Assembly: GCA_015075625.1 (NCBI GenBank)
Contig: JABTTZ010000003.1
Span: 372,001-436,000 of the forward strand
DNA length: 64,000 nt
Reading direction: 5' to 3'
Source of the DNA: Anaerolineales bacterium
Lineage (GTDB): Bacteria; Chloroflexota; Anaerolineae; Aggregatilineales; UBA2796
The notes under the pieces were generated by a model. The model did not search any database. It saw only the letters and a program-made list of their open reading frames with translations, and had not been told where the DNA came from. The position numbers were made by a program, and so were the translations under genes. Shown piece by piece: positions 1 to 64,000 of this stretch; position 1 is the first letter of the stretch; the number at the start of each line of letters is the position of its first letter.

Positions 1-216
1 GCGTCAGATGTTGAACGATGGAGCCAACAGCATCGTATTGCACGAGGTGATGTTCAATCGATACAGAATATATGGAACTTTGCTAAGGTCTGGTATGGAA
101 ATCATCTCAATCCCCAGTGGGAAAAATGGACGAATCGGCAAGCTTTAGATATTTTTGAGCAATTTGGACTGACTCACGATATTTGGCACATCCCCGCATC
201 GGAGACTCGCTTCTAA
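1..216 (+). CDS. C-terminal fragment of a MerB-like (organomercurial lyase family) protein
   Basis: The first 71 codons of the window are open in frame 1 and end in TAA at 214-216; the start lies outside. The tail contains the pattern WxxAxxWYxxxLxPxWxxxT followed by a glycine-leucine turn and 'DIWHIP'. I recognise this from the end of proteins annotated as alkylmercury lyase family in Actinobacteria and Chloroflexi. True MerB cleaves the carbon-mercury bond with two cysteines and an aspartate; those residues would be upstream and cannot be checked, so function is unknown. The fragment is A+T-rich compared with the rest of the window, as is the neighbouring mrr gene, which suggests this edge is transferred DNA. 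A different helical domain with a similar tail is possible. Confidence 0.5.
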   Translation, partial: ASDVERWSQQHRIARGDVQSIQNIWNFAKVWYGNHLNPQWEKWTNRQALDIFEQFGLTHDIWHIPASETRF

Positions 217-305
217 ACCTATAAATACCTGGTCGAAACTGGGCATTTCTTCGGTATTGAAGTTGTAGGGACGCCTGTCTGCTGGAACATTAATCCCCTA
301 TTGTT

Positions 306-557
306 TTGGAAACCATGCGTCGAAATCATCTGGTTGCGTGCCTGATCCGGTTCGATGATCTGGGCGAGATTTACAATGCACTCAATGACCTGAAAAAATC
401 CGCCGCGAACCGCTTACGGCTTGAGATTTTTGCGGGTTCGGTATTGTGCAAGGTGGAAGAAGGCAGCGGAACGAGCTATCAAGAAGTACAGGGTGGGGCT
501 ACGCACAATCGTGATTTTGCTGTCGAAAATATGCAGCGATATTTGGCATATACTTGA
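306..557 (+). CDS. Short unrecognised ORF, possibly a decayed gene
   Basis: An 83-codon ORF starting with TTG, with an internal ATG at 315. I do not recognise the product. The middle ('AANRLRLEIFAGSVLCKVEE') looks like real protein but has no family signature I can name. There is no clear ribosome-binding site. A second frame (421-702) overlaps it, and the region lies between a truncated gene and a duplicated block, so this may be the remains of a frameshifted gene. The rest of 217-754 holds only the direct repeat described separately. Low confidence that it is translated. Confidence 0.2.
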   Translation: METMRRNHLVACLIRFDDLGEIYNALNDLKKSAANRLRLEIFAGSVLCKVEEGSGTSYQEVQGGATHNRDFAVENMQRYLAYT

Positions 558-630
558 AGAAAACAGTACATATTCTTTGGGACTTCCGGTCATACAATTA
601 ACCAGCAAGACCCCACATATTCACCGGATT

Positions 631-757
631 CAGCGTACAATTGGGATGAGCGGCGGTCAGTCCACGCTCACGGCTCTGGGGTTGACTTCTCGCATGCATT
701 AGACAACGAGGGGTGAGAAGGGCGGTTCTTTTTTCCACTTTGAGGAGAGTTCCAATG
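631..757 (+). repeat. Upstream copy of direct repeat flanking mrr
   Basis: The ~125 bases leading into the mrr start codon are repeated, about 80 percent identical by eye, at 1741-1866 just after mrr. Shared landmarks are 'CAGCGTACAATT', 'GGTTGACTTCTCGCA' and 'GCATTAGACAA'. The repeat includes the mrr ribosome-binding site, so it is the 5' flank of two once-complete gene copies, not an independent element. Confidence 0.8.
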
Positions 758-1678
758 GCGGTGCCAGATTTCCAATCCTACATGACACCTTTGCTGAATC
801 TATTGAGCGATGGTCAAGAACACAAAATAACCGATATATCAGAGGCGCTTGTACACCATTTTCAACTCACTGAGGATGACCTGAATGATCTTATCCCAAG
901 CGGACGCAAAAGCCGCCATTATGATCGGGTAGGTTGGGCAGCCACCTATATGAAACAAGCTGGGCTGCTCTCATCTCCAAGCCGTGCGTGGTATAAGATT
1001 ACCGAACGTGGCTTGGGGTTGGTGCAATCGGGTACAAACATTAATAACGATGTACTGGATCAGTTTCCTGAGTTTGTGAATTTTAAAACGCGCTCCAGAG
1101 TGAGTAACTCGTATCAAAAAGCAAACGTTGTGCATTCAACAAACCTATCTCATGTATCCCTCTCGCCCGATGAAACGCTTGAATTAGTTTCTCAAGAACT
1201 TCGCAATGCGCTGGCTATTGACCTGCTAGAAAGGTTGAATCAGGGTTCTCCCCAATTTTTCGAGCAAGTCGTTATCGATCTGCTCTTAGCGATGGGATAC
1301 GGCGGATCGCACCGTGATGCAGCAAGGCGAGTTGGTCAGTCTGGCGATGGCGGGATCGACGGCATTATTAACGAGGATCGATTGGGGTTGGATGTTGTTT
1401 ACATTCAGGCAAAACGCTGGCAGGGGAATATTGGGGCGAGAGAATTACGGGACTTCGTGGGGAGCTTGGATGACAAAAGAACAACAAAAGGCGTGTTCAT
1501 AACGACCTCACAATTCACTCGTGAGGCTCAAGACTATGTGGCTCGAAGTTCTAAACGTATTGTCCTTATTGATGGCGAGGAACTTGCTCAACTGATGATT
1601 GACTTCAATGTTGGGGTGGCAGCGCGAAAAACGTATGTCATAAAGCGAATTGATGAGGATTATTTCAGCGAAGAGTAG
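755..1678 (+). CDS. mrr: Mrr-type restriction endonuclease
   Basis: A 307-residue Mrr family nuclease, expected to cut modified (methylated) DNA as a stand-alone Type IV restriction enzyme. The N-terminal ~100 residues look like the Mrr_N winged-helix domain (PF14338). The C-terminal half is the Mrr_cat PD-(D/E)xK-like fold: 'GDGGIDG' at residues 197-203 with D202, then 'QAK' at 218-220 giving the catalytic lysine K220. A GTG at 713 would add 14 residues, but ATG 755 has a clean AGGAG at 743-747 and is preferred. No methyltransferase neighbours it, as expected for Type IV. It is A+T-richer than the housekeeping genes and flanked by a duplicated block, consistent with lateral gain and local duplication. 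Confidence 0.88.
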   Translation: MAVPDFQSYMTPLLNLLSDGQEHKITDISEALVHHFQLTEDDLNDLIPSGRKSRHYDRVGWAATYMKQAGLLSSPSRAWYKITERGLGLVQSGTNINNDVLDQFPEFVNFKTRSRVSNSYQKANVVHSTNLSHVSLSPDETLELVSQELRNALAIDLLERLNQGSPQFFEQVVIDLLLAMGYGGSHRDAARRVGQSGDGGIDGIINEDRLGLDVVYIQAKRWQGNIGARELRDFVGSLDDKRTTKGVFITTSQFTREAQDYVARSSKRIVLIDGEELAQLMIDFNVGVAARKTYVIKRIDEDYFSEE

Positions 1679-1740
1679 TCTTTGCTGATGCTTAATGAGC
1701 CGAGTCGTTGTCCCCTACACGCCACCCATTCTGCGCCTTC

Positions 1741-1900
1741 AGCGTACAATTAGGATTAGCGGAGGGCAGTACACGCTCACGGTTCTAGGGTTGACTTCTC
1801 GCACGCATTAGACAATGCGGGGTGAGGAATGAGTTTCTTTTGCTACACTTCTTAGGAGATTTCAATCCGGTACAACCATTAACGAAGATGTCCTGGGGGC
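1741..1900 (+). pseudogene. Relic of a second, internally deleted mrr copy
   Basis: The sequence 1741-1866 repeats the 5' flank of mrr, including the Shine-Dalgarno-like 'TTAGGAGATTTCAA'. It then jumps directly to 'CAATCCGGTACAACCATTAA', which matches mrr-internal sequence at 1025-1058 (encoding QSGTNINNDVL). About 275 bases between the ribosome-binding site and that point are missing, and homology stops by ~1900. This is best read as a tandem duplicate of mrr that lost most of its coding sequence. From 1901 to 1988 I see nothing beyond the approach to the next gene. Confidence 0.75.
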
Positions 1901-1988
1901 AGCTTCACGTACACGCCAACCCGCCCCCCTACGCCCCAGCGAAACCCTTTTTGAGATGATCCTGCTATCTCAGAAACCGTGATCTTCC

Positions 1989-3713
1989 ATGCAAGGGGTG
2001 TTACAATCACACTTTAATTTGCCGTTTGCCAACCCTTCGGCGCAGGAATACCCATCGTTGAGTGTCTTACCAACTTCCCCAAAACGAATTGTCCTTGAAT
2101 GTGTTCACTGCGGGACGGAACATCCCTATGAACGCCCCCTAGCCGCTTGCCCTGTCTGTGGGGAGAACGTCCTCAAGGCACGCTATGACCTTACCGCCCT
2201 CAGACGCAGCGGGTGGATCGACACGATCATGCGCCGTGAACCCGGCTTGTGGCGCTACCACGAACTCTTGCCCCTTTTTGATACAGAAAAAATTGTCAGT
2301 TTGGGCGAGGGGGGGACGCCCCTTTTGCATGCCCGCAACCTCGGTGATGTCCTCGGTTTGAAACACCTTTACATCAAAGACGAACGGCAAGGACCCACCG
2401 CCTCATTCAAAGATCGGCAAGCCTCTGTCGCCATCTCGGTGATGGTTGAGCAGGGTGTACGCGAGGCGGTGGTTGCCTCTACGGGAAACGTTGCCATCGC
2501 CTATTCAGCGTTTGCGGCGCGGGCGGGCATCAAAATTTGGGCGTTCCTCACCAGCATGGTGCCAGGCGAGAAAATGCGCGAGGTCGCCATTTACGGCGGC
2601 GAGGTGATCAAGGTCACGGGAACGTATGACCAAACGAAAGTCGTTGCCAACAGCTTCGCCAAGAGCAAAGGGCTTTATGTAGACCGAGGGATCAAATCGA
2701 TTGCGGCGGTGGAGAGCATGAAAACGCTCGCCTTTGAGATCGCCCAACAGCTTGGCTGGCGCTCCCCAGATTGGTTCATTCAGGCGGTCAGCGGGGGGAT
2801 GGGACCCATCGGAGTGGCAAAGGGCTTTGAGGAACTGCTGGCTTTGGGAATGGTCGATAAAGTGCCGGCATTGGGGATCATCCAATCCACTGGCTGCGCC
2901 CCGATGGTTCATGCCTACAAGCAGGGGCGGCGCGTGGCCACCCCAATTGAGAATCCGCAGACGGTGATCGCCACCCTCTCAACGGGCGATCCCGGACGCG
3001 GGCATGAACTGCTCTTTGACCTGATCACGCAGCACGGCGGGACCATGGAAGACGCCAGCGACGAGGAAGCCTTCACCACCACGAAACTGTTGGCAAAGAC
3101 GGAAGGGCTTTCGGTTGAGCCAGCGACGGCGGTTGCCTTTGCCGGCTTGGTGAAACTTGTCAAACGGGGAATCATCAAGCCCGATGATGTTGTCGTTATG
3201 AACTGCTCTGGGCATACCTTCCCTGTCGAAAAGCAAATCTTGGGCGACCAGTATGCTCGCTCGGTGGATGTTACCGCCCAATCGGGGCGGATCAGCCTCC
3301 CTGCCGAGGGGCTGCTGGCAGCACTTCAACAGATGGAAGACCGCGTTCGGAAGGTCGTCGTTATCGAGGACAACCCCGACGCTGGACGCTTGATCCGGCG
3401 CATCCTCATGGCGCAAGGCAATTATGAAGTTCATCTTGCCACTGGCGGGGCGGAAGGCGTCGTCATTGTCGAGCGCGAAAAACCCGATGTCGTGATCACC
3501 GATCTGATGATGCCCGATATTGACGGTTTCCGCGTGATCAACGCCCTGAAAGCAGACCCACGCACGGCGGATATTCCGATCATTGTCCTCACGGCGAAGG
3601 ATTTGACCGTTCAAGAGCGGGAAACCCTCAGTGGGCAGATTGAGCGTTTGCTGCAAAAGGGAACGTTCATGGACGAAGACTTGTTGAAAAGCATTATCGA
3701 GGCGATCCACTGA
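1989..3713 (+). CDS. thrC: Threonine synthase fused to a response-regulator receiver domain
   Basis: 574 residues. Residues ~33-445 are a PLP-dependent threonine synthase, which converts O-phosphohomoserine to threonine: a zinc-ribbon-like start (CVHCG..CPVCG), the PLP-lysine motif 'TASFKDR' with K141, a glycine-rich phosphate loop and 'SGGMGPIG'. Residues ~453-570 are a complete CheY-like receiver: acidic pair in 'VIEDN', phospho-acceptor D505 in 'ITDLMMPD', threonine in 'LTAKD'. The reading frame runs through the junction with no stop. Five bases after its stop begins a receiver-histidine kinase, so the two are probably one operon and may be partners. Upstream only a weak start region is seen. 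It could instead be a threonine-synthase-like enzyme with another substrate. Confidence 0.85.
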   Translation: MQGVLQSHFNLPFANPSAQEYPSLSVLPTSPKRIVLECVHCGTEHPYERPLAACPVCGENVLKARYDLTALRRSGWIDTIMRREPGLWRYHELLPLFDTEKIVSLGEGGTPLLHARNLGDVLGLKHLYIKDERQGPTASFKDRQASVAISVMVEQGVREAVVASTGNVAIAYSAFAARAGIKIWAFLTSMVPGEKMREVAIYGGEVIKVTGTYDQTKVVANSFAKSKGLYVDRGIKSIAAVESMKTLAFEIAQQLGWRSPDWFIQAVSGGMGPIGVAKGFEELLALGMVDKVPALGIIQSTGCAPMVHAYKQGRRVATPIENPQTVIATLSTGDPGRGHELLFDLITQHGGTMEDASDEEAFTTTKLLAKTEGLSVEPATAVAFAGLVKLVKRGIIKPDDVVVMNCSGHTFPVEKQILGDQYARSVDVTAQSGRISLPAEGLLAALQQMEDRVRKVVVIEDNPDAGRLIRRILMAQGNYEVHLATGGAEGVVIVEREKPDVVITDLMMPDIDGFRVINALKADPRTADIPIIVLTAKDLTVQERETLSGQIERLLQKGTFMDEDLLKSIIEAIH

Positions 3714-3718
3714 GCGCT

Positions 3719-4972
3719 ATGAAAAAAATCCTCTATATCGAAGATGATCTGGGCAGTCAAACGTTGGTTCAACGGCTGCTTGCTCACGCTGGCTACAAAG
3801 TCAGCGTCGCCTCGCGGGGGTTGGATGGCATTGACGCCGCCTTTCGCGATGTCCCCGACCTGATCCTAATGGACATTAACCTTCCCGATCTCTCTGGGCG
3901 CGAGGTGACCACCCGTCTCCGCGCCGATGCCCGCTTTAAAGAGATTCCCATCGTCGCCATGACCGCGCAAGCACAAGCCGGCGAGCGGGAAAAAGCGCTT
4001 GCCTCTGGGATGAACGGCTACATCAACAAGCCCATTGATATTGACGCCCTCCCCGATCAGGTTGATCAATACCTGAAAGGACGGCGTGATTTCCTCGCCG
4101 TAGAGATGCAGTTAGAGGCGTCGCGGGCGTTCAGCCAAGAGGTGGTCGCCCGTCTGGAGGGGAAAATCCGCGAGTTGGAACAAAACAACGCCGAACTCCG
4201 GCGTGTCGATAAGATCAAAGAAGATTTTATCCAATTGACGGCGCACGAACTGCGCACACCGATGACCCTCGTCTTTGGCTACAGCCGCCTGCTGCAAGAA
4301 TCGGCGGTGGTGAAGAAATTAAAAGAAGAAAGCGCCGACACAAAACTCTTTATTGATGGGCTGGTCGATGCCATAGAGCGCATGTCCAGCGTGATCAACG
4401 AGATTGTCACCGTGTCGCGGATCGCCACCGGACGGGTGGAGTTGGCAATCGGTCCCGTCCAACTGCCCAAGTTGATCGAAGCGGCGATCACCCAATACAC
4501 GCAGACGATGCGCAACCGCAACCAAACGGTCAGCTACGACGGACGGCAGTTCCCCAACCTGATTCAGGTGGATGCCGATTTGCTCCGTCTGGCGATGGGG
4601 AACTTGATCAGCAATGCGGTGAAATATACGCCCGATGGTGGCGCGATCTACATCACCGGCAAGACGATTGGCACAACGGTGATGATCACCATCCGCGATA
4701 CGGGCATAGGCATTGACCGCGAAGACCAAAAACGTATTTTTGAGCATTTTTACACGGCGGGCGATGTCTCCCTCCATTCCACCAGCAAGACCGCGTTTCG
4801 CGGCGGCGGGTTGGGCATTGGCTTAGGCATTTGCCGAGGGATCATTGAGGCGCACGGCGGGCGAATTTGGGTGGAGAGTGAAGGGCGCGATGAACAGCGT
4901 TTGCCCGGCAGCACCTTTTTTGTTGAACTGCCGATGCAGGCGCGGGCGAAGGTGCAAACGGTAATTGGCTGA
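3719..4972 (+). CDS. Receiver-histidine kinase hybrid
   Basis: 417 residues, no membrane segment. An N-terminal receiver (residues 1-120) has phospho-acceptor D52 in 'LMDINLPD' and 'MTAQ'. A short coiled coil leads into HisKA with H176 in 'LTAHELRTP', then a HATPase_c domain with the N box (NLISNAVKYTP), 'DTGIGI' and 'GLGIGLGICRG'. All catalytic residues seem present. The gene begins 5 bases after the threonine synthase-receiver gene, so co-translation is likely, and this kinase is the obvious candidate to phosphorylate that fused receiver. Its own receiver implies control by another kinase or autoregulation. A hairpin follows at 4991-5022. Confidence 0.9.
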   Translation: MKKILYIEDDLGSQTLVQRLLAHAGYKVSVASRGLDGIDAAFRDVPDLILMDINLPDLSGREVTTRLRADARFKEIPIVAMTAQAQAGEREKALASGMNGYINKPIDIDALPDQVDQYLKGRRDFLAVEMQLEASRAFSQEVVARLEGKIRELEQNNAELRRVDKIKEDFIQLTAHELRTPMTLVFGYSRLLQESAVVKKLKEESADTKLFIDGLVDAIERMSSVINEIVTVSRIATGRVELAIGPVQLPKLIEAAITQYTQTMRNRNQTVSYDGRQFPNLIQVDADLLRLAMGNLISNAVKYTPDGGAIYITGKTIGTTVMITIRDTGIGIDREDQKRIFEHFYTAGDVSLHSTSKTAFRGGGLGIGLGICRGIIEAHGGRIWVESEGRDEQRLPGSTFFVELPMQARAKVQTVIG

Positions 4973-4990
4973 TCGTCCCGCCCACCTCTC

Positions 4991-5022
4991 TGTCTGGACG
5001 CACACGAGGGTGCGCCCAGACA
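4991..5022. terminator. Strong hairpin, possible terminator
   Basis: Arms of 13 bases (TGTCTGGaCGCAC and GTGCGcCCAGACA) pair with one mismatch around a 6-base loop. No T-run follows on the plus strand, so this may be a factor-dependent terminator or an mRNA-stabilising structure after the kinase gene. Confidence 0.45.
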
Positions 5023-5078
5023 AAACCCACACAACCCCACACCTCACAAGGCGTCCCCCCCATCGTCAACGTGATCCC

Positions 5079-5109
5079 TTGCCGCAAAGACAATCTTTTA
5101 TGGTATAGT
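5079..5109 (+). promoter_or_regulatory. Candidate promoter of the CHAT-FGE gene
   Basis: TATAGT at 5104-5109 (5 of 6 matches to the -10 consensus) lies 41 bases before the start codon. The best -35 is TTGCCG at 5079-5084 with a long 19-base spacer. Motif only. Confidence 0.35.
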
Positions 5110-5150
5110 TTTTGTCACATCGTTAGGGTGCTGCCATTCCTAAATTAACC

Positions 5151-7544
5151 ATGCCACACTTTGTTGACTTTGACCTAATCCTTGATCCCGACCCGAACGA
5201 TCCTGAGCGCGTTATTATCACCGCTCAGACGTTGAACGCCACACAGCAAGCCTCCTTTGCCTTTCCCTACAACGGCGTGATGCTTGAAACACGCCTCGAT
5301 AAATTGGAGAAACTGCTTAGTAAAGGGACGCGCGCCTTCAACCTTGCCTCTGCGCCGAATGTCCCTGAACGGGAACGCCCTGTGCGGGAATTGGCGGTGG
5401 CGATGTTCGAGTCCCTGCTGCCGGGGGAACTGCGAGCGCTTTATCGACAGGCGCACAATTACGTTCACCACCAACAACTCGACGGGGTACGTCTGCGCTT
5501 GCGGATCAACACTCCGCAGTGGAACAGCTTGCCATGGGAATTTATGTATGATCCAGACAGCTCATGTTATGTGGGCGTCAAGAGCAATACACCGATCATT
5601 CGCTTGCCTGAACTCCGCCAGCCGCCGCCGCCGCTCACGGTGGAGGGGACGCTCCGCATTTTGGCGATGATCGCCAACCCCGATGATCCTCACTTAGATC
5701 GGTTGAATGTGGAGCGCGAGCGTGAACGCCTACAACAGGCAATCCACGGCACGGCAATCGAGGTGGAGTGGATCGCGGGGACGGTGGATGCCTTGGCAAA
5801 CGCCCTCACCAATGGGCAGCGTTGGCATGTTTTCCATTACATTGGACATGGCGGCTTTGACGAACGAAACGGCGGACTCCTTGCCTTTGAAAATGCAGAG
5901 GGAAAGGTCTATCCCTACCGCGCCGAACATTTGAAAAACCGCCTGACAGGGCATCCTAGCCTTCGCTTTGCCTTTCTCAACTGTTGCATGAGTGGCACAA
6001 CGGGCAAGGCGGATGTATTCAGCAGCACGGCGGCAACCCTCATTCGGGGCGGGTTGACGGGCGTTTTGGCGATGCAATTTGAGGTGAGCGATAACGGGGC
6101 GATCCGCTTTGCCGAACAGCTTTATCAGGGGCTGGTGAAGGGTCAGCGTCTAGAAACCACCGTCACCGAAGCCCGTTTGCGCCTCAGCGAATTGGAAAGC
6201 TTTGAGTGGGGGACGCCTGTCCTCTACCTTGCCTCCCCCGACGGGGTATTGTTTACGGTGCAGACTACAGGGCAGCCCACCCAGAACCCCATCCCCGCCG
6301 CAGTACCTGCTGCCCCACCGCCTTCTTCGCATCCCCGCTTGCCGGATACAGAGAGCAGTGGGACGGCTGCCGAGGACCCCCTCCGGCTGTTCAATGAGGC
6401 AAGCGCCTGTGTAGAGGGCGAACGCTACAGCGAGGCAACTGCCCTCTACGAACGGCTTTTGGGGTGGGCGCCTCCCTTCCGTGAGCGGCAGGTACGCGCC
6501 CTCTTGAAGCAGGCGGAAGAACTTCTTGCCGAACAAGAGAAGGCACGCGCTGCGCAGAAACGGCTGGAAGAAGCAAAAGAACGTTTTTCGGACTTGGAAA
6601 CCTTCGTCGGGCTTGCCCGAACAGAGAACGCCAAAGCGCACGCCCGCGAGGAGATTCAGCAGTTCTTAGCGGATTACCCCGAATACAAGACCGACGCCAA
6701 CGTCTTGGCGCTGTGGGAGAGGGTGAAACCGCCCCCACCGCCGCCCCCCCCCGAACCCGCCCCGGGCACGCGGATGACCGACGAGAAAGGGGTAATCATG
6801 GTCTACGTCCCGCCGGGGACGTTCCAAATGGGGAGCAGCAATGATGATGACGAGCAGCCGATCCGTCCGGTGACCATTGAACGGGGCTTCTGGCTTGACC
6901 TGACGCCGGTGACAAACGCCTCCTATGCCCAATTCATCACGGACGGCGGCTACAAAACGGAAACATACTGGACGCCCGGCGGCTGGGCATGGCGGAAAAC
7001 GGCGAACAAGACCGCACCGAGGGACTACGACGGCTTCACCGCCCCCCAGCAGCCCCGCGTGGGGGTGACATGGTTCGAGGCAGATGCTTACTGCCGATGG
7101 CGAGGTGGACGGCTGCCCACCGAGGCGGAATGGGAATGGGCAGCGCGGGGAGAAAGGAGTCTCGTTTACCCTTGGGGAAATGACTTCAAGCGCGATAGCA
7201 GCGTGGTGATCTATCGTGAGAATTCTGGCGAAAAAAGCCACCCTGTGGGGGAGGGGATACGGGTGGCGGGGGCGTCATGGGTGGGGGCGTTGGACATGAG
7301 CGGGAATGTGTGGGAGTGGATAAGCAGCCTCTACACCCCATACCCTTACGACGGCAATGACGGGCGCGAGGCGGACACCGGAGACCGCACGGATGTTCGG
7401 CGCGTGCTGCGGGGCGGGTCTTGGAACAACAATCAAGACAACGTTCGCGCTGCGAATCGGAACAGGAACAACCCTACCAACCAGAACAACAATAGGGGGT
7501 TCCGTCTTGCCCGACCTTGCACCTACGAAACAAGCGTAAGCTGA
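5151..7544 (+). CDS. CHAT protease-FGE-sulfatase fusion with DGR-like variable tail
   Basis: 797 residues, no signal peptide. Residues ~150-370 are a CHAT (caspase-like) peptidase: histidine in 'YIGHGG' (H233) and the 'FLNCCMSG' motif, where C279 aligns with the catalytic cysteine. Residues ~385-540 are helical and charged, ending in a run of prolines at ~535. Residues ~545-790 are an FGE-sulfatase/SUMF1 C-type-lectin-like domain ('VPPGTFQMGS', 'LPTEAEWEWAARG', 'MSGNVWEW', 'RVLRGGSW'). After RGGSW the sequence is extraordinarily Asn-rich (12 Asn in ~30 residues, nearly all AAC/AAT) before the 'GFRLARP' end, as in DGR target proteins. CHAT proteins linked to FGE-like modules are known from bacterial conflict and programmed-death systems, so I infer a ligand sensor coupled to a protease. 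It stands alone, with a terminator downstream. Confidence 0.88.
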   Translation: MPHFVDFDLILDPDPNDPERVIITAQTLNATQQASFAFPYNGVMLETRLDKLEKLLSKGTRAFNLASAPNVPERERPVRELAVAMFESLLPGELRALYRQAHNYVHHQQLDGVRLRLRINTPQWNSLPWEFMYDPDSSCYVGVKSNTPIIRLPELRQPPPPLTVEGTLRILAMIANPDDPHLDRLNVERERERLQQAIHGTAIEVEWIAGTVDALANALTNGQRWHVFHYIGHGGFDERNGGLLAFENAEGKVYPYRAEHLKNRLTGHPSLRFAFLNCCMSGTTGKADVFSSTAATLIRGGLTGVLAMQFEVSDNGAIRFAEQLYQGLVKGQRLETTVTEARLRLSELESFEWGTPVLYLASPDGVLFTVQTTGQPTQNPIPAAVPAAPPPSSHPRLPDTESSGTAAEDPLRLFNEASACVEGERYSEATALYERLLGWAPPFRERQVRALLKQAEELLAEQEKARAAQKRLEEAKERFSDLETFVGLARTENAKAHAREEIQQFLADYPEYKTDANVLALWERVKPPPPPPPPEPAPGTRMTDEKGVIMVYVPPGTFQMGSSNDDDEQPIRPVTIERGFWLDLTPVTNASYAQFITDGGYKTETYWTPGGWAWRKTANKTAPRDYDGFTAPQQPRVGVTWFEADAYCRWRGGRLPTEAEWEWAARGERSLVYPWGNDFKRDSSVVIYRENSGEKSHPVGEGIRVAGASWVGALDMSGNVWEWISSLYTPYPYDGNDGREADTGDRTDVRRVLRGGSWNNNQDNVRAANRNRNNPTNQNNNRGFRLARPCTYETSVS

Positions 7545-7561
7545 GATACCGAAGGTCTCTC
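7543..7561 (+). other. Hairpin overlapping the stop of the CHAT-FGE gene
   Basis: Arms 'GAGATACC' and 'GGTCTCTC' pair with one mismatch around the 3-base loop GAA. It begins within the stop codon, some 30 bases after the putative variable region. DGR targets often carry a short hairpin just after the initiation-of-mutagenic-homing site. Confidence 0.4.
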
Positions 7562-7632
7562 GACGTTCGGGGCGGCGTTTTATGTAAGAGTGCCGGCTGT
7601 TCCCGCCCCCCCAAGTGGGCAAATAGAAAAGA

Positions 7633-7687
7633 GCGCCGCCTGTTCTGGTAGCCCGCACGGGTGAACGTTCAGGCGGCGCATTTTTTT
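7633..7687 (+). terminator. Intrinsic terminator
   Basis: A perfect 10-bp stem (GCGCCGCCTG with CAGGCGGCGC), containing a smaller CCCGCACGGG hairpin in its loop, is followed by A and seven Ts (7681-7687). This is a textbook rho-independent terminator for the CHAT-FGE transcript. It sits immediately before the next gene. Confidence 0.85.
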
Positions 7688-7724
7688 GGTATCATTCTCT
7701 TGTCTCCCGACAACATCGTATCCT

Positions 7725-8615
7725 ATGCTGAGGTCTGTTCTCTCTATGCGCCGTGTGATTGTTAGTGTTCTCGCTGTTACCCTCTTTCTGGGGATTCTGA
7801 GTCGAACAACCGCCCAACCCCAAGTGACCGTCGCCACCCAATTTGACTTCATCCGCCAGGGGCATGTGGGGGTTGTTACCCTTAGTGGGGCGGATGTAGC
7901 GGGGGGAATCATCCTCACGCTGGATCGCGCCTACCCGTTTTTTCCCACCAGTACAGGGTTTGCCGCGCTGCTTGCCGTGCCGCTTGACCAAAAGCTGAGC
8001 AAAGAGTACCCGATGACCGTCACCGTCTACCTGACGAACGGCGAGACGATCACCTCGGAAAGCCTGCTGCGGGTCGAATCCGGCGAATACATCAGCGAGA
8101 AATCGTTTGTCCTGCCCAAAGATAAAGTCTATTTGCTTGATCTCGGAATTCAAACGAACGAGGATTACCGCCTAAGATCGATCTATGGGATGATCACGGC
8201 GGAAAAATTTTGGGAGGGACGCTTCAATGTCCCTCTCTCAACAACGACAACCTCGCCCTTTGGCAGCGTGCGGACATTCAATGACGGCACAGCACGCCGG
8301 CATACAGGGGTTGATTTCAGGGTGGGCGCTGGGGTGCCAATTGCGACGGCAGCAAGTGGGCGAGTTGTGTTTGCCCGCGCTCTTGATATTCACGGAAACA
8401 GCATCATCATCGATCACGGTTGGGGGGTATTCTCCTCCTACTCTCATCTGAGCGAGATGTACGTTGTGCCTGGACAGATTGTCTTGCAGGGGGAGATGAT
8501 CGGCTTGACGGGGAACACCGGACGCAGCACCGGCGCGCACCTTCACTGGGAAATTGCCGTGAATGGGCTTTGGGTTAGCCCGCTTGATTTTCTTCAGGTG
8601 ACACTCCCCAATTAA
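7725..8615 (+). CDS. Secreted M23-family metallopeptidase
   Basis: About 296 residues from ATG 7725; ATG 7746 is an equally good start and begins right at the signal peptide (RRVIVSVLAVTLFLGIL, cut near 'TTA-QPQ'). The C-terminal ~120 residues are an M23/LytM zinc endopeptidase: the zinc ligands are the His and Asp of 'HTGVDF' and the 'HLHW' motif, with 'GRVVFA', 'IDHG' and 'YSHLS' between. The family cleaves peptide cross-links in peptidoglycan or other cell-envelope material outside the membrane. The middle region resembles the beta-rich N-terminal domain of such proteins. No convincing ribosome-binding site precedes either start. A weak hairpin lies downstream. Confidence 0.88.
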   Translation: MLRSVLSMRRVIVSVLAVTLFLGILSRTTAQPQVTVATQFDFIRQGHVGVVTLSGADVAGGIILTLDRAYPFFPTSTGFAALLAVPLDQKLSKEYPMTVTVYLTNGETITSESLLRVESGEYISEKSFVLPKDKVYLLDLGIQTNEDYRLRSIYGMITAEKFWEGRFNVPLSTTTTSPFGSVRTFNDGTARRHTGVDFRVGAGVPIATAASGRVVFARALDIHGNSIIIDHGWGVFSSYSHLSEMYVVPGQIVLQGEMIGLTGNTGRSTGAHLHWEIAVNGLWVSPLDFLQVTLPN

Positions 8616-8622
8616 ACGGCGT

Positions 8623-8645
8623 GAGCTGAATACCGCCCTCAGCTC
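8623..8645 (+). terminator. Hairpin after the M23 gene
   Basis: Perfect 7-bp stem GAGCTGA/TCAGCTC with a 9-base loop, starting 8 bases after the stop codon. It is followed only by a loose T-rich stretch ('CTAATTTTAT'), so termination may be inefficient. Confidence 0.4.
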
Positions 8646-8745
8646 TCGGTCTAATTTTATCGATAGACGCAAGATTGATAAGAGCGGCAAAACTACTTCA
8701 AACTAGTTGCTAGTGATCGGTACGATAGGGGGCAGCACAGCTCGC

Positions 8746-9816
8746 ATGTTAACACCCATCCCAATCACCGTCCTTTCGGGCTTCCTCGGCGCGGGGAAAA
8801 CAACCCTCCTGAACCGCATCCTGAACGCCGATCACGGGCTGCGGATCGCCGTCCTCGTCAACGATTTTGGGGCGATCAACATTGATGCTCAGCTTGTTGT
8901 GGGGGTCAGCGATGGCGAGATGGTCAATCTTGCCAATGGCTGCATTTGCTGCACCATTCGGGATGATCTACTGCGGGAAGTATTACGCCTGCTGGATTTG
9001 CCAATACCTCCCGAATACATCATCGTGGAGACAAGCGGCGTCTCCGACCCGCTTTCTGTGGCGCAGACCTTTCAGCTTCCGGCGCTGCGGGAGCGCTTAT
9101 TCCTCGACAGCATCATCGCTGTGATGGACGCTGAACAGTTCAGCGAACTAAAAGGTAAAAATGCTCTACTCGCCTATGAGCAGCTCACCGTTGCCGACAT
9201 TATCGTGATCAATAAGGTTGATTTGGTAACGCCGGAAACGCTGAAAACGATCCGCCGCGAATGGCTTTATCCCCAAGCGCGGGTGTTGGAGGCAGTTCAG
9301 GGCGCTGTGCCGCTCTCGCTGCTCTTGGGCGTTGGGGCGTTTGATCCCGAACGCCACGTTGGGCGGCGGGCAAAAGATGTTCATATTCACGAGGTAGGCG
9401 CAGCGGTGGATCATGATCACGAGGCGGATCATCTTGATCATCCCGATCACACCGAGGTTTTTGAGTCGTGGAGTTGGCGCTGTACAGAGCCGCTTTCGCT
9501 AAAAGCGCTGGAAAAAGCGACGAAAACGCTCCCGCCGAGCATCTACCGAGCGAAGGGCATCCTTTGGCTGGAGGATGCGCCGGAGACACAAGCGCTGCTG
9601 CATGTGGTGGGGACGCGAGTCTCGTTGGTTACGGGACGCCCCTGGGGGAAGGAAACGCCCGCCTCGCAGATCGTGGTGATCGGGTCGCCGGGGGCGTTCA
9701 GCGCGGAGAGTCTGACCGAGCGCTTCGAGAAAACCCGCGCCTCGCGCCAGCCGCAATCCCTAGCAAAGATGATCCTCGGCGGGGCGGTGACATGGCTGCG
9801 GGGGAAGGATTCATAA
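8746..9816 (+). CDS. CobW/G3E-family GTPase with His-rich metal-binding insert
   Basis: 356 residues from ATG 8746; a TTG at 8707 is an alternative. Walker A is 'GFLGAGKTTLL', the metal-binding CxCC motif is 'GCICCTIRDD', then 'ETSGVSDP' and 'NKVDLV' of the G3E GTPases. After the GTPase domain comes a histidine/aspartate-rich stretch ('DHDHEADHLDHPDH'), then the CobW_C domain near residue 245-340. These proteins are metallochaperones that load zinc, cobalt or nickel into client enzymes using GTP. The His-rich insert suggests zinc or another transition metal. No Zur box or neighbouring metal transporter was seen, so the client is unknown. The stop codon overlaps the left end of a palindromic repeat. 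Confidence 0.9.
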   Translation: MLTPIPITVLSGFLGAGKTTLLNRILNADHGLRIAVLVNDFGAINIDAQLVVGVSDGEMVNLANGCICCTIRDDLLREVLRLLDLPIPPEYIIVETSGVSDPLSVAQTFQLPALRERLFLDSIIAVMDAEQFSELKGKNALLAYEQLTVADIIVINKVDLVTPETLKTIRREWLYPQARVLEAVQGAVPLSLLLGVGAFDPERHVGRRAKDVHIHEVGAAVDHDHEADHLDHPDHTEVFESWSWRCTEPLSLKALEKATKTLPPSIYRAKGILWLEDAPETQALLHVVGTRVSLVTGRPWGKETPASQIVVIGSPGAFSAESLTERFEKTRASRQPQSLAKMILGGAVTWLRGKDS

Positions 9817-9964
9817 GAGGGCGCGGAACACGCCCGCCGCGAAAGCAGCGGGCTAAACATAACCGCCCCTACGGGGCTTGGAAGGCAAACGCGGTACCTG
9901 TCTTTGATTTTTAGCCCCAACGGGGTGATCATTTCTAGTGCGGTGGCTTCAGCCCCGCGCTCTT
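9815..9964. repeat. MITE-like palindromic element
   Basis: Imperfect terminal inverted repeats (AAGAGGGCGCGG at 9815-9826, CCGCGCTCTT at 9955-9964) enclose ~130 bases with several small palindromes (GCCCCTACGGGGC, CCCCAACGGGG). The part at ~9830-9886 ('CCGCCGCGAAAG', 'CGGGGCTTGGAA') is shared with 41998-42040. The left end supplies the stop codon of the CobW gene. No ORF inside. 9965-10128 otherwise holds only a possible TAAAAT box near 10070. Confidence 0.5.
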
Positions 9965-10128
9965 CTCCCCCAGTAAACTGTTCTATATGCCGCAACGAGA
10001 AAACCCTGCTTTCAACCTGGCGCTTCAGTGCCGGGGAATGCCGCACGCCACGATCACCGTATACAGGGTAAAATAGAGCCATCATGAGGCGCTAATTTAT
10101 TCGGATTCTACAGGATTCACCCTGCGAT

Positions 10129-12051
10129 TTGAAATACCAGCAGTCCCTCTTACCCATCGTCCTAATCACTCTTTTGGCGGTTTTTCTACGCCTTCAGAAT
10201 CTCGGCGCGGTTGAACACAACGTTGATCACGCTTACCCAATCTCGCAAGCGCTGCACAGCCTAGAACAAGGGGTATTTCCGATCACCGCACAGGGGACAT
10301 CCGTCCTCTTTGCCAACCCGCCTCTGACGGGCTACCTTTTTCTCGTCCCCTTGAGCCTGAGCCGCTCTCCCTACGGCGTGTACCTTTTTGTGATCGCCCT
10401 GAACACGCTGGCTGTGCCGCTGAGTTATGTAACGGCGCGGCGCTTGCTGCCACGAGGGGATGGGTTCGCGCTGATTGTCGCCTTCTTGGTGGCGGTTAAC
10501 CCTTGGGTGGTCGAGTATTCGCGAACAACATGGGTACAGTGTTTGCTCCCCTTTGGGGTGATGCTCGTCTTTTGGCTGTTTGTGCCGCTTTGGTTGGGAG
10601 AAGCGCCCCATCCCCGGCGGCGCTTTCTATTCGGCTGCGCGGGGCTGGCGGCGCTGAGCCAAACCTATCTGTTGGCATTCGCCCTAATCGCCCCTGTCGC
10701 CTTGCTCTGCCTAGTACACCACCGGCGGATTACCGTCCGAACCGCGTTTATTGGGGCGCTGATGGTGATTATTCCAGGGGTGATCTATGGGGCGGGGTTG
10801 ATCGCTGATGGGGAAAACACGCTCAACCGCATCCGTGACTTTGGCGGGGACGGGCTGCGCTTTCGTACAGAGGCATGGGCGCACCTTGCCCGCCTAACAA
10901 CAGGGTGGGAATATGCCGCCACACGCGGATTGGATGCTCCCGCCGGACGCGCCGACGCCGTGACGCGCTTCAATTTGGGGGAGCTTGCCAACGGGGTAGG
11001 GATTGCCCTCATGGTGATCGGCGCGGCTGCCTATCTCCGCAGCGGGCGAAGGGATTTTAGCCAAACGGGAATCCTCGTTGTTTGGGGGGGGCTGCTGCCT
11101 CTGCTTATGACGGCGGTCTCCCGCCCCGTCCATCCTTTTTACCTTCTACTGACTCTTCCGGTAGGGACGATCCTCGCCGTGCGGGGGATGCACACTCTTT
11201 ATGAGGGCGCAGCGCGATTCAAGATGGGGAGGGCGACAGCGTTTGCCGGATTAGCAGCGTTGACGTGGTTCGGCGTCCTCTCTGGGGTGAACGTGGTGCG
11301 TTATGCCGAGGAAACACTGATCACGCCGGGCGTTGATGGGTTCAACGCTTTGCCCCTTCAAGACGGCGTGGCGCTGGCGGCACACTTTGCCCCCCTTTTG
11401 GGGGAGGTGGGGACGATTCACGTGAAGGCAGATGGGCGAATGATGGAAAGTTTCGCCGGACGGACATTTTGGCTTGATCCCGATGTCGATACGGCACGGG
11501 GGACAACCATCGCCGCTGATGGGACGCTTTACCTTCTTTGGCGAGGGGAGGGGCACCCTCCACCGGACTTGACGATTCCTGATGAGACTGCCAGTTATGT
11601 ACTATCCGATGGGGAGGCGATAGACGCCTACCGCGTGGGGTGGTCGCCGCCACCCTCCATAGAGCAGTGGCAGGGCATATCCAGCGACGGGGGGCTGATC
11701 CCGGTTTGGGCAAAGGCAAGTACGCTGCTGGCGGGGCAAGCGGGCGAGGTGGCGATGGTCTGGGCAGTGGTGAGCCTTCCTCCAGAGCGGGCAGCGTACC
11801 TTTACTCACCCTTTGTCCATCTTTATGATGGGGAGGGAAAGCGGGTTCTGATTGCCGACGGCGCAGTGACGCCCGGAGCGCTCTGGCGGGTGGGCGATCT
11901 TCAGTACAAACGGCTGACCTTTGCAATTCCAGCCGAGGCAGCGCCACCGTTTCGCCTTATGATGGGACACTACGACGGCGTTCACGGGCGCAGCCTGATC
12001 TTGCGCTTTCCCGATGGGCGTGAGGACGCCGTGATTGCGATCAAGCCTTAA
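10129..12051 (+). CDS. GT39/PMT-like membrane glycosyltransferase
   Basis: 640 residues. Multiple hydrophobic segments fill residues 5-400 (first at 6-22), and 'VEHNVDHAYP' after the first membrane helix sits where PMT-family enzymes keep their acidic catalytic/metal site. Two other blocks typical of this superfamily are seen: 'NPPLTGYLF' and 'NPWVVEYSRTTW'. The C-terminal ~230 residues form a soluble, probably extracytoplasmic beta-rich domain. The family transfers sugars from polyprenyl-phosphate donors to proteins or lipids across the membrane; acceptor unknown. The start is TTG at 10129 without a clear ribosome-binding site; no in-frame ATG lies upstream before a stop, so this start is tentative. 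Confidence 0.75.
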   Translation: MKYQQSLLPIVLITLLAVFLRLQNLGAVEHNVDHAYPISQALHSLEQGVFPITAQGTSVLFANPPLTGYLFLVPLSLSRSPYGVYLFVIALNTLAVPLSYVTARRLLPRGDGFALIVAFLVAVNPWVVEYSRTTWVQCLLPFGVMLVFWLFVPLWLGEAPHPRRRFLFGCAGLAALSQTYLLAFALIAPVALLCLVHHRRITVRTAFIGALMVIIPGVIYGAGLIADGENTLNRIRDFGGDGLRFRTEAWAHLARLTTGWEYAATRGLDAPAGRADAVTRFNLGELANGVGIALMVIGAAAYLRSGRRDFSQTGILVVWGGLLPLLMTAVSRPVHPFYLLLTLPVGTILAVRGMHTLYEGAARFKMGRATAFAGLAALTWFGVLSGVNVVRYAEETLITPGVDGFNALPLQDGVALAAHFAPLLGEVGTIHVKADGRMMESFAGRTFWLDPDVDTARGTTIAADGTLYLLWRGEGHPPPDLTIPDETASYVLSDGEAIDAYRVGWSPPPSIEQWQGISSDGGLIPVWAKASTLLAGQAGEVAMVWAVVSLPPERAAYLYSPFVHLYDGEGKRVLIADGAVTPGALWRVGDLQYKRLTFAIPAEAAPPFRLMMGHYDGVHGRSLILRFPDGREDAVIAIKP

Positions 12052-12110
12052 CCCCGCTCCGCAGCGCTGAGCGGGTCTAGTCGTCCACCACCATGATTTC
12101 TAAAAGACCC

Positions 12111-12227
12111 CCCTTCAAAGACGTGATTCCCCCTTCTCCCGCAGGGGGAGCGGGTACACGCCGAAGGCGGGTCGCCGGGGGATGAGGGCTGTCTCTTTCT
12201 ATAGTTACCTTCATGGCGGATTAATAG
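12111..12227. repeat. Partial copy of dispersed repeat (right half)
   Basis: The right part 'GATGAGGGCTGTCTCTTTCT' and the following 'GTTACCTTCATGGCGG' closely match the right ends of the copies at 35534-35672 and 38158-38298. The left part ('CCCTTCAAAGACGTGATTCC') matches 25950-25970. It ends six bases from the stop of the minus-strand response regulator. Confidence 0.6.
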
Positions 12228-12232
12228 GATGA

Positions 12233-12616
12233 TCAGGGCGTGATCAGGGAAAAGAGCGAGACGACGCCGATGATTTCATCGGTGGAAAAGGGCTTCACCA
12301 AGTAAGCGTCTACGTGGAGGTTTTTCGCCGCTTTGCCGTGCGCTTCTGTTGCCGAAATGACGATCACGGGGACTTGCCCCAACACGGGATCAGCGTCCAA
12401 CCATGCGGCAACGCCCCATCCATCAATGTTAGGCATGTTCAGATCAAGCAAAATCATGGCAGGCAGTTTGCGAGCATCACGCGCCAACGACAGGTATTGA
12501 ATCACAGCGCGACCATCAGCAAACGAGTTCACCTCAAAGCCTTCCTCGGTGAGGACAATTTCCAACAATTCGCGGAGCAGTTCATCATCCTCGGCAATCA
12601 CAATATGTTTACGCAT
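12233..12616 (-). CDS. Single-domain response regulator
   Basis: 127 residues, a stand-alone CheY-like receiver with no output domain. Phospho-acceptor D58 lies in 'LLDLNMPNIDG', the acidic pocket in 'IAEDDELL', threonine in 'ISATE' and lysine in 'VKPF'. It starts 9 bases after the stop of the upstream kinase-like gene and is third in the minus-strand operon 18438-12233. It probably relays phosphorylation by protein interaction; its histidine kinase is not identifiable from context. Confidence 0.9.
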   Translation of the reverse strand: MRKHIVIAEDDELLRELLEIVLTEEGFEVNSFADGRAVIQYLSLARDARKLPAMILLDLNMPNIDGWGVAAWLDADPVLGQVPVIVISATEAHGKAAKNLHVDAYLVKPFSTDEIIGVVSLFSLITP

Positions 12617-12625
12617 GACACCCCC

Positions 12626-13753
12626 TCACGGTATTGCCCGTAAGTTTAACATTTCATTGATTTTATTCAGCAAGCGGCGCAATTCTGCCTCCAGCGTATC
12701 GGTGATTCCCTCGGCAATGGCTGCCTCACGCAGCATCTCACGGGCATCCCGAATAGCATCTTGCCCCTCGCGGAGTTTTGTCAGCCCCTCGCGGAGATTG
12801 GCGCGGATGGGCTTGAGCGGGTCGTTATCGGAAAGGGCGTTCCAGCCGAATTCCTTTGCGGCACGATTCCAGCCGCTGAGAAAATCCTCGATGGTGGCAA
12901 TGCCCCGCCGCGCCCCGCGCTGAAGGAGGTCTTGAATGGCGGGGCTGAGGGTTGGCTCAACGGCAAAATCCAACTGACTGATGTCGTTGTAGCGGCTCTC
13001 TACGCCGGCTTGGTCGGCGGGCTGAGGGAGCAGCGCCCCTTTGCGCGGGGACAGTCCGGTGAAAATAGGGTAAAGGACGCCCACACAAAGGTTGGTTAGG
13101 TCGGCTGCCACCTGCTGTGCTAAGACGGTTGGGCTGCTCTCGATGAGGCGAGAACTGTTCCAATCAATGATCATCAAGCGCCGCCCATCCCAATAGACGT
13201 GTTCCAGTTTGTGATCAAGGTAGACAATCCGCTGGCGGTGCGCTTCACGCAGGACGCCAGCAAATTGATAGGCGAGATCAAGCCCTTCCTCGGTGGGCAA
13301 GCGCCACCGTGTGCCCGGGGCGTTCGGCTTCATGAGGTAAAGCAGGCTCTCTGTGCGGGGTAGTTGTTCGAGGGCGAGGTAAGGACGCCAACCCTTTCCG
13401 GCATATTTGAACGCCCCCTGACGAAAGAGATCGACATTCAGCCCAAAGGATTCGATCTGCCCGCCACGTGGGAGGTCGTCGGGGGCGTCGAGGTAGCCGC
13501 AATCGAGCAAGCGGACAACCGAAGGGGAAACCGCCATGCGGACGAGCAGGTCTGCCTCGTTGATGAACGCCATCGCCTCCATGCGCGGCTGCCCATCGGC
13601 AATGGCGTGTTCGGCACGCATCACTTTGAAGGCGACGATCCGCGAGTCACGCTTATCGACGGCATCATAGACCCGCGCATAGTGACCCGGCGCAAAGGTG
13701 TCAATCGTGTTTCCGAGAGCGTAGACGGTAGTCAGCAGCGGCACAAGATTCAT
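12626..13753 (-). CDS. Serine/threonine kinase-like protein with variant catalytic loop
   Basis: 375 residues, soluble. Residues ~15-290 follow the protein-kinase fold: a short glycine-loop-like start, lysine K43 in 'VAFKVMR', and a variant catalytic loop 'IVYLDHKLEHVYWDG' in which D180 occupies the HRD aspartate position, 'KLEH' stands for KPEN and 'IIDWNSS' (D197) for DFG. The last ~70 residues form a charged coiled coil. The acidic and lysine residues needed for phosphotransfer are kept, so activity is possible. It follows the giant kinase-like gene by 8 bases and precedes a response regulator, linking Hanks-type and two-component signalling in one transcript. Substrate unknown. Confidence 0.78.
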   Translation of the reverse strand: MNLVPLLTTVYALGNTIDTFAPGHYARVYDAVDKRDSRIVAFKVMRAEHAIADGQPRMEAMAFINEADLLVRMAVSPSVVRLLDCGYLDAPDDLPRGGQIESFGLNVDLFRQGAFKYAGKGWRPYLALEQLPRTESLLYLMKPNAPGTRWRLPTEEGLDLAYQFAGVLREAHRQRIVYLDHKLEHVYWDGRRLMIIDWNSSRLIESSPTVLAQQVAADLTNLCVGVLYPIFTGLSPRKGALLPQPADQAGVESRYNDISQLDFAVEPTLSPAIQDLLQRGARRGIATIEDFLSGWNRAAKEFGWNALSDNDPLKPIRANLREGLTKLREGQDAIRDAREMLREAAIAEGITDTLEAELRRLLNKINEMLNLRAIP

Positions 13754-13761
13754 CCCTTCCC

Positions 13762-16700
13762 TTAGGGTGTGAGGGGGGCGTTGATCTGAACGCGAATCGT
13801 CTTGACTTCCACCACAACGCCGCCCGTCGCTACATAGAGGTAGATGTTCAAGGGGACGTTGGGCGGGAAAATGGCTGTGGATTGCCCTAAAAGCTGCCCA
13901 TCAAGGTAGAGCGAAAGGGTTCTATCGGCGTTCCGTTCGATGCTAAAGGAGATTGAGCCGTTGTTGGCGGGAAGCTGTGTCTTGCGCAGGAAACGGGCGT
14001 TCAGGCTGATCCCCATATCCAAAATCCCTTCCTGAACAAGCCGCGCCTCCACAGACGCCCGCTGCCCTTGCAGCGATTCAAAACCGCCGCCGAAATAGAC
14101 CAAGCCATTAGCGACAAGGTTTTTGTCGTAGGTCAGCAGTTCCATCGAGATATCCAGCCGTTTGATGTACTGTGCCGCCTCCGTGCCAATCAGTGGGGTG
14201 AGCAGGTCGGGTCCGATGCGGATGAGGGGGGCGCGTCCGCCGCGTACTTCGGGGCTGCCGATCAACCATTTTCCATCGCGCTCATAAAACCAGCCGGTGT
14301 CCCACGTCCGCGCAGAGGGCGAGAGTTCGCTTAGTTTAGGGAGCAGATCGTAGACGCCGCTTGACGCATCGGGCGGGATGGTGGGAAGGATCACCCCCGG
14401 GAGGGTGGGGGCGGGTGATCCGGCAATTCCGGCGACGAGAGTTGGCGGCAGGCTAGGGGTGACCATCGCCATGACCGTTGAGATCGAGACGAGTTCGCCC
14501 GTTGGGATGGGTGTTCCACGTGTTGGGGTGGGGACGGGCTGTTCGCTCGTGGCGCTTGGGGGGATGGGGGAGGCAACCAGCGGGAGTGGTGTTTCGCTGG
14601 GGAGGGGGGTATTTTGGGGAAAGAGCGTGTTTGTTGGCGCTGGCACGGCGTCGCTGGGTGTGGTAGGGACAAACCCTAGCGCACCATCCCGCGTCAAGAG
14701 GATTGCCGTTGGGGTCTGATCCCCTAATTCCCCGCTTCGGTTTTGGCTGGCGGCGAAGGCGGCAAGGACTGCACCAATGGCGACTAAGACGCCGATAATC
14801 AAGATGGGGGGCAGCCCCCGCCGCGAGGGGCGACGCTCCCGGCGGCGTTCTTCCACGCGGAGAAACGCCTCCGGCTCAGAGACACCCTTAGCAGAAGAAG
14901 CACCGCGTGCTGGCGGCGGGGGCTGGCTGATCGGTGTGCTGGTAGATCGTCCCTCGCGCCCCCGTTTTTCCGCTGCGGCGGGGCTAGCAGCGGTGGGCGT
15001 GACGGATGCCTCTGCGGTGGTGGGCTGCGCTGGACTAGGAACGGTGAAGGGGACGCGCTCCATCTCGCGGCTTGCCCGCGCCTCGCGCCGCGCCCGCCGG
15101 GAGCGATCCGAGAGAAAATCGGGGACAGCGAAGTCCCCTTCTGGGGTTTCAATGCGCTCTGCCCGTTCAAGGCGATCAGGGCGTCCGCGCCGTTCGGGGC
15201 GCTCTGTCACTGGGGGTTCGATGGTCGGTTCGATAATCACTGGCGGCGGGGGTTCGGGTTCGGGGTCGGGCGTTGCCTCAGCAACCTCCCGCCAATGGCG
15301 GAAAATGGGCAGGGCAGGCTGGCGGGCAATGAACAGGGAGGCAAAATAGCCTTCCATGAGGCGCAGTTTATCCTCACGAAACAGGTTTGGGGCGGTGTAC
15401 GCCTCAACCATACCCTTATAGGTTTCCCCCCATTGGCGAAGCTGGGCGGTATAGCCCTCACCGAGATCACGGCGGGTGAGGTCAACAATTTTTTGGTGAG
15501 CCTCTAAGACGGCAGGGTTAGGGGCATCGGCGGGCATGAGCGCCTCTTGTTCGATCACGCGCCGTGCGCCCGCCGCGATCTCGGCTGAATCGGCAAGGGT
15601 TTGCAGCCACCCTCGGAAGGGGCTGAGGTCTTTGTTCAAAAAGCCCTGAGCCATGTTCACGCGCTCAATGGCGGCATCAATCAATTGTTTGGCGGGGCGA
15701 AATTCGCCATCTTGCCAGCGGCGGAGGGCATCTTCCAAGCCGCGAATCGCCTGATCGAGTGCTTCCAATTGGGCGACGGCGAGGGGGGCGCGGACTGCCT
15801 GCCGTGCGGCGACAACCTGATCGACGCGGCGCACCTCGTTGATTGCCCGCACCGCGTCAAGGATCAACTGACGGCGGACGATGCTTTCTTCCAACATCTG
15901 GTAAGCGGGGTGCAAGCGGTAAGGGGCAAAGGTTTTGGCAGCGGCATCTTTCCAAATTTCGGCGTTTTCAAAATCTTCCCCGCCAATGGCGACCATCCCG
16001 CGCAAGATGTAATCGAAGAACAACAAGCGGACGCCAGCGGCGCTCGTCTCACGGAGGGGATCAATAACGCCTTTGCCCATCGCCTTGAGGTAAATGCTCA
16101 TATTGGGCATTTGGGCGGCAAAGGTGCTGCGAATTTGTTCTTCTTCTGGGAGGAACAGGGCGATAATCCGGCGCTGTGTCGCTTCAATATGGGCGGTAGA
16201 TGAACTACCTTCGCGCTCTAACCAGCGATCCAGCACCTCGCTGAGGCTGACCAAGCGGCGTGCTGCCAAGCGTTCCGCCTCGCTTTGTGCGGCATCTGCT
16301 GCCCGTTTGCCCGCTTGGAGAGCGTCCGCCGTCTTGCCGCGATCCCACGCTTCCCAGCCTTCCGCCAGCGCCTTCCCAAGTACGGCGTTGGGGCTGAGCG
16401 CTTCGGCGTGCGGGATTTCATCAATGCCCCGCTGATAGTCCTCGAACCACGCCCCAAGTGCCGGATTCAGCGCCCGAACGCCCTCGCCCGCCACCCGACA
16501 GGCGTCTAGCGCTGGACGCTTGCCCCCGAGGGCAAGGGCATCTACCAAACGCCCCCACGCTGCCAGCGCTGAATCGAGTCCTTTTAAGAGGGGCTGAAAG
16601 GTGCTGTCTCGGACATCACCACTGTAGGGGGTAAGAACCGTCCGCGCTCGCTCTAGATAGTCCCCGATTCCATCGATAGCCTCAGCAGGGGCATAGGTGC

Positions 16701-18438
16701 GGAGGGCGGCGAGATCGTCATGAAGGGCGGTAAAAAAGGTATTCACGCCCTCAAAGCCACTTTGGAGGGGATCAATCGCCGCCGCCGCATAGAGGGCATT
16801 CCCCGCCCGCGAGGAATCGCTGAGGACATTGGCGAGGGCGACTTCGAGCAGTTCCACGATGTGTTCCGCCGCCTGCCGCGCCCGTCCGCCTACTTCAGCA
16901 AGCCCTGTTTTTCCGCTTGTTTTTAAATCGCCTTCAACGGCACTGAGGACATCGGCGGTGTGTTCGTAGAGCCGCCGCAGCGCTCCCGCCCCGCTGGTGG
17001 TCAGTGGGGTTTCCAATTTGCGCAAGAGGGTACGCACCGTCTGAAGCAGCTTGGGCGCGTCGCCGGCGTGGTTGAGTTCCTCATCGAGGCGGACGAGATG
17101 CGGGCGTAAGAGGACGATCCCCGGCACGCGCCGCGCCAAGCGTTCTGCCAACAAAAAGCCGCCCAGTCGTCCGTTGGCACGGACATCGGGAGTGGTGATC
17201 AGCGTTCGGGCAGCCCCTTGCGAATCGCCGCGAAAGAGGGCTTCTAAGGCGGGGGTAAGTCCCTCTGGAATGACCGTCCCGCCTGTACCTGCCTGCGATT
17301 CCAATTCTTCACAGACATCGCCCAAATAGAGCAAGAGGGGGGACGCGCCGATCTCGGCATGGTCTGGGTTGGCGGCGGCTTCACGGGCGATCATCGATTC
17401 CACCAGCGCCGATGCGCCGGCAAAATTGCCGCTCTCAATATAAATGCGCACGGCGTCAAGGTCGCCCTGCATTTCAATATGGCGCAGACGCGCTTCTGCC
17501 TCGGCACGGAGGTTGCGAAGGCGCGGGTAGCCGGGATCGCTTTGGGCGGCTTCGGTAAGGGTGGCGATTAGTTCTTCCAGTTCCAGTTTGCTGGTGGCGT
17601 TGGGCAACCGCGTCCGCACACGTTCGACCAAGAGATCACGCCCTTTTTGGATGGGGCGGCGCACCTCGGCAAGGTCTTGGCGCAAGGGCGCAATATCGAG
17701 GTAGCGAACGCCGGGTTCGCTGCTAACGGCGCGATTGATGATCGCCTTCAGGCGTGGGGAAAGTGCCTCGTTGAGGTCGTTGGCGGGGTCGGGGCGTCCC
17801 ATCTCTAGGCGATGCCCACCAGAGAGGACGAAATAGATCAACTGACCCACCTGCTGAATATCCGCCGCTTTGGTGATGTGCTGTCCGGCATGTTGGGAAT
17901 CGAGGAACACCGCGTTTCCCCAATCGATCAGTTTGAGGGTGTATCCCTCTTGATCCCAAAAGAGGTGCTTGGCATCGACATCGTTATAGACGATGTTTCG
18001 GTCATGTGCCGCCTGAAGAAGATCGCACAGACCATCCAAGATATTCAGAAATTCCAATGGGGGGAGTGCCTCGCCAGCGGCGGAGAGGCGCAAGGTGAGC
18101 GCTTCTAAGGTCTCGCCCTGTGCCATGTCCATGACGATATAGTGATGGCTCTGCCCGCCGACGCGAAACGTCCCGCTGTGACGCAGTTCGCACAGAAGGG
18201 GGTGTCCGGCAAGGGCTTCAAGGGCGCGGCGCTCGTTCAGGATGCTCACTTCCTGTCCGGCGCGGATGGGGGGCGCGTCTTGAAGGGCGGGGCGTTTGAT
18301 CACGACGGGGGCATTGCCGTCCAGCGTGTCATAGGCGCGGAGGGTTTCCCCCGAACGCCCACGCGGGTAAATATGATCGTAGCGATAGCGGTTGTCGAAC
18401 AGGCTGTCGGGACGACGCCCAGTGACGGGGCGCGGCAT
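13762..18438 (-). CDS. Giant membrane-anchored kinase-like protein
   Basis: 1558 residues. The N-terminus (~15-260) is a Hanks-type kinase-like domain: K49 in 'VVIKRP', variant catalytic loop 'VYNDVDAKHLFWD' with D153, and 'IDWGN' replacing DFG. Residues ~270-1080 are almost entirely alpha-helical, like a long repeat scaffold. A Pro/Arg-rich stretch leads to one membrane helix at ~1210-1235 ('ILIIGVLVAIGAVLAAF'). Outside follows a Thr/Pro-rich linker, then a C-terminal beta-sandwich of LamG/DUF1080-like appearance (~1380-1555). The layout resembles PknB-type receptors: outside sensor, one helix, inside kinase. It heads the minus-strand operon with a second kinase-like protein and a response regulator. 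Confidence 0.8.
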   Translation of the reverse strand: MPRPVTGRRPDSLFDNRYRYDHIYPRGRSGETLRAYDTLDGNAPVVIKRPALQDAPPIRAGQEVSILNERRALEALAGHPLLCELRHSGTFRVGGQSHHYIVMDMAQGETLEALTLRLSAAGEALPPLEFLNILDGLCDLLQAAHDRNIVYNDVDAKHLFWDQEGYTLKLIDWGNAVFLDSQHAGQHITKAADIQQVGQLIYFVLSGGHRLEMGRPDPANDLNEALSPRLKAIINRAVSSEPGVRYLDIAPLRQDLAEVRRPIQKGRDLLVERVRTRLPNATSKLELEELIATLTEAAQSDPGYPRLRNLRAEAEARLRHIEMQGDLDAVRIYIESGNFAGASALVESMIAREAAANPDHAEIGASPLLLYLGDVCEELESQAGTGGTVIPEGLTPALEALFRGDSQGAARTLITTPDVRANGRLGGFLLAERLARRVPGIVLLRPHLVRLDEELNHAGDAPKLLQTVRTLLRKLETPLTTSGAGALRRLYEHTADVLSAVEGDLKTSGKTGLAEVGGRARQAAEHIVELLEVALANVLSDSSRAGNALYAAAAIDPLQSGFEGVNTFFTALHDDLAALRTYAPAEAIDGIGDYLERARTVLTPYSGDVRDSTFQPLLKGLDSALAAWGRLVDALALGGKRPALDACRVAGEGVRALNPALGAWFEDYQRGIDEIPHAEALSPNAVLGKALAEGWEAWDRGKTADALQAGKRAADAAQSEAERLAARRLVSLSEVLDRWLEREGSSSTAHIEATQRRIIALFLPEEEQIRSTFAAQMPNMSIYLKAMGKGVIDPLRETSAAGVRLLFFDYILRGMVAIGGEDFENAEIWKDAAAKTFAPYRLHPAYQMLEESIVRRQLILDAVRAINEVRRVDQVVAARQAVRAPLAVAQLEALDQAIRGLEDALRRWQDGEFRPAKQLIDAAIERVNMAQGFLNKDLSPFRGWLQTLADSAEIAAGARRVIEQEALMPADAPNPAVLEAHQKIVDLTRRDLGEGYTAQLRQWGETYKGMVEAYTAPNLFREDKLRLMEGYFASLFIARQPALPIFRHWREVAEATPDPEPEPPPPVIIEPTIEPPVTERPERRGRPDRLERAERIETPEGDFAVPDFLSDRSRRARREARASREMERVPFTVPSPAQPTTAEASVTPTAASPAAAEKRGREGRSTSTPISQPPPPARGASSAKGVSEPEAFLRVEERRRERRPSRRGLPPILIIGVLVAIGAVLAAFAASQNRSGELGDQTPTAILLTRDGALGFVPTTPSDAVPAPTNTLFPQNTPLPSETPLPLVASPIPPSATSEQPVPTPTRGTPIPTGELVSISTVMAMVTPSLPPTLVAGIAGSPAPTLPGVILPTIPPDASSGVYDLLPKLSELSPSARTWDTGWFYERDGKWLIGSPEVRGGRAPLIRIGPDLLTPLIGTEAAQYIKRLDISMELLTYDKNLVANGLVYFGGGFESLQGQRASVEARLVQEGILDMGISLNARFLRKTQLPANNGSISFSIERNADRTLSLYLDGQLLGQSTAIFPPNVPLNIYLYVATGGVVVEVKTIRVQINAPLTP

Positions 18439-18587
18439 GAGTACTCCCTGAAGATTGATATATCGCGCCTATTGTAGCGGGGATCAGCGGGGATTCAAAC
18501 CAACGCGGATTTTCGGGTGTGGCGAGGCAAAAGAGAGAGGTGACTATCATTTGAGCTATCGCTCTACGGCGATTGTCGGGCGTCGGC

Positions 18588-18593
18588 TATAAT
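18588..18593 (+). promoter_or_regulatory. -10 box before the M20 hydrolase
   Basis: A perfect TATAAT. Transcription would start about 18600, exactly at an ATG that opens a 9-codon reading frame. No good -35 is visible at the usual spacing. Confidence 0.5.
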
Positions 18594-18599
18594 TGCTTC

Positions 18600-18629
18600 A
18601 TGGATAGACACACAGACAAACAGGGATAA
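18600..18629 (+). other. Possible leaderless upstream mini-ORF
   Basis: ATG at 18600 reads MDRHTDKQG and stops at 18629, five bases before the M20 gene start at 18634. With the -10 box ending at 18593 this ATG would be at the transcript's 5' end. It could couple translation into the main gene, or be chance. Confidence 0.25.
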
Positions 18630-18633
18630 TCCT

Positions 18634-19818
18634 ATGGATTGGATGCTCCGCGCACAGATGCTGCGCGACGAATTGGTTGCCCAACGGCGCGATTTGCACC
18701 GCCACCCAGAGATTGCCTTTGAAGAAGTACGCACAGCGGGGGTGGTGGCACGGGAACTCTCTGGGCTTGGCTTGGAGGTGATTACCGGTGTAGGGAAAAC
18801 CGGTGTGATTGGGATTTTGGAGGGGGCAGCGGAGGGTCCGACGGTTCTTATTCGCTGCGATATGGATGCTTTGCCTGTTCAGGAAATGATGAATACGGCG
18901 TATATCTCCGGTACGCCGGGGAAAATGCACGCCTGTGGGCATGATGGGCATACAGCGATTGGCTTGGCGGTGGCGAAGATGCTCAGCGAACACCGGGAAC
19001 AGCTTGCCGGACGGGTGAAATTCATCTTTCAGCCCGCCGAAGAACTCGCCCTCGGCGCACAGGCGATGATTAGGGATGGGGCATTGGACGCGCCGACCCC
19101 CTCGATCAGTTTGGGGCTGCACCTTTGGTCGGAGCTTCCCACCGGAACAGTGAGCGTGACGGAGGGGGCAGCCTTTGCCGCCGCAAATGATTTCCAAATC
19201 ATCATCCGGGGGAAGGGCGGTCACGGGGCAATGCCCCATCAAACCCGCGATCCCATCGTCGCCGGCACGCAGATCGTTGGGGCGATGCAGACGATTGTCA
19301 GCCGTTCGGTGGATGGGTTGGAGACCGCCGTCGTCTCTGTGTGCGGCTTTCACAGCGGTCACGCCCACAATGTGATTCCCGACTCGGCGGAACTGTTCGG
19401 GACGTTCCGCACCTATCAGCGGCACTTGGTAGACCTGATTGAGACGCGCATCCATGAGATTGCGACGGGGATTGCGGCGGTGAATGGCTGCACGGCAGAG
19501 GTCGTTGTGAACCGGCTGACGCCACCCTTGATCAACGATGCGGCGACGAATGCCCGCCTGAGTGATCTGTTTCAAACGATGCCAGCGGCAACACCGCTCA
19601 CGGTGATTGATTCGGCGCGGACGATGGCGAGCGAGGATATGGCATTCTGGCTGGAGCGTGCGCCCGGTACCTATTTCTTTGTTGGCGCACGGAACGAGGG
19701 ACGAGGGATTACCTACCCACACCATCACCCGCAGTTTGATATTGATGAGGACGCCCTTCCGATTGCGGCGGGGCTGTTGGCAGCGGCGGCAGCGAGCTAT
19801 GTCTACCGAGGGGGATAG
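18634..19818 (+). CDS. M20-family amidohydrolase (hippurate/IAA-amino acid hydrolase type)
   Basis: 394 residues of the M20D metallopeptidase family. These cytoplasmic enzymes hydrolyse N-acyl amino acids such as hippurate or N-acetyl amino acids with two metal ions. Motifs: 'LHRHPEIAFEE' at the start, 'RCDMDALP' at 74-81, metal cysteine/histidine/aspartate block 'HACGHDGHT' at 99-107 (C101, H103, D104), 'FQPAEE' with the catalytic glutamate, and a dimerisation insert in the middle. A GGGATAA-like ribosome-binding site sits just before the ATG. The downstream gene overlaps its last 20 bases. A long antisense ORF over the same region is a shadow. Confidence 0.93.
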   Translation: MDWMLRAQMLRDELVAQRRDLHRHPEIAFEEVRTAGVVARELSGLGLEVITGVGKTGVIGILEGAAEGPTVLIRCDMDALPVQEMMNTAYISGTPGKMHACGHDGHTAIGLAVAKMLSEHREQLAGRVKFIFQPAEELALGAQAMIRDGALDAPTPSISLGLHLWSELPTGTVSVTEGAAFAAANDFQIIIRGKGGHGAMPHQTRDPIVAGTQIVGAMQTIVSRSVDGLETAVVSVCGFHSGHAHNVIPDSAELFGTFRTYQRHLVDLIETRIHEIATGIAAVNGCTAEVVVNRLTPPLINDAATNARLSDLFQTMPAATPLTVIDSARTMASEDMAFWLERAPGTYFFVGARNEGRGITYPHHHPQFDIDEDALPIAAGLLAAAAASYVYRGG

Positions 19819-20314
19819 CTCAGATGAAGCATCATCCACAACGCCACGACGGGCGCTGCGTCCGAAACGCCAGCGGGCGCGGGAGTGGCTGCAATACCCG
19901 TTTTTTGTCTACGGCACGCTGCGGCGGGGACAGCCGAATTACGAAACCTACCTTGCCGGCGCAACAATCAGTGAACGTCCGGCGCGGCTGATGGGCGCGG
20001 CGCTTTACTCGGTGGGGCATTTCCCGGTGCTGGTAGAGGCAGGAGAATCGTCTTCGGTGGTTGGGGAATGGATAGTGATTCACCCAACACTGCACGTCCA
20101 AGTGCGGCGGCGCTTGGATCGCCTTGAGGGATGTGAGGCGGGACGGGAGACGTGGTTGTTTCGCCGCGTCCGACGGCGCGTTCAGCTTGAGGGAATGGGG
20201 GGCGGGGCAGAATCAGAGGCATGGCTTTATCTAGGCGATCCCGCCGTTTTGCGCCTGTATCCTCACGTTCACCTACCCGATGGCGATTGGCTGGCGTGGC
20301 TGAAGACACGGTAA
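19799..20314 (+). CDS. Gamma-glutamylcyclotransferase-like protein
   Basis: 171 residues from ATG 19799, overlapping the M20 gene by 20 bases, which suggests translational coupling. The GGCT/AIG2 fold is marked by 'VYGTLRRGQPN' (residues 38-47), the glycine-rich substrate loop, and 'GEWIVI' followed by 'LDRLEGCEAG', as in YtfP/AIG2 proteins. Family members release 5-oxoproline from gamma-glutamyl amines or peptides. The first 30 residues are basic and disordered. Because it is coupled to an N-acyl amino-acid hydrolase, a role in recycling modified amino acids is a reasonable guess. Confidence 0.82.
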   Translation: MSTEGDSSDEASSTTPRRALRPKRQRAREWLQYPFFVYGTLRRGQPNYETYLAGATISERPARLMGAALYSVGHFPVLVEAGESSSVVGEWIVIHPTLHVQVRRRLDRLEGCEAGRETWLFRRVRRRVQLEGMGGGAESEAWLYLGDPAVLRLYPHVHLPDGDWLAWLKTR

Positions 20315-20389
20315 CGCATAACGGTAACACGTAGAGGATAATCAGAGGATGATCCCATTGGGATTGCCCACCAAGATGAGAGGTTTTGT

Positions 20390-21037
20390 ATGCCCATCGT
20401 ACCTCCCCTCCGCTGGCGTGACGGCGGTGGGTGGCTGATCCTTCGTAGCTATGGCGACTTGAATGATCCGATCACCCTTGATTTGGATACGCAAACGCTG
20501 ACGAAGATTGCACGGGGCGAACCCCTTGCCTACCTTTGGGCGGGCGGCGACATTGAGGACGCTGACACCCACCTTGACCTTTTGGAAGACCTCGGCGCCC
20601 CAACGGGCTATCTCGTTGATTTGTTGACAGAGGACGATGAGACAATCACCGCCCAATTGAAGGACGCGGGGTTGATCATCCTCGGTGATGGCGATGAGCG
20701 GACTCTTCGCTCGGCATTGGTGGGCGCAGCGGAGGCAGCGCTAATGACAGCCTTTCGGCGGGAGGGAGTGATTTTGGGTATTGGGGCGGGGGCGCGGGTT
20801 TTGGGATCGCTGCTGCTGACACACGGCGCGGGGTTGGGGTGGGTGGCAGGGGCGTGTATCCTGACCGATTACGATTTGACCAGTGCGGGGGATATGGCAG
20901 CCGTGCTGCTGAACAACCCCGGCACCTATGGGATTGGGATCGGCGCGGGGGCGGGGTTGGTGTTGGGTGGCGATGGTCAGATTGAGGTGTGGGGGACGGG
21001 CAAAGTGACCGTCACCCTGGGAGGAAATCCGAAATGA
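20390..21037 (+). CDS. Cyanophycinase-like (S51 fold) protein without the nucleophile
   Basis: 215 residues. The arrangement resembles cyanophycinase/peptidase S51 of the class I glutamine-amidotransferase-like fold: 'YLWAGGDIED', 'LIILGDGDERTLR', then 'ILGIGAGARVLGS', which aligns with the nucleophile elbow G-T-S-A-G-A. The serine position is glycine here, so normal peptidase chemistry seems impossible. A GAGAGG ribosome-binding site precedes ATG 20390. Its stop overlaps the next start (ATGA), so it is co-translated with a BtuF-like binding protein. It may be a structural or binding protein. Confidence 0.65.
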   Translation: MPIVPPLRWRDGGGWLILRSYGDLNDPITLDLDTQTLTKIARGEPLAYLWAGGDIEDADTHLDLLEDLGAPTGYLVDLLTEDDETITAQLKDAGLIILGDGDERTLRSALVGAAEAALMTAFRREGVILGIGAGARVLGSLLLTHGAGLGWVAGACILTDYDLTSAGDMAAVLLNNPGTYGIGIGAGAGLVLGGDGQIEVWGTGKVTVTLGGNPK

Positions 21038-22023
21038 GCGGGAAAGTCGATCCCATCGATTCAAACGACGCCTACGATCCGAATGATCCGGCACTGGAGA
21101 GCTATACGCAGCGGGTAAAGGTGGAACGCCCTGTGCCGTTTGTGCCGCAGCGAGTGGTTTCCCTTGTCCCTAGTGTGACCGAAACCCTTTTTGATCTCGA
21201 TTTGGGAGATCGTTTGGTGGGGGTGACGGAGTACTGTACCCGTCCAGCGGAAAAAATAGCGGCGGCACGGCTGCCCCGCGTGGGGGGGACAAAAAACCCC
21301 GACATTAGGGCAATCCTTGCGCTGCGCCCTGATCTGGTCATAGTAAACCGTGAAGAAAACCGCAAGCCCGATGCGGACGCGCTTAACGAGGCGGGAATCA
21401 CGACATGGGTGACCGAGCCGAACACCGTCCGCGAGGCGGTGGAACTGCTCTGGCAGATCATGGATGTCTTTGAATATGCGGCAATGACGCACCGCGTGCG
21501 GATGATCCACATCACCTATGAGGCGACACGCCGCTATATGAACGAGGAAACGGACCTCCCTTTGGTGAAAACCTTCGTTCCGATCTGGCACGATCCGCTG
21601 ATGACCTTCAACCAACATACCTATATTCACGATTTGCTGTTCACCTGTGGGGCGCTGAATGTGTTTGCTGAACGGGAACGGGCATTTCCCCTCGCCGCTG
21701 ATCAGGGGAAGGCTGATCCCCTCCCACCGGATGATCCGCGTATCACTGGACGGGATATACGCTACCCTCGCGTCACAATGGAGGAAGTGATCGCCGCTCA
21801 ACCAGAGTTAATCTTGCTGCCGGATGAGCCGTATCCATTTGGGGAGGCGGAATTGGAGGCGTATAGCGCGATACTTGCCAAGACGCCCGCAGTGAAAAAT
21901 GGGCATATTTACTTGGTGGATGGCTCGTTCCTAACATGGCACGGGACGCGCCTTGCCTATGCACTGAACGACCTTCCACCGCTAATTGCCCGTGTACGGG
22001 GGGCGGTGGAAGGGGCGGAGTAA
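21034..22023 (+). CDS. BtuF-like helical-backbone metal/cobalamin-binding protein
   Basis: 329 residues from ATG 21034 (ATGA overlap with the previous stop; GGGAGG upstream). PF01497-type periplasmic-binding-protein fold: 'RVVSLVPSVTETLFDL', 'LVGVTEYC', 'VGGTKNPDIRAILALRPDLV' and a C-terminal 'ILLPDEPYPF' half. BtuF relatives bind cobalamin or iron-siderophores for ABC importers. This one lacks a signal peptide or lipobox and has no permease or ATPase beside it, so it is likely cytoplasmic with an unclear ligand. A GTG at 20989 would add 15 poor residues and is rejected. Confidence 0.85.
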   Translation: MSGKVDPIDSNDAYDPNDPALESYTQRVKVERPVPFVPQRVVSLVPSVTETLFDLDLGDRLVGVTEYCTRPAEKIAAARLPRVGGTKNPDIRAILALRPDLVIVNREENRKPDADALNEAGITTWVTEPNTVREAVELLWQIMDVFEYAAMTHRVRMIHITYEATRRYMNEETDLPLVKTFVPIWHDPLMTFNQHTYIHDLLFTCGALNVFAERERAFPLAADQGKADPLPPDDPRITGRDIRYPRVTMEEVIAAQPELILLPDEPYPFGEAELEAYSAILAKTPAVKNGHIYLVDGSFLTWHGTRLAYALNDLPPLIARVRGAVEGAE

Positions 22024-22029
22024 ATGCGC

Positions 22030-22051
22030 CCCTACGAGGTTTTGCGTAGGG
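22030..22051. terminator. Bidirectional hairpin between converging genes
   Basis: Perfect 7-bp stem CCCTACG/CGTAGGG with an 8-base loop between the plus-strand BtuF-like gene (ends 22023) and the minus-strand reverse transcriptase (ends 22100). Only weak T-content follows on either side. Confidence 0.45.
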
Positions 22052-22099
22052 TATTACGGTACAGAGAGGACGCTGGCGCGGGAACGGACCCCCCTGTGC

Positions 22100-23287
22100 T
22101 TAGCTATCGGACAGGGCTACTAACTGTCCCCGAAAGGTAGCGGCGAGGTCGGGCGCGGTTTGCCCGATATGGGCGATCAACCCAAGCACGTAGCCGCGAA
22201 AGTTTGGATGGTTCATCCGGTTTTGGGCGTTTAACCCCGTCTGCGCTGCGTTATGAAGAATTGCCCGCACCTGACGGCGCATCTGGCGGGGGGTATTCAC
22301 TTTATCGTTGACAACCAACCCGGTGACAATCTGGCGCTGCCCGCGCTGGTAAAAGCGTGTCTTTTTTGGATGGACAGTGAACCCTTCAGCGGCGATGATA
22401 TGCCCCGCTGTTTTCATCAGTTTGAACAGAACATCCCGATCCTCGCCAGAAAAGGTGAGATCGTCGGCGTAGCGGGTGTAGGTGACACCGCGTTTCACCG
22501 CCAAACCCGCCAAGCGTTTATCCAAGCGGCGGGCGGCAAGGTTTGCCAGCGCGGGACTCGTTGGCGCACCTTGTACCAACGCACGGGGGCTAAGTCCAGC
22601 ATAGTAGGGACGATCTGGGCGCTGAATCATTTCGCGGTCACTTTCCGTGCAAAGTAACGCCAACACCGAGGCGATGGTGTAGCCATAGCCCAATCCAGTG
22701 AACAAGCCGCGCACCCGCCGAAAGGTGATTGAGGGAAAGAACTCCTTTAGGTCAAGGTTAAGGACAAAAGGCTTACCGGCATGGGGGCTGGCATTCGTCA
22801 CGATGTTTCGTCCCTTCCGAAAGCCGTGTGCTGGCTCGGTAAGCACAATTTTATTCAAGATCTCAGCAAGAATTTTACGTTGGATTGCCTTCAAGCCTGT
22901 TTTAGGGGCAAGGATTACCCGCTGCCCGCCGCTCCGTTTGGGAAGAACATAGCGCACATAATGGTAGACGCTGCTGGTCGTTTGGTTGTAGGTGTACCAG
23001 CGCAAACGGGAGAGCTCGACGTTCAGCCACTCTGCCAATGCTTTTTCGTTTTTCAGGATGGGGAGGTTTTGGGCGGTGAGTTTTTTTTCGTTTAGCGCAC
23101 GGCGGCTCAGGTTTTGGCTGTTTAAGCCCACCCCAAAATAGCGACGATCTCGACGGCGGCGTTCGCGGCGCTGCTGTTCGCGTTCGGCACGCCATTCGGA
23201 TTGTTCGCTACGCCAATCGGCTGAACGCCATTGGAGTTCCTCATCCGTGTAACTCAGCCGCCAAGCCCGTAGCGCATCGGATGTCAT
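22100..23287 (-). CDS. Retron reverse transcriptase
   Basis: 395 residues. It makes multicopy single-stranded DNA from the adjacent non-coding RNA; retrons act as anti-phage sentries. RT motifs in order: 'LNLDLKEFFPSI' (177-188), 'VQGAPTSPALANL' (238-250), catalytic 'YTRYADDLTFSG' (YADD at 273-276), 'HPKKTRF'. Two retron signatures are present: NAxxH as 'NASPH' (165-169) and VTG (321-323). Family length is ~300-400. The first ~50 residues are a Trp/Glu/Arg-rich helix ('WRSEQSEWRAEREQQRRERR') not needed for RT activity. GAGGAG precedes ATG 23287, which lies 43 bases after the ncRNA. Probable effectors are the divergent genes at 23619-25024. Not a DGR or group II RT by motif. Confidence 0.93.
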   Translation of the reverse strand: MTSDALRAWRLSYTDEELQWRSADWRSEQSEWRAEREQQRRERRRRDRRYFGVGLNSQNLSRRALNEKKLTAQNLPILKNEKALAEWLNVELSRLRWYTYNQTTSSVYHYVRYVLPKRSGGQRVILAPKTGLKAIQRKILAEILNKIVLTEPAHGFRKGRNIVTNASPHAGKPFVLNLDLKEFFPSITFRRVRGLFTGLGYGYTIASVLALLCTESDREMIQRPDRPYYAGLSPRALVQGAPTSPALANLAARRLDKRLAGLAVKRGVTYTRYADDLTFSGEDRDVLFKLMKTAGHIIAAEGFTVHPKKTRFYQRGQRQIVTGLVVNDKVNTPRQMRRQVRAILHNAAQTGLNAQNRMNHPNFRGYVLGLIAHIGQTAPDLAATFRGQLVALSDS

Positions 23288-23330
23288 GTCCGCTCCTCTG
23301 AAATAAATTTTGTTCAGTTAGGAAAAAAAC

Positions 23331-23487
23331 AGGTCACACAATGTTGGCGCGGGTTACTATCACGAGTCTTGGAGCAGGACACCACTTGTTCGAGAGCGGT
23401 GTCCTGTGACGAAGTGATGGGGCTAGTGTCCCGCCGCGACGTAACATCGCAGCATTCTGGCTAACCACGCTTGGTCTTGTGTGACCT
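23331..23487 (-). ncRNA. Retron msr-msd non-coding RNA
   Basis: About 157 nt transcribed toward the RT gene. A perfect 11-bp inverted repeat closes it: a1 AGGTCACACAA (minus strand 23487-23477) and a2 TTGTGTGACCT (23341-23331). Inside, reading 5' to 3', are small hairpins of msr type (ACCA-AGCG-TGGT, then TTAGCC as possible branch-G context, then GCGA...TCGC). A long msd hairpin follows: outer ATCAC...GTGAT, inner perfect 9-bp stem CAGGACACC/GGTGTCCTG (23406-23398 with 23383-23375), loop ~14. Seven Ts follow a2 directly (23329-23323), so the a1/a2 stem could also terminate the short RNA. Order promoter-a1-msr-msd-a2-RT matches known retrons. Confidence 0.82.
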
Positions 23488-23497
23488 ATTTAGAACA

Positions 23498-23525
23498 AGT
23501 GTATCGTTATATGAAAAAATGTCAA
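23498..23525 (-). promoter_or_regulatory. Retron promoter
   Basis: Minus strand: consensus -35 TTGACA (23525-23520), 16-base spacer, -10 TACACT (23503-23498). The predicted start, ~23491, puts a1 at the very 5' end of the transcript, which supports the ncRNA assignment. Confidence 0.7.
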
Positions 23526-23554
23526 GAGGGGAGTTTTCGACGTGAAGATATTCG

Positions 23555-23584
23555 TTTGACTCTGGTTTGACTCTGGTCTACCAT
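23555..23584 (+). promoter_or_regulatory. Tandem 11-bp repeat and promoter of the SLATT pair
   Basis: TTTGACTCTGG occurs twice in tandem (23555-23576). The first copy gives -35 TTGACT (23556-23561), a 17-base spacer and -10 TACCAT (23579-23584). The repeated unit could be an operator. It lies ~30 bases from the divergent retron promoter, so the two may be co-regulated. Confidence 0.45.
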
Positions 23585-23618
23585 TGCCGAATGAGCCATC
23601 CATGAGAGGTGTGATTCC

Positions 23619-24338
23619 ATGACGAACGCGCCAACCGCCGAAAATGGCGGAAACCTCCCTGAGGCAAGCCCTCCCCTCGCCGCACCGTCGGCTAACCCAC
23701 CAGATGCCATGAACCGCCGTCCGATCACGCAGCAAGCGCGGAACTATCGGCGTTATTGGCCCGCGTGGATGAAGCAAATGCCCTATTTACGCCTTCCCGC
23801 GCCAAAGGATGATTTCTCCCTGATTGATCGGGCAGAGATGCGCAAGGTGTTGGGCGATACCGCGCCGGAGGTGATTCGCGCTATCGAGCGCGATCTTGAC
23901 CTGCTGGAAGCAGACGTGAGCAAGCTGTTCAGCCGCCGTGACGCCCAAGCTGCCCAATATCAAAACCGCTTTCGGCTCTACCAAGTGGGCTATATCATCC
24001 TCGCCATGATAGCCACACTCTTAGGTTCGCTGATGGTTTTAGCCCTGAATAATGAACCGCGTTGGGTGCCGGTGATTGGCTTTGGCGAGACGGTGATCGC
24101 ATTGTTAGCAACATTTTTGGCAAGCCTTTCTGGGCGGGGGGAAAACCCCCTCAGCGCGTGGCTGGATAACCGCCGCCGCGCCGAAAACCTTCGCCGCGAA
24201 TTCTTTCGCTACCTGATGAAATTACCGCCCTACGACGCTCTGAACGGGGCAGCACGGCGAACGACACTCTCGAAACGGGCAGCGTTGATCAATCAGGGGC
24301 AAATGCCCGATATAGGCACGAATGGGAAGGACTCATGA
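23619..24338 (+). CDS. SLATT/DUF4231-type two-helix membrane protein
   Basis: 239 residues. A ~35-residue disordered start is followed by a helical cytosolic region, a membrane hairpin (TM1 ~123-143 'VGYIILAMIATLLGSL', TM2 ~149-171) and a helical tail with 'WLDNRRRAENLRREFFRYL' and a 'PPY' turn. This is the pattern of DUF4231/SLATT proteins, predicted pore-forming effectors of conflict systems. GAGAGG at 23604-23609 precedes the start. It is divergent from the retron RT and overlaps the next gene by 4 bases. I infer a membrane-depolarising effector controlled by the retron; it could be an independent defence module. Confidence 0.75.
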   Translation: MTNAPTAENGGNLPEASPPLAAPSANPPDAMNRRPITQQARNYRRYWPAWMKQMPYLRLPAPKDDFSLIDRAEMRKVLGDTAPEVIRAIERDLDLLEADVSKLFSRRDAQAAQYQNRFRLYQVGYIILAMIATLLGSLMVLALNNEPRWVPVIGFGETVIALLATFLASLSGRGENPLSAWLDNRRRAENLRREFFRYLMKLPPYDALNGAARRTTLSKRAALINQGQMPDIGTNGKDS

Positions 24339-25024
24339 GCGACCAACCAACCAGACCACGCGCCAACGAACTTCCTCAACAGCCGATTCAGGACAGCCAA
24401 CTGGTGCAAGATCGGCGTTACATGGAAGCACTGAACAAGCTGTTCAATCGGTTTGCCGTTGAAGATCAGCGCGTGTACTACGAATATGCCATTGAGCGCA
24501 ACCGACGGGCTGGCTCACAGGTGAGTTTGATACGGGCGTTTACCGCGTTTGTAGCGGGCTTTGCGGCGGCGCTGACTGCCCTTTTGGTGCAGTCGGTGTT
24601 TGTTCCGGGGGCGCAATGCACGATGGACACCGCCGGAATTTCGTATTGTGATACGATGAAGTTCCTCGTCTCGCTGACGACCCTGATCGCCGTTATTGCC
24701 CCTGCCATTGGCTCAGCCTTTAACGGACTTTCCGATTTGTACCAGTGGGATCGGCAGGTGGGGATGTTCACCTCGGCATTGGAAAGCCTTGTCGTCGCTG
24801 ATGCCTACTCCCCCGATTCGGAGGAAGCGGACACCTACTATCGCGCCTCGTTAAGCGCCTTTGCGCAAGGGACGCTGGAGGTTATGGAGAGCGAAACGGC
24901 GCAGTGGGGGCAGCTTGTCCGCACGCCGGAACAAATCGAAAAATTCCTTGCCGAGTCGCTGGCGCGTCAGCAGCAGGTGATCAATGCCGCTGCTGAGCAG
25001 CGATTCAGCCCACCGCAGGGGTAG
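24335..25024 (+). CDS. Second SLATT-like two-helix membrane protein
   Basis: 229 residues, starting on the ATGA overlap with the previous stop. TM1 is ~65-89 and TM2 ~108-130; two cysteines (C95, C105) lie in the short loop between them. The tail (131-229) is helical with 'TLEVMESETAQWGQL', the acidic-tryptophan pattern typical of SLATT C-termini. Similar size and topology to its partner suggest a hetero-oligomeric membrane effector. Paired SLATT proteins next to nucleic-acid- or nucleotide-based sensors are known in conflict islands. The assignment to SLATT is by pattern only. Confidence 0.68.
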   Translation: MSDQPTRPRANELPQQPIQDSQLVQDRRYMEALNKLFNRFAVEDQRVYYEYAIERNRRAGSQVSLIRAFTAFVAGFAAALTALLVQSVFVPGAQCTMDTAGISYCDTMKFLVSLTTLIAVIAPAIGSAFNGLSDLYQWDRQVGMFTSALESLVVADAYSPDSEEADTYYRASLSAFAQGTLEVMESETAQWGQLVRTPEQIEKFLAESLARQQQVINAAAEQRFSPPQG

Positions 25025-25085
25025 TGAGGAAAAGGACGATTCTTTTACGGATTGAAATCCCCTATACAACGGGGAAAGGGAGATT

Positions 25086-25886
25086 ATGAGCGAGCCATTT
25101 CTGATTACCACAGAGGGCGGAGTCCGCACGCTGACCTTCAACCGCCCTGAGATTCGGAACGCCCTTGACAAGGACACGGCAAATTGGCTGCGGGATGCCG
25201 TCGATGAGGCAGAGAAAAGCCCTGAGGTGCGGGTGATCGTTGTCACAGGGGCGGGCGGGGCGTTTGGGTCGGGGGCAGATATGCGGGCGGCGATGGCAAT
25301 CAGCCCAACGCCCACCGATGCCCACCGCATTTTGACTGAATCGTTTGCTCCGGCAATTCGGGCGCTGTGGGAGTGTCCGCTTCCGGTGATTGCCGCAGTG
25401 GACGGTGTGGCGGCGGGGATAAGCTGCGATCTGGCGCTGGCGTGCGATCTGCGCTTGCTCTCAACACGGGGGGCGTTTATGGAATCCTTCATCCGCTTGG
25501 GGTTGATTCCTGATGGCGGAGGGACGTTTCTGCTCCCGCGCTTGGTTGGGTTGGGGCGGGCGCTGGAGATGATGTATTTTGGGGATAAGATTGAGGCACA
25601 AGAGGCACTTGCCCTCGGTTTAGCGAATAAAGTGTTTCCCCTTGAGACGTTCGAGGCAGAGGTTGCCGCCTATGCCAGCCGTTTGGCGGGGCAGTCCCCA
25701 CAGGCGCTTTGGCGCGGCAAACGGGCGATGAAGGCGGCGCTCTTAGAGGGGGACTTGAGGGCGGCACAGTCCCGTGAGGCGTCGGAACAATTAGCGATCC
25801 TCAGCGGCGAGGATGGCTTTGAAGGGTTTGCCGCTTTTTTGGAAAAACGGCAGCCCGTATGGAAATGGAAGCGGGGCGAGCTGTAG
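25086..25886 (+). CDS. Enoyl-CoA hydratase/isomerase family protein
   Basis: 266 residues of the crotonase superfamily, cytoplasmic. Landmarks: 'LTFNRPEIRNALD' at the start, the oxyanion-hole loop 'GAGGAFGSGADM', the second oxyanion segment 'AVDGVAAGISCDLALACDLR', and 'PDGGGTFLLPRLVG'. Family members hydrate or isomerise unsaturated acyl-CoA thioesters in fatty-acid or aromatic degradation; the substrate cannot be told. The start has a GGGAAAGGGA ribosome-binding site. No other beta-oxidation genes are near; it appears to be a single-gene unit after the SLATT pair. Confidence 0.9.
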   Translation: MSEPFLITTEGGVRTLTFNRPEIRNALDKDTANWLRDAVDEAEKSPEVRVIVVTGAGGAFGSGADMRAAMAISPTPTDAHRILTESFAPAIRALWECPLPVIAAVDGVAAGISCDLALACDLRLLSTRGAFMESFIRLGLIPDGGGTFLLPRLVGLGRALEMMYFGDKIEAQEALALGLANKVFPLETFEAEVAAYASRLAGQSPQALWRGKRAMKAALLEGDLRAAQSREASEQLAILSGEDGFEGFAAFLEKRQPVWKWKRGEL

Positions 25887-25892
25887 GGCTTA

Positions 25893-25943
25893 CATAATTG
25901 AACTTGTTTACCCTCTATTCATCGAAAGGGACGGGTTGAGGGG
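25893..25943. repeat. Dispersed repeat copy (shared with 53521)
   Basis: 'ATTGAACTTGTTTACC' followed by 'TTCATCGAAAGGG' matches 'ATTGAACGTGTTTATC' and 'TTCATCGAAAAGGG' at 53525-53560. The gap 25887-26197 consists largely of such pieces; no ORF or tRNA is seen in it. Confidence 0.5.
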
Positions 25944-25987
25944 AAAGTCCCTTCAAAAAGCTGATTTCCCCCTTTGCCCTCAGTGGG

Positions 25988-26041
25988 CTAGGCTGTGTTG
26001 ACATTTGGGGTTCTTTAGAAATTTTCTCGATGGTCTACTAG
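25988..26041. repeat. Short (internally deleted) copy of the CTAG-ended repeat
   Basis: Begins CTAGGCTGTGTTGACA and ends GATGGTCTACTAG, the same two ends as the ~140-bp copies at 35534 and 38158, but only 54 bases long. The middle is missing. Confidence 0.65.
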
Positions 26042-26197
26042 GGCGACTCGATCAGGTCGTCCTTGATGTATCAGACGAAATGAGACAGACCAGATGAGAG
26101 CGTCGTTTTAAGGGGTTTTGGCGGCACCCCAAATCGTTATGCTTCGGGTGATCTTCGTGTGCCTTGTGGGTTAGGGATCGTCCAATAGGAAACGGCG

Positions 26198-26665
26198 TTA
26201 AGGAGGGGGGGTATCCTGAAGGGGGTCATTTCCCCGCTGGGGGCATCCATAGCCCGCATAGGGAATCCGTTTTAGGATTTCGCCTGTTGCCGCCTTCCAG
26301 ACAACGAGATCGGTTTTGCTTGTCGTGACGATGCTGTCCCCATCGGGATTCCAACGCACCCAGGGGGGTGTCGTGCTATCGCGCTGCATCCACATCATTT
26401 GCCCACTCAGGGCGTCCCAAACACCTGCCCGCCCATCCACATAGGCGATGGCGATTTGCGCCCCATTCGGGATCCAATCAAGGGAGATGGCGGGCGTGGT
26501 ATCGGCACTAACAGGGCTAGGGACTTTTTTGGTAAAGGGGATGTCTTCCAGCCAAAATTGCCGTACAAAGCGATAAGGCGATTCTTGCGCCATACTTGGG
26601 CGCGGGTTTGTGCTGCCACCAATCCCCATAAAGACGAGACTTAGAATCAGAGTAAGTTTACGCAT
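26198..26665 (-). CDS. Short secreted WD40-like protein, probably truncated
   Basis: 155 residues from ATG 26665, where a signal peptide begins (MRKLTLILSLVFMGIGGS, cut after 'SMAQ'). ATG 26701 has a better GGGAAGG upstream and would add 12 residues. After the signal come about two WD40-type blades ('ISLDWIPNGAQIAIAY', 'GVWDALSG', 'VRWNPDGDSIVTTS', 'VVWKAATGEIL'). A WD40 propeller needs about seven, so this is a fragment of a longer protein or a remnant. The C-terminus is a short tail after 'GCPQRGND'. No recognised partner. Confidence 0.6.
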   Translation of the reverse strand: MRKLTLILSLVFMGIGGSTNPRPSMAQESPYRFVRQFWLEDIPFTKKVPSPVSADTTPAISLDWIPNGAQIAIAYVDGRAGVWDALSGQMMWMQRDSTTPPWVRWNPDGDSIVTTSKTDLVVWKAATGEILKRIPYAGYGCPQRGNDPLQDTPPP

Positions 26666-26775
26666 AATCAAGGTGTTTCTTTCTGTGGGATGTAGTTTCA
26701 TGGCAGACCTTCCCAGAAGGGGTAAGCTATTCATTCTACCTCAACGGTAGGAACGCACGGTGGAGCGTCCTATGC

Positions 26776-26781
26776 TACAAT
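26776..26781 (+). promoter_or_regulatory. -10 box of leaderless recJ
   Basis: TACAAT ends 7 bases before the recJ ATG, so transcription would start at or beside the start codon. No -35 is evident. Confidence 0.45.
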
Positions 26782-26788
26782 AACGCCT

Positions 26789-28516
26789 ATGGCTACCCAG
26801 AAACGTTGGCGTTTTGCTCCCCTCCCCCCCCATGGGGTTATTGCTGATTACGAAACATGCGGGATACATCCCATCCTTGCCCAAATTTTATACCAGCGCG
26901 GGTTTACCGACCCCACCGAGGCACAGGCGTTTCTGAGAGGCGAATCCTCCCTGGGTGACCCTTTCAAACTAAAAGGAATGGCGGCAGCCGTCGCTCGTAT
27001 TCGGACGGCAATCAAACGCCGCGAGGTGATCATCGTCTATGGCGACTTTGACGCTGATGGGGTAACCAGTACGGCGCTTCTTGTCAGTGTGCTGCGGGCG
27101 CTAGGGGCGAACGTCCGAGAATACATCCCAGATCGCGTTGACGAAGGTTACGGATTGAACGATGCCGCCCTCATTGCGCTGGCGAAGGCAGGGGCGAAGT
27201 TGGTCATCACCGTTGACTGTGGGATTCGTTCCCTTCATGAGGTGGAGACGGGAATTCGCGCCGGGTTGGATATGATCGTTACCGATCATCACTCGGTTGG
27301 TCTGGAGATTCCGCGAGCCACTGCTGTGATTAACCCCAAACAAGCGGGCTGCAAGGGCGAGCCAATGTTGGCAGGGGTGGGCGTCACCTTTAAATTGGCG
27401 TCAGCACTGATCAAAGCGGCGATCCAGCAGGATCGCTGGCAGCCGACAATCACCCCTGATGATCTTCTCGATCTCGTGGCGCTTGGAACGGTTGCCGATC
27501 TTGTGCCGCTGGATCGCCCGGAAAACCGCGCCCTCGTCGCTGGCGGACTGGCACGCTTACGGGAGGCAAAGCGCCCCGGCGTTCGCGCCCTTTTAGATGC
27601 GGCGGGGCTTGCCCCCGATAAGGTGGATACCACCGCCATTGGCTTTATCCTTGCCCCTCGGATCAATGCGGCGGGGCGGCTGAGACACGCACGGTTGGCG
27701 TATGAGCTTTTGATTAGCGACGATCCCTTGTTTCTTAGCGAACGGGCAAAACAACTTAGTGACCTCAACGAGGAACGACAGCGGCTCACCCGCCAGATGC
27801 ACGATTTTGCCCGCACCCATGCCGGACTCGATGTTTTGGAACGGGGGACGGCTGTTCCGCTCATCTTCGCTGCTGACGCTGACTTTATTCAGGGGATTGT
27901 GGGCTTGGTTGCCGGACGCCTGACGGAGGAATTTTACCGCCCGTCGATAGTCGTCCACTACGACGCCGAAAAAGGGGAAAGTCATGGATCGTGCCGCAGC
28001 ATTGCGGAGTTTGACATCACCGCCGCCCTTGATCAATGTGCTGATCTGCTGATCCGGCATGGCGGACATGCTCAGGCGGCGGGTTTTGCTATTCACAATG
28101 ACAATCTCCCTCACTTTCGGGAACACATGATGGGCATAGCCGAGGCATCCCTGCGCGGGCTGACGCTCCAACCGAGCCTCGCCATTGATGCCGATATTCC
28201 CCTTGCGGCGGCGGATGGGGCGCTCTACGAGGCATTGCAACTGCTCCAACCATGCGGAAATTCCATGACTGTGCCGATCCTCAGTTCGCGGCGACTAAAG
28301 GTGTTGGAGGCGCGGGGAGTGGGCAAAGACAATGCTCATCTGAAACTGAGTTTTACCGATGGCAAGCTCATCCGGCATGGGATCGCTTTTCGGATGGGGG
28401 AACGTGCCGAAGGATTGCCCCCCTTGATCGACCTTGCCTACGAACTTGTGCTGAATGAGTGGAACGGAAATCAGCGGTTGGAGTTCATCATCCAAGATAT
28501 TCGTCCCTCAGAGTGA
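26789..28516 (+). CDS. recJ: Single-stranded-DNA-specific exonuclease RecJ
   Basis: 575 residues, family-typical length. RecJ degrades single-stranded DNA 5' to 3' in recombination and mismatch/base-excision repair. DHH motifs: 'VYGDFDADGVTST' (I), 'VITVDCGIRS' (II), 'VTDHHSV' (III, DHH), 'LVALGTVADLVPLDRPE' (IV), then DHHA1 with 'RLTEEFYRPS' and 'GSCRS...GGHAQAAGF', and a C-terminal OB-fold. All metal ligands seem present. A -10 box 7 bases upstream and no ribosome-binding site suggest a leaderless transcript. The downstream gene is ~110 bases away. Confidence 0.95.
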   Translation: MATQKRWRFAPLPPHGVIADYETCGIHPILAQILYQRGFTDPTEAQAFLRGESSLGDPFKLKGMAAAVARIRTAIKRREVIIVYGDFDADGVTSTALLVSVLRALGANVREYIPDRVDEGYGLNDAALIALAKAGAKLVITVDCGIRSLHEVETGIRAGLDMIVTDHHSVGLEIPRATAVINPKQAGCKGEPMLAGVGVTFKLASALIKAAIQQDRWQPTITPDDLLDLVALGTVADLVPLDRPENRALVAGGLARLREAKRPGVRALLDAAGLAPDKVDTTAIGFILAPRINAAGRLRHARLAYELLISDDPLFLSERAKQLSDLNEERQRLTRQMHDFARTHAGLDVLERGTAVPLIFAADADFIQGIVGLVAGRLTEEFYRPSIVVHYDAEKGESHGSCRSIAEFDITAALDQCADLLIRHGGHAQAAGFAIHNDNLPHFREHMMGIAEASLRGLTLQPSLAIDADIPLAAADGALYEALQLLQPCGNSMTVPILSSRRLKVLEARGVGKDNAHLKLSFTDGKLIRHGIAFRMGERAEGLPPLIDLAYELVLNEWNGNQRLEFIIQDIRPSE

Positions 28517-28626
28517 GTGCGGCATATGGAAGATTAGGAAGGAATCGGTTAGAATACCCTTTGTTTCATGAAACTGCCGTGTTTATGATATGACGCCGCC
28601 GTGACATAAGCGAGGGGGACGCCCGC

Positions 28627-29061
28627 ATGACAGGCACATCCAAGCAAGAGCAATTTGAAAATGCCGTGCGTGACCTGATGACCGCCTTCGATGTGGAGCG
28701 CCCGCCCGTCCCTATCGAGGTCATGCTAAAGCGCCCCAAACCCGGTATGTGGCAAGAAGTCAACCTGAGCGAACTATCCCTCTCATTCATTTCTGTAAAA
28801 CACCAGCACAGCCCCCGTATGTCTGTTGCCCGCCTTTTGGCACGGCATATCTGCCGCAGCCCCTGGGGGTTGGAGCGCGGGTTGGACGAATATGCAAACA
28901 ACGATGATGATATTCGGATGTTTGCGCGGGCAATTGTCATGCCCTTTTTTATGCTGGCGGAAGTGTCCCTGAACAGCCGTGTTCCGGCGGCACTTGTCAC
29001 CCGCTTTGAAGTCCCCGACGACGATGCAGCCCAACGGTTGATTGATCTGGGGTTTGCTTAA
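28627..29061 (+). CDS. Degenerate ImmA/IrrE-like protein
   Basis: 144 residues. The second half follows the ImmA/IrrE (COG2856) pattern: 'MSVARLLARHICRSPWG' where active members have the HExxH zinc helix, then 'DDIRMFARAIVMPFFML' where they have ExxANxFAxxLLMP, and 'VPDDDAAQRLIDLGF' where they have the VSxxAAxxRLxxLG end. The zinc histidines and glutamate are not conserved, so it is unlikely to be a protease. ImmA-like proteins usually cleave a repressor of a mobile element or stress regulon. No HTH-repressor gene is adjacent. The assignment rests on pattern recognition. Confidence 0.5.
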   Translation: MTGTSKQEQFENAVRDLMTAFDVERPPVPIEVMLKRPKPGMWQEVNLSELSLSFISVKHQHSPRMSVARLLARHICRSPWGLERGLDEYANNDDDIRMFARAIVMPFFMLAEVSLNSRVPAALVTRFEVPDDDAAQRLIDLGFA

Positions 29062-29106
29062 ATCGCTCTATAGAGCTTTCTGCATCATGGATCAAGGGTA
29101 TTACGT

Positions 29107-29844
29107 GTGGATGCTCGCACTATCGCCTATCTGAATGAATTGAATCAAGCCTTTTATAAACAAATTGTCGAGAATTTTGACGAATCACGCGGGCGGGCAT
29201 GGGCTGGTTGGGCGCGAATTCTGCCTTATGTGTCAGGGATCACACCGCTCCGTGTTTTAGATGCTGGCTGCGGCAACGGGCGCTTAGGACGTTTCCTCTC
29301 TCGCCACCTCAGCACACCCATTCACTATCATGGAATTGATTACATCGAGGAACTCCTTACAGCGGCACGGGAAGCCTTTGCCGCACGAGGTATCCTCCCC
29401 GACGCCCGCCTAGAAGTGTGCGACATCCTAACCAACCCGCCCGGCAGCGGGGTATATGATGTGGTGGCGCTGATGGGCGTGCTGCACCACATCCCCGGCG
29501 GGGAAAGCCGTGCGGCGCTGCTCAGCGCCCTTGCCGAACGTGTGTCCGTAGGGGGCGTGTTTGTCTTTACGGCGTGGTGCTTTTATGATTATCCGCGTTT
29601 CCGCGAACGGCTGCTCCCAATCCCCACCGGTTATGCCACAGAGACGGGCGATTTTCTCATGGATTGGCGGCGGGGACATGCCGCACAGACAGCACTGCGT
29701 TACTGTCATCATGTGGACGAGACAGAATACGCGGCGTTGATAGCAAGGTCGACGGCACAAGGGCTGACAGCAGTCGCTACCTTTCGTGCCGATGGGCATA
29801 CAGAGGATAGTAACCGTTATGCTATCTTACAGCGTTTGCGGTGA
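29107..29844 (+). CDS. Class I SAM-dependent methyltransferase
   Basis: 245 residues, start GTG 29107 with AAGGG 8 bases upstream. SAM motif I is 'VLDAGCGNGRLG', motif II 'YHGIDYIEELL', motif IV 'YDVVALMGVLHHIPG'. The N-terminal 'LNELNQAFYKQIVENFDESR' and following 'WAGW' resemble the leader of Trm9/ALKBH8-type tRNA wobble-uridine methyltransferases, so a tRNA substrate is possible. Small-molecule methylation cannot be excluded. It stands alone between the ImmA-like gene and a MinD-like ATPase. Confidence 0.83.
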   Translation: MDARTIAYLNELNQAFYKQIVENFDESRGRAWAGWARILPYVSGITPLRVLDAGCGNGRLGRFLSRHLSTPIHYHGIDYIEELLTAAREAFAARGILPDARLEVCDILTNPPGSGVYDVVALMGVLHHIPGGESRAALLSALAERVSVGGVFVFTAWCFYDYPRFRERLLPIPTGYATETGDFLMDWRRGHAAQTALRYCHHVDETEYAALIARSTAQGLTAVATFRADGHTEDSNRYAILQRLR

Positions 29845-29987
29845 GATAACGATAAAAAACGTGGGGCTATTCCTCCCCTAAACAATGCCATTCTTCGCCC
29901 ATTTTCCCCTTTCGATGCTAAACGGACAATTTTCGACTATACTTCTTTCTATCGGGATCGTGCCGCACTGCTGCGAAGGGATCGGAT

Positions 29988-30743
29988 GTGTCGAAGATTC
30001 TCTGTCTTCATTCCATGCGCGATAACGTTGGGAAAACAACGGTTGTGACGAACATCGCCGCCCTTATGGTGGCACGCGGAAAACGTGTTTGTCTGGTAGA
30101 TGCGGATTTTCGTAAGCCCTCGCTGCATAAGGCGTTTGGCTTGTCTGAGAGCGATCTCCCTCGTTCGCTCAGCGATTTTCTTCTCGGTTCAGAGCCGATC
30201 AGCGCCGCCGTTTATGACATTACCAACCGCTTTGGCAAAATGGCGAAAGGGCGTGTTTATCTCATTCCGGCACACGGGGCGACCAGCCAAGCCAGTACGA
30301 TCCAAGCGCGGGGCTACGATCCGAACCAAGTGAAAGAAGGTTTGGATTACCTTGCCGGCGTGCTGGACATTGATTATTTCATCATTGATGCCCGCGCCGG
30401 TTTGGATGAGCAGACGCTCCCTCTCTACGCTATCACCGACATATTGGCGGTTATCCTCATGCTGAACGCTGAAGATTTTCAAGGAACAGGGGTGTTGACC
30501 GAAGTTGCCGAGAAAATCGCTGTCCCCTTAGTGACCATCCTCGTCAACGATGTTCCCGATTCGTTCGATCCCAACAACATCCGCGCCGAGATGGAGCGCG
30601 TGTACAAGCTAAAGCCTGCTGCTATCATTCCCCACGTTGATCTTCCCGAAGGCAAATCCGGTATTCCAGCAATTGATTTTCCCTACAGCCCGATGGTGGT
30701 TGCCATTGGCGGTTTGGCAAAGCTCGTTATGGAATGGGGATAA
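29988..30743 (+). CDS. MinD/ParA-family ATPase
   Basis: 251 residues from GTG 29988. The deviant Walker A is 'MRDNVGKTTVVTNIA' (KGGxGKT type with changes before the glycine), with 'VCLVDADFRKPSLH' as the second conserved block and 'YFIIDARAGL' as the Walker B region. 'DADFRKPSLHKAFGL' also recalls bacterial tyrosine kinases of the CpsD/Wzc type, but no tyrosine cluster is seen at the end. Family members use ATP-driven dimerisation to position proteins at the membrane or nucleoid. A TATACT box is at 29938-29943. Its stop is followed after 3 bases by the carotenoid-oxygenase pseudogene. Confidence 0.8.
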   Translation: MSKILCLHSMRDNVGKTTVVTNIAALMVARGKRVCLVDADFRKPSLHKAFGLSESDLPRSLSDFLLGSEPISAAVYDITNRFGKMAKGRVYLIPAHGATSQASTIQARGYDPNQVKEGLDYLAGVLDIDYFIIDARAGLDEQTLPLYAITDILAVILMLNAEDFQGTGVLTEVAEKIAVPLVTILVNDVPDSFDPNNIRAEMERVYKLKPAAIIPHVDLPEGKSGIPAIDFPYSPMVVAIGGLAKLVMEWG

Positions 30744-30746
30744 CAC

Positions 30747-31237
30747 ATGGATCGACTTGCCCCCACCCCGACAAACGCCGACAAGAAGGCGGATTACACG
30801 GTTGGCTTTACCGATCAAACCGCCGAACTGCGGCTGGAGAGCCTCCCCACGCAAGGGGATATTCCCCACTGGCTGCGGGGGACGCTGATCCGCAACAGTC
30901 CGGGGAAATTTTGGGCGGGAACTGAGGAGATGCACCATTGGTTTGATGGGCTGGCAATGCCCCATAGCTTTATGGATCAACTGGTCAAGGTCGATGCCCA
31001 AACAGGCAAAACGACGATCTGGGCAGCGCCGAATTGTCACCCAGGTGAGCCTGTTTTCGTCCCTGCACCCAACGCCCAGGAGGAAGATGATGGGGTGACT
31101 TGACCGTTGCGGTAAATCCGGCGGCGGGACATTCGTCCTTAATCATCCTTGATGCGAAAACGTTCACCGAGCGTGGGCGTGCCAATGTGCCGATCCACCT
31201 CCCTTTGGGGTTTCACGGGAGTTTCTTCGAGAAATAG
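30747..31237 (+). pseudogene. Carotenoid oxygenase pseudogene (internal deletion plus frameshift)
   Basis: The first ~80 codons encode the start of a carotenoid cleavage oxygenase: 'PHWLRGTLIRNSPGKF', 'HHWFDGLAMPHSF'. The frame then jumps straight to the family's C-terminal block 'HPGEPVFVPAPNAQEEDDGV', skipping roughly 300 residues including the iron-binding histidines of the propeller. A frameshift near 31100 gives an early TGA. The continuing frame encodes 'LTVAVNPAAGHSSLIILDAK' and ends 'LPLGFHGSFFEK', the true family terminus, with TAG at 31235-31237. A functional enzyme would be ~470-490 residues. It begins 3 bases after the MinD-like gene. Confidence 0.85.
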
Positions 31238-31362
31238 GAAACGAAATCCCTGCCCTCATCATACCCTGTGTCCCGTTGGAGCATCGTCCGAAAGACGGCT
31301 GCCTCTCAGCGCGTCGAATCATGCGCGAAAAATCACCTTCTCCAGAATGAGGGCTGCTCCTT

Positions 31363-32124
31363 ATGCCGTCTTATACACCAAAACGGGCGATGGTTATCGT
31401 TGCCCACCCGGATGATATTGAGTTTAGCTGTGCGGGGACAATTGCCCGTTGGGTGCGCGAAGGGGCGGAGGTCTGTTACGTCCTCTGCACCAGTGGGGAT
31501 GTGGGCATTGCCACCCCCGGTATGACGAACGCCGAAGCAACACGCATTCGCGAGGCAGAACAAACAGCGGCAGCAGAGGTTGTTGGGGTACATAACGTGG
31601 TCTACCTGCGCGAGCCAGATGGCATGTTAGAGGCAACCCTCCACCTGCGCAAGCGGCTTGTGCGGGAAATTCGGCGGTTTAAACCAGATACGGTGATTGT
31701 CGGTGATCCCCAGCAGTTGTGGTCGGTGGGGGAGGGGTATATCAACCACCCCGATCATCGCGCCGCCTCTCTTGCCGCAGTGGATGCCATTTTTCCAGCA
31801 GCGGGGCAGCCAAATCTGTTTCAAGAATTAGAGTCAGAAGGGCTGACCGCCCATAAGGTTCACAAAGTCTATGTTCTCTCGTGGGAAAAGGCGACGACAT
31901 GGGTGAACATCACCGACACGATTGATCTGAAGGTTGAAGCGCTCAAAAAGCATGTCAGTCAGATGGGCGATTGGGATGTGGCGACAGAGATCAAAAAGTG
32001 GGCGGCGGAGATTGGCAAAGGGCATGAGATGGATTATGCCGAGGGGTTCCGCGTGATCACCTTTGAGGATGCTCTCGCAAAAGAAGCACCCGCCTCCACA
32101 GAGGCAGAAACTGTCGCTGGCTGA
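31363..32124 (+). CDS. PIG-L/LmbE-family deacetylase
   Basis: 253 residues. The zinc-binding '[13 protein letters not shown]' motif (AHPDD) opens the domain; 'TSGDVGI', '[14 protein letters not shown]' and 'NHPDHRAAS' (third zinc ligand) follow. PIG-L enzymes remove acetyl groups from N-acetylglucosamine conjugates such as mycothiol or bacillithiol precursors and antibiotics. A GAGGG lies ~10 bases before ATG 31363. No other low-molecular-weight-thiol genes are near, so the substrate is open. The next gene, purB, starts 74 bases downstream. Confidence 0.9.
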
Positions 32125-32198
32125 TTCCCTCTGAGCATTTATGGTTTGTCTCTGTGGCGTTCGTTGAGGACGCCACCACAACAAAGGATGTCCTCTCC

Positions 32199-33599
32199 AT
32201 GACGTTTTCCCACAATACGATGCTCAGCCCCTTTACGTGGCGCTATGGCTCAGAGTCAATGCGTGCGCTGTGGTCGGAGGTTCATGGACGGCGGCTCTGG
32301 CGGCAGTTGTGGGTAGCACTGGCGACGGCACAGCACGAGATTGGCTTGGTGACACAGGCGCAGCGTGATGACCTTCGCGCGCATGTCGATGAGATCAATA
32401 TAGAGCGAGCGCACGCTATCGAGGCGGAAATTAAACATGACCTCATGGCGGAAGTGCGCACCTATGCCGAACAATGCCCGATTGGGGGGGGAATCATCCA
32501 TCTCGGCGCAACGAGCATGGATATTGAAGACAACGCGACAGCGCTCCGCTTGCGGGATTCGCTGACGATGGTGATTGATCGTCTTGCGGGCGTCTTGCGG
32601 ACGCTGGCAACGTTGATTGACGCTCATGCAGAGATGCTCTGCATTGCCTACACGCATCTTCAGCCCGCCTCGCTCACGACGCTAGGCTATCGCTTGGCAA
32701 ATTATGGGCAAGACCTCCTTGCGGGATGGGAACACCTTCGCCAAGCACGGCGCGATCTGCGTGGAAAAGGATTTAAGGGTGCGGTAGGGACATTGGCAAC
32801 CTATGCCCACCTCGTCGCTGATCAGGGTGTCACAGCGGCGCAGCTTGAGGGGCGGATCATGGCGCTGATCGGCTTGGAGGCGTTTCCCGTCGCCACCCAA
32901 ACCTATACCCGCCGCCAAGATTGGGTTATCCTCTGCGCTCTTGCCGATGTGGGCATGACCGCCTACCGTTTCGCCTTCGATCTCCGCTTGCTGCAATCGC
33001 CCCCCTTTGGGGAATGGGCAGAGCCATTCGGCGCGGCGCAGGTTGGCTCTAGCGCCATGCCCTTCAAGCGCAACCCGATCAATGCCGAAAATATGGATAG
33101 CCTCGCCCGCTACCTTGCCGCTTTGCCAAGCGTGGCGTGGGACAACGCCGCCCACAGCCTTCTTGAACGGACACTGGACGACTCGGCAAACCGGCGGGTG
33201 ATCCTCCCCGAAGGATTTCTCGCCTGTGAGGAAATTCTCATCCGCTTAGAGCGGCTTGTGCGCGGACTGCGTCTTGATGATCGCGCCATTCACGAGAACG
33301 TTCAGCGTTATGGTGTGTTCAGCGTCACCGAGCGCTTGCTTATGGAGGCGGTCAAAAGTGGCGGAGATCGCCAGATGCTCCATGAGGTGATCCGCGAACA
33401 CAGCCTTGCCGCATGGGCAGCCCTGTGCGATGGAAGAGCCAACCCGCTGGTGGATTTGTTGTGCGGAGATGAGCAAATAACTCAACTGCTGCCGGTAGAG
33501 AGGGTGCGGGCGCTTATGCAGCCGGATGGTTTTGTTGGGGAAGCGCCACAGCGAGCGCGGGCAATGGCGGTGACGATCCGCGAAGCGGTGGGGGTATGA
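32199..33599 (+). CDS. purB: Adenylosuccinate lyase
   Basis: 466 residues from ATG 32199; an upstream GTG at 32154 adds a non-conserved leader and is not chosen. It cleaves SAICAR to AICAR and adenylosuccinate to AMP in purine synthesis. Family marks: 'SPFTWRYGSE' near the start, 'IHLGATSMDIEDNA', 'CIAYTHLQPA' and the lyase signature 'GSSAMPFKRNPINAE'. Its stop overlaps the start of the phosphoribosyltransferase gene (ATGA), so the pair form a nucleotide-synthesis operon. Confidence 0.93.
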   Translation: MTFSHNTMLSPFTWRYGSESMRALWSEVHGRRLWRQLWVALATAQHEIGLVTQAQRDDLRAHVDEINIERAHAIEAEIKHDLMAEVRTYAEQCPIGGGIIHLGATSMDIEDNATALRLRDSLTMVIDRLAGVLRTLATLIDAHAEMLCIAYTHLQPASLTTLGYRLANYGQDLLAGWEHLRQARRDLRGKGFKGAVGTLATYAHLVADQGVTAAQLEGRIMALIGLEAFPVATQTYTRRQDWVILCALADVGMTAYRFAFDLRLLQSPPFGEWAEPFGAAQVGSSAMPFKRNPINAENMDSLARYLAALPSVAWDNAAHSLLERTLDDSANRRVILPEGFLACEEILIRLERLVRGLRLDDRAIHENVQRYGVFSVTERLLMEAVKSGGDRQMLHEVIREHSLAAWAALCDGRANPLVDLLCGDEQITQLLPVERVRALMQPDGFVGEAPQRARAMAVTIREAVGV

Positions 33600-34180
33600 T
33601 TGACCTTCCCTCCGATATATTCCAATGTGGGCATTTCCGCTATGAATCCGGCGATCACGGTGATGTATGGCTGAATCTGGATCGGCTTTTCGTGGATGCC
33701 CGCCGGATGCGCGGGTGGGCGCTGACTCTCGCGGATGTTTTGTCGCCCACCACCCCTCAGGTCATTGTGGGGGCGCTGACGGGCGGGGCGTTTCTAGCGA
33801 ACGTTCTTGCTGCCGAGATGGGTGTGGCGTTCGTTTTTAGCCAACGGGTTGTCCTTGAGGGTGGGGAAGTGCGCTACCGAATTCCCGACACGCTGCGAGA
33901 GACACTGCATGGGAAAACGTGCCTTCTCGTTGACGATGCGATTAATGCAGGATCGGCGCTGCGGGGGACGCTGGCGGATGTTCTCACCTGTGGGGGGCGG
34001 ATCGTTGGGATAGGAAGTCTGATCGTCATGGGTGAGGCGGCGGAACGCATTGCCGCTGAACAAGGTGTCCCGTTTCAAGCGTTGGCGCGGGTTGAGCGGC
34101 AGATGTGGCGGGCGGAACACTGTCCCCTTTGTGCTAACGGTGTTCCCCTTACACCGAGCGCCGCCACGTCCCCTCAATAA
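33596..34180 (+). CDS. pyrE: Orotate phosphoribosyltransferase-like protein
   Basis: 194 residues, translationally coupled to purB. PRTase fold with the PRPP-binding motif 'TCLLVDDAINAGSALRGT' (two acidic residues then the phosphate loop), and an N-terminal 'GHFRYESGDHGDVWLNLDRLF' as in PyrE, which usually reads 'FxLxSGxHSxxY'. PyrE makes OMP from orotate and PRPP in pyrimidine synthesis. The tail 'AEHCPLCANGVPL' adds a Cys-x2-Cys pair, uncommon in PyrE, so a related purine/pyrimidine PRTase is possible. The 3' end overlaps the convergent gene by 32 bases. Confidence 0.8.
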   Translation: MIDLPSDIFQCGHFRYESGDHGDVWLNLDRLFVDARRMRGWALTLADVLSPTTPQVIVGALTGGAFLANVLAAEMGVAFVFSQRVVLEGGEVRYRIPDTLRETLHGKTCLLVDDAINAGSALRGTLADVLTCGGRIVGIGSLIVMGEAAERIAAEQGVPFQALARVERQMWRAEHCPLCANGVPLTPSAATSPQ

Positions 34181-35519
34181 AGGCAAAGACGAGGGCGGCG
34201 GGTGTCCCCTCTACGGTTACGGCGACATAGGCGCGGGGAATCCCATCATTGCCCATCGCAATCCGAACACTCTGAACTTGCCCCGTTGCCGCGCCTGGGT
34301 TTGCTAAACGATCCCGCAGCAGAACTGCCGCAGCGGGGTTTTGGGTATCCCAAAGGGGGATGACCGCCCCCTGATCCCCCCGCGATAGAAGGGTTTTTTC
34401 CACATCCAAGCGCCACTGGAAAAATGGATGCCAATCCACCGCGAGGAGATCAATCGGCTGTCCAACAACCTCGGCTGCAATCTGAATCATGCGCTCTGGG
34501 GTGAGCGCCGCCGCCAATTTTGCTACAGCGGACGCGCCATAGCTTGCCTGATAGCTTGCCATGAACGCCATGCGGAGCGGATCGCCACGCTCGGTGAGGG
34601 ATGCCGCCGCCCATTCGATTACCCCACTGCGCAGCCATGCCGCATCAAGAGTCCCTTCGTTTTGCCATGCCCCGCCTGCCACCACGTCGTTGAACATCGC
34701 CTCCGCCAATTTTTGAGCAATGGCATCTTCCAATGCTTGTGGCATGTCCGCATCGGCACGCGCCCGATCAAATATAGCGAGGGGCGAGGGGATAATCAGG
34801 CGGTTTGGATCGCTGGTATCCCACGCCAAAGCAGCGGAGGGATCGGGGGCAACGTGGAGAGTCATCGGGTCACTAGGTTGGCAATCCAGTACGATACAGC
34901 CCGCCGTCCACCACCGGTTGGCGCGATTTGCGAGCGCTTCACCGAGGCGGACATCAAGGGCGTAAAAGGTGACGGTGATCGGCGTGCCTGGGCGGGTGAT
35001 CAACTCCCCCCAAAAGGTGTAATCCGCCGGAACATGCCGCCACCCATCGCTGTAGCGCCAATAAAACCAAACTGTCTCGAAGGGGACATTGTTCACTATT
35101 TCGCCAAGCACCACCCGCCCACGCGGACCGTCAATGACGAGATCGTGAATTGCCCCCGTCAGGGTGAGATTTGCCGTCGTTTTTTGATCTTGGTAGCGTT
35201 GAAAGCGTTCACTTTGGGCGGTGAACCACGCATCGCTGGCGCTTCGTTGAAGAGCAATAAAATCAGGGTAGTTCCCAATGCGCAGCGCGGCAATCTCTGC
35301 CTCTATGGTGTCTGTTAGGTCTTGGCGAATCCGATCATCGACATAGCGCAGACGCCCCAAAAGCGCCCCACCAATTCCCCCCACAAGAACGATCATAAAT
35401 GTGGTGAGAGCAATTATCCGCCGCCGAGAACGTCGCCGTATCTTCCGCCCGTCGGGGTCTTCGCCAAGTCGCTTGTGGATGCGCTCGGTTTCAATGTGCC
35501 AATCCAGTTTAACGCCCAA
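34149..35519 (-). CDS. Membrane-anchored hypothetical protein
   Basis: 456 residues; I do not recognise the family. A basic stretch ('KIRRRSRRRII') precedes one membrane helix at ~38-58 ('ALTTFMIVLVGGIGGALLG'), so residues 60-456 are probably outside the cytoplasm. That part has a mixed alpha/beta layout with repeated Trp/Tyr blocks ('VWFYWRYSDGWRHVPADYTFWG') and a closing 'VRIAMGNDGIPRAYVAVTVEG' strand pair. The best start is TTG 35519; no ATG with a ribosome-binding site is available before the helix. A dispersed repeat begins 15 bases upstream and may have replaced the original promoter. The 3' end overlaps pyrE (convergent). Confidence 0.6.
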   Translation of the reverse strand: MGVKLDWHIETERIHKRLGEDPDGRKIRRRSRRRIIALTTFMIVLVGGIGGALLGRLRYVDDRIRQDLTDTIEAEIAALRIGNYPDFIALQRSASDAWFTAQSERFQRYQDQKTTANLTLTGAIHDLVIDGPRGRVVLGEIVNNVPFETVWFYWRYSDGWRHVPADYTFWGELITRPGTPITVTFYALDVRLGEALANRANRWWTAGCIVLDCQPSDPMTLHVAPDPSAALAWDTSDPNRLIIPSPLAIFDRARADADMPQALEDAIAQKLAEAMFNDVVAGGAWQNEGTLDAAWLRSGVIEWAAASLTERGDPLRMAFMASYQASYGASAVAKLAAALTPERMIQIAAEVVGQPIDLLAVDWHPFFQWRLDVEKTLLSRGDQGAVIPLWDTQNPAAAVLLRDRLANPGAATGQVQSVRIAMGNDGIPRAYVAVTVEGTPAALVFAFIEGTWRRSV

Positions 35520-35533
35520 AAGTGCTCGCTATC

Positions 35534-35672
35534 CTAGGGTGTGTTGACGTTTTGGTTCAGAACCCTAATCCCCCAGCCCCCCTTCCCCGCACGCTGAGAA
35601 AGGGGAGAAATCTTGTGGGCGAGGGGATGAGGGCTATCTCTTTCTATGATTACCTTCTTGACGGTCTACTAG
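35534..35672. repeat. CTAG-ended dispersed repeat, copy B
   Basis: Starts CTAGGGTGTGTTGACG, includes the palindrome GGTTCAGAACC and a hairpin of C-rich and G-rich arms, and ends GACGGTCTACTAG. About 75 percent identical by eye to 38158-38298. Its last CTA is the TAG stop codon of the minus-strand birA gene. Confidence 0.75.
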
Positions 35673-36448
35673 CTCTGTAAGGTCACATCGCCGGCAATAA
35701 TGCGGTGATCCGCACCGGAATCATCGCGGACAATCAACGCCCCTTCTTCGTCAACATCCTGTGCCAGCCCCTGAATTGCCCATGTGTCATCCCCGCTAAG
35801 ACGGACACTAACGCGCTGCCCAAGTGTGGTCAGGCGTCCACGCCAGGCATTAAAGAGAGAGCGCTCGCCAATTCGCGCCGCCCAATGATCAACACGTTTT
35901 AGGAGGCGATCTGCAAGGTCTGTGCGGTGGATGGAGACACCCGTCACCCGCTCGATACTAGTGGCAGCGGTTGCCAATGCCGTTCCGGTGAAATCGATGC
36001 GCACATTCAAGCCAATGCCTAACACAACCCCAACAAGACGATCACCCTCCCACACTGCCTCAGCAAGGATACCCGCCACCTTGCGCCCCACCAGCAGCAC
36101 ATCGTTGGGATATTTTAAGCCGATCATCTCCATAGGCAGGCTAGGGACGGTGGCGAGAGCCTCGGCTACCGAGACTGCCCCCACCATCGTCGCCCGCCCA
36201 AGTTTGGAGGGAGCAACCTCCGGGCGAAGAATCACACTCATCAGAATAGCTGTACCGGGGGGGGCGTTCCATGTGCGCTGAAACCGTCCGCGCCCTGTGG
36301 TTTGTTCGTCAGCAATGACCACCGCTCCGGCGGGCGCACCCTCTAATAACCAGGCGCGGGCGTGGTCATTTGTGCTGTCGATTTGGGGAAAAAAGCGAAA
36401 TGGACGCAACCCTAAGACAGCATCCAGCGACTCTTGGCTCAAAGGCAT
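35669..36448 (-). CDS. birA: Biotin-[acetyl-CoA-carboxylase] ligase
   Basis: 259 residues. It attaches biotin to carboxylase carrier proteins via biotinyl-AMP. Motifs: 'FFPQIDSTNDHARAWL', the ATP/biotin loop 'TTGRGRFQRTW' (GRGRxxRxW), 'LKYPNDVLL' with the lysine-Pro-Asn-Asp block, 'GRKVAGILAE' and 'GIGLNV'. There is no N-terminal winged helix, so it cannot be the E. coli-type repressor. It starts 6 bases after the htrA stop and is cotranscribed. Its stop codon falls in the end of a dispersed repeat, so the original C-terminus may have been trimmed by insertion. Confidence 0.93.
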   Translation of the reverse strand: MPLSQESLDAVLGLRPFRFFPQIDSTNDHARAWLLEGAPAGAVVIADEQTTGRGRFQRTWNAPPGTAILMSVILRPEVAPSKLGRATMVGAVSVAEALATVPSLPMEMIGLKYPNDVLLVGRKVAGILAEAVWEGDRLVGVVLGIGLNVRIDFTGTALATAATSIERVTGVSIHRTDLADRLLKRVDHWAARIGERSLFNAWRGRLTTLGQRVSVRLSGDDTWAIQGLAQDVDEEGALIVRDDSGADHRIIAGDVTLQS

Positions 36449-36454
36449 AGGTGG

Positions 36455-37876
36455 TTACTCCGCTGGGCGTGCTTCTAGTGTGATGTCAACCTCAACAAGC
36501 GTTGCTCCGCGATAAAGTGTGAGAGTGACAACATCTCCCGGCGAGGTGTTCGCCACGAGATAGCCAATCAATTGATCAAAATCGCGGATGGGGACACTGT
36601 TGATGGCAATAATAATATCACCGCCAATCGTCACATTCACCCCGCGAATGACTACCGTTCGGCTGCCCCCTTGCAAGCCAGCACGGGCAGCAGGCGAATT
36701 GGGGACAACATCGCTGACCAAGACCCCATAATCTACCGGAAGGGCATAGAGTTCGGCAAGTGAGGCAACGGTGATCCCGCTTAAGCCTGTATTTTGAGGG
36801 CTGATCGCCGTGATTCCCAACCACGTGTAGTCCGCCCGCCCTTTGCTAATCAACTGGGGGATGACGCGCTTGACGGTATTCACTGGCACGGCGAACCCAA
36901 TGCCCTGAAATATCCCTGTTTCGCTGCGGATCGCCGTGTTGACGCCAATCACCTCGCCATAAAGATTCAGGAGAGGTCCGCCGGAATTGCCCGGATTAAT
37001 CTGAGCGTCCGTTTGGATAATCGAGGGATTCTGATAAGCTGTGCGCGTCCGGGGGCTGATCATTCGGGCGGAATTCAGGGTGCGTCCGGTGGCACTGATC
37101 ACCCCCGTCGTCATCGAACTGAGCAAGCCAAAGGGGTTGCCAATGGCAATCACCGTTTGCCCCACTTTTAAATCTGAGGAATCACCCAGAGAGAGAGGGA
37201 AAAGGTGACGGGCATCAATCTTTACTTGGATTACGGCGAGATCGCTGTAATTATCAATACCAATGATTGCAGCACTGGCGGAATAGCCATCGCGGAAGGT
37301 GACATCGATCCGTGTGGCATCCCGAACAACATGGGCATTCGTGATGATATAACCCTGCATATCATAGACAAACCCCGATCCGCTGGAATCAGCTTCGTCA
37401 AAGGTGTTCGCTGTCACCACCTCAACATTGACGACAGAGGACTCGGCACGGGCAAACACATTGATCAGGGTTTGTTGGTACGCCTCGGCTTGGGAGACAA
37501 TAAAGGGGGGAACAGGTGTTGGTGTCGGCACTTGTGCCGAGGCAAAACCACCTTCAACCTCGACGGGGCGCATATTCGCACTCAGAGCGGTGGTTTCTCC
37601 CCACCCTTTGGCGCTTGGTGTGGTTAGCGGAATGTTCGTGAACAGGGCAGCACTGGCAAGCGCCAACGCGGTGAATGCTCCTATACTAAAGCGCACCATC
37701 GTTCCAAGCCATGTTCTGGGGTGAGGCTCACTGCTATCGGCGCTATATCCCTCATCCCATCCCTCTAACCAATGGGATTCATTTTCCTCTGTATAAGGAT
37801 CATGATGGTCATAGGCGTCATAGCTGCTGCGGGGTGTTGGGTTGTCGTCATTCATGCGGTCACCGCCCTCACTCAT
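36455..37876 (-). CDS. HtrA/DegP-type membrane-anchored serine protease with PDZ
   Basis: 473 residues (or 466 from ATG 37855, which has a GAGGG upstream). An acidic cytosolic leader (1-55) precedes one membrane helix (~60-80), a Pro-rich linker, and a trypsin-like domain with catalytic H182 ('TNAHVV'), D212 ('YSDLAVI') and S298 ('GNSGGPLL'). A single PDZ domain (~370-465, 'GVLVSDVVPNSPAARAGLQGG') ends the protein. HtrA proteases degrade or refold damaged envelope proteins. A candidate promoter is at 38048-38075, ~170 bases upstream. birA follows after 6 bases, an unexpected pairing. Confidence 0.92.
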   Translation of the reverse strand: MSEGGDRMNDDNPTPRSSYDAYDHHDPYTEENESHWLEGWDEGYSADSSEPHPRTWLGTMVRFSIGAFTALALASAALFTNIPLTTPSAKGWGETTALSANMRPVEVEGGFASAQVPTPTPVPPFIVSQAEAYQQTLINVFARAESSVVNVEVVTANTFDEADSSGSGFVYDMQGYIITNAHVVRDATRIDVTFRDGYSASAAIIGIDNYSDLAVIQVKIDARHLFPLSLGDSSDLKVGQTVIAIGNPFGLLSSMTTGVISATGRTLNSARMISPRTRTAYQNPSIIQTDAQINPGNSGGPLLNLYGEVIGVNTAIRSETGIFQGIGFAVPVNTVKRVIPQLISKGRADYTWLGITAISPQNTGLSGITVASLAELYALPVDYGVLVSDVVPNSPAARAGLQGGSRTVVIRGVNVTIGGDIIIAINSVPIRDFDQLIGYLVANTSPGDVVTLTLYRGATLVEVDITLEARPAE

Positions 37877-38047
37877 CCAACAATGTGCATCGCCTATTCA
37901 TTGCCCCTTAAAACCCCGACACCTCGTTTTGGGGAGAGAAGGCGCTCTTTGCATTCTGGGTAGGTTGGGGGTAGGCTCACCATGCTGGTGGGAATCTTGG
38001 TCTATTGTCACCAATACACCCACCCGTGCTAGTCTAGAGCTTGAGCC

Positions 38048-38075
38048 ATTTTATCACCCTTCATTGGATGTACAA
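38048..38075 (-). promoter_or_regulatory. Candidate promoter of htrA-birA
   Basis: Minus strand TTGTAC (38075-38070), 16-base spacer, TAAAAT (38053-38048). The leader to the gene would be ~165 bases. The rest of 37877-38157 shows no ORF or clear structure. Confidence 0.35.
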
Positions 38076-38157
38076 ATACCATTTATACGTTGCTAACTAA
38101 GGATGCTTTTTGAGTTTACATGATTAAAGATACCCTAACCTCACGTACCCTCCCTGA

Positions 38158-38298
38158 CTAGGCTGTGTTGACGTTTTGGTTCAGAACCCCTATCCCCCCT
38201 ACCCCCTTTCCCCGTACACAGGGAAAGGGGAGAAATTCTGCGGGCGAGGGGGTGCGGGCTGTTTCTTTCTATGGTTCCCCTCAATGATGGTCTACTAG
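38158..38298. repeat. CTAG-ended dispersed repeat, copy C
   Basis: Starts CTAGGCTGTGTTGACG, has the GGTTCAGAACC palindrome and a CCTTTCCCC...GGGAAAGGGG hairpin, and ends GATGGTCTACTAG. Best-preserved copy, 141 bases. As in copy B, its terminal CTA is the stop codon of the adjacent minus-strand gene. Confidence 0.78.
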
Positions 38299-39425
38299 GG
38301 GCGGGCGGCGGCTTGGATCACCTCGGCAATGCGCCAAACCGCATCGGGTTGGGCAATCCGGACGAGATTTGCTGAGAGTTCCTTCAGCCGTGAGCCGTCA
38401 TCGCTGAAAAGCTCGGCAACTGCCGCTGCTGCTCGTTCTGCTCCCGGCGCATAAACCCCCGCCCCGCGTTCAATAACATAATCAATGTTGGGCGTTTCTT
38501 GGTGGGGGATAGCCCCATTCAGGATGAGCGGCAGTCCCATTGCTGCCGCCTCAGTGATCGTTGCCGGTCCCGCCTTCGTGATGATTACATCGGCGGCACG
38601 CATGAAGGCGGGCATGGTCTCCACAAACCCATAAAGGTGCGCCTTATGCCGCCATTGAATTCCCTCCAATGCCGTTTTCATTTCGGCGTTGCGCCCTGCC
38701 ACAATGACCAATTCGCAGGGGGTGTCCAAAGCGTCCACCGCTTGCGCCGTCTCCACAAGGGGACCCATCCCATCACCGCCCGCCACCATGAGAACGATCC
38801 GCGCCTTGGCTGACCAGCCCAACGCCGCCCGCGCTTCTGCCTTTGTTTGGGTTATTTTTGTAAATTTGGGGTGGATCGGCGCTCCGGTAATGATCATCTG
38901 TGCTTCGGGAATACCTAAGGCTTTTCCCCGCGCAAAGGCGCGATCTGTTGGCACACAACACCGCAGCGGACGGGGGTCATACCATAAGACGGTGGGCAGC
39001 GCCCAATCGGTAATCACCGTAACAAAGGGAATCGCGGCGTTCATCCGGCGGAGCGCCTGCACCGCCGGGCGGACGAACACACTATGGACGCAGACGACGA
39101 CATCGGCGGGATAATCGGTGTACATCCGCCTCATCCGTCCCGACATGAAGGCGCAGTAAGCGGCACTGATCGGCTTCAACCGAAAGAGGCGATCATTCAG
39201 CCAATACTGCGCCCCATAGCTGCGCGGACTGGCGTTCACCCACGCTGTGTAGGTGGTGGGCATTCGGTTGAACGGCGGCGGAAAATACTCTTTCCACACA
39301 TCAACCGACGCGAAGGTATATCCGCCGGGAGTGGTCTCCTCTAGGGCAGCTTGAATGGCGCGGGCGGCGGCGCGATGCCCGCCACCTGTATCGGACATGA
39401 GGAAAAGAAGGCGTTGTGGGGTCAT
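38295..39425 (-). CDS. MGDG-synthase-like glycosyltransferase
   Basis: 376 residues from ATG 39425 (GTG 39431 is two codons upstream). GT28-type: N-terminal MGDG_synth domain with 'FLMSDTGGGHRAAARAI', and a C-terminal UDP-sugar domain with 'VMVAGGDGMG', 'VIITKAGPATITEAAAMGLPL' and 'NGAIPHQETPN'. Such enzymes transfer galactose or glucose to diacylglycerol, forming membrane glycolipids, which suits a Chloroflexota-type envelope. It starts ~12 bases after the M28 peptidase stop, so they share a transcript. The last codon lies inside a dispersed repeat. Confidence 0.88.
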   Translation of the reverse strand: MTPQRLLFLMSDTGGGHRAAARAIQAALEETTPGGYTFASVDVWKEYFPPPFNRMPTTYTAWVNASPRSYGAQYWLNDRLFRLKPISAAYCAFMSGRMRRMYTDYPADVVVCVHSVFVRPAVQALRRMNAAIPFVTVITDWALPTVLWYDPRPLRCCVPTDRAFARGKALGIPEAQMIITGAPIHPKFTKITQTKAEARAALGWSAKARIVLMVAGGDGMGPLVETAQAVDALDTPCELVIVAGRNAEMKTALEGIQWRHKAHLYGFVETMPAFMRAADVIITKAGPATITEAAAMGLPLILNGAIPHQETPNIDYVIERGAGVYAPGAERAAAAVAELFSDDGSRLKELSANLVRIAQPDAVWRIAEVIQAAARP

Positions 39426-39437
39426 GATCACTTGGTA

Positions 39438-40622
39438 TCAGTCGTTTAGTGTGTCGATCTCAGCCATGACCGCCCATGTGTACTGTGCGGCGCGGGCAAG
39501 CGTCCCAGGCTCAATGCGATCCAGTTGATCCGTCTCCCGATGCCAATTGGGGAGGTAGCCTTCGGCGTTATAGCCAGCGATGCACAAGGCATGATACCCC
39601 TCGCGGACGAGCGGCGCGACTTCCTCAACAATCACCATGTCCCGCCCACAGACATTGAGCGTGGGGTGTTTCTGTGCCGCTTTGCCGGCTGCCGCCGCCA
39701 TGATTGGCGAGGGGCGATAGTCGTTGAAGGCGCTGACGCCGTGTTTTGTTACATAAGCGATGTTCCCCGCGCCAACCATCTCTAAATCGAGGAAATAGCT
39801 GCGATGCTTCGAGGGAGCATAGTCCTTGAGGTATGCCTGAAGTCCGTAACAGCCGACTTCTTCGCAGCCTGTGAACAGAAGGGTCACTTCTGTATGCTGA
39901 AGGGGAGCTTCGCGCAGCGCCGCCGCCACACCAAGCAGCACACTGACCGCCGTCGCGTTGTCGTTTGCCCCTTCAATATGCGGGGCGGGGCTGTTCACGA
40001 TGAACAGATTAGGTACAAGCGATGCGCCCACCACCCACACCCATTTTGGTAGGCGCGGTTTCCGCCGCAGCGCCGAGCGAATCATGAGCGCCCCACCGAG
40101 GATTGAGCCAGCAAGGGAGACGGTGTTCAAGGGTCTCATCAGGTAGGTGGGGGTGGGGGGAAACAAAGGGAGTGCCTGATTGGTGTCTAAATGTCCCACC
40201 AAGAACAAACGCCGTTTCACCTCACCACTTGGCGGGATGGTGGCGATCACATTTTGGCTGTCTCCGGTGGCAACCAATCGTTGGATGGGGTGAGCGGTTG
40301 CCCCCAACAGATCACGGATGCCTAACGCCCCGGCGATCCACGCCGCACCGCCGATGAGACGCCCTAAGCGCCCGCCAAGCGCCCCAAGAAGGACGCCGCC
40401 GGCTGCCAGACCCATCAAGGGAACAGCGCTCTCGGCAATGCTACGTTGGCTTTTGAAAGGCTGTTCAGTAACAGCGCTGATCCCTAGCGCTGCCAATTCC
40501 TTTTTGACATACTCCGCCGCCAGTTTTTCACGGGGGGAACATGGCGGACGCGGACCAATATCCTTGCAAAGCACCGTCATATGGCGCATCAGCAATTCAG
40601 CGCGGAACGTGGGGTTATTCAT
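39438..40622 (-). CDS. M28-family metallopeptidase with membrane hairpin
   Basis: 394 residues from ATG 40622; a TTG at 40661 adds 13 poor residues. Residues ~65-105 contain a hydrophobic Gly/Leu/Ala-rich segment likely to be membrane-associated. The M28 catalytic domain follows: zinc ligands in 'LFLVGHLDTNQ', 'GANDNATAVSVLLGVA' and 'FTGCEEVGCYGLQAYL' (Glu pair), then 'YFLDLEMVG'. A second hydrophobic region lies in between (~170-200). M28 enzymes are aminopeptidases or glutaminyl-peptide cyclase relatives. It sits between the nitrilase-like gene and the glycosyltransferase in one minus-strand run. Confidence 0.85.
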   Translation of the reverse strand: MNNPTFRAELLMRHMTVLCKDIGPRPPCSPREKLAAEYVKKELAALGISAVTEQPFKSQRSIAESAVPLMGLAAGGVLLGALGGRLGRLIGGAAWIAGALGIRDLLGATAHPIQRLVATGDSQNVIATIPPSGEVKRRLFLVGHLDTNQALPLFPPTPTYLMRPLNTVSLAGSILGGALMIRSALRRKPRLPKWVWVVGASLVPNLFIVNSPAPHIEGANDNATAVSVLLGVAAALREAPLQHTEVTLLFTGCEEVGCYGLQAYLKDYAPSKHRSYFLDLEMVGAGNIAYVTKHGVSAFNDYRPSPIMAAAAGKAAQKHPTLNVCGRDMVIVEEVAPLVREGYHALCIAGYNAEGYLPNWHRETDQLDRIEPGTLARAAQYTWAVMAEIDTLND

Positions 40623-40679
40623 GAAGACTGTCCCTTTGAGCGAGGATGTTCCCGGCGGCAACGCACCGGGAGGTGGTGG

Positions 40680-41828
40680 CTAATAACGTTTTACAATTGC
40701 CTTATAGGCGGTGGGCTGGCGGTACTGGAGGGTTTGGAATTCCTCCCGATAGCGACGCACCTCGTCAAGGTCAATACGGGCGATACAGTACCCCTCAGAG
40801 GCGCTGAGTGCCTTGCGTTCCGTGCTGCGGCGGACGGGTTCGCTCGTCTCGCTGTGGCGATCCAAGCCCAAGACCTTTGCCGGTTCAGAAGCTTTCTCGG
40901 CAGCGGTGTCGGTCTTTTCGACGGCTTTTGCCTCGTCTTTTTCCGCCTTTGGGGAGGTCTCCTCCTTTAGGGTGACGCCATCTTTTTTCGCTTCGTCCGC
41001 CTCTTTCGCCTTCTTATCTGCCTCGCGTTTCGCTTCCATTGCCGCTTCCAAAACCGCCTTCGATTCCTTCAGCGAGGCAATTTCTTTCTGCATGGCGTCG
41101 GCTTCGCGCTGCATCTCTTTGCGGCGGTCTGCTTCCACTTCTAAGGCGGCAAGGGCTTTCCCACGCGGGTTCACAATGAGACTTTCCCCGCCGAAGGTCA
41201 TCGTCACATCTTCCCCTACGCGGTTGGCGGCGGCGACGAACAGCGCGTTCTCGTAGGCACGGCTGCGGGCATAGGTCTTAAATTCATCAATTGCCGAGGC
41301 TTCCCAACTCGTCAGGCAGCAGATCAACTCTGCCCCTTCTAAGGCGAGGGTACGTGCCACTTCGGGATGTGCCAAATCCCACCCCAACATCAAGCCCACT
41401 TTGCCGATCTCGCGGGTGTCGAAAACGGGGATTTTGAATCCCTCCCGAAAGGACATCCGTTCCTCACCGCGCAGGTGGACTTTGTTGTACGTCCCGACCA
41501 ATTCCCCTTCCGGTCCAACGAGAACTGCCGTGTTGTAGAGGATGCTTTCGACCTTTTCTTTTGTCGCCAGACCGAAGGCGATGAAGATACCAATATCCGC
41601 CGCCCGCTGAGCAATCAGGTTGATCGCCGGACCCGGCACGCGCTGGGCAATCTCCGTGAACTGGACACCCAATTCATAGCCGCTGGTGGCAAGTTCGGGG
41701 AAAACAATCAGATCAACCTTCTGTTGAGCGGTGATCGTGGAGATGAAATCGGACATCTTCACGAGGTTGTTCTCGGTGCTGCCGACTTCGGGTTTCATCT
41801 GGACGGTAGCTACGGTTATCTCTCGCAT
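40680..41828 (-). CDS. Nitrilase-fold protein lacking the catalytic cysteine, with charged insert
   Basis: 382 residues. Residues 1-230 follow the carbon-nitrogen hydrolase fold: glutamate E45 in 'FPELATSGYE', lysine K116 in 'TYNKVHLRGEER', and 'VGLMLGWDLAHPEVAR' where active members read 'GxxICYDxxFPE'. The cysteine position is glycine (G149), so amidase chemistry should be lost. From ~233 to ~335 a Lys/Glu/Ala-rich coiled coil ('KEMQREADAMQKEIASLKES') interrupts the domain before the final 'GYCIARIDLDEVRRYREEF' strand-helix that ends the fold. It may act as a scaffold or binding protein. A TACAAT box at 41891-41896 precedes it. Confidence 0.82.
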   Translation of the reverse strand: MREITVATVQMKPEVGSTENNLVKMSDFISTITAQQKVDLIVFPELATSGYELGVQFTEIAQRVPGPAINLIAQRAADIGIFIAFGLATKEKVESILYNTAVLVGPEGELVGTYNKVHLRGEERMSFREGFKIPVFDTREIGKVGLMLGWDLAHPEVARTLALEGAELICCLTSWEASAIDEFKTYARSRAYENALFVAAANRVGEDVTMTFGGESLIVNPRGKALAALEVEADRRKEMQREADAMQKEIASLKESKAVLEAAMEAKREADKKAKEADEAKKDGVTLKEETSPKAEKDEAKAVEKTDTAAEKASEPAKVLGLDRHSETSEPVRRSTERKALSASEGYCIARIDLDEVRRYREEFQTLQYRQPTAYKAIVKRY

Positions 41829-41890
41829 TGAACGCTGAGTCCTTCGATCATCAGGTTATCGTTAAATTGCGAACGTCTGTTCACACCTTG

Positions 41891-41896
41891 ATTGTA
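41891..41896 (-). promoter_or_regulatory. -10 box for the nitrilase-like operon
   Basis: Minus strand TACAAT with a weak CTGCAA -35, 16 bases upstream; leader ~55 bases. It would drive nitrilase-like, M28 and glycosyltransferase genes. Confidence 0.4.
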
Positions 41897-41997
41897 CCAC
41901 ACATTCCGCATTTTGCAGTACCTTTTTGAGGGGAAAGCGCGTTATAGAGCGTTGTTTTTGTATAACCCTCTCAAACTTGCGATAATTAGAGTGGTGA

Positions 41998-42040
41998 TCC
42001 CGCCGCTAAAGTAGCCACCCCTTCGGGGCTTGGAAACCCC
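41998..42040. repeat. Repeat fragment shared with 9830-9886
   Basis: 'CCCGCCGCTAAAG' and 'CGGGGCTTGGAAA' match the interior of the element after the CobW gene. The gap 41829-42157 holds this, the inverted repeat copy next to it and the nitrilase promoter; no gene is seen. Confidence 0.5.
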
Positions 42041-42057
42041 CACCCCGTAGGGAATCG

Positions 42058-42133
42058 CGCCCCGTTTCCCCGCTTGCAGGGAAACGGGGCAGGGGGGATA
42101 GGGGTTCTGGGCGAAAAACGTCAACAGAACCTA
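42058..42133. repeat. Dispersed repeat, left half, inverted orientation
   Basis: Read on the minus strand it begins AGTAGGTTCTGTTGACG and continues 'CCAGAACCCCTATCCCCCCT', matching the left half of the copy at 38158. Includes a GTTTCCCCGCTTGCAGGGAAAC hairpin. It ends 25 bases before the GT4 gene. Confidence 0.65.
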
Positions 42134-42157
42134 CTCCGATTCGAGGTGAGGGTTAAG

Positions 42158-43246
42158 ATGCATATTGGAATCGTGACCTCGTGGGCAACTGACGTGATTG
42201 ACGGCAGTGGCACAGCTGTGTTTTTCAATAGTTTTCTTGGTGGGCTGCGCGAACAGGGCGTTCAGGTTGAGGTGATCGCCCCCAATTTTGACAGCACCGA
42301 TTACCTCACGGTGACGCTCCAACGCTTTTTATTCAATGCCGAACTACGCACCGACCCACGTCTTCGGGATATGGATGTGATCATTGGCTTTGATTATGAT
42401 GGCTACGCCCTTGACGCGGCAACGCGCCCGCCATTGATCGTCTCTGCCCACTGCCTGTACGCCGATGTCGTCCCCTGGGAGCGCGACCCGATACGGACCA
42501 TGGTCATGGCGCAAGGGTTCTACGACCAAGTAAACATGGAACGTGGCGACCATGTGACCGTTGCCAGCGCCTATGGAAAACAGCGCATCCAAGAATTATA
42601 CGGGATTCCAGCGGAAAAGATCACCGTGATCCCGCATGGCTTTCACCACCCCTCGTGGTTTCCCTATGCCGAAGGCGAATCTCACCAAGCAAACGATCAT
42701 CCGGTGATCCTTGCTGTGGGGAAGATGTTCCCTCGGAAGCGGATTGAACTTTTGTTGCGGGCAATTCCCATCTTGCAGATGGCGTACCCTGATGTTGAGG
42801 TGCGTATTGTCGGGAACGGCTTGGAGTGGGATTCCCTCCACGAACTGGCAGCGACCTTGAAGGTCGAAGAGAACCTGACCTGGCTTTCCCACCTCAGCGA
42901 TGATCGCGCCTTTGCCCGTGAGTGGCAAAGAGCGGATGTGTTCTGCCACCCTAGCAGCCAAGAGAGCTTTGGCTATGTCTATCTAGAAGCAATGGCGCTT
43001 GGCAAGCCCATTGTGGCGACGAACGCCAGTGCTGCCCCAGAGGTGGTGGGCGATGCTGGACTGCTTGTGCCGCCGGAAAACCCAGAGGCGTTGGCGGAGG
43101 GCATTCTAACCTTTTTGAACGATACCGCACTGCGGGAAACCTATGGGCAGCGCGGGAAAGAGCGCGTGCGGCGTTTTACAGAAAAGGCGATGATCGATGG
43201 CTATCTGGGGCTGCTGAATACGCTCACCCATGAGCCTATTGGATAG
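42158..43246 (+). CDS. GT4-family glycosyltransferase
   Basis: 362 residues from ATG 42158, with GAGGTGAGGG just upstream. GT-B fold: N-terminal acceptor domain ('HIGIVTSWATDVIDGSGTA'), then the GT4 nucleotide-sugar domain with 'ILAVGKMFPRKRIELLL', 'VRIVGNG', and 'VFCHPSSQESFGYVYLEAMALGKPIVA', whose E-x7-E pair is the family hallmark. It transfers a sugar from a nucleotide donor, probably to a lipid or envelope glycan. No neighbouring polysaccharide genes specify the product. A long hairpin follows. Confidence 0.9.
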   Translation: MHIGIVTSWATDVIDGSGTAVFFNSFLGGLREQGVQVEVIAPNFDSTDYLTVTLQRFLFNAELRTDPRLRDMDVIIGFDYDGYALDAATRPPLIVSAHCLYADVVPWERDPIRTMVMAQGFYDQVNMERGDHVTVASAYGKQRIQELYGIPAEKITVIPHGFHHPSWFPYAEGESHQANDHPVILAVGKMFPRKRIELLLRAIPILQMAYPDVEVRIVGNGLEWDSLHELAATLKVEENLTWLSHLSDDRAFAREWQRADVFCHPSSQESFGYVYLEAMALGKPIVATNASAAPEVVGDAGLLVPPENPEALAEGILTFLNDTALRETYGQRGKERVRRFTEKAMIDGYLGLLNTLTHEPIG

Positions 43247-43282
43247 CAGCGTCCTTCTCGTTCGATAAAAAGGCATTCCATA

Positions 43283-43322
43283 ACCTCACCCATTACCAAC
43301 CAGCGCATGTAAGGGGTGAGGT
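43283..43322 (+). terminator. Hairpin after the GT4 gene
   Basis: Perfect 9-bp arms ACCTCACCC/GGGTGAGGT with a 22-base loop, 37 bases after the stop codon. No T-run follows, so it may be a factor-dependent terminator or transcript end structure. Confidence 0.4.
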
Positions 43323-43381
43323 AAACCAGCATCAAAACCCCATAACTCAGCCCCGATCTTCCCCGAATCGTTCCCCCGATC

Positions 43382-43387
43382 TATAAT
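43382..43387 (+). promoter_or_regulatory. -10 box of the aminotransferase gene
   Basis: A perfect TATAAT, giving a leader of ~55 bases to ATG 43450. The -35 region (TTCCCC) is poor. Confidence 0.45.
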
Positions 43388-43449
43388 TTTGACATCATCG
43401 GCGCTAGAAATGACAAAAAATTTCTAAAAACGGACTTTGGAGGCTTTCC

Positions 43450-44799
43450 ATGGGGTTCACACCCGGCAAAAAATCACGCGCTATCTTGGATCGGGATCAG
43501 CAGGTTATCTCCCCCTCGTACACACGGGGCTATCCGTTCGTCATGGGGCGCGGGCGTGGCGCGGAGGTTTGGGACGCCGACGGGGAACGTTTTCTTGACT
43601 TCACCACCGGAATCGCCGTCACCGCCACTGGACACAGCCACCCATCGGTGGTCAAGGCAATTCAGGACCAGGCGGAGAAATTTCTCCACATGTCGGGGAC
43701 GGACTTTTATTACGAGACTCAGGTAGAGCTTGCCGAAAAACTGAGCGCCATTGCCCCCTTTGGCGGCGAACCGGCTATGGTGTTCTTTGGCAACAGCGGC
43801 ACCGAAGGGATTGAGGCGGCGCTGAAACTTGCCCGTTACCACACCAAACGCCCCCAATACATCACCTTTATGGGCGGCTTTCACGGGCGGACGATGGGCA
43901 GCCTTAGCCTGACCGGAAGTAAATACGTCCAGCGTAAGGGTTTTTTCCCCACGATGCCGGGCGTCACCCATATTCCCTTTGCCGATGCCTTCCGCCCTGT
44001 GTTGAATATGGAGGGATTCACGGATTATGGGGAGCGCGTTATTGACTATCTTGAAAATACGGTCTTTCGCACGATTGTCCCCGCCCAGGAAGTCGCTGCC
44101 GTTTTGGTGGAGTCCATTCAGGGCGAGGGCGGCTATGTTGTCCCCACGCCGGGTTTCTTCCCCGCCCTTCGTGCCTTGTGTGATAAGCACGGTATTTTAT
44201 TGATTATTGACGAAGTGCAGGCGGGCATTGGGCGGACGGGAAAATGGTGGGGCATTGAGCATTTCGATGTCCACCCCGACATCATCGTCAGCGCGAAGGG
44301 GCTTGCCAGCGGAATGCCGCTAGGGGCGATGATTGCCCGCAAAAGTGTCATGACCTGGACGCCCGGCGCTCATGCCAGCACCTTCGGGGGGAATCCGGTC
44401 TGTTGTGCGGCGGCGTTGGCAACCCTAAAACTGCTTGAGGAGGGGTTGATCGAAAGCGCCGCACAGATGGGCGATTACCTAATGGGGAAACTGACCGCGA
44501 TGCAGGCTCGCTTTCCCTTCATTGGGCAGGTGCGCGGCAAGGGGCTGATGATTGGCTTGGATTTCGTGACACAGCCCGGGATGACGACCCCAGATCGGGA
44601 TTGTCGTGATGCGGTGGTGGACGCCGCCTTCGAGGAACGCTTGCTGCTGCTAGGGGCAGGTCAGAGTGCGCTTCGGATCATCCCGCCGCTGAATATCAGC
44701 CGCGAACACGCCGACGAGGGGCTGGCGATCTTGGAGCGGGTGTTGACGCAGGTTGCCCACACCTACCATCCGCATCTCGTCCGCGAGTATGGGGCGTAG
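43450..44799 (+). CDS. Class III PLP aminotransferase (GabT-type)
   Basis: 449 residues, with GGAGG at 43439-43443 before the ATG. Fold type I omega-aminotransferase: 'DFTTGIAVTATGHSHP', 'FFGNSGTEGIEAALKLAR', 'MGGFHGRTMGSLSLTGS', 'IIDEVQAGIGRTGKWW' and the PLP lysine in 'IIVSAKGLASGMPLGA'. It moves the terminal amino group of substrates such as 4-aminobutyrate, ornithine or acetylornithine to 2-oxoglutarate. The short N-terminal extension and overall pattern fit the 'acetyl ornithine aminotransferase family' close to GabT. No arginine- or GABA-pathway neighbour decides the substrate. Confidence 0.9.
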   Translation: MGFTPGKKSRAILDRDQQVISPSYTRGYPFVMGRGRGAEVWDADGERFLDFTTGIAVTATGHSHPSVVKAIQDQAEKFLHMSGTDFYYETQVELAEKLSAIAPFGGEPAMVFFGNSGTEGIEAALKLARYHTKRPQYITFMGGFHGRTMGSLSLTGSKYVQRKGFFPTMPGVTHIPFADAFRPVLNMEGFTDYGERVIDYLENTVFRTIVPAQEVAAVLVESIQGEGGYVVPTPGFFPALRALCDKHGILLIIDEVQAGIGRTGKWWGIEHFDVHPDIIVSAKGLASGMPLGAMIARKSVMTWTPGAHASTFGGNPVCCAAALATLKLLEEGLIESAAQMGDYLMGKLTAMQARFPFIGQVRGKGLMIGLDFVTQPGMTTPDRDCRDAVVDAAFEERLLLLGAGQSALRIIPPLNISREHADEGLAILERVLTQVAHTYHPHLVREYGA

Positions 44800-44829
44800 G
44801 GTCCGCTGATTGCCGGTGATGCGTCGATG

Positions 44830-44913
44830 TGTAGGGACGCGCTGCGGCGCGTCCGTGATGTTCCCCTGTGGATAGATTGTCAGAAGGCGGACGCCCCAGG
44901 GGGCGTCCCTACA
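44830..44913. repeat. Inverted-repeat element after the aminotransferase
   Basis: Perfect 11-base terminal inverted repeats TGTAGGGACGC and GCGTCCCTACA enclose 62 bases that themselves contain GC-rich hairpins. Looks like a small non-autonomous palindromic element. A fragment (TGTAGGGACGC) also occurs near 264. Confidence 0.55.
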
Positions 44914-44936
44914 AAACCCCTACGACGAAAACCATC

Positions 44937-45722
44937 TTACCCCTCAAACCACCACGCCGGCTCACGCTCGCCATCGGAGGTTAAACCCCGCATTCCACTC
45001 CCATCGGCATAGATCAGATGGATAGAGTGAACGTCCTTCTCTACCCGCTCAAAGGCGAGGTAATTCCCGCCCGGTCCCCATGTGGGGTGGTGCGCATCAA
45101 CGCCCGCTGGCGTGATCTGTTGAAGGTCGCTCCCATCGGTGTTCATGGTCATGATCGCCCAGTGTTCGCCCCCTTCGAGAAAGCGCTCAAAGGCGATGCG
45201 CGTTCCATCGGGGCTGTAGCTTGGGGCGTGGTTGTATCGTCCGGCGCGGGTCAACTGTGCTACCGCTGTTGGGCAGTTCTGATCATCTAGGCATTTCAAA
45301 TCAACGGTGCAGATGTGTTTCTCGCCGTCGATCACGCCAACAAAGGCAATCTGCTGCTGATCGGGGTGACAGGCTGCCTGTATGGAGAGATTTCCCAACG
45401 GAAGAAACTGTATCTTGTCCGTCTCTAGGCTGTGGAGGTGGATACCCGTCCCCTGAATATCATAGAGCATCAGCCGCCCGCTCGGATGCCAAACGGGGAA
45501 GGCTGCCGGTTGATCGATGGGGCTGACGGGGCGGGAGCGCATGTCCTCCAAGCGCACCGCCATGATCACGCTGCTGGCATAGGCGACGAACGTCCCCTCA
45601 GGATGCCACGTTGGGCTGTGCATTTGCTGTGACCCGTCATCAATGACGGTAACACCCCCGCTTTCAATATCGAGGATATGGAGTACCCCGTTTTTCGTGT
45701 AGGCAAGTCTGCCAAGTGTCAT
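44937..45722 (-). CDS. TolB-like beta-propeller protein
   Basis: 261 residues, no signal peptide. Repeated PD40/WD40-like blades: 'SPTWHPEGTFVAYAS', 'FPVWHPSGRLMLYD', 'ACHPDQQQIAFVG', 'APSYSPDGTRIAFERF', 'HPTWGPGGNYLAFERV' and a final 'REPAWWFEG'. About five to six blades, so a small complete propeller is plausible. It starts 17 bases after the stop of the WXG100-hydrolase gene and is cotranscribed with it. Likely a protein- or ligand-binding partner; since it is cytoplasmic it could be an accessory or immunity protein, though nothing direct shows this. Confidence 0.82.
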   Translation of the reverse strand: MTLGRLAYTKNGVLHILDIESGGVTVIDDGSQQMHSPTWHPEGTFVAYASSVIMAVRLEDMRSRPVSPIDQPAAFPVWHPSGRLMLYDIQGTGIHLHSLETDKIQFLPLGNLSIQAACHPDQQQIAFVGVIDGEKHICTVDLKCLDDQNCPTAVAQLTRAGRYNHAPSYSPDGTRIAFERFLEGGEHWAIMTMNTDGSDLQQITPAGVDAHHPTWGPGGNYLAFERVEKDVHSIHLIYADGSGMRGLTSDGEREPAWWFEG

Positions 45723-45739
45723 AACGTGCTTTGTCCTCG

Positions 45740-46963
45740 TTAGCGCCGATCAAAGTTTCTGCCGAAGAAGTCCACGACGATAGGACGTATTTCGGGGGCG
45801 TCGTAGTTGTAGTGATTTGTGCCGGTGGGAATGGTGATCGTCTTGCCAAAGGGGAGGTTGATCACCTTTACGCTGTCTGTCCCTTGCATGTTATACGACT
45901 GCACGGGGAAATGTCCGGCGTTCAGTTTGCTGTGACCCGTCGCATCGCCATAGCCAAAGAATTCATGGACATTGAGCGCCTGATCGTTGGGGGTATAGGT
46001 TTGCCCCATCCGCTTGATCTCCGTCCCTAGCGAGCTATTGTAACGCCCACCGGGTTCAAAGAAATCGTTGTTGACGGCGGCTTGCACGGCAAGGTAATTA
46101 TCGACCTTCACATTGGCAGTGGCGACGCCCTCCATAAACATCCGGTTGCCCAAACTGTGGGCGACAACATTCACGCTGCTTTCGGGATGGAAGGTGTTGT
46201 ACTGTTCCAAAAGCTGTCCGAAGCGCTGCCCGGTGCTGATGGCGCTTGTGTTCGCCTCGGCATAGCCGGCGTCTTTGGCAAATTTGATACTGCTGGACGC
46301 CCAATCGACACCGACAATGACAGGACGCTGCTCTGGCGGCAAATGCCCATACTGCTTGGAGTACCAATCCGCCGCGTTGATGTACCCCGCCTTTGCTTCG
46401 GCATCGCTCACGTTGTAACCGTGCGCCATGAAAATCACCGGGCGTCCGCCTGTGTTCAACTCGCGGATGAACTTTTGGGCGTCAAAATTGGGGTTATCCA
46501 TATCGAGAAGATACAGCGGGACGGCGCCGTTTGTTACGGGCGGGAAGGCGCTGGTCACCTCACCCGGTTTGCGCGTGGGCGGGGCAGGCGCGTTGGGATT
46601 CGTCCCGCCGCTTGGTCCACCGCTGCCATTCGCCCCTGAACCCGTCCCATTTGCGCCGCCTTGCCCGCCGAAAAGCCGCCCGGCGTCATCCTCCGCCTCG
46701 TGAAAGACCTGAATGATCTTTCCCGTCGCCCCGCTCGCTTCCTGAAGGACATTATCAAGGCGGTAAAAACCGGGGAAGATAATTTCACGCATCTCGTTGA
46801 CAAAACGAGTAGCCCCTTCGCCCACCCAGCCTCCGGCGGCAAGGGCATCTACACACGACTGAACCGTTTTTGTTAAATTGCTGACCTCATTGGCGTGTTG
46901 TTGAAAGGTTTTAACGATTTTCGCCAATTCGTCGTACCGACTTTGAATAATCTGTGCTGTCAT
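45740..46963 (-). CDS. WXG100-like domain fused to an alpha/beta hydrolase
   Basis: 407 residues. Residues 1-95 form a two-helix WXG100/ESAT-6-like domain: repeated hydrophobic heptads with the turn 'GGWVGEGATRF' (W46-V-G48) at mid-point. A Gly/Asn/Ser-rich linker (100-130) follows. Residues ~145-400 are an alpha/beta-hydrolase with the oxyanion 'IFMAHGYN' and nucleophile elbow 'VVAHSLGN' (S270), as in lipase/DUF900-type enzymes; H337 or H395 could be the catalytic histidine. WXG100 domains target proteins to type VII secretion, so this could be a secreted lipase or toxin. No EssC/EccC ATPase is in the window. AAGGCGG precedes the ATG. Confidence 0.8.
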   Translation of the reverse strand: MTAQIIQSRYDELAKIVKTFQQHANEVSNLTKTVQSCVDALAAGGWVGEGATRFVNEMREIIFPGFYRLDNVLQEASGATGKIIQVFHEAEDDAGRLFGGQGGANGTGSGANGSGGPSGGTNPNAPAPPTRKPGEVTSAFPPVTNGAVPLYLLDMDNPNFDAQKFIRELNTGGRPVIFMAHGYNVSDAEAKAGYINAADWYSKQYGHLPPEQRPVIVGVDWASSSIKFAKDAGYAEANTSAISTGQRFGQLLEQYNTFHPESSVNVVAHSLGNRMFMEGVATANVKVDNYLAVQAAVNNDFFEPGGRYNSSLGTEIKRMGQTYTPNDQALNVHEFFGYGDATGHSKLNAGHFPVQSYNMQGTDSVKVINLPFGKTITIPTGTNHYNYDAPEIRPIVVDFFGRNFDRR

Positions 46964-47206
46964 AAAACCGCCTTCTCGCGTTGTTCACAACCCAACCTGA
47001 GATTGCTCAATCATGCCTCATCCGCATGATTGTGATGATCTTGTTATACTGTATCACAACAATGTTGAAATTTGCCTCCCACAGGGTGCATATTCAGGGC
47101 GTTTGGTGGGTGTGTTTTACAATTTCCAGACACCTTTGATCGGATTAGGCTACAATTACAAGCGGATCAAGCACGCTTAAATAACGTCCAACATTATGCT
47201 GCTGTC

Positions 47207-48073
47207 ATGATGAATCCTCCCGATCACGAAACGTATCGCGTCCTCGCCCACCGGTCCCTGATCCAACTCCGTGATTGGCGGGGGGGAGCGCCGCCCGTCG
47301 TCTTTCTGCACAGCATCACTGCAAATAGCTTATTAGCGCTCCGTTTGGGGGCGCTGCTCTCCCCTCGCTGGCGGGTGATCGCCCCTGATTTACGTGGGCG
47401 CGGTGGGAGCGATGCCCCGTTTGGCGAATACAGCCCGCAGGGGCATGTAAAGGATATGCTGGCGGTGCTGGACACCCTCGGTATCGAGACCTTCATCCTT
47501 GCCGGACATTCCTTCGGGGCAATGCTCAGCGTCCTCATCGCCGCGCACCACCCAGAGCGGGTGGCAAAAGTGATCCTTTTTGATGGGGGCGCATCGCCCG
47601 ATCCAACCGCTGCCCAAGCCCTGACGCTCTACTATGATTCGATTCCCTACCGCTACCCAGATAGCGATGCCTATGTGAATCGCTTCAAGGGATCACCCCT
47701 TTACCAACCCTGGACAGACGAATTGGAAGCACTTATCCGCAGCAACCTCACCCTTCAGCCAGATGGGACGTACATCCGCAGCATTGCCCGCTATGTTTTG
47801 GAGGCAGAGCGCAAACCGGAAAATCTGGTACAGTTGGCAGAACTAGACGCGCTGCACGCAAAGATTGCCTGTCCAGTCTTGATCGTTCGTGCGGGTATGG
47901 GGATGTTCAGCGTGGACGATCCGCTGCTGAGCGAGGATATCTTAGCCAAAATGGTCAAGGCATTTCCCAACGCCCGCGCCGTGACCATTCCTGATGCGGG
48001 GCATACTAGCCTGATGACAATTCCTAGCACCATCCGCGATCAGGCGTTGATCACATTTTTGGAGCGAGCATAA
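47207..48073 (+). CDS. Alpha/beta-hydrolase fold protein
   Basis: 288 residues from ATG 47207 (a second ATG follows at 47210); the frame is open from 47072 but a TACAAT box at 47150-47155 argues for the later start. Hydrolase marks: 'VVFLHSITANSLL', 'APDLRGRGGSD', nucleophile 'LAGHSFGAML', acid 'DPLLSED' region and 'DAGHTSLM' histidine. Esterase, epoxide hydrolase or haloperoxidase activities are all possible. Its stop overlaps the next start (TAATG), coupling it to a histidine kinase, which suggests a signalling role or simple coexpression. Confidence 0.85.
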   Translation: MMNPPDHETYRVLAHRSLIQLRDWRGGAPPVVFLHSITANSLLALRLGALLSPRWRVIAPDLRGRGGSDAPFGEYSPQGHVKDMLAVLDTLGIETFILAGHSFGAMLSVLIAAHHPERVAKVILFDGGASPDPTAAQALTLYYDSIPYRYPDSDAYVNRFKGSPLYQPWTDELEALIRSNLTLQPDGTYIRSIARYVLEAERKPENLVQLAELDALHAKIACPVLIVRAGMGMFSVDDPLLSEDILAKMVKAFPNARAVTIPDAGHTSLMTIPSTIRDQALITFLERA

Positions 48074-49896
48074 TGGGCGCAAGTTTCGGTGACCACGCAC
48101 AAGGGCAAGACCTGCGGGGGCAAGATTTACGCGAACAAATTGACGAACTGCGCATGTTCCAACAGATCGATCAGGAATTGGGAGCGACGCTTGATCTCAC
48201 CCGTGTCTTGACCCTGACGATGGATTGGGCGCTGCGCCGGACAGGTGCCGCCGCTGGCATGTATTGCACCCTGACCACCGATGGCAGCGGCTTGATCCCC
48301 GAAGTAACGCTTGGCTACCCCCCAGAAGCGCTCCCTTTTAGCACCGAACACCCCCTTCCCTTAAGCAAAGGTGTGGCAGGACAAGCCGCGCAGACGAAAA
48401 CCATTCAAGTGGTGATCTCTGATGCAGAAGCAGTCGAACAGCGCCCCTTACTCCCCGGTGGACGGGCGGAAATTGCCCTTCCGTTGGAACTGCGCGGGAG
48501 TTTGCTTGGCATTTTGATGCTCCACAGTACAACGACAGACAGCTTTACGCCGACGAATGTCGCCTTCCTAGAGCGCCTTGCCGGGCGGGCAGCCATCGCC
48601 CTTGATCATGCCCGTCTTTACCGCGAGGCAGAACGCCAAGCCGACGAAATGGCGGCACTTTTCGCCGCCAGCCGTCTGATCACCGCCAGCTTGGAACGCG
48701 ATGCGGCATTGGCAAACGCGGCGCAATCGATTGCCACCGTCTTGCGCGTTTCCAGCAGCCTGATCTTAGATTTTCGCCCCCTTGTCAACCAACTGGTGAT
48801 CACTGCCGCCTACCGCCTCCCCACTGCACGGGCAACCGATTCCCTCCCACCCATTGGGGAAATTATTGAGTTAGAGAACATTCCCGAATATCAGGTGGTG
48901 GTTAAAAACCAACGTCCACTGGCATTGACGATTACCGATGGACGCCTTTCCGCCGGGTTGAAGGCGTTCATGATTCTGCGTCGCTATAAGGCGATCCTCC
49001 TTGCCCCTTTGATCGTCGTCAGTGGGGCGCAGACGATCAATGCTGATGTGATCGGGGTGATTGTTGCCGGAGAGGGGCGAACAGAGCGCGTTTTCACCCC
49101 CGACGAACTCCAAATTGGCGAGGCGCTTAGCAGCCTGATCGCCTCCTCACTGCGCCAAGTTAAGCTCTATGCCGATGTGCGCGAGTTGGAAGGGATTAAG
49201 ACGCAGATGATCAAGATGGCGTCACACGACCTTCGCAACCCGCTGGGGAATGTCATGGGCTACTTCGATCTCCTCACACGGCTGACCAGACCGCGCCTAA
49301 GCGCCGACGAAGTGACCTTTGTTGGCTACATTGACCGATCCTTACAACAGATGAAAGCCCTTTTGGAAGATTTGCTGGAACTGGAACGCATCGAGAGCGA
49401 ACGCGGTGTATCGTGGGTAAACGTTGATCTTGCCGCCCTGCTAGACGACATCATCCTAGAGCAGAGCAGCAGCGCCCTACTGAAAAAGCACACCCTCACC
49501 GTAAAAAAAGAACCCGGTGCGTTCAACGCCTTTGGCAGCAAGCGCCAAATTCGCCAAGCGATTGCCAACCTGATCAGCAATGCCATTAAATACACCCCCG
49601 ATACTGGGGTGATCACCGTCCGCATGTACGCCCAAAACAAGCGGCTGATTGTCGAAGTTCAAGACAACGGCTATGGCATCAGCAAAGAACGGCAGGCGCG
49701 GCTTTTCCAAAGTTTCTACCGCGCCCACGAACCGGGGACAGAACACATCACAGGGACGGGCTTGGGCTTGAGCCTAGTCAAGAGCGTCATTGAACAGCAC
49801 GGCGGGGAAGTGGGTGTCACCAGCGAGGCGGGTGTAGGCAGCACCTTTACCCTGTGGCTGCCCTTGGCTGCTGCGCTGCGGGCAAAGAGCGGCTAA
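48073..49896 (+). CDS. Two-GAF histidine kinase
   Basis: 607 residues, cytoplasmic. GAF1 (~25-180) and GAF2 (~190-370) each end in the typical signalling helix ('AGRAAIALDHARLYREAERQ'). HisKA carries the phospho-accepting histidine in 'MASHDLRNPLGNVMGYF', and HATPase_c has 'NLISNAIKYTPDTG', 'DNGYGIS' and 'GTGLGLSLVKSV'. All ATP-binding boxes look intact. GAF domains sense small molecules, redox state or light. The start codon overlaps the hydrolase stop by one base. No response regulator is adjacent, so its partner is elsewhere. Confidence 0.92.
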   Translation: MGASFGDHAQGQDLRGQDLREQIDELRMFQQIDQELGATLDLTRVLTLTMDWALRRTGAAAGMYCTLTTDGSGLIPEVTLGYPPEALPFSTEHPLPLSKGVAGQAAQTKTIQVVISDAEAVEQRPLLPGGRAEIALPLELRGSLLGILMLHSTTTDSFTPTNVAFLERLAGRAAIALDHARLYREAERQADEMAALFAASRLITASLERDAALANAAQSIATVLRVSSSLILDFRPLVNQLVITAAYRLPTARATDSLPPIGEIIELENIPEYQVVVKNQRPLALTITDGRLSAGLKAFMILRRYKAILLAPLIVVSGAQTINADVIGVIVAGEGRTERVFTPDELQIGEALSSLIASSLRQVKLYADVRELEGIKTQMIKMASHDLRNPLGNVMGYFDLLTRLTRPRLSADEVTFVGYIDRSLQQMKALLEDLLELERIESERGVSWVNVDLAALLDDIILEQSSSALLKKHTLTVKKEPGAFNAFGSKRQIRQAIANLISNAIKYTPDTGVITVRMYAQNKRLIVEVQDNGYGISKERQARLFQSFYRAHEPGTEHITGTGLGLSLVKSVIEQHGGEVGVTSEAGVGSTFTLWLPLAAALRAKSG

Positions 49897-49938
49897 CCCC
49901 TGTCGTCCCTATCGAACGAAGGGGTTCGCCGTGTGCGA

Positions 49939-50730
49939 TCAACGAGGGACGAATTCCACCTCGAACAACTTCCCCCAATATTTTCCGGTGATGTAAAACG
50001 TCTTTCGTTCGGGGTTATAGGCAATTCCGTTCAGTACCGCCCCGCCATCCATCATCGCCCGTTCCGGCGGGGAGAGCAGCCCAGAGGCGTCGATCTCCGC
50101 CGTAACCGCACCGCTCTTTTTGTTGATCTGGATGATGCGGTCTTCAAACCAAATATTGGCATAAACCGAATCCCCAACACATTCCAGTTCGTTGAGGCGC
50201 ATCACGGGTCGCCCGTCGCTGACAACCAAAACGCGGCGAAGCTCAGCAAAGGTGGTGGGATCGCGGGCGACAAGGTAGGGCGATCCATCGCTCATGTAAA
50301 GGGATTCGCCATCGTAACACAACCCCCACCCCTCGCCCTCGTAAGCAAATGTCTCTACCAGATTGAACGTCTCCCGATCATAGGCAAATGCCTTACCCTC
50401 GCGCCATGTGATTTGAATCAGCCGATCCCCAACAAGCGCTAACCCCTCCGCAAAATAGTCCGGGGGCAAATCGAGCCGCTTCAATACCTCCCCTGTTTCT
50501 GGCTGAACCAGCCGGAGCGTGGACTCTCGATACTGTCCGCCGCTCTCATAAAACAATCCGTTGTAAAGCAGCAAGCCTTGTGTGTAACTGGTGGAATCGT
50601 GTGAGTAGGTATTTAGGATGCGTGTGATGAGGCGCTGTGGGGGGACTGCCCGTTTCGCCAGATTATTCAACGCCTCGCAGCCCGTGAGTAGGACAACCAT
50701 ACAAACGAGAATTAGAAAACGGCGGTGCAT
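49939..50730 (-). CDS. Glutaminyl-peptide cyclotransferase (lipoprotein)
   Basis: 263 residues. Signal peptide with lipobox 'LLTGC' (C18), so it is anchored to the outer face of the membrane. The remainder is a five-bladed propeller of the plant/bacterial glutamine cyclotransferase family (PF05096): 'HDSTSYTQGLLLYNG', 'YESGGQYRESTLR', 'FAEGLALVGDRLIQITW', 'EGWGLCYDGESLYMSDGS' and 'ELECVGDSVYANIWFEDRI', which keep the conserved Glu and aromatic residues. It converts N-terminal glutamine to pyroglutamate. Monocistronic; converges on the histidine kinase gene with a 42-base gap. Confidence 0.9.
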   Translation of the reverse strand: MHRRFLILVCMVVLLTGCEALNNLAKRAVPPQRLITRILNTYSHDSTSYTQGLLLYNGLFYESGGQYRESTLRLVQPETGEVLKRLDLPPDYFAEGLALVGDRLIQITWREGKAFAYDRETFNLVETFAYEGEGWGLCYDGESLYMSDGSPYLVARDPTTFAELRRVLVVSDGRPVMRLNELECVGDSVYANIWFEDRIIQINKKSGAVTAEIDASGLLSPPERAMMDGGAVLNGIAYNPERKTFYITGKYWGKLFEVEFVPR

Positions 50731-50849
50731 AAGACTCTAGGACTCTTTCAGAAGTGCGCTTTCTCGATAGTTTCAGCGCGTCTGTGATAGTCTATCCGTC
50801 ACACACCCGCTGAATATGATCCCCAACACATAGGGGTGTAATCAGGTGA

Positions 50850-52295
50850 TCAGCCCATCTGGGCGGTCAGGTAACTGAGCAAGTCGATCTTCGTCAGAAT
50901 ACCGAGCGGGCGGCGATCTTGGACGCTATCGGGGACGACCACCGCCACCGGGCTGGTATTAAAAACGCTCATCACCGCTTCCAGCGGCATATCGGGCGTC
51001 ACGGTGGCAATATCCGTATCAATGACCGCCAGTGTTCCAATGGGTTGGTCGCCCGCCCCAATCTGGCTACCCAAGAGGTATTTGAGCAAGCTCACTTCGG
51101 AGACCAAACCAAGCAGCCCGCCTTGATCATCCATAACAGGCAATTGCGAGACATCGTTTTCTTTCATCATGGCGACGACCTCCCCCACCCGTGAATGGTT
51201 ATGGACGGCGATCAAATCGCGGTGCGGCTTGCTGTTCAGCACGTCGCGCACATGCGCCTCTGAGCTAACGGGGTCCAGAAAGCGGTTTTGGCGCATCCAC
51301 TCATCATCGAAGACCTTGCCCAAGTTGCGGTAGCCAGAATCCGGCAGCAAGACGACAACGAGCTTCTCGTGACCGAGGCTGTTTTCTGTCGCATAGCGCA
51401 TCGCCCCCACAACGGCGCTTCCCGATGAGCCGCCGCCAAAAATACCTTCTTCTCTCACCAAGCGGCGAGCCATTAGGAACGACTCTTTATCGGCAACAGT
51501 AACCATATCATCAATAACACTGAAGTCATAAATGGAGGGGATGAAATCCTCGCCAATGCCTTCAATTTTATACGAGTGCGCTTCCCCCATCTGTCCTGTT
51601 TTGAAGAACTCGCGGAGGATTGATCCGAGTGGATCGACGCCGACGATTTGAACTTTTGGGTTTTGTTCCTTCAGGTAGCGCCCCACCCCAGTAATCGTGC
51701 CGCCCGTCCCCATCCCACAGACAAACACATCAATCTTACCCGCCGTCTGCCGCCACAGTTCGGGTCCTGTTGTCCGGTAATGGGTTTCCGGGTTCGCCGG
51801 ATTATGGTATTGGTTGGCAAGCATGGCGTTGGGCGTTTCGGTGGCAATCTGCCGCGCTACACTGTAGTAGCTGCGCGGGTCTTCGGGCATCACATCGGTG
51901 GGTGTCACCACTACCCGCGCCCCAAACGCCCGCAACTGCTTGATCTTCTCGATAGACTGCTTATCGGGCAAGACGAACACGCACTTGTAACCCTTGATGG
52001 CGGCGGCAATTGCCAGCCCCACCCCCGTGTTCCCTGAGGTTGCTTCAACAATCGTCCCGCCGGGCTTGATCTGCCCTTTCGCTTCGGCGTCCTCAATCAT
52101 GGCAATGCCAATGCGGTCTTTGACCGAGCCACCAGGATTGAAGAATTCCACCTTTGCCACAATATCGGCGTGAACGCCCCGTGTCACACGGCTAAGACGG
52201 ACAAGCGGCGTTTCTCCCATTGTCTCTAGGATAGAATTTTTAATGTCTGGTGTCCCCGCAAGGGGTGGCGCGGTCACTGTGGATTGCTGCGTCAT
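50850..52295 (-). CDS. Cystathionine beta-synthase with CBS pair
   Basis: 481 residues from ATG 52295, with AGGGAGAAA upstream. PLP domain (~15-335): 'ETMGETPLVRLSRV', PLP lysine K59 in 'NPGGSVKDR', 'EATSGNTGVGLAIAA' and 'CGMGTGGTITGVGRYLK'. Two CBS repeats occupy ~345-480 and may bind SAM or adenylates. It condenses serine (or acetylserine) with homocysteine to cystathionine. It lies 13 bases downstream of the cystathionine gamma-lyase/synthase gene, making a transsulfuration operon. A cysteine-synthase role cannot be ruled out, but the CBS pair supports CBS. Confidence 0.92.
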   Translation of the reverse strand: MTQQSTVTAPPLAGTPDIKNSILETMGETPLVRLSRVTRGVHADIVAKVEFFNPGGSVKDRIGIAMIEDAEAKGQIKPGGTIVEATSGNTGVGLAIAAAIKGYKCVFVLPDKQSIEKIKQLRAFGARVVVTPTDVMPEDPRSYYSVARQIATETPNAMLANQYHNPANPETHYRTTGPELWRQTAGKIDVFVCGMGTGGTITGVGRYLKEQNPKVQIVGVDPLGSILREFFKTGQMGEAHSYKIEGIGEDFIPSIYDFSVIDDMVTVADKESFLMARRLVREEGIFGGGSSGSAVVGAMRYATENSLGHEKLVVVLLPDSGYRNLGKVFDDEWMRQNRFLDPVSSEAHVRDVLNSKPHRDLIAVHNHSRVGEVVAMMKENDVSQLPVMDDQGGLLGLVSEVSLLKYLLGSQIGAGDQPIGTLAVIDTDIATVTPDMPLEAVMSVFNTSPVAVVVPDSVQDRRPLGILTKIDLLSYLTAQMG

Positions 52296-52308
52296 AATGA
52301 GTTTCTCC

Positions 52309-53472
52309 CTAAGCCCCTTCCAACGCCTGACGAAGATCGGCAATCAGATCATCAATGTGTTCGATGCCCACACTCAGGCGCACCAAACCGGGATCAACGG
52401 CGAAGTCGCTGGCGGCGGTGCTGGCGTGAGTCATGCTGTAAGGGTGTTCAATGAGGCTTTCCACACCGCCAAGACTTTCCGCTAAGCCAAAGAGGTGCGT
52501 CCGCGAGACAAAGCGTTTACCCGCCTCCGTCCCCCCATGCAGCACAAGGCTGATCATCCCGCCGAAATCACGCATTTGCCGCTTGGCAAGGTCATACTGA
52601 GGGTGGCTTTCCAAGCCCGGATAGTAGACCTCCCGAATGGCGGGGTGGTCTTCCAAAAAGCGGGCGATTTTCAGTGCGTTGGCGCTGTGCCGTTCCATGC
52701 GCAAGCCAAGCGTTTTCAAGCCCCGCAGCACGAGGAAGCAATCCATCGGACCCGGCACCGCGCCCGCCGCATTTTGGAGGAATTTTAACTGCCGAAAGTG
52801 GTCTTCATCACGGATCATGAGCGCTCCACCGACGACATCGCTATGCCCGCCGATGTATTTCGTTGTGCTGTGAATGACAATATCCGCCCCAAAACGGATG
52901 GGCTGCTGCAAAGCGGGGCTGGCAAAGGTGTTATCCACCACAACCAACGCGCCGGCTTCGTGGGCGATCTCGGCAATCTTCGCAATATCCACCAGCACCA
53001 AGCGGGGGTTGGTGGGCGTCTCTAGCCAGATCATTTTTGTGTTTGGTTGCAACGCCGCCCGCAGCGATTCGGCGTTTGTCAGATCAAGCCAACGGAAGTT
53101 GACTCCATAACGCCGCCACACTTTGTCGGCAAGGCGGTACGTCCCCCCATACACATCATTGATGGCGATCATCTCGTCGCCCGCATTCAGAAGTTTGAAG
53201 ATCGTATCAATGGCTGCCATACCACTGGCAAACGCCAAGCCATAGGGTGCGGCTTCTAAGGCGGCAAGGCAATCTTCCAGCGCCTTCCGGGTGGGGTTAT
53301 CCGTCCGGCTGTATTCGTACCCCTTATGAACGGCGGGTGCGGCTTGAACATAGGTAGAGGTCTGATAAATGGGGGTCATAATTGCCCCGGTGGTGGGGTC
53401 TGGTGACTGCCCGGCATGAATGGCAAGCGTGTCAAAATGAAGTGAATCGTGATCTTTTTTTACGTCGGTCAT
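52309..53472 (-). CDS. Cystathionine gamma-lyase/gamma-synthase
   Basis: 387 residues of the Cys/Met-metabolism PLP family; AGGAG 8 bases before ATG 53472. Landmarks: 'THAGQ'-type start ('LAIHAGQSPDPTTGAI'), 'YEYSRTDNPTRKALE', 'FASGMAAI', 'VVDNTFASPALQQP' and PLP lysine K205 in 'STTKYIGGHSD'. With the CBS gene 13 bases downstream, the likely job is the second step of reverse transsulfuration (cystathionine to cysteine), though gamma-synthase chemistry is equally compatible with the sequence. Both act in the cytoplasm. Confidence 0.92.
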   Translation of the reverse strand: MTDVKKDHDSLHFDTLAIHAGQSPDPTTGAIMTPIYQTSTYVQAAPAVHKGYEYSRTDNPTRKALEDCLAALEAAPYGLAFASGMAAIDTIFKLLNAGDEMIAINDVYGGTYRLADKVWRRYGVNFRWLDLTNAESLRAALQPNTKMIWLETPTNPRLVLVDIAKIAEIAHEAGALVVVDNTFASPALQQPIRFGADIVIHSTTKYIGGHSDVVGGALMIRDEDHFRQLKFLQNAAGAVPGPMDCFLVLRGLKTLGLRMERHSANALKIARFLEDHPAIREVYYPGLESHPQYDLAKRQMRDFGGMISLVLHGGTEAGKRFVSRTHLFGLAESLGGVESLIEHPYSMTHASTAASDFAVDPGLVRLSVGIEHIDDLIADLRQALEGA

Positions 53473-53520
53473 GAAAAATCTCCTGAGGACGATTGTACCC
53501 TACCCCTTCAAGGGGGGTCA

Positions 53521-53573
53521 CGCGATTGAACGTGTTTATCCTGCCTTCATCGAAAAGGGTAGGGGGATGAGGG
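53521..53573. repeat. Dispersed repeat copy (shared with 25893)
   Basis: 'ATTGAACGTGTTTATCC' then 'TTCATCGAAAAGGG', about 75 percent identical to 25893-25943. It lies just upstream of the transsulfuration operon. Confidence 0.5.
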
Positions 53574-53618
53574 CAGATGCCTAACGCCTATAGCATCCTG
53601 AGAGAATAAAAATGGCAA

Positions 53619-54728
53619 TCACCCGAACAAGACCATCCCCCATAAAATCCAGAGAGGGGCATAGCGCAGCGGGCGACGTGAACGTCCCCACTGTGCGCAG
53701 AGCGCCGCATAAAGCAGAAAACTGATCACCAGTCCGGGCAAAAAGCGGATGATGCCGAACGGCTCACGAAAGGTCGAAAACGGCACGGTGAGGATCAAAG
53801 CGGCGTTCAGAAAAACGAGGATGACATAAGGCTGCCAGCGGCGCTGAAGAAGGTCAACGCCGGAGGCAATCAAGGCGTAGATCGTTGGAATGACGACACC
53901 GATGATCAAATACGGCGCGAAATAGAGAAAGACGGGGAGACTCTCAGCCGCGATGCGCCAAATGCCATTAAAGGGGATGATCTCGAAGCCCGTTGCCCCC
54001 GCCCCGCCAGAGCCGATCCCAAAGCGTCCAAGCCAAAGGTACAGCACGACCTGCCAAAGGGCAAAAGGAACGAAGGCGATCACACCGAGATGAAAGGCAT
54101 CTCGCCCCCGCCGCTGCGAGAGATAGGCGAGGATATAACCCGCAGCGAAAAACAGGGTGGGTTCTTTCGCCAACGCCGCCAGCGCGAAAAAGACTGCCTG
54201 AAACCCTAAACGTCCCCGTTCCCCAAACAAAATGGCGAGAAGGACAAGCCCATAGGCAAGCGGTTCGGTTGTCCCCGCCCGTGTTGCCGCCACGACCCCA
54301 GCAAACAAGCCATAAGTCAGGGCGTGCCAACGGTTAACACCCTGCGCGGCAAGCAAGCGTTCCAGCGCCATGACGCCGACAACCAGCATAATCACATCAA
54401 TCCCTACGATCACCCAGGGGAGAAGGGCATCATTGCCCAAGCTGAGCAGTCTTGCCAGAACGGGATGTAAAATCCGCTGGTAACGGTAGGCGGGATCATC
54501 AATCTGGAACTGCTGAAGTTCCACCGCGCCAAGCGGATCGCGGGCGATAAAGTAGGTGAACTGTCCATCATAGCCTTTCCCTTCGGTGCGCACAGGGAAA
54601 ATGAATTCCCAAACGCCGCGCCCATTAAAGGCGTAAACAGCGCCAAGATAGAGCATCACCACGATAAACACGATATGGGCGGGGCGAATTCGCGCCAAAA
54701 TACGGGCGAGGGCGGGCGGTAGGGTCAT
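53619..54728 (-). CDS. Polytopic membrane protein, AZOBR_p60025-type glycopolymer family
   Basis: 369 residues with about 9-10 hydrophobic helices. After the first helix comes 'GKGYDGQFTYFIARDPL', a signature I associate with the family annotated 'AZOBR_p60025 cell-surface glycopolymer formation protein', a relative of GT-C glycosyltransferases; a second mark is 'YRYQRILHPVLA'. The acidic residue in the Asp-Gly-Gln motif may be catalytic. It likely acts in the membrane on a polyprenyl-linked sugar. It lies alone between the transsulfuration operon and the peptide ABC genes, same strand, ~100 bases from each. Confidence 0.78.
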   Translation of the reverse strand: MTLPPALARILARIRPAHIVFIVVMLYLGAVYAFNGRGVWEFIFPVRTEGKGYDGQFTYFIARDPLGAVELQQFQIDDPAYRYQRILHPVLARLLSLGNDALLPWVIVGIDVIMLVVGVMALERLLAAQGVNRWHALTYGLFAGVVAATRAGTTEPLAYGLVLLAILFGERGRLGFQAVFFALAALAKEPTLFFAAGYILAYLSQRRGRDAFHLGVIAFVPFALWQVVLYLWLGRFGIGSGGAGATGFEIIPFNGIWRIAAESLPVFLYFAPYLIIGVVIPTIYALIASGVDLLQRRWQPYVILVFLNAALILTVPFSTFREPFGIIRFLPGLVISFLLYAALCAQWGRSRRPLRYAPLWILWGMVLFG

Positions 54729-54829
54729 GGGTATTGCTCAAGGGTCTTAACAGCGTCTGGAAAGGAGGAAGTACGGCAAGGGGAGTAATCCCGACGGGTG
54801 CGTGCCGGCGGGATCACCCTCAACGGATT

Positions 54830-55807
54830 CTAGCGGTTGAGGCTCTTGGGATCAAAGGCATCACGCAAGCCATCACCGAGGAAGTTAATTCCCAAAACGG
54901 TGAGCATGATGAACAATGCCGGGAAGAACCAATACCACCAAATGCCCAAACTCAAGAATTCGTTGGCGTCAGCGATGATGCTGCCCCACGTTGCCGTTGG
55001 TGGGCGAACGCCCAAGCCCAAGAACCCCAAATAGGCTTCCAGAAGGATTGCCGACGCCACGCCAAGCGTTGCCGAGACGATGATTGGGGCAATGCAGTTA
55101 GGAAGAACATGGCGCATCAAGATGCGGCTAGGGGGCAGCCCTAAGGATCGTGCCGCCGTGATGTATTCTTGTTCCTTAATGGACAGCACCACTGAGCGCA
55201 CGATACGGGCAAGGCGCATCCAACTGGTCAAGCCGATGACAAAGATCATCACAACAAGGGTGTTGCTAAATTCCCGATCCCCAATCCGAAAGTCTGAAAT
55301 TTTATCCGATAACAACTTCACACTGATCAGCGCAATCAAAATTTGGGGAATACTCAACATGGCGTCCACAACGCGCATTAAGAGGGAATCGATAATCCCC
55401 CCCAGATAACCCGCCAGCAAGCCAATGCCAACCCCAACGACGATCTGCACGGTGACGGCAGTGATGGCGATGAACAGCGAGATTTGCCCGCCATAGATAG
55501 TGCGGATGAAAATATCGCGCCCGATACGATCCGTCCCAAAGGCATATGCCTCTGAAGGCGCTTGCAAACGGCTCTCTGGCACATTGAAATTGGAGTCTTT
55601 TTCGCTGTAGACAAACGATCCAATGATCACATAGAGCAGAATTGCCGTCAGCAGCCCGGCGCCAACCATTGCCATGCGGTGCTTGCGCAGGCGCTTCAAA
55701 CTGCGCCCTAGGTTCGATTGTGCCGCCCCTTTGTCGTCTGCCTTAAGATTCAGAATCGGCGCTTCCGGTGGGGTCGTGTCCCGTTCAGGATGCGAGATAG
55801 TGGTCAT
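54830..55807 (-). CDS. Peptide/nickel ABC transporter permease, DppC type
   Basis: 325 residues. A soluble, charged leader (1-40) precedes a first helix ('MVGAGLLTAILLYVIIGSF'), an extracytoplasmic loop, and the BPD_transp_1 domain with five helices and the EAA motif 'EQEYITAARSLGLPPSRIL'. The ending 'NFLGDGLRDAFDPKSLNR' is typical of OppC/DppC. It pairs with the DppB-type gene 26 bases upstream and the binding protein before that. No ATPase genes are in the window, so they are encoded elsewhere. Confidence 0.92.
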   Translation of the reverse strand: MTTISHPERDTTPPEAPILNLKADDKGAAQSNLGRSLKRLRKHRMAMVGAGLLTAILLYVIIGSFVYSEKDSNFNVPESRLQAPSEAYAFGTDRIGRDIFIRTIYGGQISLFIAITAVTVQIVVGVGIGLLAGYLGGIIDSLLMRVVDAMLSIPQILIALISVKLLSDKISDFRIGDREFSNTLVVMIFVIGLTSWMRLARIVRSVVLSIKEQEYITAARSLGLPPSRILMRHVLPNCIAPIIVSATLGVASAILLEAYLGFLGLGVRPPTATWGSIIADANEFLSLGIWWYWFFPALFIMLTVLGINFLGDGLRDAFDPKSLNR

Positions 55808-55833
55808 AATAGATTCCCTTTAACGTCTCGTCT

Positions 55834-56868
55834 CTAATTGAACCGGATGCGCGGATCAAACCATGTATAGACAATATCGGTGATGATCTGGAAGACGATT
55901 ACCGCCACACTGAGGAGCATCAGGATCAGCATCATCACGTTGAAATCGGAGCGCTCTAGGCTTTCCGTAAAGAGCCGTCCCATGCCGGGCCACGCAAAGA
56001 TTCGCTCGGTGACCACTGCCCCGGCGAGGAGCAAGGGAATATCCAAGCCAATGAGCGTGACAAGGGGGAGCGCCGCATTTTTGACAGCATGAAGGCGCAC
56101 AACGCGGCTTTCAAACATCCCTTTGGAGCGAGCAGTACGGATGTAATCTTGGGTCATCACTTCCAACATGGACGAACGGACAAAGCGCACATAACCCGCC
56201 AGTTGGATTGCTACCAAGCAGAAGGTGGGCATGATCATGTAAGGGAAGACGTTGGCAAATGTTTTTGGAGCGCCCGGTTCCCCCATGCCGCCAATTGGCA
56301 AGCCATCTAGCCCCCAGCGATCAAACTGCACCCCAAATATGTAAATACACATGAGGGCAATAAAGAAGATGGGCATTGAATAGAAGAAAAACGACAGTCC
56401 AGTGACAAGGTTGTCAAACAGCGAATATTGGTAGATTGCTGAGAAAATACCTATCAAAATAGCGAGGATAACGGTGATGATAAATGCCGGCACCATTAGC
56501 AAGAGCGTATTCGGTAGACGCTCTTGAATACGCCGGATCGCCGGTGTGCGGGTGATGATTGAATTGCCAAATTCCCCACGTAAAACACCCTTGCGCGTTC
56601 CCGCTTCCATAAGCGTCCCATCGCCGCGCACATCGACCATCTGCCAATCGTTGCCGATTAGCCACGTGAGGTATTGCATATAGATGGGCTGATCCAACCC
56701 CAAACGGCGGCGGATTTCCTCCCGCTGTTGGGCGTTGGGCTTGTTGCGTGCCTCGCCAAACACCGCCAGCGGGTCGCCTACGGCATTGATCAGCACAAAC
56801 AAAATAATACTGACAATGAACAGGAGGGGAATGGCTTCGATTACCCGCCGGACAATGAATTTGACCAT
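55834..56868 (-). CDS. Peptide/nickel ABC transporter permease, DppB type
   Basis: 344 residues from ATG 56868; the frame is open to 56967 but the extension is not conserved in type. It starts 'MVKFIVRRVIEAIPLLFIVS', the classical OppB/DppB first helix, followed by an extracytoplasmic domain and five more helices, with the EAA loop 'YIRTARSKGMFESRVVRLHAVKNA' and the end 'YTWFDPRIRFN'. It forms the transmembrane channel with the DppC-type partner. A hairpin separates it from the substrate-binding-protein gene upstream. Confidence 0.92.
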   Translation of the reverse strand: MVKFIVRRVIEAIPLLFIVSIILFVLINAVGDPLAVFGEARNKPNAQQREEIRRRLGLDQPIYMQYLTWLIGNDWQMVDVRGDGTLMEAGTRKGVLRGEFGNSIITRTPAIRRIQERLPNTLLLMVPAFIITVILAILIGIFSAIYQYSLFDNLVTGLSFFFYSMPIFFIALMCIYIFGVQFDRWGLDGLPIGGMGEPGAPKTFANVFPYMIMPTFCLVAIQLAGYVRFVRSSMLEVMTQDYIRTARSKGMFESRVVRLHAVKNAALPLVTLIGLDIPLLLAGAVVTERIFAWPGMGRLFTESLERSDFNVMMLILMLLSVAVIVFQIITDIVYTWFDPRIRFN

Positions 56869-56973
56869 GCGCTGCCGCCTTGTCCAAAAAATTCTGCACG
56901 AAAATGATCTTTTGGGTTGATGTCTAGATATGAAACAGGGACGAGTTTCCCCGCCCCTGTCGTTCACCTCAAC

Positions 56974-56993
56974 GGACTCCTTTGCAGGAGTCC
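56974..56993 (-). terminator. Intercistronic hairpin between dppA- and dppB-like genes
   Basis: Perfect 8-bp stem (GGACTCCT/AGGAGTCC) with a 4-base loop, 12 bases after the binding-protein stop and without a T-run. Such structures often cause partial termination or protect the upstream message, raising binding protein over permease. Confidence 0.55.
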
Positions 56994-57004
56994 CTATAAG
57001 GTGC

Positions 57005-58699
57005 TTAGTTCAGCTTCCAGTTCACGATGTCGAAGAATTGGTTGCCCACGCCCGACCCAATGCGGGGGGCTTCAGCAAACTTCGACTTCAGGATGCCGTA
57101 GATGTCCCCACGCGGGAACAGCAGGATGACCGGTACATCGTTTGCCAAGATTTCTTGAATCTTATCGGCGGCTTCCTGAGCAGCCTTCGCATCGGAGGAT
57201 GTCTTCGTGATTTCCACGAGTTTATCCATCTCCTCATTGCAATAGCCGCTGTAGTTGTTGCCCGCCGGGTTGTCATCCGTGATCCGTTGGGCGCAGGTCA
57301 GTTCCTCGTCCACAGAAACGTTCACGATGTTCGTCAGAACGGTGTTGTTGGCGTATTCGCCGAGGTCAAACTGACCCGTCGCCAGCGTCCCACCATTGGC
57401 GAACTGACCGAAGTAGTCCGTCGAGGGGAAGCCTGCCAGCACGGTCTTTACGCCAATTTCAGCAAGGTCTTGTTGGAGAACAGCAATGTTCGCCTGCCGC
57501 CAGCCAGCACTCGTGCTGTTCATGCGCAGTTCGAGTTTCACGCCGTCTTTTTCACGGACACCATCGGCACCAAGCACCCAGCCCGCTTCGTCGAGCAGCC
57601 TGGCAGCTTCTTCAACATTGCGCCCAACGGTCGTGATGTTCTTGTTCTCGTAAGGCGTTCCGGCATACAGCGAGTCAGTGACAGTTGTCGTCCCACCGAG
57701 CAGTTCGGTAACGATCTTCTCACGGTTCATCGCCAAGCGGAGTGCCTGACGCACCTTGACATCACGCAGCGCGGGGTGTCCGGCACCGGGGAAGTCTTCG
57801 GGACGCATGTTAATGGTCATTTTTTCGATATAGCCACCGAAGACCTGAACGACCTGAATATCAGGGCTGAGGGCACCGAGTGTACCAGCATCTGCCTGAG
57901 CAACGTTCGTCAGGAATTGGACATCGCCCGCCGCCAGAGCAGCCTTCGCTGTCTCAATGTCGGGGAAGATGCGCAGGACGAGACGATCAATGCTCGGCGC
58001 GCCGCCCACATAGTTTTCGTTCGGGACGTAGGTCAAGGCTTCGCCACGCGCCCATTCCGCCAGCTTGAAGGGTCCGCTGAAGACGGTGGGGTTCTGGTTT
58101 TCTTCTGCCTGCTCTAACGTGCCTTCGGCTTCAAAGACGGGCTTGTAGACATGCGCTGGCAGAACAGCGGGCAGCCCTTCATTGGAAAGGTGCTTGGCGG
58201 GGAAGGGCTGAACGTCCTTGAAGGTCAGCTTGACCGTCAGATCGTCCACCTGCTCCACCGATTCCAACGCCGCAGCAGTGCTGGCGGCTTGGGCAAAGTT
58301 GTTCTTCTTTTCCATGATCATCTGGAAGGTGAACACGACATCTGCCGCCGTCAGAGGCGCACCATCGCTCCACTTCAGATCGGGTTTCAACTTGACAGTG
58401 TAGGACTTCAAGTCAGCGGCGATCCCGCCGTTCTCAACGGTGGGAACTTCGGCAATCAAGACGGGGACGGGCGTGCCGTTCTCGTCAATGTCGTAGAGCG
58501 TAGCGACGCACAAGTCCATCGCCCATTGCCCAAACGCCATTGCCGAATAATACCCGTTGAGGGTATCCGGCTCTTGGGAGAAGCCAACAACCAAGACCTT
58601 CTCACTTTGCGCACGCACATTGCTGACGACGGGAAGTGCCGCCACCAAAAGCGCAGCTGCAAGAGCGAGGGTAAGGAAGAATTTGATACGAGAGTTCAC
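57005..58699 (-). CDS. Peptide ABC transporter substrate-binding protein
   Basis: 564 residues from GTG 58699, where a signal peptide begins (NSRIKFFLTLALAAALLVAA, cut after 'VRAQ'); GAAAGGG lies ~10 bases upstream. SBP_bac_5 family: 'LVVGFSQEPDTLNGYY', 'DLKWSDGAPLTAADVVFTF', 'VKVRQALRLAMNREKIV', 'LLDEAGWVLGADGVREKDG' and 'CNEEMDKLVEI'. It captures oligopeptides or similar solutes for the DppBC permease downstream. No lipobox is seen, though Gram-positive-type members are usually lipoproteins. A 395-aa antisense ORF over it is a shadow. Confidence 0.93.
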   Translation of the reverse strand: MNSRIKFFLTLALAAALLVAALPVVSNVRAQSEKVLVVGFSQEPDTLNGYYSAMAFGQWAMDLCVATLYDIDENGTPVPVLIAEVPTVENGGIAADLKSYTVKLKPDLKWSDGAPLTAADVVFTFQMIMEKKNNFAQAASTAAALESVEQVDDLTVKLTFKDVQPFPAKHLSNEGLPAVLPAHVYKPVFEAEGTLEQAEENQNPTVFSGPFKLAEWARGEALTYVPNENYVGGAPSIDRLVLRIFPDIETAKAALAAGDVQFLTNVAQADAGTLGALSPDIQVVQVFGGYIEKMTINMRPEDFPGAGHPALRDVKVRQALRLAMNREKIVTELLGGTTTVTDSLYAGTPYENKNITTVGRNVEEAARLLDEAGWVLGADGVREKDGVKLELRMNSTSAGWRQANIAVLQQDLAEIGVKTVLAGFPSTDYFGQFANGGTLATGQFDLGEYANNTVLTNIVNVSVDEELTCAQRITDDNPAGNNYSGYCNEEMDKLVEITKTSSDAKAAQEAADKIQEILANDVPVILLFPRGDIYGILKSKFAEAPRIGSGVGNQFFDIVNWKLN

Positions 58700-58826
58700 G
58701 TTCTTTGACCCTTTCTGCAAAATGTACTTCTTTCGGGGCGTTTTAAGGAATTTACCCCGGTGGCGCATATTCTCACAGATGCGTAACGATTTTGCAAGCC
58801 TTATGCGTCTAAAGCGATAGTTAAGA

Positions 58827-58832
58827 TATACT
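58827..58832 (+). promoter_or_regulatory. -10 box of a leaderless gene
   Basis: TATACT ends 7 bases before ATG 58839, so the transcript likely starts at the start codon. No consensus -35. Confidence 0.45.
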
Positions 58833-58838
58833 TTTCTG

Positions 58839-59282
58839 ATGAGCGAATCATTAGAAAGTTCGTTTGGGGCGATCCTTGAACAGGTTGGGGGCGAGGCGTT
58901 CAAAGCAGCGGGATACACGCTTGATGCCAATTCACTCCAGCAAGGGCGAGGCTTATACCGCTATCAGAAGGCGCTTCCCGACGGGGCAACCGCCTACCTT
59001 GAGTTTCAGGTGTTGAATTACGGTGGGCAAGCCCCCTCCCGTTTTCGGCTCTCGCTCTTACGCAATCGTGGCGTTGAGGCACGCGATAACAGCGATCCGG
59101 CGCGGGTGGAGATCACCCTAAGTCGCTTGCTGTGGGATCAGTTTACCGTCCGTGTTTTAGACGGTGCTGATCATTGGTGGCTGTTCCGCACCTCGCACGA
59201 ATTGGGAATGGCGATTGCCGCCGCGGGAAAGCTGCTCTTTGGCTTTGGGATTCCCTGGCTAGAGGGGACACTGATGCCATAG
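58839..59282 (+). CDS. Unrecognised small cytoplasmic protein
   Basis: 147 residues; I do not recognise the family. It has no signal peptide or membrane helix. Alternating strand-like segments ('YRYQKALPDGATAYLEFQVL', 'FRLSLLRNRG', 'VEITLSRLLWDQF') with a helical end ('RTSHELGMAIAAAGKLLFGF') suggest a compact alpha+beta fold. The -10 box immediately before the start codon and lack of a ribosome-binding site support leaderless expression. It is divergent from the ABC genes and converges on the TPR gene. Confidence 0.7.
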   Translation: MSESLESSFGAILEQVGGEAFKAAGYTLDANSLQQGRGLYRYQKALPDGATAYLEFQVLNYGGQAPSRFRLSLLRNRGVEARDNSDPARVEITLSRLLWDQFTVRVLDGADHWWLFRTSHELGMAIAAAGKLLFGFGIPWLEGTLMP

Positions 59283-59307
59283 CCGTCCGATCCTCAAGGG
59301 GATGGTG

Positions 59308-59985
59308 TTACGATTTTCCGCGTATCGGTTTGGGGGGCGTTCGCGGCGGACGGGGATTCGTTGTATCCGTCTCCCTCGTGCGTTCTTTTTTAGGAAGTTT
59401 GCCGTCGATCTCTTTTTTCCACAGTTTCGCTTCCCGCGTCCGTTTGTCATTGGCGGGGAAGTACATAAGCGCCTTTTCGATGGACTCACTCGCCCGTTCA
59501 AAATCATTGTTATAGAAGGCGGCAGCGGCGCGGTAGTACCATATCTCTGGGCGGCGCGGCTTGAACTTCAGCGCGGTATCAAAGGCGAGGAGCGCCTCTG
59601 CCATATAGCCTTCTTTATACTTCAGAATACCCATCCCATAATGGGCAAGCCAATCACGACGGCTCATCTTGAGCGCATAGGCGAAATCGGCAGCCGCACC
59701 CGTCACTTCTCCCCGCGTGATGTAATACATGCCCCGTGTGCTGTAATAGGGTCCGAAACGGGGGTCAAGGTAAATTGCCTCGGAAATATCCAAAAGGGCA
59801 TTTTCAAGGTCGCCCTCATCATAATGTTTTAGGCTGCGCATGTAGTATTGTTCGGCGGTGATGCGGCTCACCCGTGCTGGAGTGTTGTCGGGGGTACTGC
59901 CCTCGGCTGGAATAAACGCCGCTTGGCTGGTCGTTTTGGCAGGGGTGGGTTTCACAGGCGGTGGCGGCAGCGGTTTGTTCGTCAT
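59308..59985 (-). CDS. TPR protein coupled to a giant histidine kinase
   Basis: 225 residues. A Pro-rich N-terminus (~1-45) is followed by three to four tetratricopeptide repeats: 'EQYYMRSLKHYDEGDLENALLDISEAIYLDP' type units with small residues at the helix crossings, ending near residue 180; the tail is basic ('KKERTRETDTTNPRPP'). TPRs bind peptides or proteins. The start codon overlaps the stop of the upstream kinase gene (ATGA), so it is translated with it and is a likely adaptor for that kinase. Confidence 0.85.
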   Translation of the reverse strand: MTNKPLPPPPVKPTPAKTTSQAAFIPAEGSTPDNTPARVSRITAEQYYMRSLKHYDEGDLENALLDISEAIYLDPRFGPYYSTRGMYYITRGEVTGAAADFAYALKMSRRDWLAHYGMGILKYKEGYMAEALLAFDTALKFKPRRPEIWYYRAAAAFYNNDFERASESIEKALMYFPANDKRTREAKLWKKEIDGKLPKKERTRETDTTNPRPPRTPPKPIRGKS

Positions 59986-62900
59986 TCGCCTTCCTCCACA
60001 TGGGTGCGCGGGATCAGCGGCAGCCGAAAGGCAAACCGCGCCCCGCCTTCCGGTCCACTATCCACCCAAATACGCCCGCCGTGTGCTTCCACAGCAAGAC
60101 GGCAGAAGGTCAAGCCAATGCCGCTCCCGCGCCTTCCGCGAATGTTTGACCCTGGCACTTGGACGAACATTTCAAAAATGCGAGTTCGGTAATCAGGCGG
60201 GACACCTTTTCCCGTATCGGTTACGGAGATGCGCAGCGCTGGCTCATCGTTGGGAGCGCTAGGCGGGAGCAGCGCGGTTTCCAAGCGGACTTCCCCGTTT
60301 TTGGGTGTGTGGCGGAGCGCGTTTTCAACAAGATTGGTCAACACCCGCCGAATCAATTCTGTATCCGCTGTGATGAGGGGAACATCGGCGGGGACGAGAC
60401 TCAAGAGCCGGATATCTTCTGCCTTTGCCAGCGTAAGTTTTGCATTGACAATCCCTTCGGCAATATGATGCAGGTTGCATACCTCGCGCCGAGGGATGAG
60501 CGCCCCCTCTTGGAGTTTGTTAATGTCAAGGAGCGTATCAACGAGTCGTCGCCCATCTTGGGTGCTGGAAAGGGCAACATCAAGGAGCGTTTCAAGGTCG
60601 GCATCGCCAATGAGTTGGACAATCTCTTTCGCCATCATCACCGAGGTTTGGATATTCCCTAAGGGGCTGAGCAGATCGTGATGCACCATGCGGGTCAGGC
60701 TCTCTTGCATTTCTTTGAGGGCTTTTTCCTCGGTAATATCACGCAGCACGATTAGGCGTCCATTCAACCGCCCCTCGTTGGTAAACACAGGGAGTGTCGT
60801 TTCCTCGATCTCGCGGGGTTGTTTGCCGCCAAAGCTATATTCGCGACGAGTCGGGGTACTGGGTGTGGCGCGAATTGTCTGAAGAATGTTCTGCAGTTGG
60901 CTTTTCCAAAAAGCAATGTTTGGCGAGCCAATCTCTGCTGGCGCACGGGCGGCAACCCGTAGAATGTTTTTCCCCGTCATCTTGCCTAGCGGATAACCGA
61001 GGAGGTGTTCGGCGGCGGGGTTGACCAGCGCCACACGCCCCTGCGCATCGACAAGAATCACGCCATTTTGCGCCCAATCTAAAACGAGTTTCATCCGATC
61101 CCGCGCCAGACGAACTTCGTCAAACAAGCGGGCATTTTCAATGGCAATAGCTGCCTGACCGGTGATCAATTCAAAGAGCCGTATGTCAATATCGGTGAAG
61201 TGATGAACGTCCCGATAGGTGATCACCATGACGCCAATGACGCGATCCCCGCGTTTGATAGGAAGGCGGGCAATCCCTGTGTAATTCTGATTATCGGGGG
61301 AGAGCGTCGGCTCAAATTGGCGAATATCTGGGATCAGGAGCATTTTTCCATCGCGGGCAACCTGATAGGTACGCCCACGCCGATTTGGATGCTTTGCCTC
61401 TACATTTTGCCGCCCATCCAGCCACAAGCTGGCGCTGAACTGAAGGCGATCTTCCGTGTTTTCATAGAGGTAAATATGAACATCTTTGGCGTGCGAGATG
61501 ATCAGCGTGTATTCGGCAATCAAATCCAAAACATCCCGAATCGTCGTCGCTGAGATGAGTTCCAACGAGAAATTGCGCAGTTTGACAAGCGTCCCAATTT
61601 GGGTATCGCGTTCCTCGAACAACTGGGCATTGTGAATGGCAATGGCGGCGTGCGCCGTCAGATTGGTGATGAATCGTTCATGAGTCTCGCCAAAGGCATT
61701 GGGGGTTCGGCTTTCCAGCGAGATCGCGCCTATGGCAGTGTTGTCTTGGAGGATAGGCACACACAATTGTGTTCGTATCCCCGGCACGGCAGAGGGAAGA
61801 TAATCGTTATCGTGGCGAACATCGTGGACATGAACCATGTGCTTTTCGCGCAAGGTTCGCCCGATGATCCCACGTCCGGCGTCAATCAGGGCGGTCACCG
61901 TTGCCGAACTGCTCACCCCGCGCTGGCGCTCCACCAAACTAAGGCGATCCGGCGACTCCGGCAAACGGAGGGCAATTCCGGCAAGGTCAGCGCCGGTGGC
62001 ATTCAGGGCAGCGTTCAGAACATCGCCAATGACCGAATCGAGATCAAGCGCCCCCGAAATCTTGCGCGAGATCAGTTCAATGGTGGTCAGTTCATTTACC
62101 CGCTGCTCAAGCGCCATATCCATTTGGTTGAACAACTGCGCGTTGCGGATAGCGCTGGCGGCTTGGTTCACCATCGCCTCAATCAATTGCCCTTCACCGG
62201 GGGCTTGGCTGTGTTCGGTTTCATGCCCAATGAGGATCAACCCAAAAACGGTCTCCCCGCTAATCATGGGAATCAGTTGGGCGTGGTGTATTTTTGCCCG
62301 CCGCAGCATCTCTACATCGTCAGCATTTTGGGGCAGCGTGATCGGTGCCGCACTGCGAATGGCTTTCATTGCCGAGGTAGAGGCGGGGGTAATCGACTCA
62401 AGGGCAATTCCCCGCGCCCCAATACAGCGCAAACTGCCATCGGGGTCTATCAGTTGAAGGGAAAGCGCATTGGGAGCAGCCACTCTCGCTAAGGCATCAA
62501 AAACCGTCTCGGTGACGCGGACAAGATCAAGCGAAGCGTTGAACATCCGCGAGGATTCGTATAACTGGGTAAGCTGCCCAGCCCGATTTTGGGTATCCCG
62601 ATGGAGACGGGCGTTAGCAATGGCAGCCACCACCTGATTCGCCAAGGTGGACATGATCTCCAGTTCAGATTGGGTGAAGGTATGCGCCTCGGTATAGAAG
62701 ACGGCGAGGAAGCCAACCCCCTGCGCACCGGTCACCAGAGGGACCGCCATCAAGCCCATGTAGCCTTCGACCTCGGCAAGGGTTCGCCAGCCGCGCCCGC
62801 GTGGGTCGCTGTGAACGTTGGCTATTGCCATAGGCTCACCACGCCGAAGGAATTCTAAGGGTCCGCGCCTATCCCCGCGTGAAATCTCCCGCAGTTGGGC

Positions 62901-64000
62901 GGTGAAATCTTCGCCCAAGCCGATGGAGTATGCCAAACGCAAGGCGGATTCCGATTCGTCATTGAGGAACACGCCAACTTTATCGGCAAAGCCGACCTCA
63001 ATAACGACATTGCAAATGCTGTGCAGCACCGTTTGAAGATCTAGCGAGGCATTGACCAACGAGGAGATATGATTTAGGAGGGCGAGTTTATCCGCCATCT
63101 CGTAAACACGGTTGTAAAGGTTCGCATTGCGCAGCGCAGCAGCGGCTTGGGTTGCCACCGTGGCGAGGACTGTTGCCCCATACTCTCCAAAGGCATTTGG
63201 ATCGGTATTGCTTTGGATCGAGATCACCCCAAAGGTTTCGTTATCCGCCCGCAGCGGGACTGCGGCAAAGCAGACCGTGCCAGAACCAAAGGGCTGCATC
63301 CCCATCTCAATCAAACGCTGGCGGACATCCTCAATGGTGCCTTGAATGAAAAGGGGCTTTCCGGTACGGATCACATATTCGGTGATCCCGTTGGTCATTT
63401 GGCGCGGTTCCCACGCTTGGCGAATACCGTTGAACATTGCCAGTGGGAAGCTAATCACATCCGTTTCATGGTCAACAAGGGCAATATAAAAGAGCGGCGC
63501 CCCAACGAGGGCGTGAATCTGTTCGTAAATCTTTTGCATCAGGTCTTCGGGGGCAAGCGTTGCCGAAAGCGCCTGACCGATGCGGTTGATCGTCGCCATT
63601 TCCTCAATGCGCTGCTCCAATTCGCGGCGGGAGCTTTCCGCTGAACGGAACAGGGCGGCAATGAGAAGGCTGCCCATCGAGAGGAGGATGAACCCCGGAA
63701 GTTGCCCATCATTCAAGCTGAGCGCTTCCAAAAGGGCGATGGGCATGGCGAATAGTTCGATCAGAAAAAAACGGAACAGCGTTTGCACAAGGCGCTGTGA
63801 CCCGCGCATCATCGGCAGTGGCGTGCAGAGCAAAATAATGGTCACATAAAGCAGCGCACGGGCAAAAAAGAGGAGAATAAACAGGCTGAAGGAACTAGGC
63901 AATAGCGTAATGGCGGGCAGTTCCCCCCCCAACCGAGCATACAGCCATCCAGCTAAAAGGGTGGACACAGCGCTTGCGCCGCCGTTAAAAAGACAAGAGA
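59982..64000 (-). CDS. Giant membrane histidine kinase: 5 GAF + PAS (5' end outside)
   Basis: At least 1339 codons; the frame stays open to the window edge, so the true start is outside, and the GTG at 63968 should not be taken as the start. The visible N-terminus is hydrophobic (4-5 helices to ~110), like the MASE-type membrane sensor of Chloroflexota kinases. Five GAF domains follow, each ending in an 'AAxAIxNAxLF'-type helix, then a PAS domain ('NGVILVDAQGRVALVNPAAEHLLGY'), HisKA with histidine in 'TRMVHHDLLSPLGNI', and HATPase_c ('NLVENALRHTP', 'DTGKGVP', 'GSGIGLTFC'). It probably integrates several cytoplasmic cues. Cotranslated with the TPR protein. Confidence 0.93.
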   Translation of the reverse strand, partial: SCLFNGGASAVSTLLAGWLYARLGGELPAITLLPSSFSLFILLFFARALLYVTIILLCTPLPMMRGSQRLVQTLFRFFLIELFAMPIALLEALSLNDGQLPGFILLSMGSLLIAALFRSAESSRRELEQRIEEMATINRIGQALSATLAPEDLMQKIYEQIHALVGAPLFYIALVDHETDVISFPLAMFNGIRQAWEPRQMTNGITEYVIRTGKPLFIQGTIEDVRQRLIEMGMQPFGSGTVCFAAVPLRADNETFGVISIQSNTDPNAFGEYGATVLATVATQAAAALRNANLYNRVYEMADKLALLNHISSLVNASLDLQTVLHSICNVVIEVGFADKVGVFLNDESESALRLAYSIGLGEDFTAQLREISRGDRRGPLEFLRRGEPMAIANVHSDPRGRGWRTLAEVEGYMGLMAVPLVTGAQGVGFLAVFYTEAHTFTQSELEIMSTLANQVVAAIANARLHRDTQNRAGQLTQLYESSRMFNASLDLVRVTETVFDALARVAAPNALSLQLIDPDGSLRCIGARGIALESITPASTSAMKAIRSAAPITLPQNADDVEMLRRAKIHHAQLIPMISGETVFGLILIGHETEHSQAPGEGQLIEAMVNQAASAIRNAQLFNQMDMALEQRVNELTTIELISRKISGALDLDSVIGDVLNAALNATGADLAGIALRLPESPDRLSLVERQRGVSSSATVTALIDAGRGIIGRTLREKHMVHVHDVRHDNDYLPSAVPGIRTQLCVPILQDNTAIGAISLESRTPNAFGETHERFITNLTAHAAIAIHNAQLFEERDTQIGTLVKLRNFSLELISATTIRDVLDLIAEYTLIISHAKDVHIYLYENTEDRLQFSASLWLDGRQNVEAKHPNRRGRTYQVARDGKMLLIPDIRQFEPTLSPDNQNYTGIARLPIKRGDRVIGVMVITYRDVHHFTDIDIRLFELITGQAAIAIENARLFDEVRLARDRMKLVLDWAQNGVILVDAQGRVALVNPAAEHLLGYPLGKMTGKNILRVAARAPAEIGSPNIAFWKSQLQNILQTIRATPSTPTRREYSFGGKQPREIEETTLPVFTNEGRLNGRLIVLRDITEEKALKEMQESLTRMVHHDLLSPLGNIQTSVMMAKEIVQLIGDADLETLLDVALSSTQDGRRLVDTLLDINKLQEGALIPRREVCNLHHIAEGIVNAKLTLAKAEDIRLLSLVPADVPLITADTELIRRVLTNLVENALRHTPKNGEVRLETALLPPSAPNDEPALRISVTDTGKGVPPDYRTRIFEMFVQVPGSNIRGRRGSGIGLTFCRLAVEAHGGRIWVDSGPEGGARFAFRLPLIPRTHVEEGE

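Follow-up and report, generated by a model that had tools for sequence, protein, structure and literature searches.

An msr-msd RNA and its reverse transcriptase in an Anaerolineales genome as one half of a probably split, type XIII-related retron

Retron types, including type XIII, are reportedly defined by a classification that Mestre et al. put forward in 2020. As modelled in PADLOC, type XIII systems include, along with a SWIM protein, a large repeat protein of the WGR or HEAT/ARM kind. At 69 of the 80 reverse transcriptase (RT) loci nearest to the one described here, a SWIM_XIII homologue is found in the 6-kb flanks, in most cases immediately upstream of the RNA, and the gene for a large repeat protein precedes the SWIM gene in the loci checked. 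In type XIII families at large, the RNAs are built in a related way and carry TTGCA as well as a GGGCGG stem. Ec86 and the other solved retrons have other effectors, which are encoded beside the RT or fused to it. In the literature searched, outside which many subscription papers lie, type XIII biology is named only and not described further.

The locus compared here with these systems is found in a window of 64,000 nucleotides, the whole stretch of DNA that was analysed (contig JABTTZ010000003.1, positions 372,001 to 436,000, assembly GCA_015075625.1), from an Anaerolineales bacterium of the Chloroflexota whose genome is called G000 below. The retron elements of the window are oriented on the minus strand. 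The RT (395 aa, 22100-23287) starts 43 nt 3′ of the a2 arm of the RNA, after a likely ribosome-binding site, and carries the motifs NASPH (of the form NAxxH), VTG and YADD, all invariant in homologues and all, together with the 43-nt spacing, already named by the initial annotation. It matches Pfam RVT_1 (E 9e-23), and the PADLOC model RT_XIII gives 465.9 bits (E 4e-140), the next model scoring 370 bits, about 95 lower. A sequence search of the PDB returned retron RT structures as the best matches, and in an RT tree the window RT is placed among the RTs of 75 systems with SWIM_XIII-like proteins. Judged from its sequence, the RT is a member of the described retron type XIII clade. Its closest relatives come from Chloroflexota, namely the metagenome-assembled genomes (MAGs) Anaerolinea sp. 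CH2 (G301, locus L010; 61% identity) and CFX4 (G310, locus L011; 58%), locus L012 (54%) and three genomes at 50-52%; viral contigs and plasmids yielded more distant matches only, the best at 40% and 50% identity. We also observed that the genome of locus L023 (G362, Sandaracinus) encodes three RTs resembling type XIII, along with three or more SWIM genes.

The RNA itself is a non-coding msr-msd transcript of 157 nt (23331-23487), supported by its fold, by homologous RNAs adjoining related RTs and by its single significant copy in the genome: the covariance model R1, trained on this RNA class, finds it with 128.8 bits beside the RT only. Its 5′ end is the a1 arm AGGTCACACAA (23477-23487) and its 3′ end the a2 arm TTGTGTGACCT (23331-23341), both placed by the fold, by complementarity and by the arm-swap test described below, and the two form the 11-bp perfect inverted repeat that the initial annotation had reported. 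When the 331-nt spacer was shuffled 2000 times with dinucleotides preserved, 12 of the shuffles contained such a repeat with arm starts 80-250 nt apart. Folding of the 157 nt, which the initial annotation had proposed as a check, gave -68.7 kcal/mol against -45.2 ± 4.0 for shuffled sequences (z -5.84), a value equalled by 0 of 200 shuffles; the repeat is unlikely to occur by chance, and the fold even less likely. The fold is predicted to contain two stems, one nested in the other, along with an msr stem-loop and a 12-bp msd hairpin. The msr stem-loop GCTGCGATGTTACGTCGCGGC (23433-23453) was expected from the initial annotation, and its stem is mostly identical across all six sequences compared. 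The predicted msd region of about 60 nt (23359-23418) has its hairpin inside the second stem, as in the nesting proposed earlier, the hairpin being predicted at 12 bp rather than 9. A candidate for the branching guanosine, assigned by analogy, is position 23461; it belongs to a UUAGC, conserved without change in homologues, that lies just inside the a1/a2 closing stem, at the place of the branching guanosine in known retrons. On the 5′ side of the RNA lies a sigma-70-type promoter, TTGACA-16-TACACT (23525-23498), which scores 10/12 and agrees with the consensus promoter noted initially; its region is also conserved in CH2 and CFX4. The run of seven Ts that had been pointed out directly 3′ of a2 is present at 23323-23329.

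All closest Chloroflexota relatives of the RT have a recognisable homologous RNA, except L014/L004. All six RNAs share GGTTAGCCA and the greater part of the msr stem without change, and their differences lie in the msd stem and in the arms a1 and a2; an msd hairpin, differing in sequence, is present in most homologues. Covariation of a1 and a2, set beforehand by the initial annotation as the test by which its reading could fail, was found: pairing is kept in five homologous RNAs despite changed arm sequences, and when arms were exchanged among the six sequences, each arm paired most strongly with its own partner throughout the matrix, by row as well as by column, own pairs reaching -26 to -48 kcal/mol. 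R1 also matched loci on which it had not been trained, a Verrucomicrobia spacer (L074, E 4e-8) and a Myxococcus spacer (E 3e-5), in both cases between a SWIM gene and an RT. Against Rfam, the RNA had no match at the gathering threshold nor at E up to 5, and R2, a model of the mainstream type XIII msr, gave no significant match in the sequence scanned, its best alignment (E only 0.71) covering the msr stem. The absence of a significant R2 match makes the window RNA, as far as its sequence can tell, a divergent, clade-specific class, and the earlier suggestion that it was undescribed holds as far as it was compared. L014/L004 is a Ktedonobacterales type XIII system with a gap of only ~50 nt between the SWIM and RT genes, and neither R1 nor R2 found an RNA in its 12.6 kb. 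In three different lineages, tandem type XIII RNAs with differing msd stems precede one RT (L044 at 1473 and 1805; L054 at 5230 and 5493; L037 at 4963 and 5479).

That the RNA and the RT are a retron msr-msd and a retron RT is close to certain; they stand in the canonical order, as originally proposed, and they share with Ec86 and the other solved retrons, which are the best PDB sequence matches, the RT motifs and the a1/a2-enclosed msr-msd. The description of the retron as complete had to be given up. Among the open reading frames of the window, SWIM and large repeat-protein genes are absent around the RT, whereas CH2, which belongs to the same genus as G000, has the linked order large repeat protein, SWIM, RNA and RT. 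With the CH2 SWIM protein as query, the G000 genome gave a single match, on a different contig (C2:1057104-1058555), adjoining the gene for a repeat protein of 1110 aa. This SWIM protein scores 476 bits with PADLOC SWIM_XIII and is intact from end to end, including its zinc ligands; the repeat protein has 36% identity to its linked CH2 counterpart over its length, and the two genes form an intact operon, C2:1057056-1061899, with the gene order of CH2. The WGR_XIII and HEAT-ARM_XIII models match none of the repeat proteins of G000, CFX4 or linked CH2. The window RT lies at C3:394103-395287, C3 having 831,881 and C2 1,285,854 bases, which places the RNA-RT pair and the effector operon at least ~618 kb apart. 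Covariance-model and homology searches found no RNA and no RT beside the operon, where a search for RNA or inverted-repeat remnants gave none beyond one 12-bp short-loop hairpin. G+C content is alike at both sites, and the genes flanking them are without synteny in relatives. Because the SWIM and large repeat-protein genes are missing beside the RT, the locus is described here as the msr-msd-RT half of a split, type XIII-related retron variant and not as an ordinary type XIII member, and the distant SWIM and repeat-protein operon is likely to be its partner. The system resembles type XIII retrons in its RT clade, its SWIM_XIII protein, its large repeat protein and, in linked relatives, an RNA between SWIM and RT; it differs from them in an effector operon unlinked from RNA and RT, in TTAGC and a GCTGCGATG stem in place of the TTGCA and GGGCGG stem, and in a large protein without a WGR_XIII or HEAT-ARM_XIII match.

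Several results tie the two halves together, with the reservation that most genomes compared are MAGs. RT, RNA and SWIM are present in the identical 3 of 11 family genomes, a count outside which stand two further genomes with only distant RTs (E above 1e-27). Of the 301 phylum genomes, four have an RT of the type XIII kind (E below 1e-100), and it is exactly these four that have a SWIM gene. The RT tree and a quick SWIM tree of the 75 systems are congruent, G000, CFX4 and CH2 forming one group with the same two outgroups adjacent. RT and SWIM distances correlate at 0.92 overall, and the distances of the window RT are fitted best by its own distant SWIM protein when this is set against the SWIMs of 69 linked systems. 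These data bear on the possibility that the RNA and RT are a solitary retron, needing no effectors or relying on unknown host proteins, and that the distant operon is unrelated. Locus L012 speaks for it, since its RNA (5397-5537) and RT (5702-6859) are present and a search of its genome for SWIM found none; it is possibly a true orphan or an incomplete MAG, and an orphan state may exist. However, the perfect co-occurrence of RT, RNA and SWIM, the congruent trees and the linked order in CH2 make a solitary retron unlikely in the window. At L012, the RNA and RT adjoin a gene that reads like a seryl-tRNA synthetase.

The split is not confined to G000. CFX4 is divided in the same way, its RNA and RT being on contig C21 and its repeat protein and SWIM on C19; the latter operon (L213, 7468-16001) is near apparent genes for type III CRISPR RAMP proteins. 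Three cyanobacteria of the Roseofilum clade and one Cytophagales genome likewise have RT and SWIM on separate contigs. In the Roseofilum clade the RNA adjoins the effectors (R2, 81-84 bits) and an R2 search found none beside the RT; the break point therefore differs from that in Chloroflexota, and the profile scores of one member (G365: WGR_XIII 1200, SWIM_XIII 794 and RT_XIII 652 bits) leave its type XIII assignment in no doubt. In the Cytophagales genome (G366), the RNA was located in neither half. Loci L023, L018 and L032 also appear effector-less, but they are near contig ends and were left out of the split count. Since G000 and CFX4 represent different genera with RT identity under 60%, and since one split is common to the three Roseofilum-clade genomes, the split states look old. 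This argues against the idea that splitting marks a stage of decay, in which a rearrangement broke the retron and left pieces that no longer work together. Such a course would suit the linkage of type XIII parts, which looks ancestral and is kept in most members, but the RT motifs, the RNA pairing, the promoter and the zinc ligands are all intact and conserved, and we consider decay improbable.

On the plus strand, a divergent pair of SLATT-domain membrane proteins (23619-25024; DUF4231/SLATT matches) is a neighbour and not a part of the retron, its first codon following at 131 nt from the RNA. SLATT domains are predicted effectors, one of which accompanies UG17 RTs (PMC8934634), and this likeness, together with the adjacency of a SLATT gene to the RT, could suggest that the pair is the membrane effector of a new retron type. 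Such a reading is very improbable: the window RT differs from UG17 RTs in being a type XIII retron RT, and the pair is spread through the family independently of it, occurring in 10 of the 11 genomes, mostly without a type XIII RT, as compared with three for the RT. CH2 and CFX4 encode both, the pair lying on a contig other than that of the RT, and in four relatives no RT was found within ~8 kb of it, as far as the contigs extend. As a candidate effector it was ruled out by this distribution and by its unlinked state in relatives; we note that it is a free-standing two-gene unit conserved family-wide. The reading that there is no retron at all, and that chance hairpins stand beside a group II intron or DRT-type RT, can appeal to weak matches of the RT to group II and Drt2/Drt3a models, but it is scarcely credible given that retron models score far higher, that the RNA covaries and that retron RTs are the best PDB sequence matches.

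A possible role for the distant operon is suggested by structure prediction. The models were built for relatives of the G000 SWIM protein, which is ~64% identical to that of CH2. The CH2 SWIM_XIII model (pLDDT 86.6, pTM 0.87) had 50 listed PDB matches, all of them sliding clamps, and aligns with human PCNA across 220 residues (Z 15.8, 3.1 Å). A Variovorax homologue (L084; pLDDT 79), modelled from an alignment most of whose sequences are common to that of CH2, gives a PCNA alignment of 233 of 245 residues (Z 21.6, 2.9 Å); residues 68-131 of this protein form a long helix, inserted into its first clamp domain and absent from the CH2 protein. The predicted layout is a complete two-domain PCNA-type fold followed by a helical linker region and a C-terminal SWIM zinc finger, whose CxC...CxH ligands are invariant in 30 sequences. 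The N-terminal ~300 residues of SWIM_XIII are thus predicted to have a fold like that of PCNA and DnaN clamps, from which the protein differs by its ~10% identity and its additional zinc finger; the fold as such does not imply ring formation, DNA loading or function. A PDB sequence search with the SWIM and repeat proteins gave no matches. To our knowledge, there is no prior account of a PCNA-type fold in retrons, and we know of no clamp-like retron effector; the literature searched, with many subscription papers outside it, contained no paper joining retrons with sliding clamps in such a sense.

Taken together, a split, type XIII-related retron acting in trans is probably the best explanation of the window. 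In the established view of retrons, RT, RNA and msDNA restrain a toxic effector until a phage disturbs the complex (PMC12548924). By analogy, the window RNA would fold on a1/a2, and the RT would prime at the UUAGC guanosine and reverse-transcribe ~60 nt of the msd to give msDNA. The complex of RT and msDNA would then join the clamp-like SWIM protein and the repeat protein, both encoded elsewhere, and keep them inactive, and an infection that disturbs the RT-msDNA would release the clamp-like protein or redirect it onto DNA, so that replication stops. All these products are diffusible, and the parts can therefore act from separate loci; should the effector be toxic, a cell that lost only the RNA-RT half would be harmed, which fits the observed co-occurrence. 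An anti-phage function of the window retron appears reasonably likely, and it is possible, although doubtful, that the clamp-like effector acts on replication.

For the family as a whole, we tentatively put forward that type XIII retrons may be clamp-based defence systems, in which the RT and its reverse-transcribed DNA control a PCNA-like SWIM protein on replicating DNA, that their trans-acting parts may have been separated repeatedly, at no fewer than two break points, and that some effector-less or RT-less pieces may be halves of one system. Retron finders depend on neighbouring genes, and a split system is taken by them for an orphan retron or missed; the split case provides a testable answer to the question of why some retrons appear effector-less. 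The predicted clamp fold would offer a first concrete mechanism for the uncharacterised type XIII, one that leads from reverse-transcribed DNA to the replication machinery.
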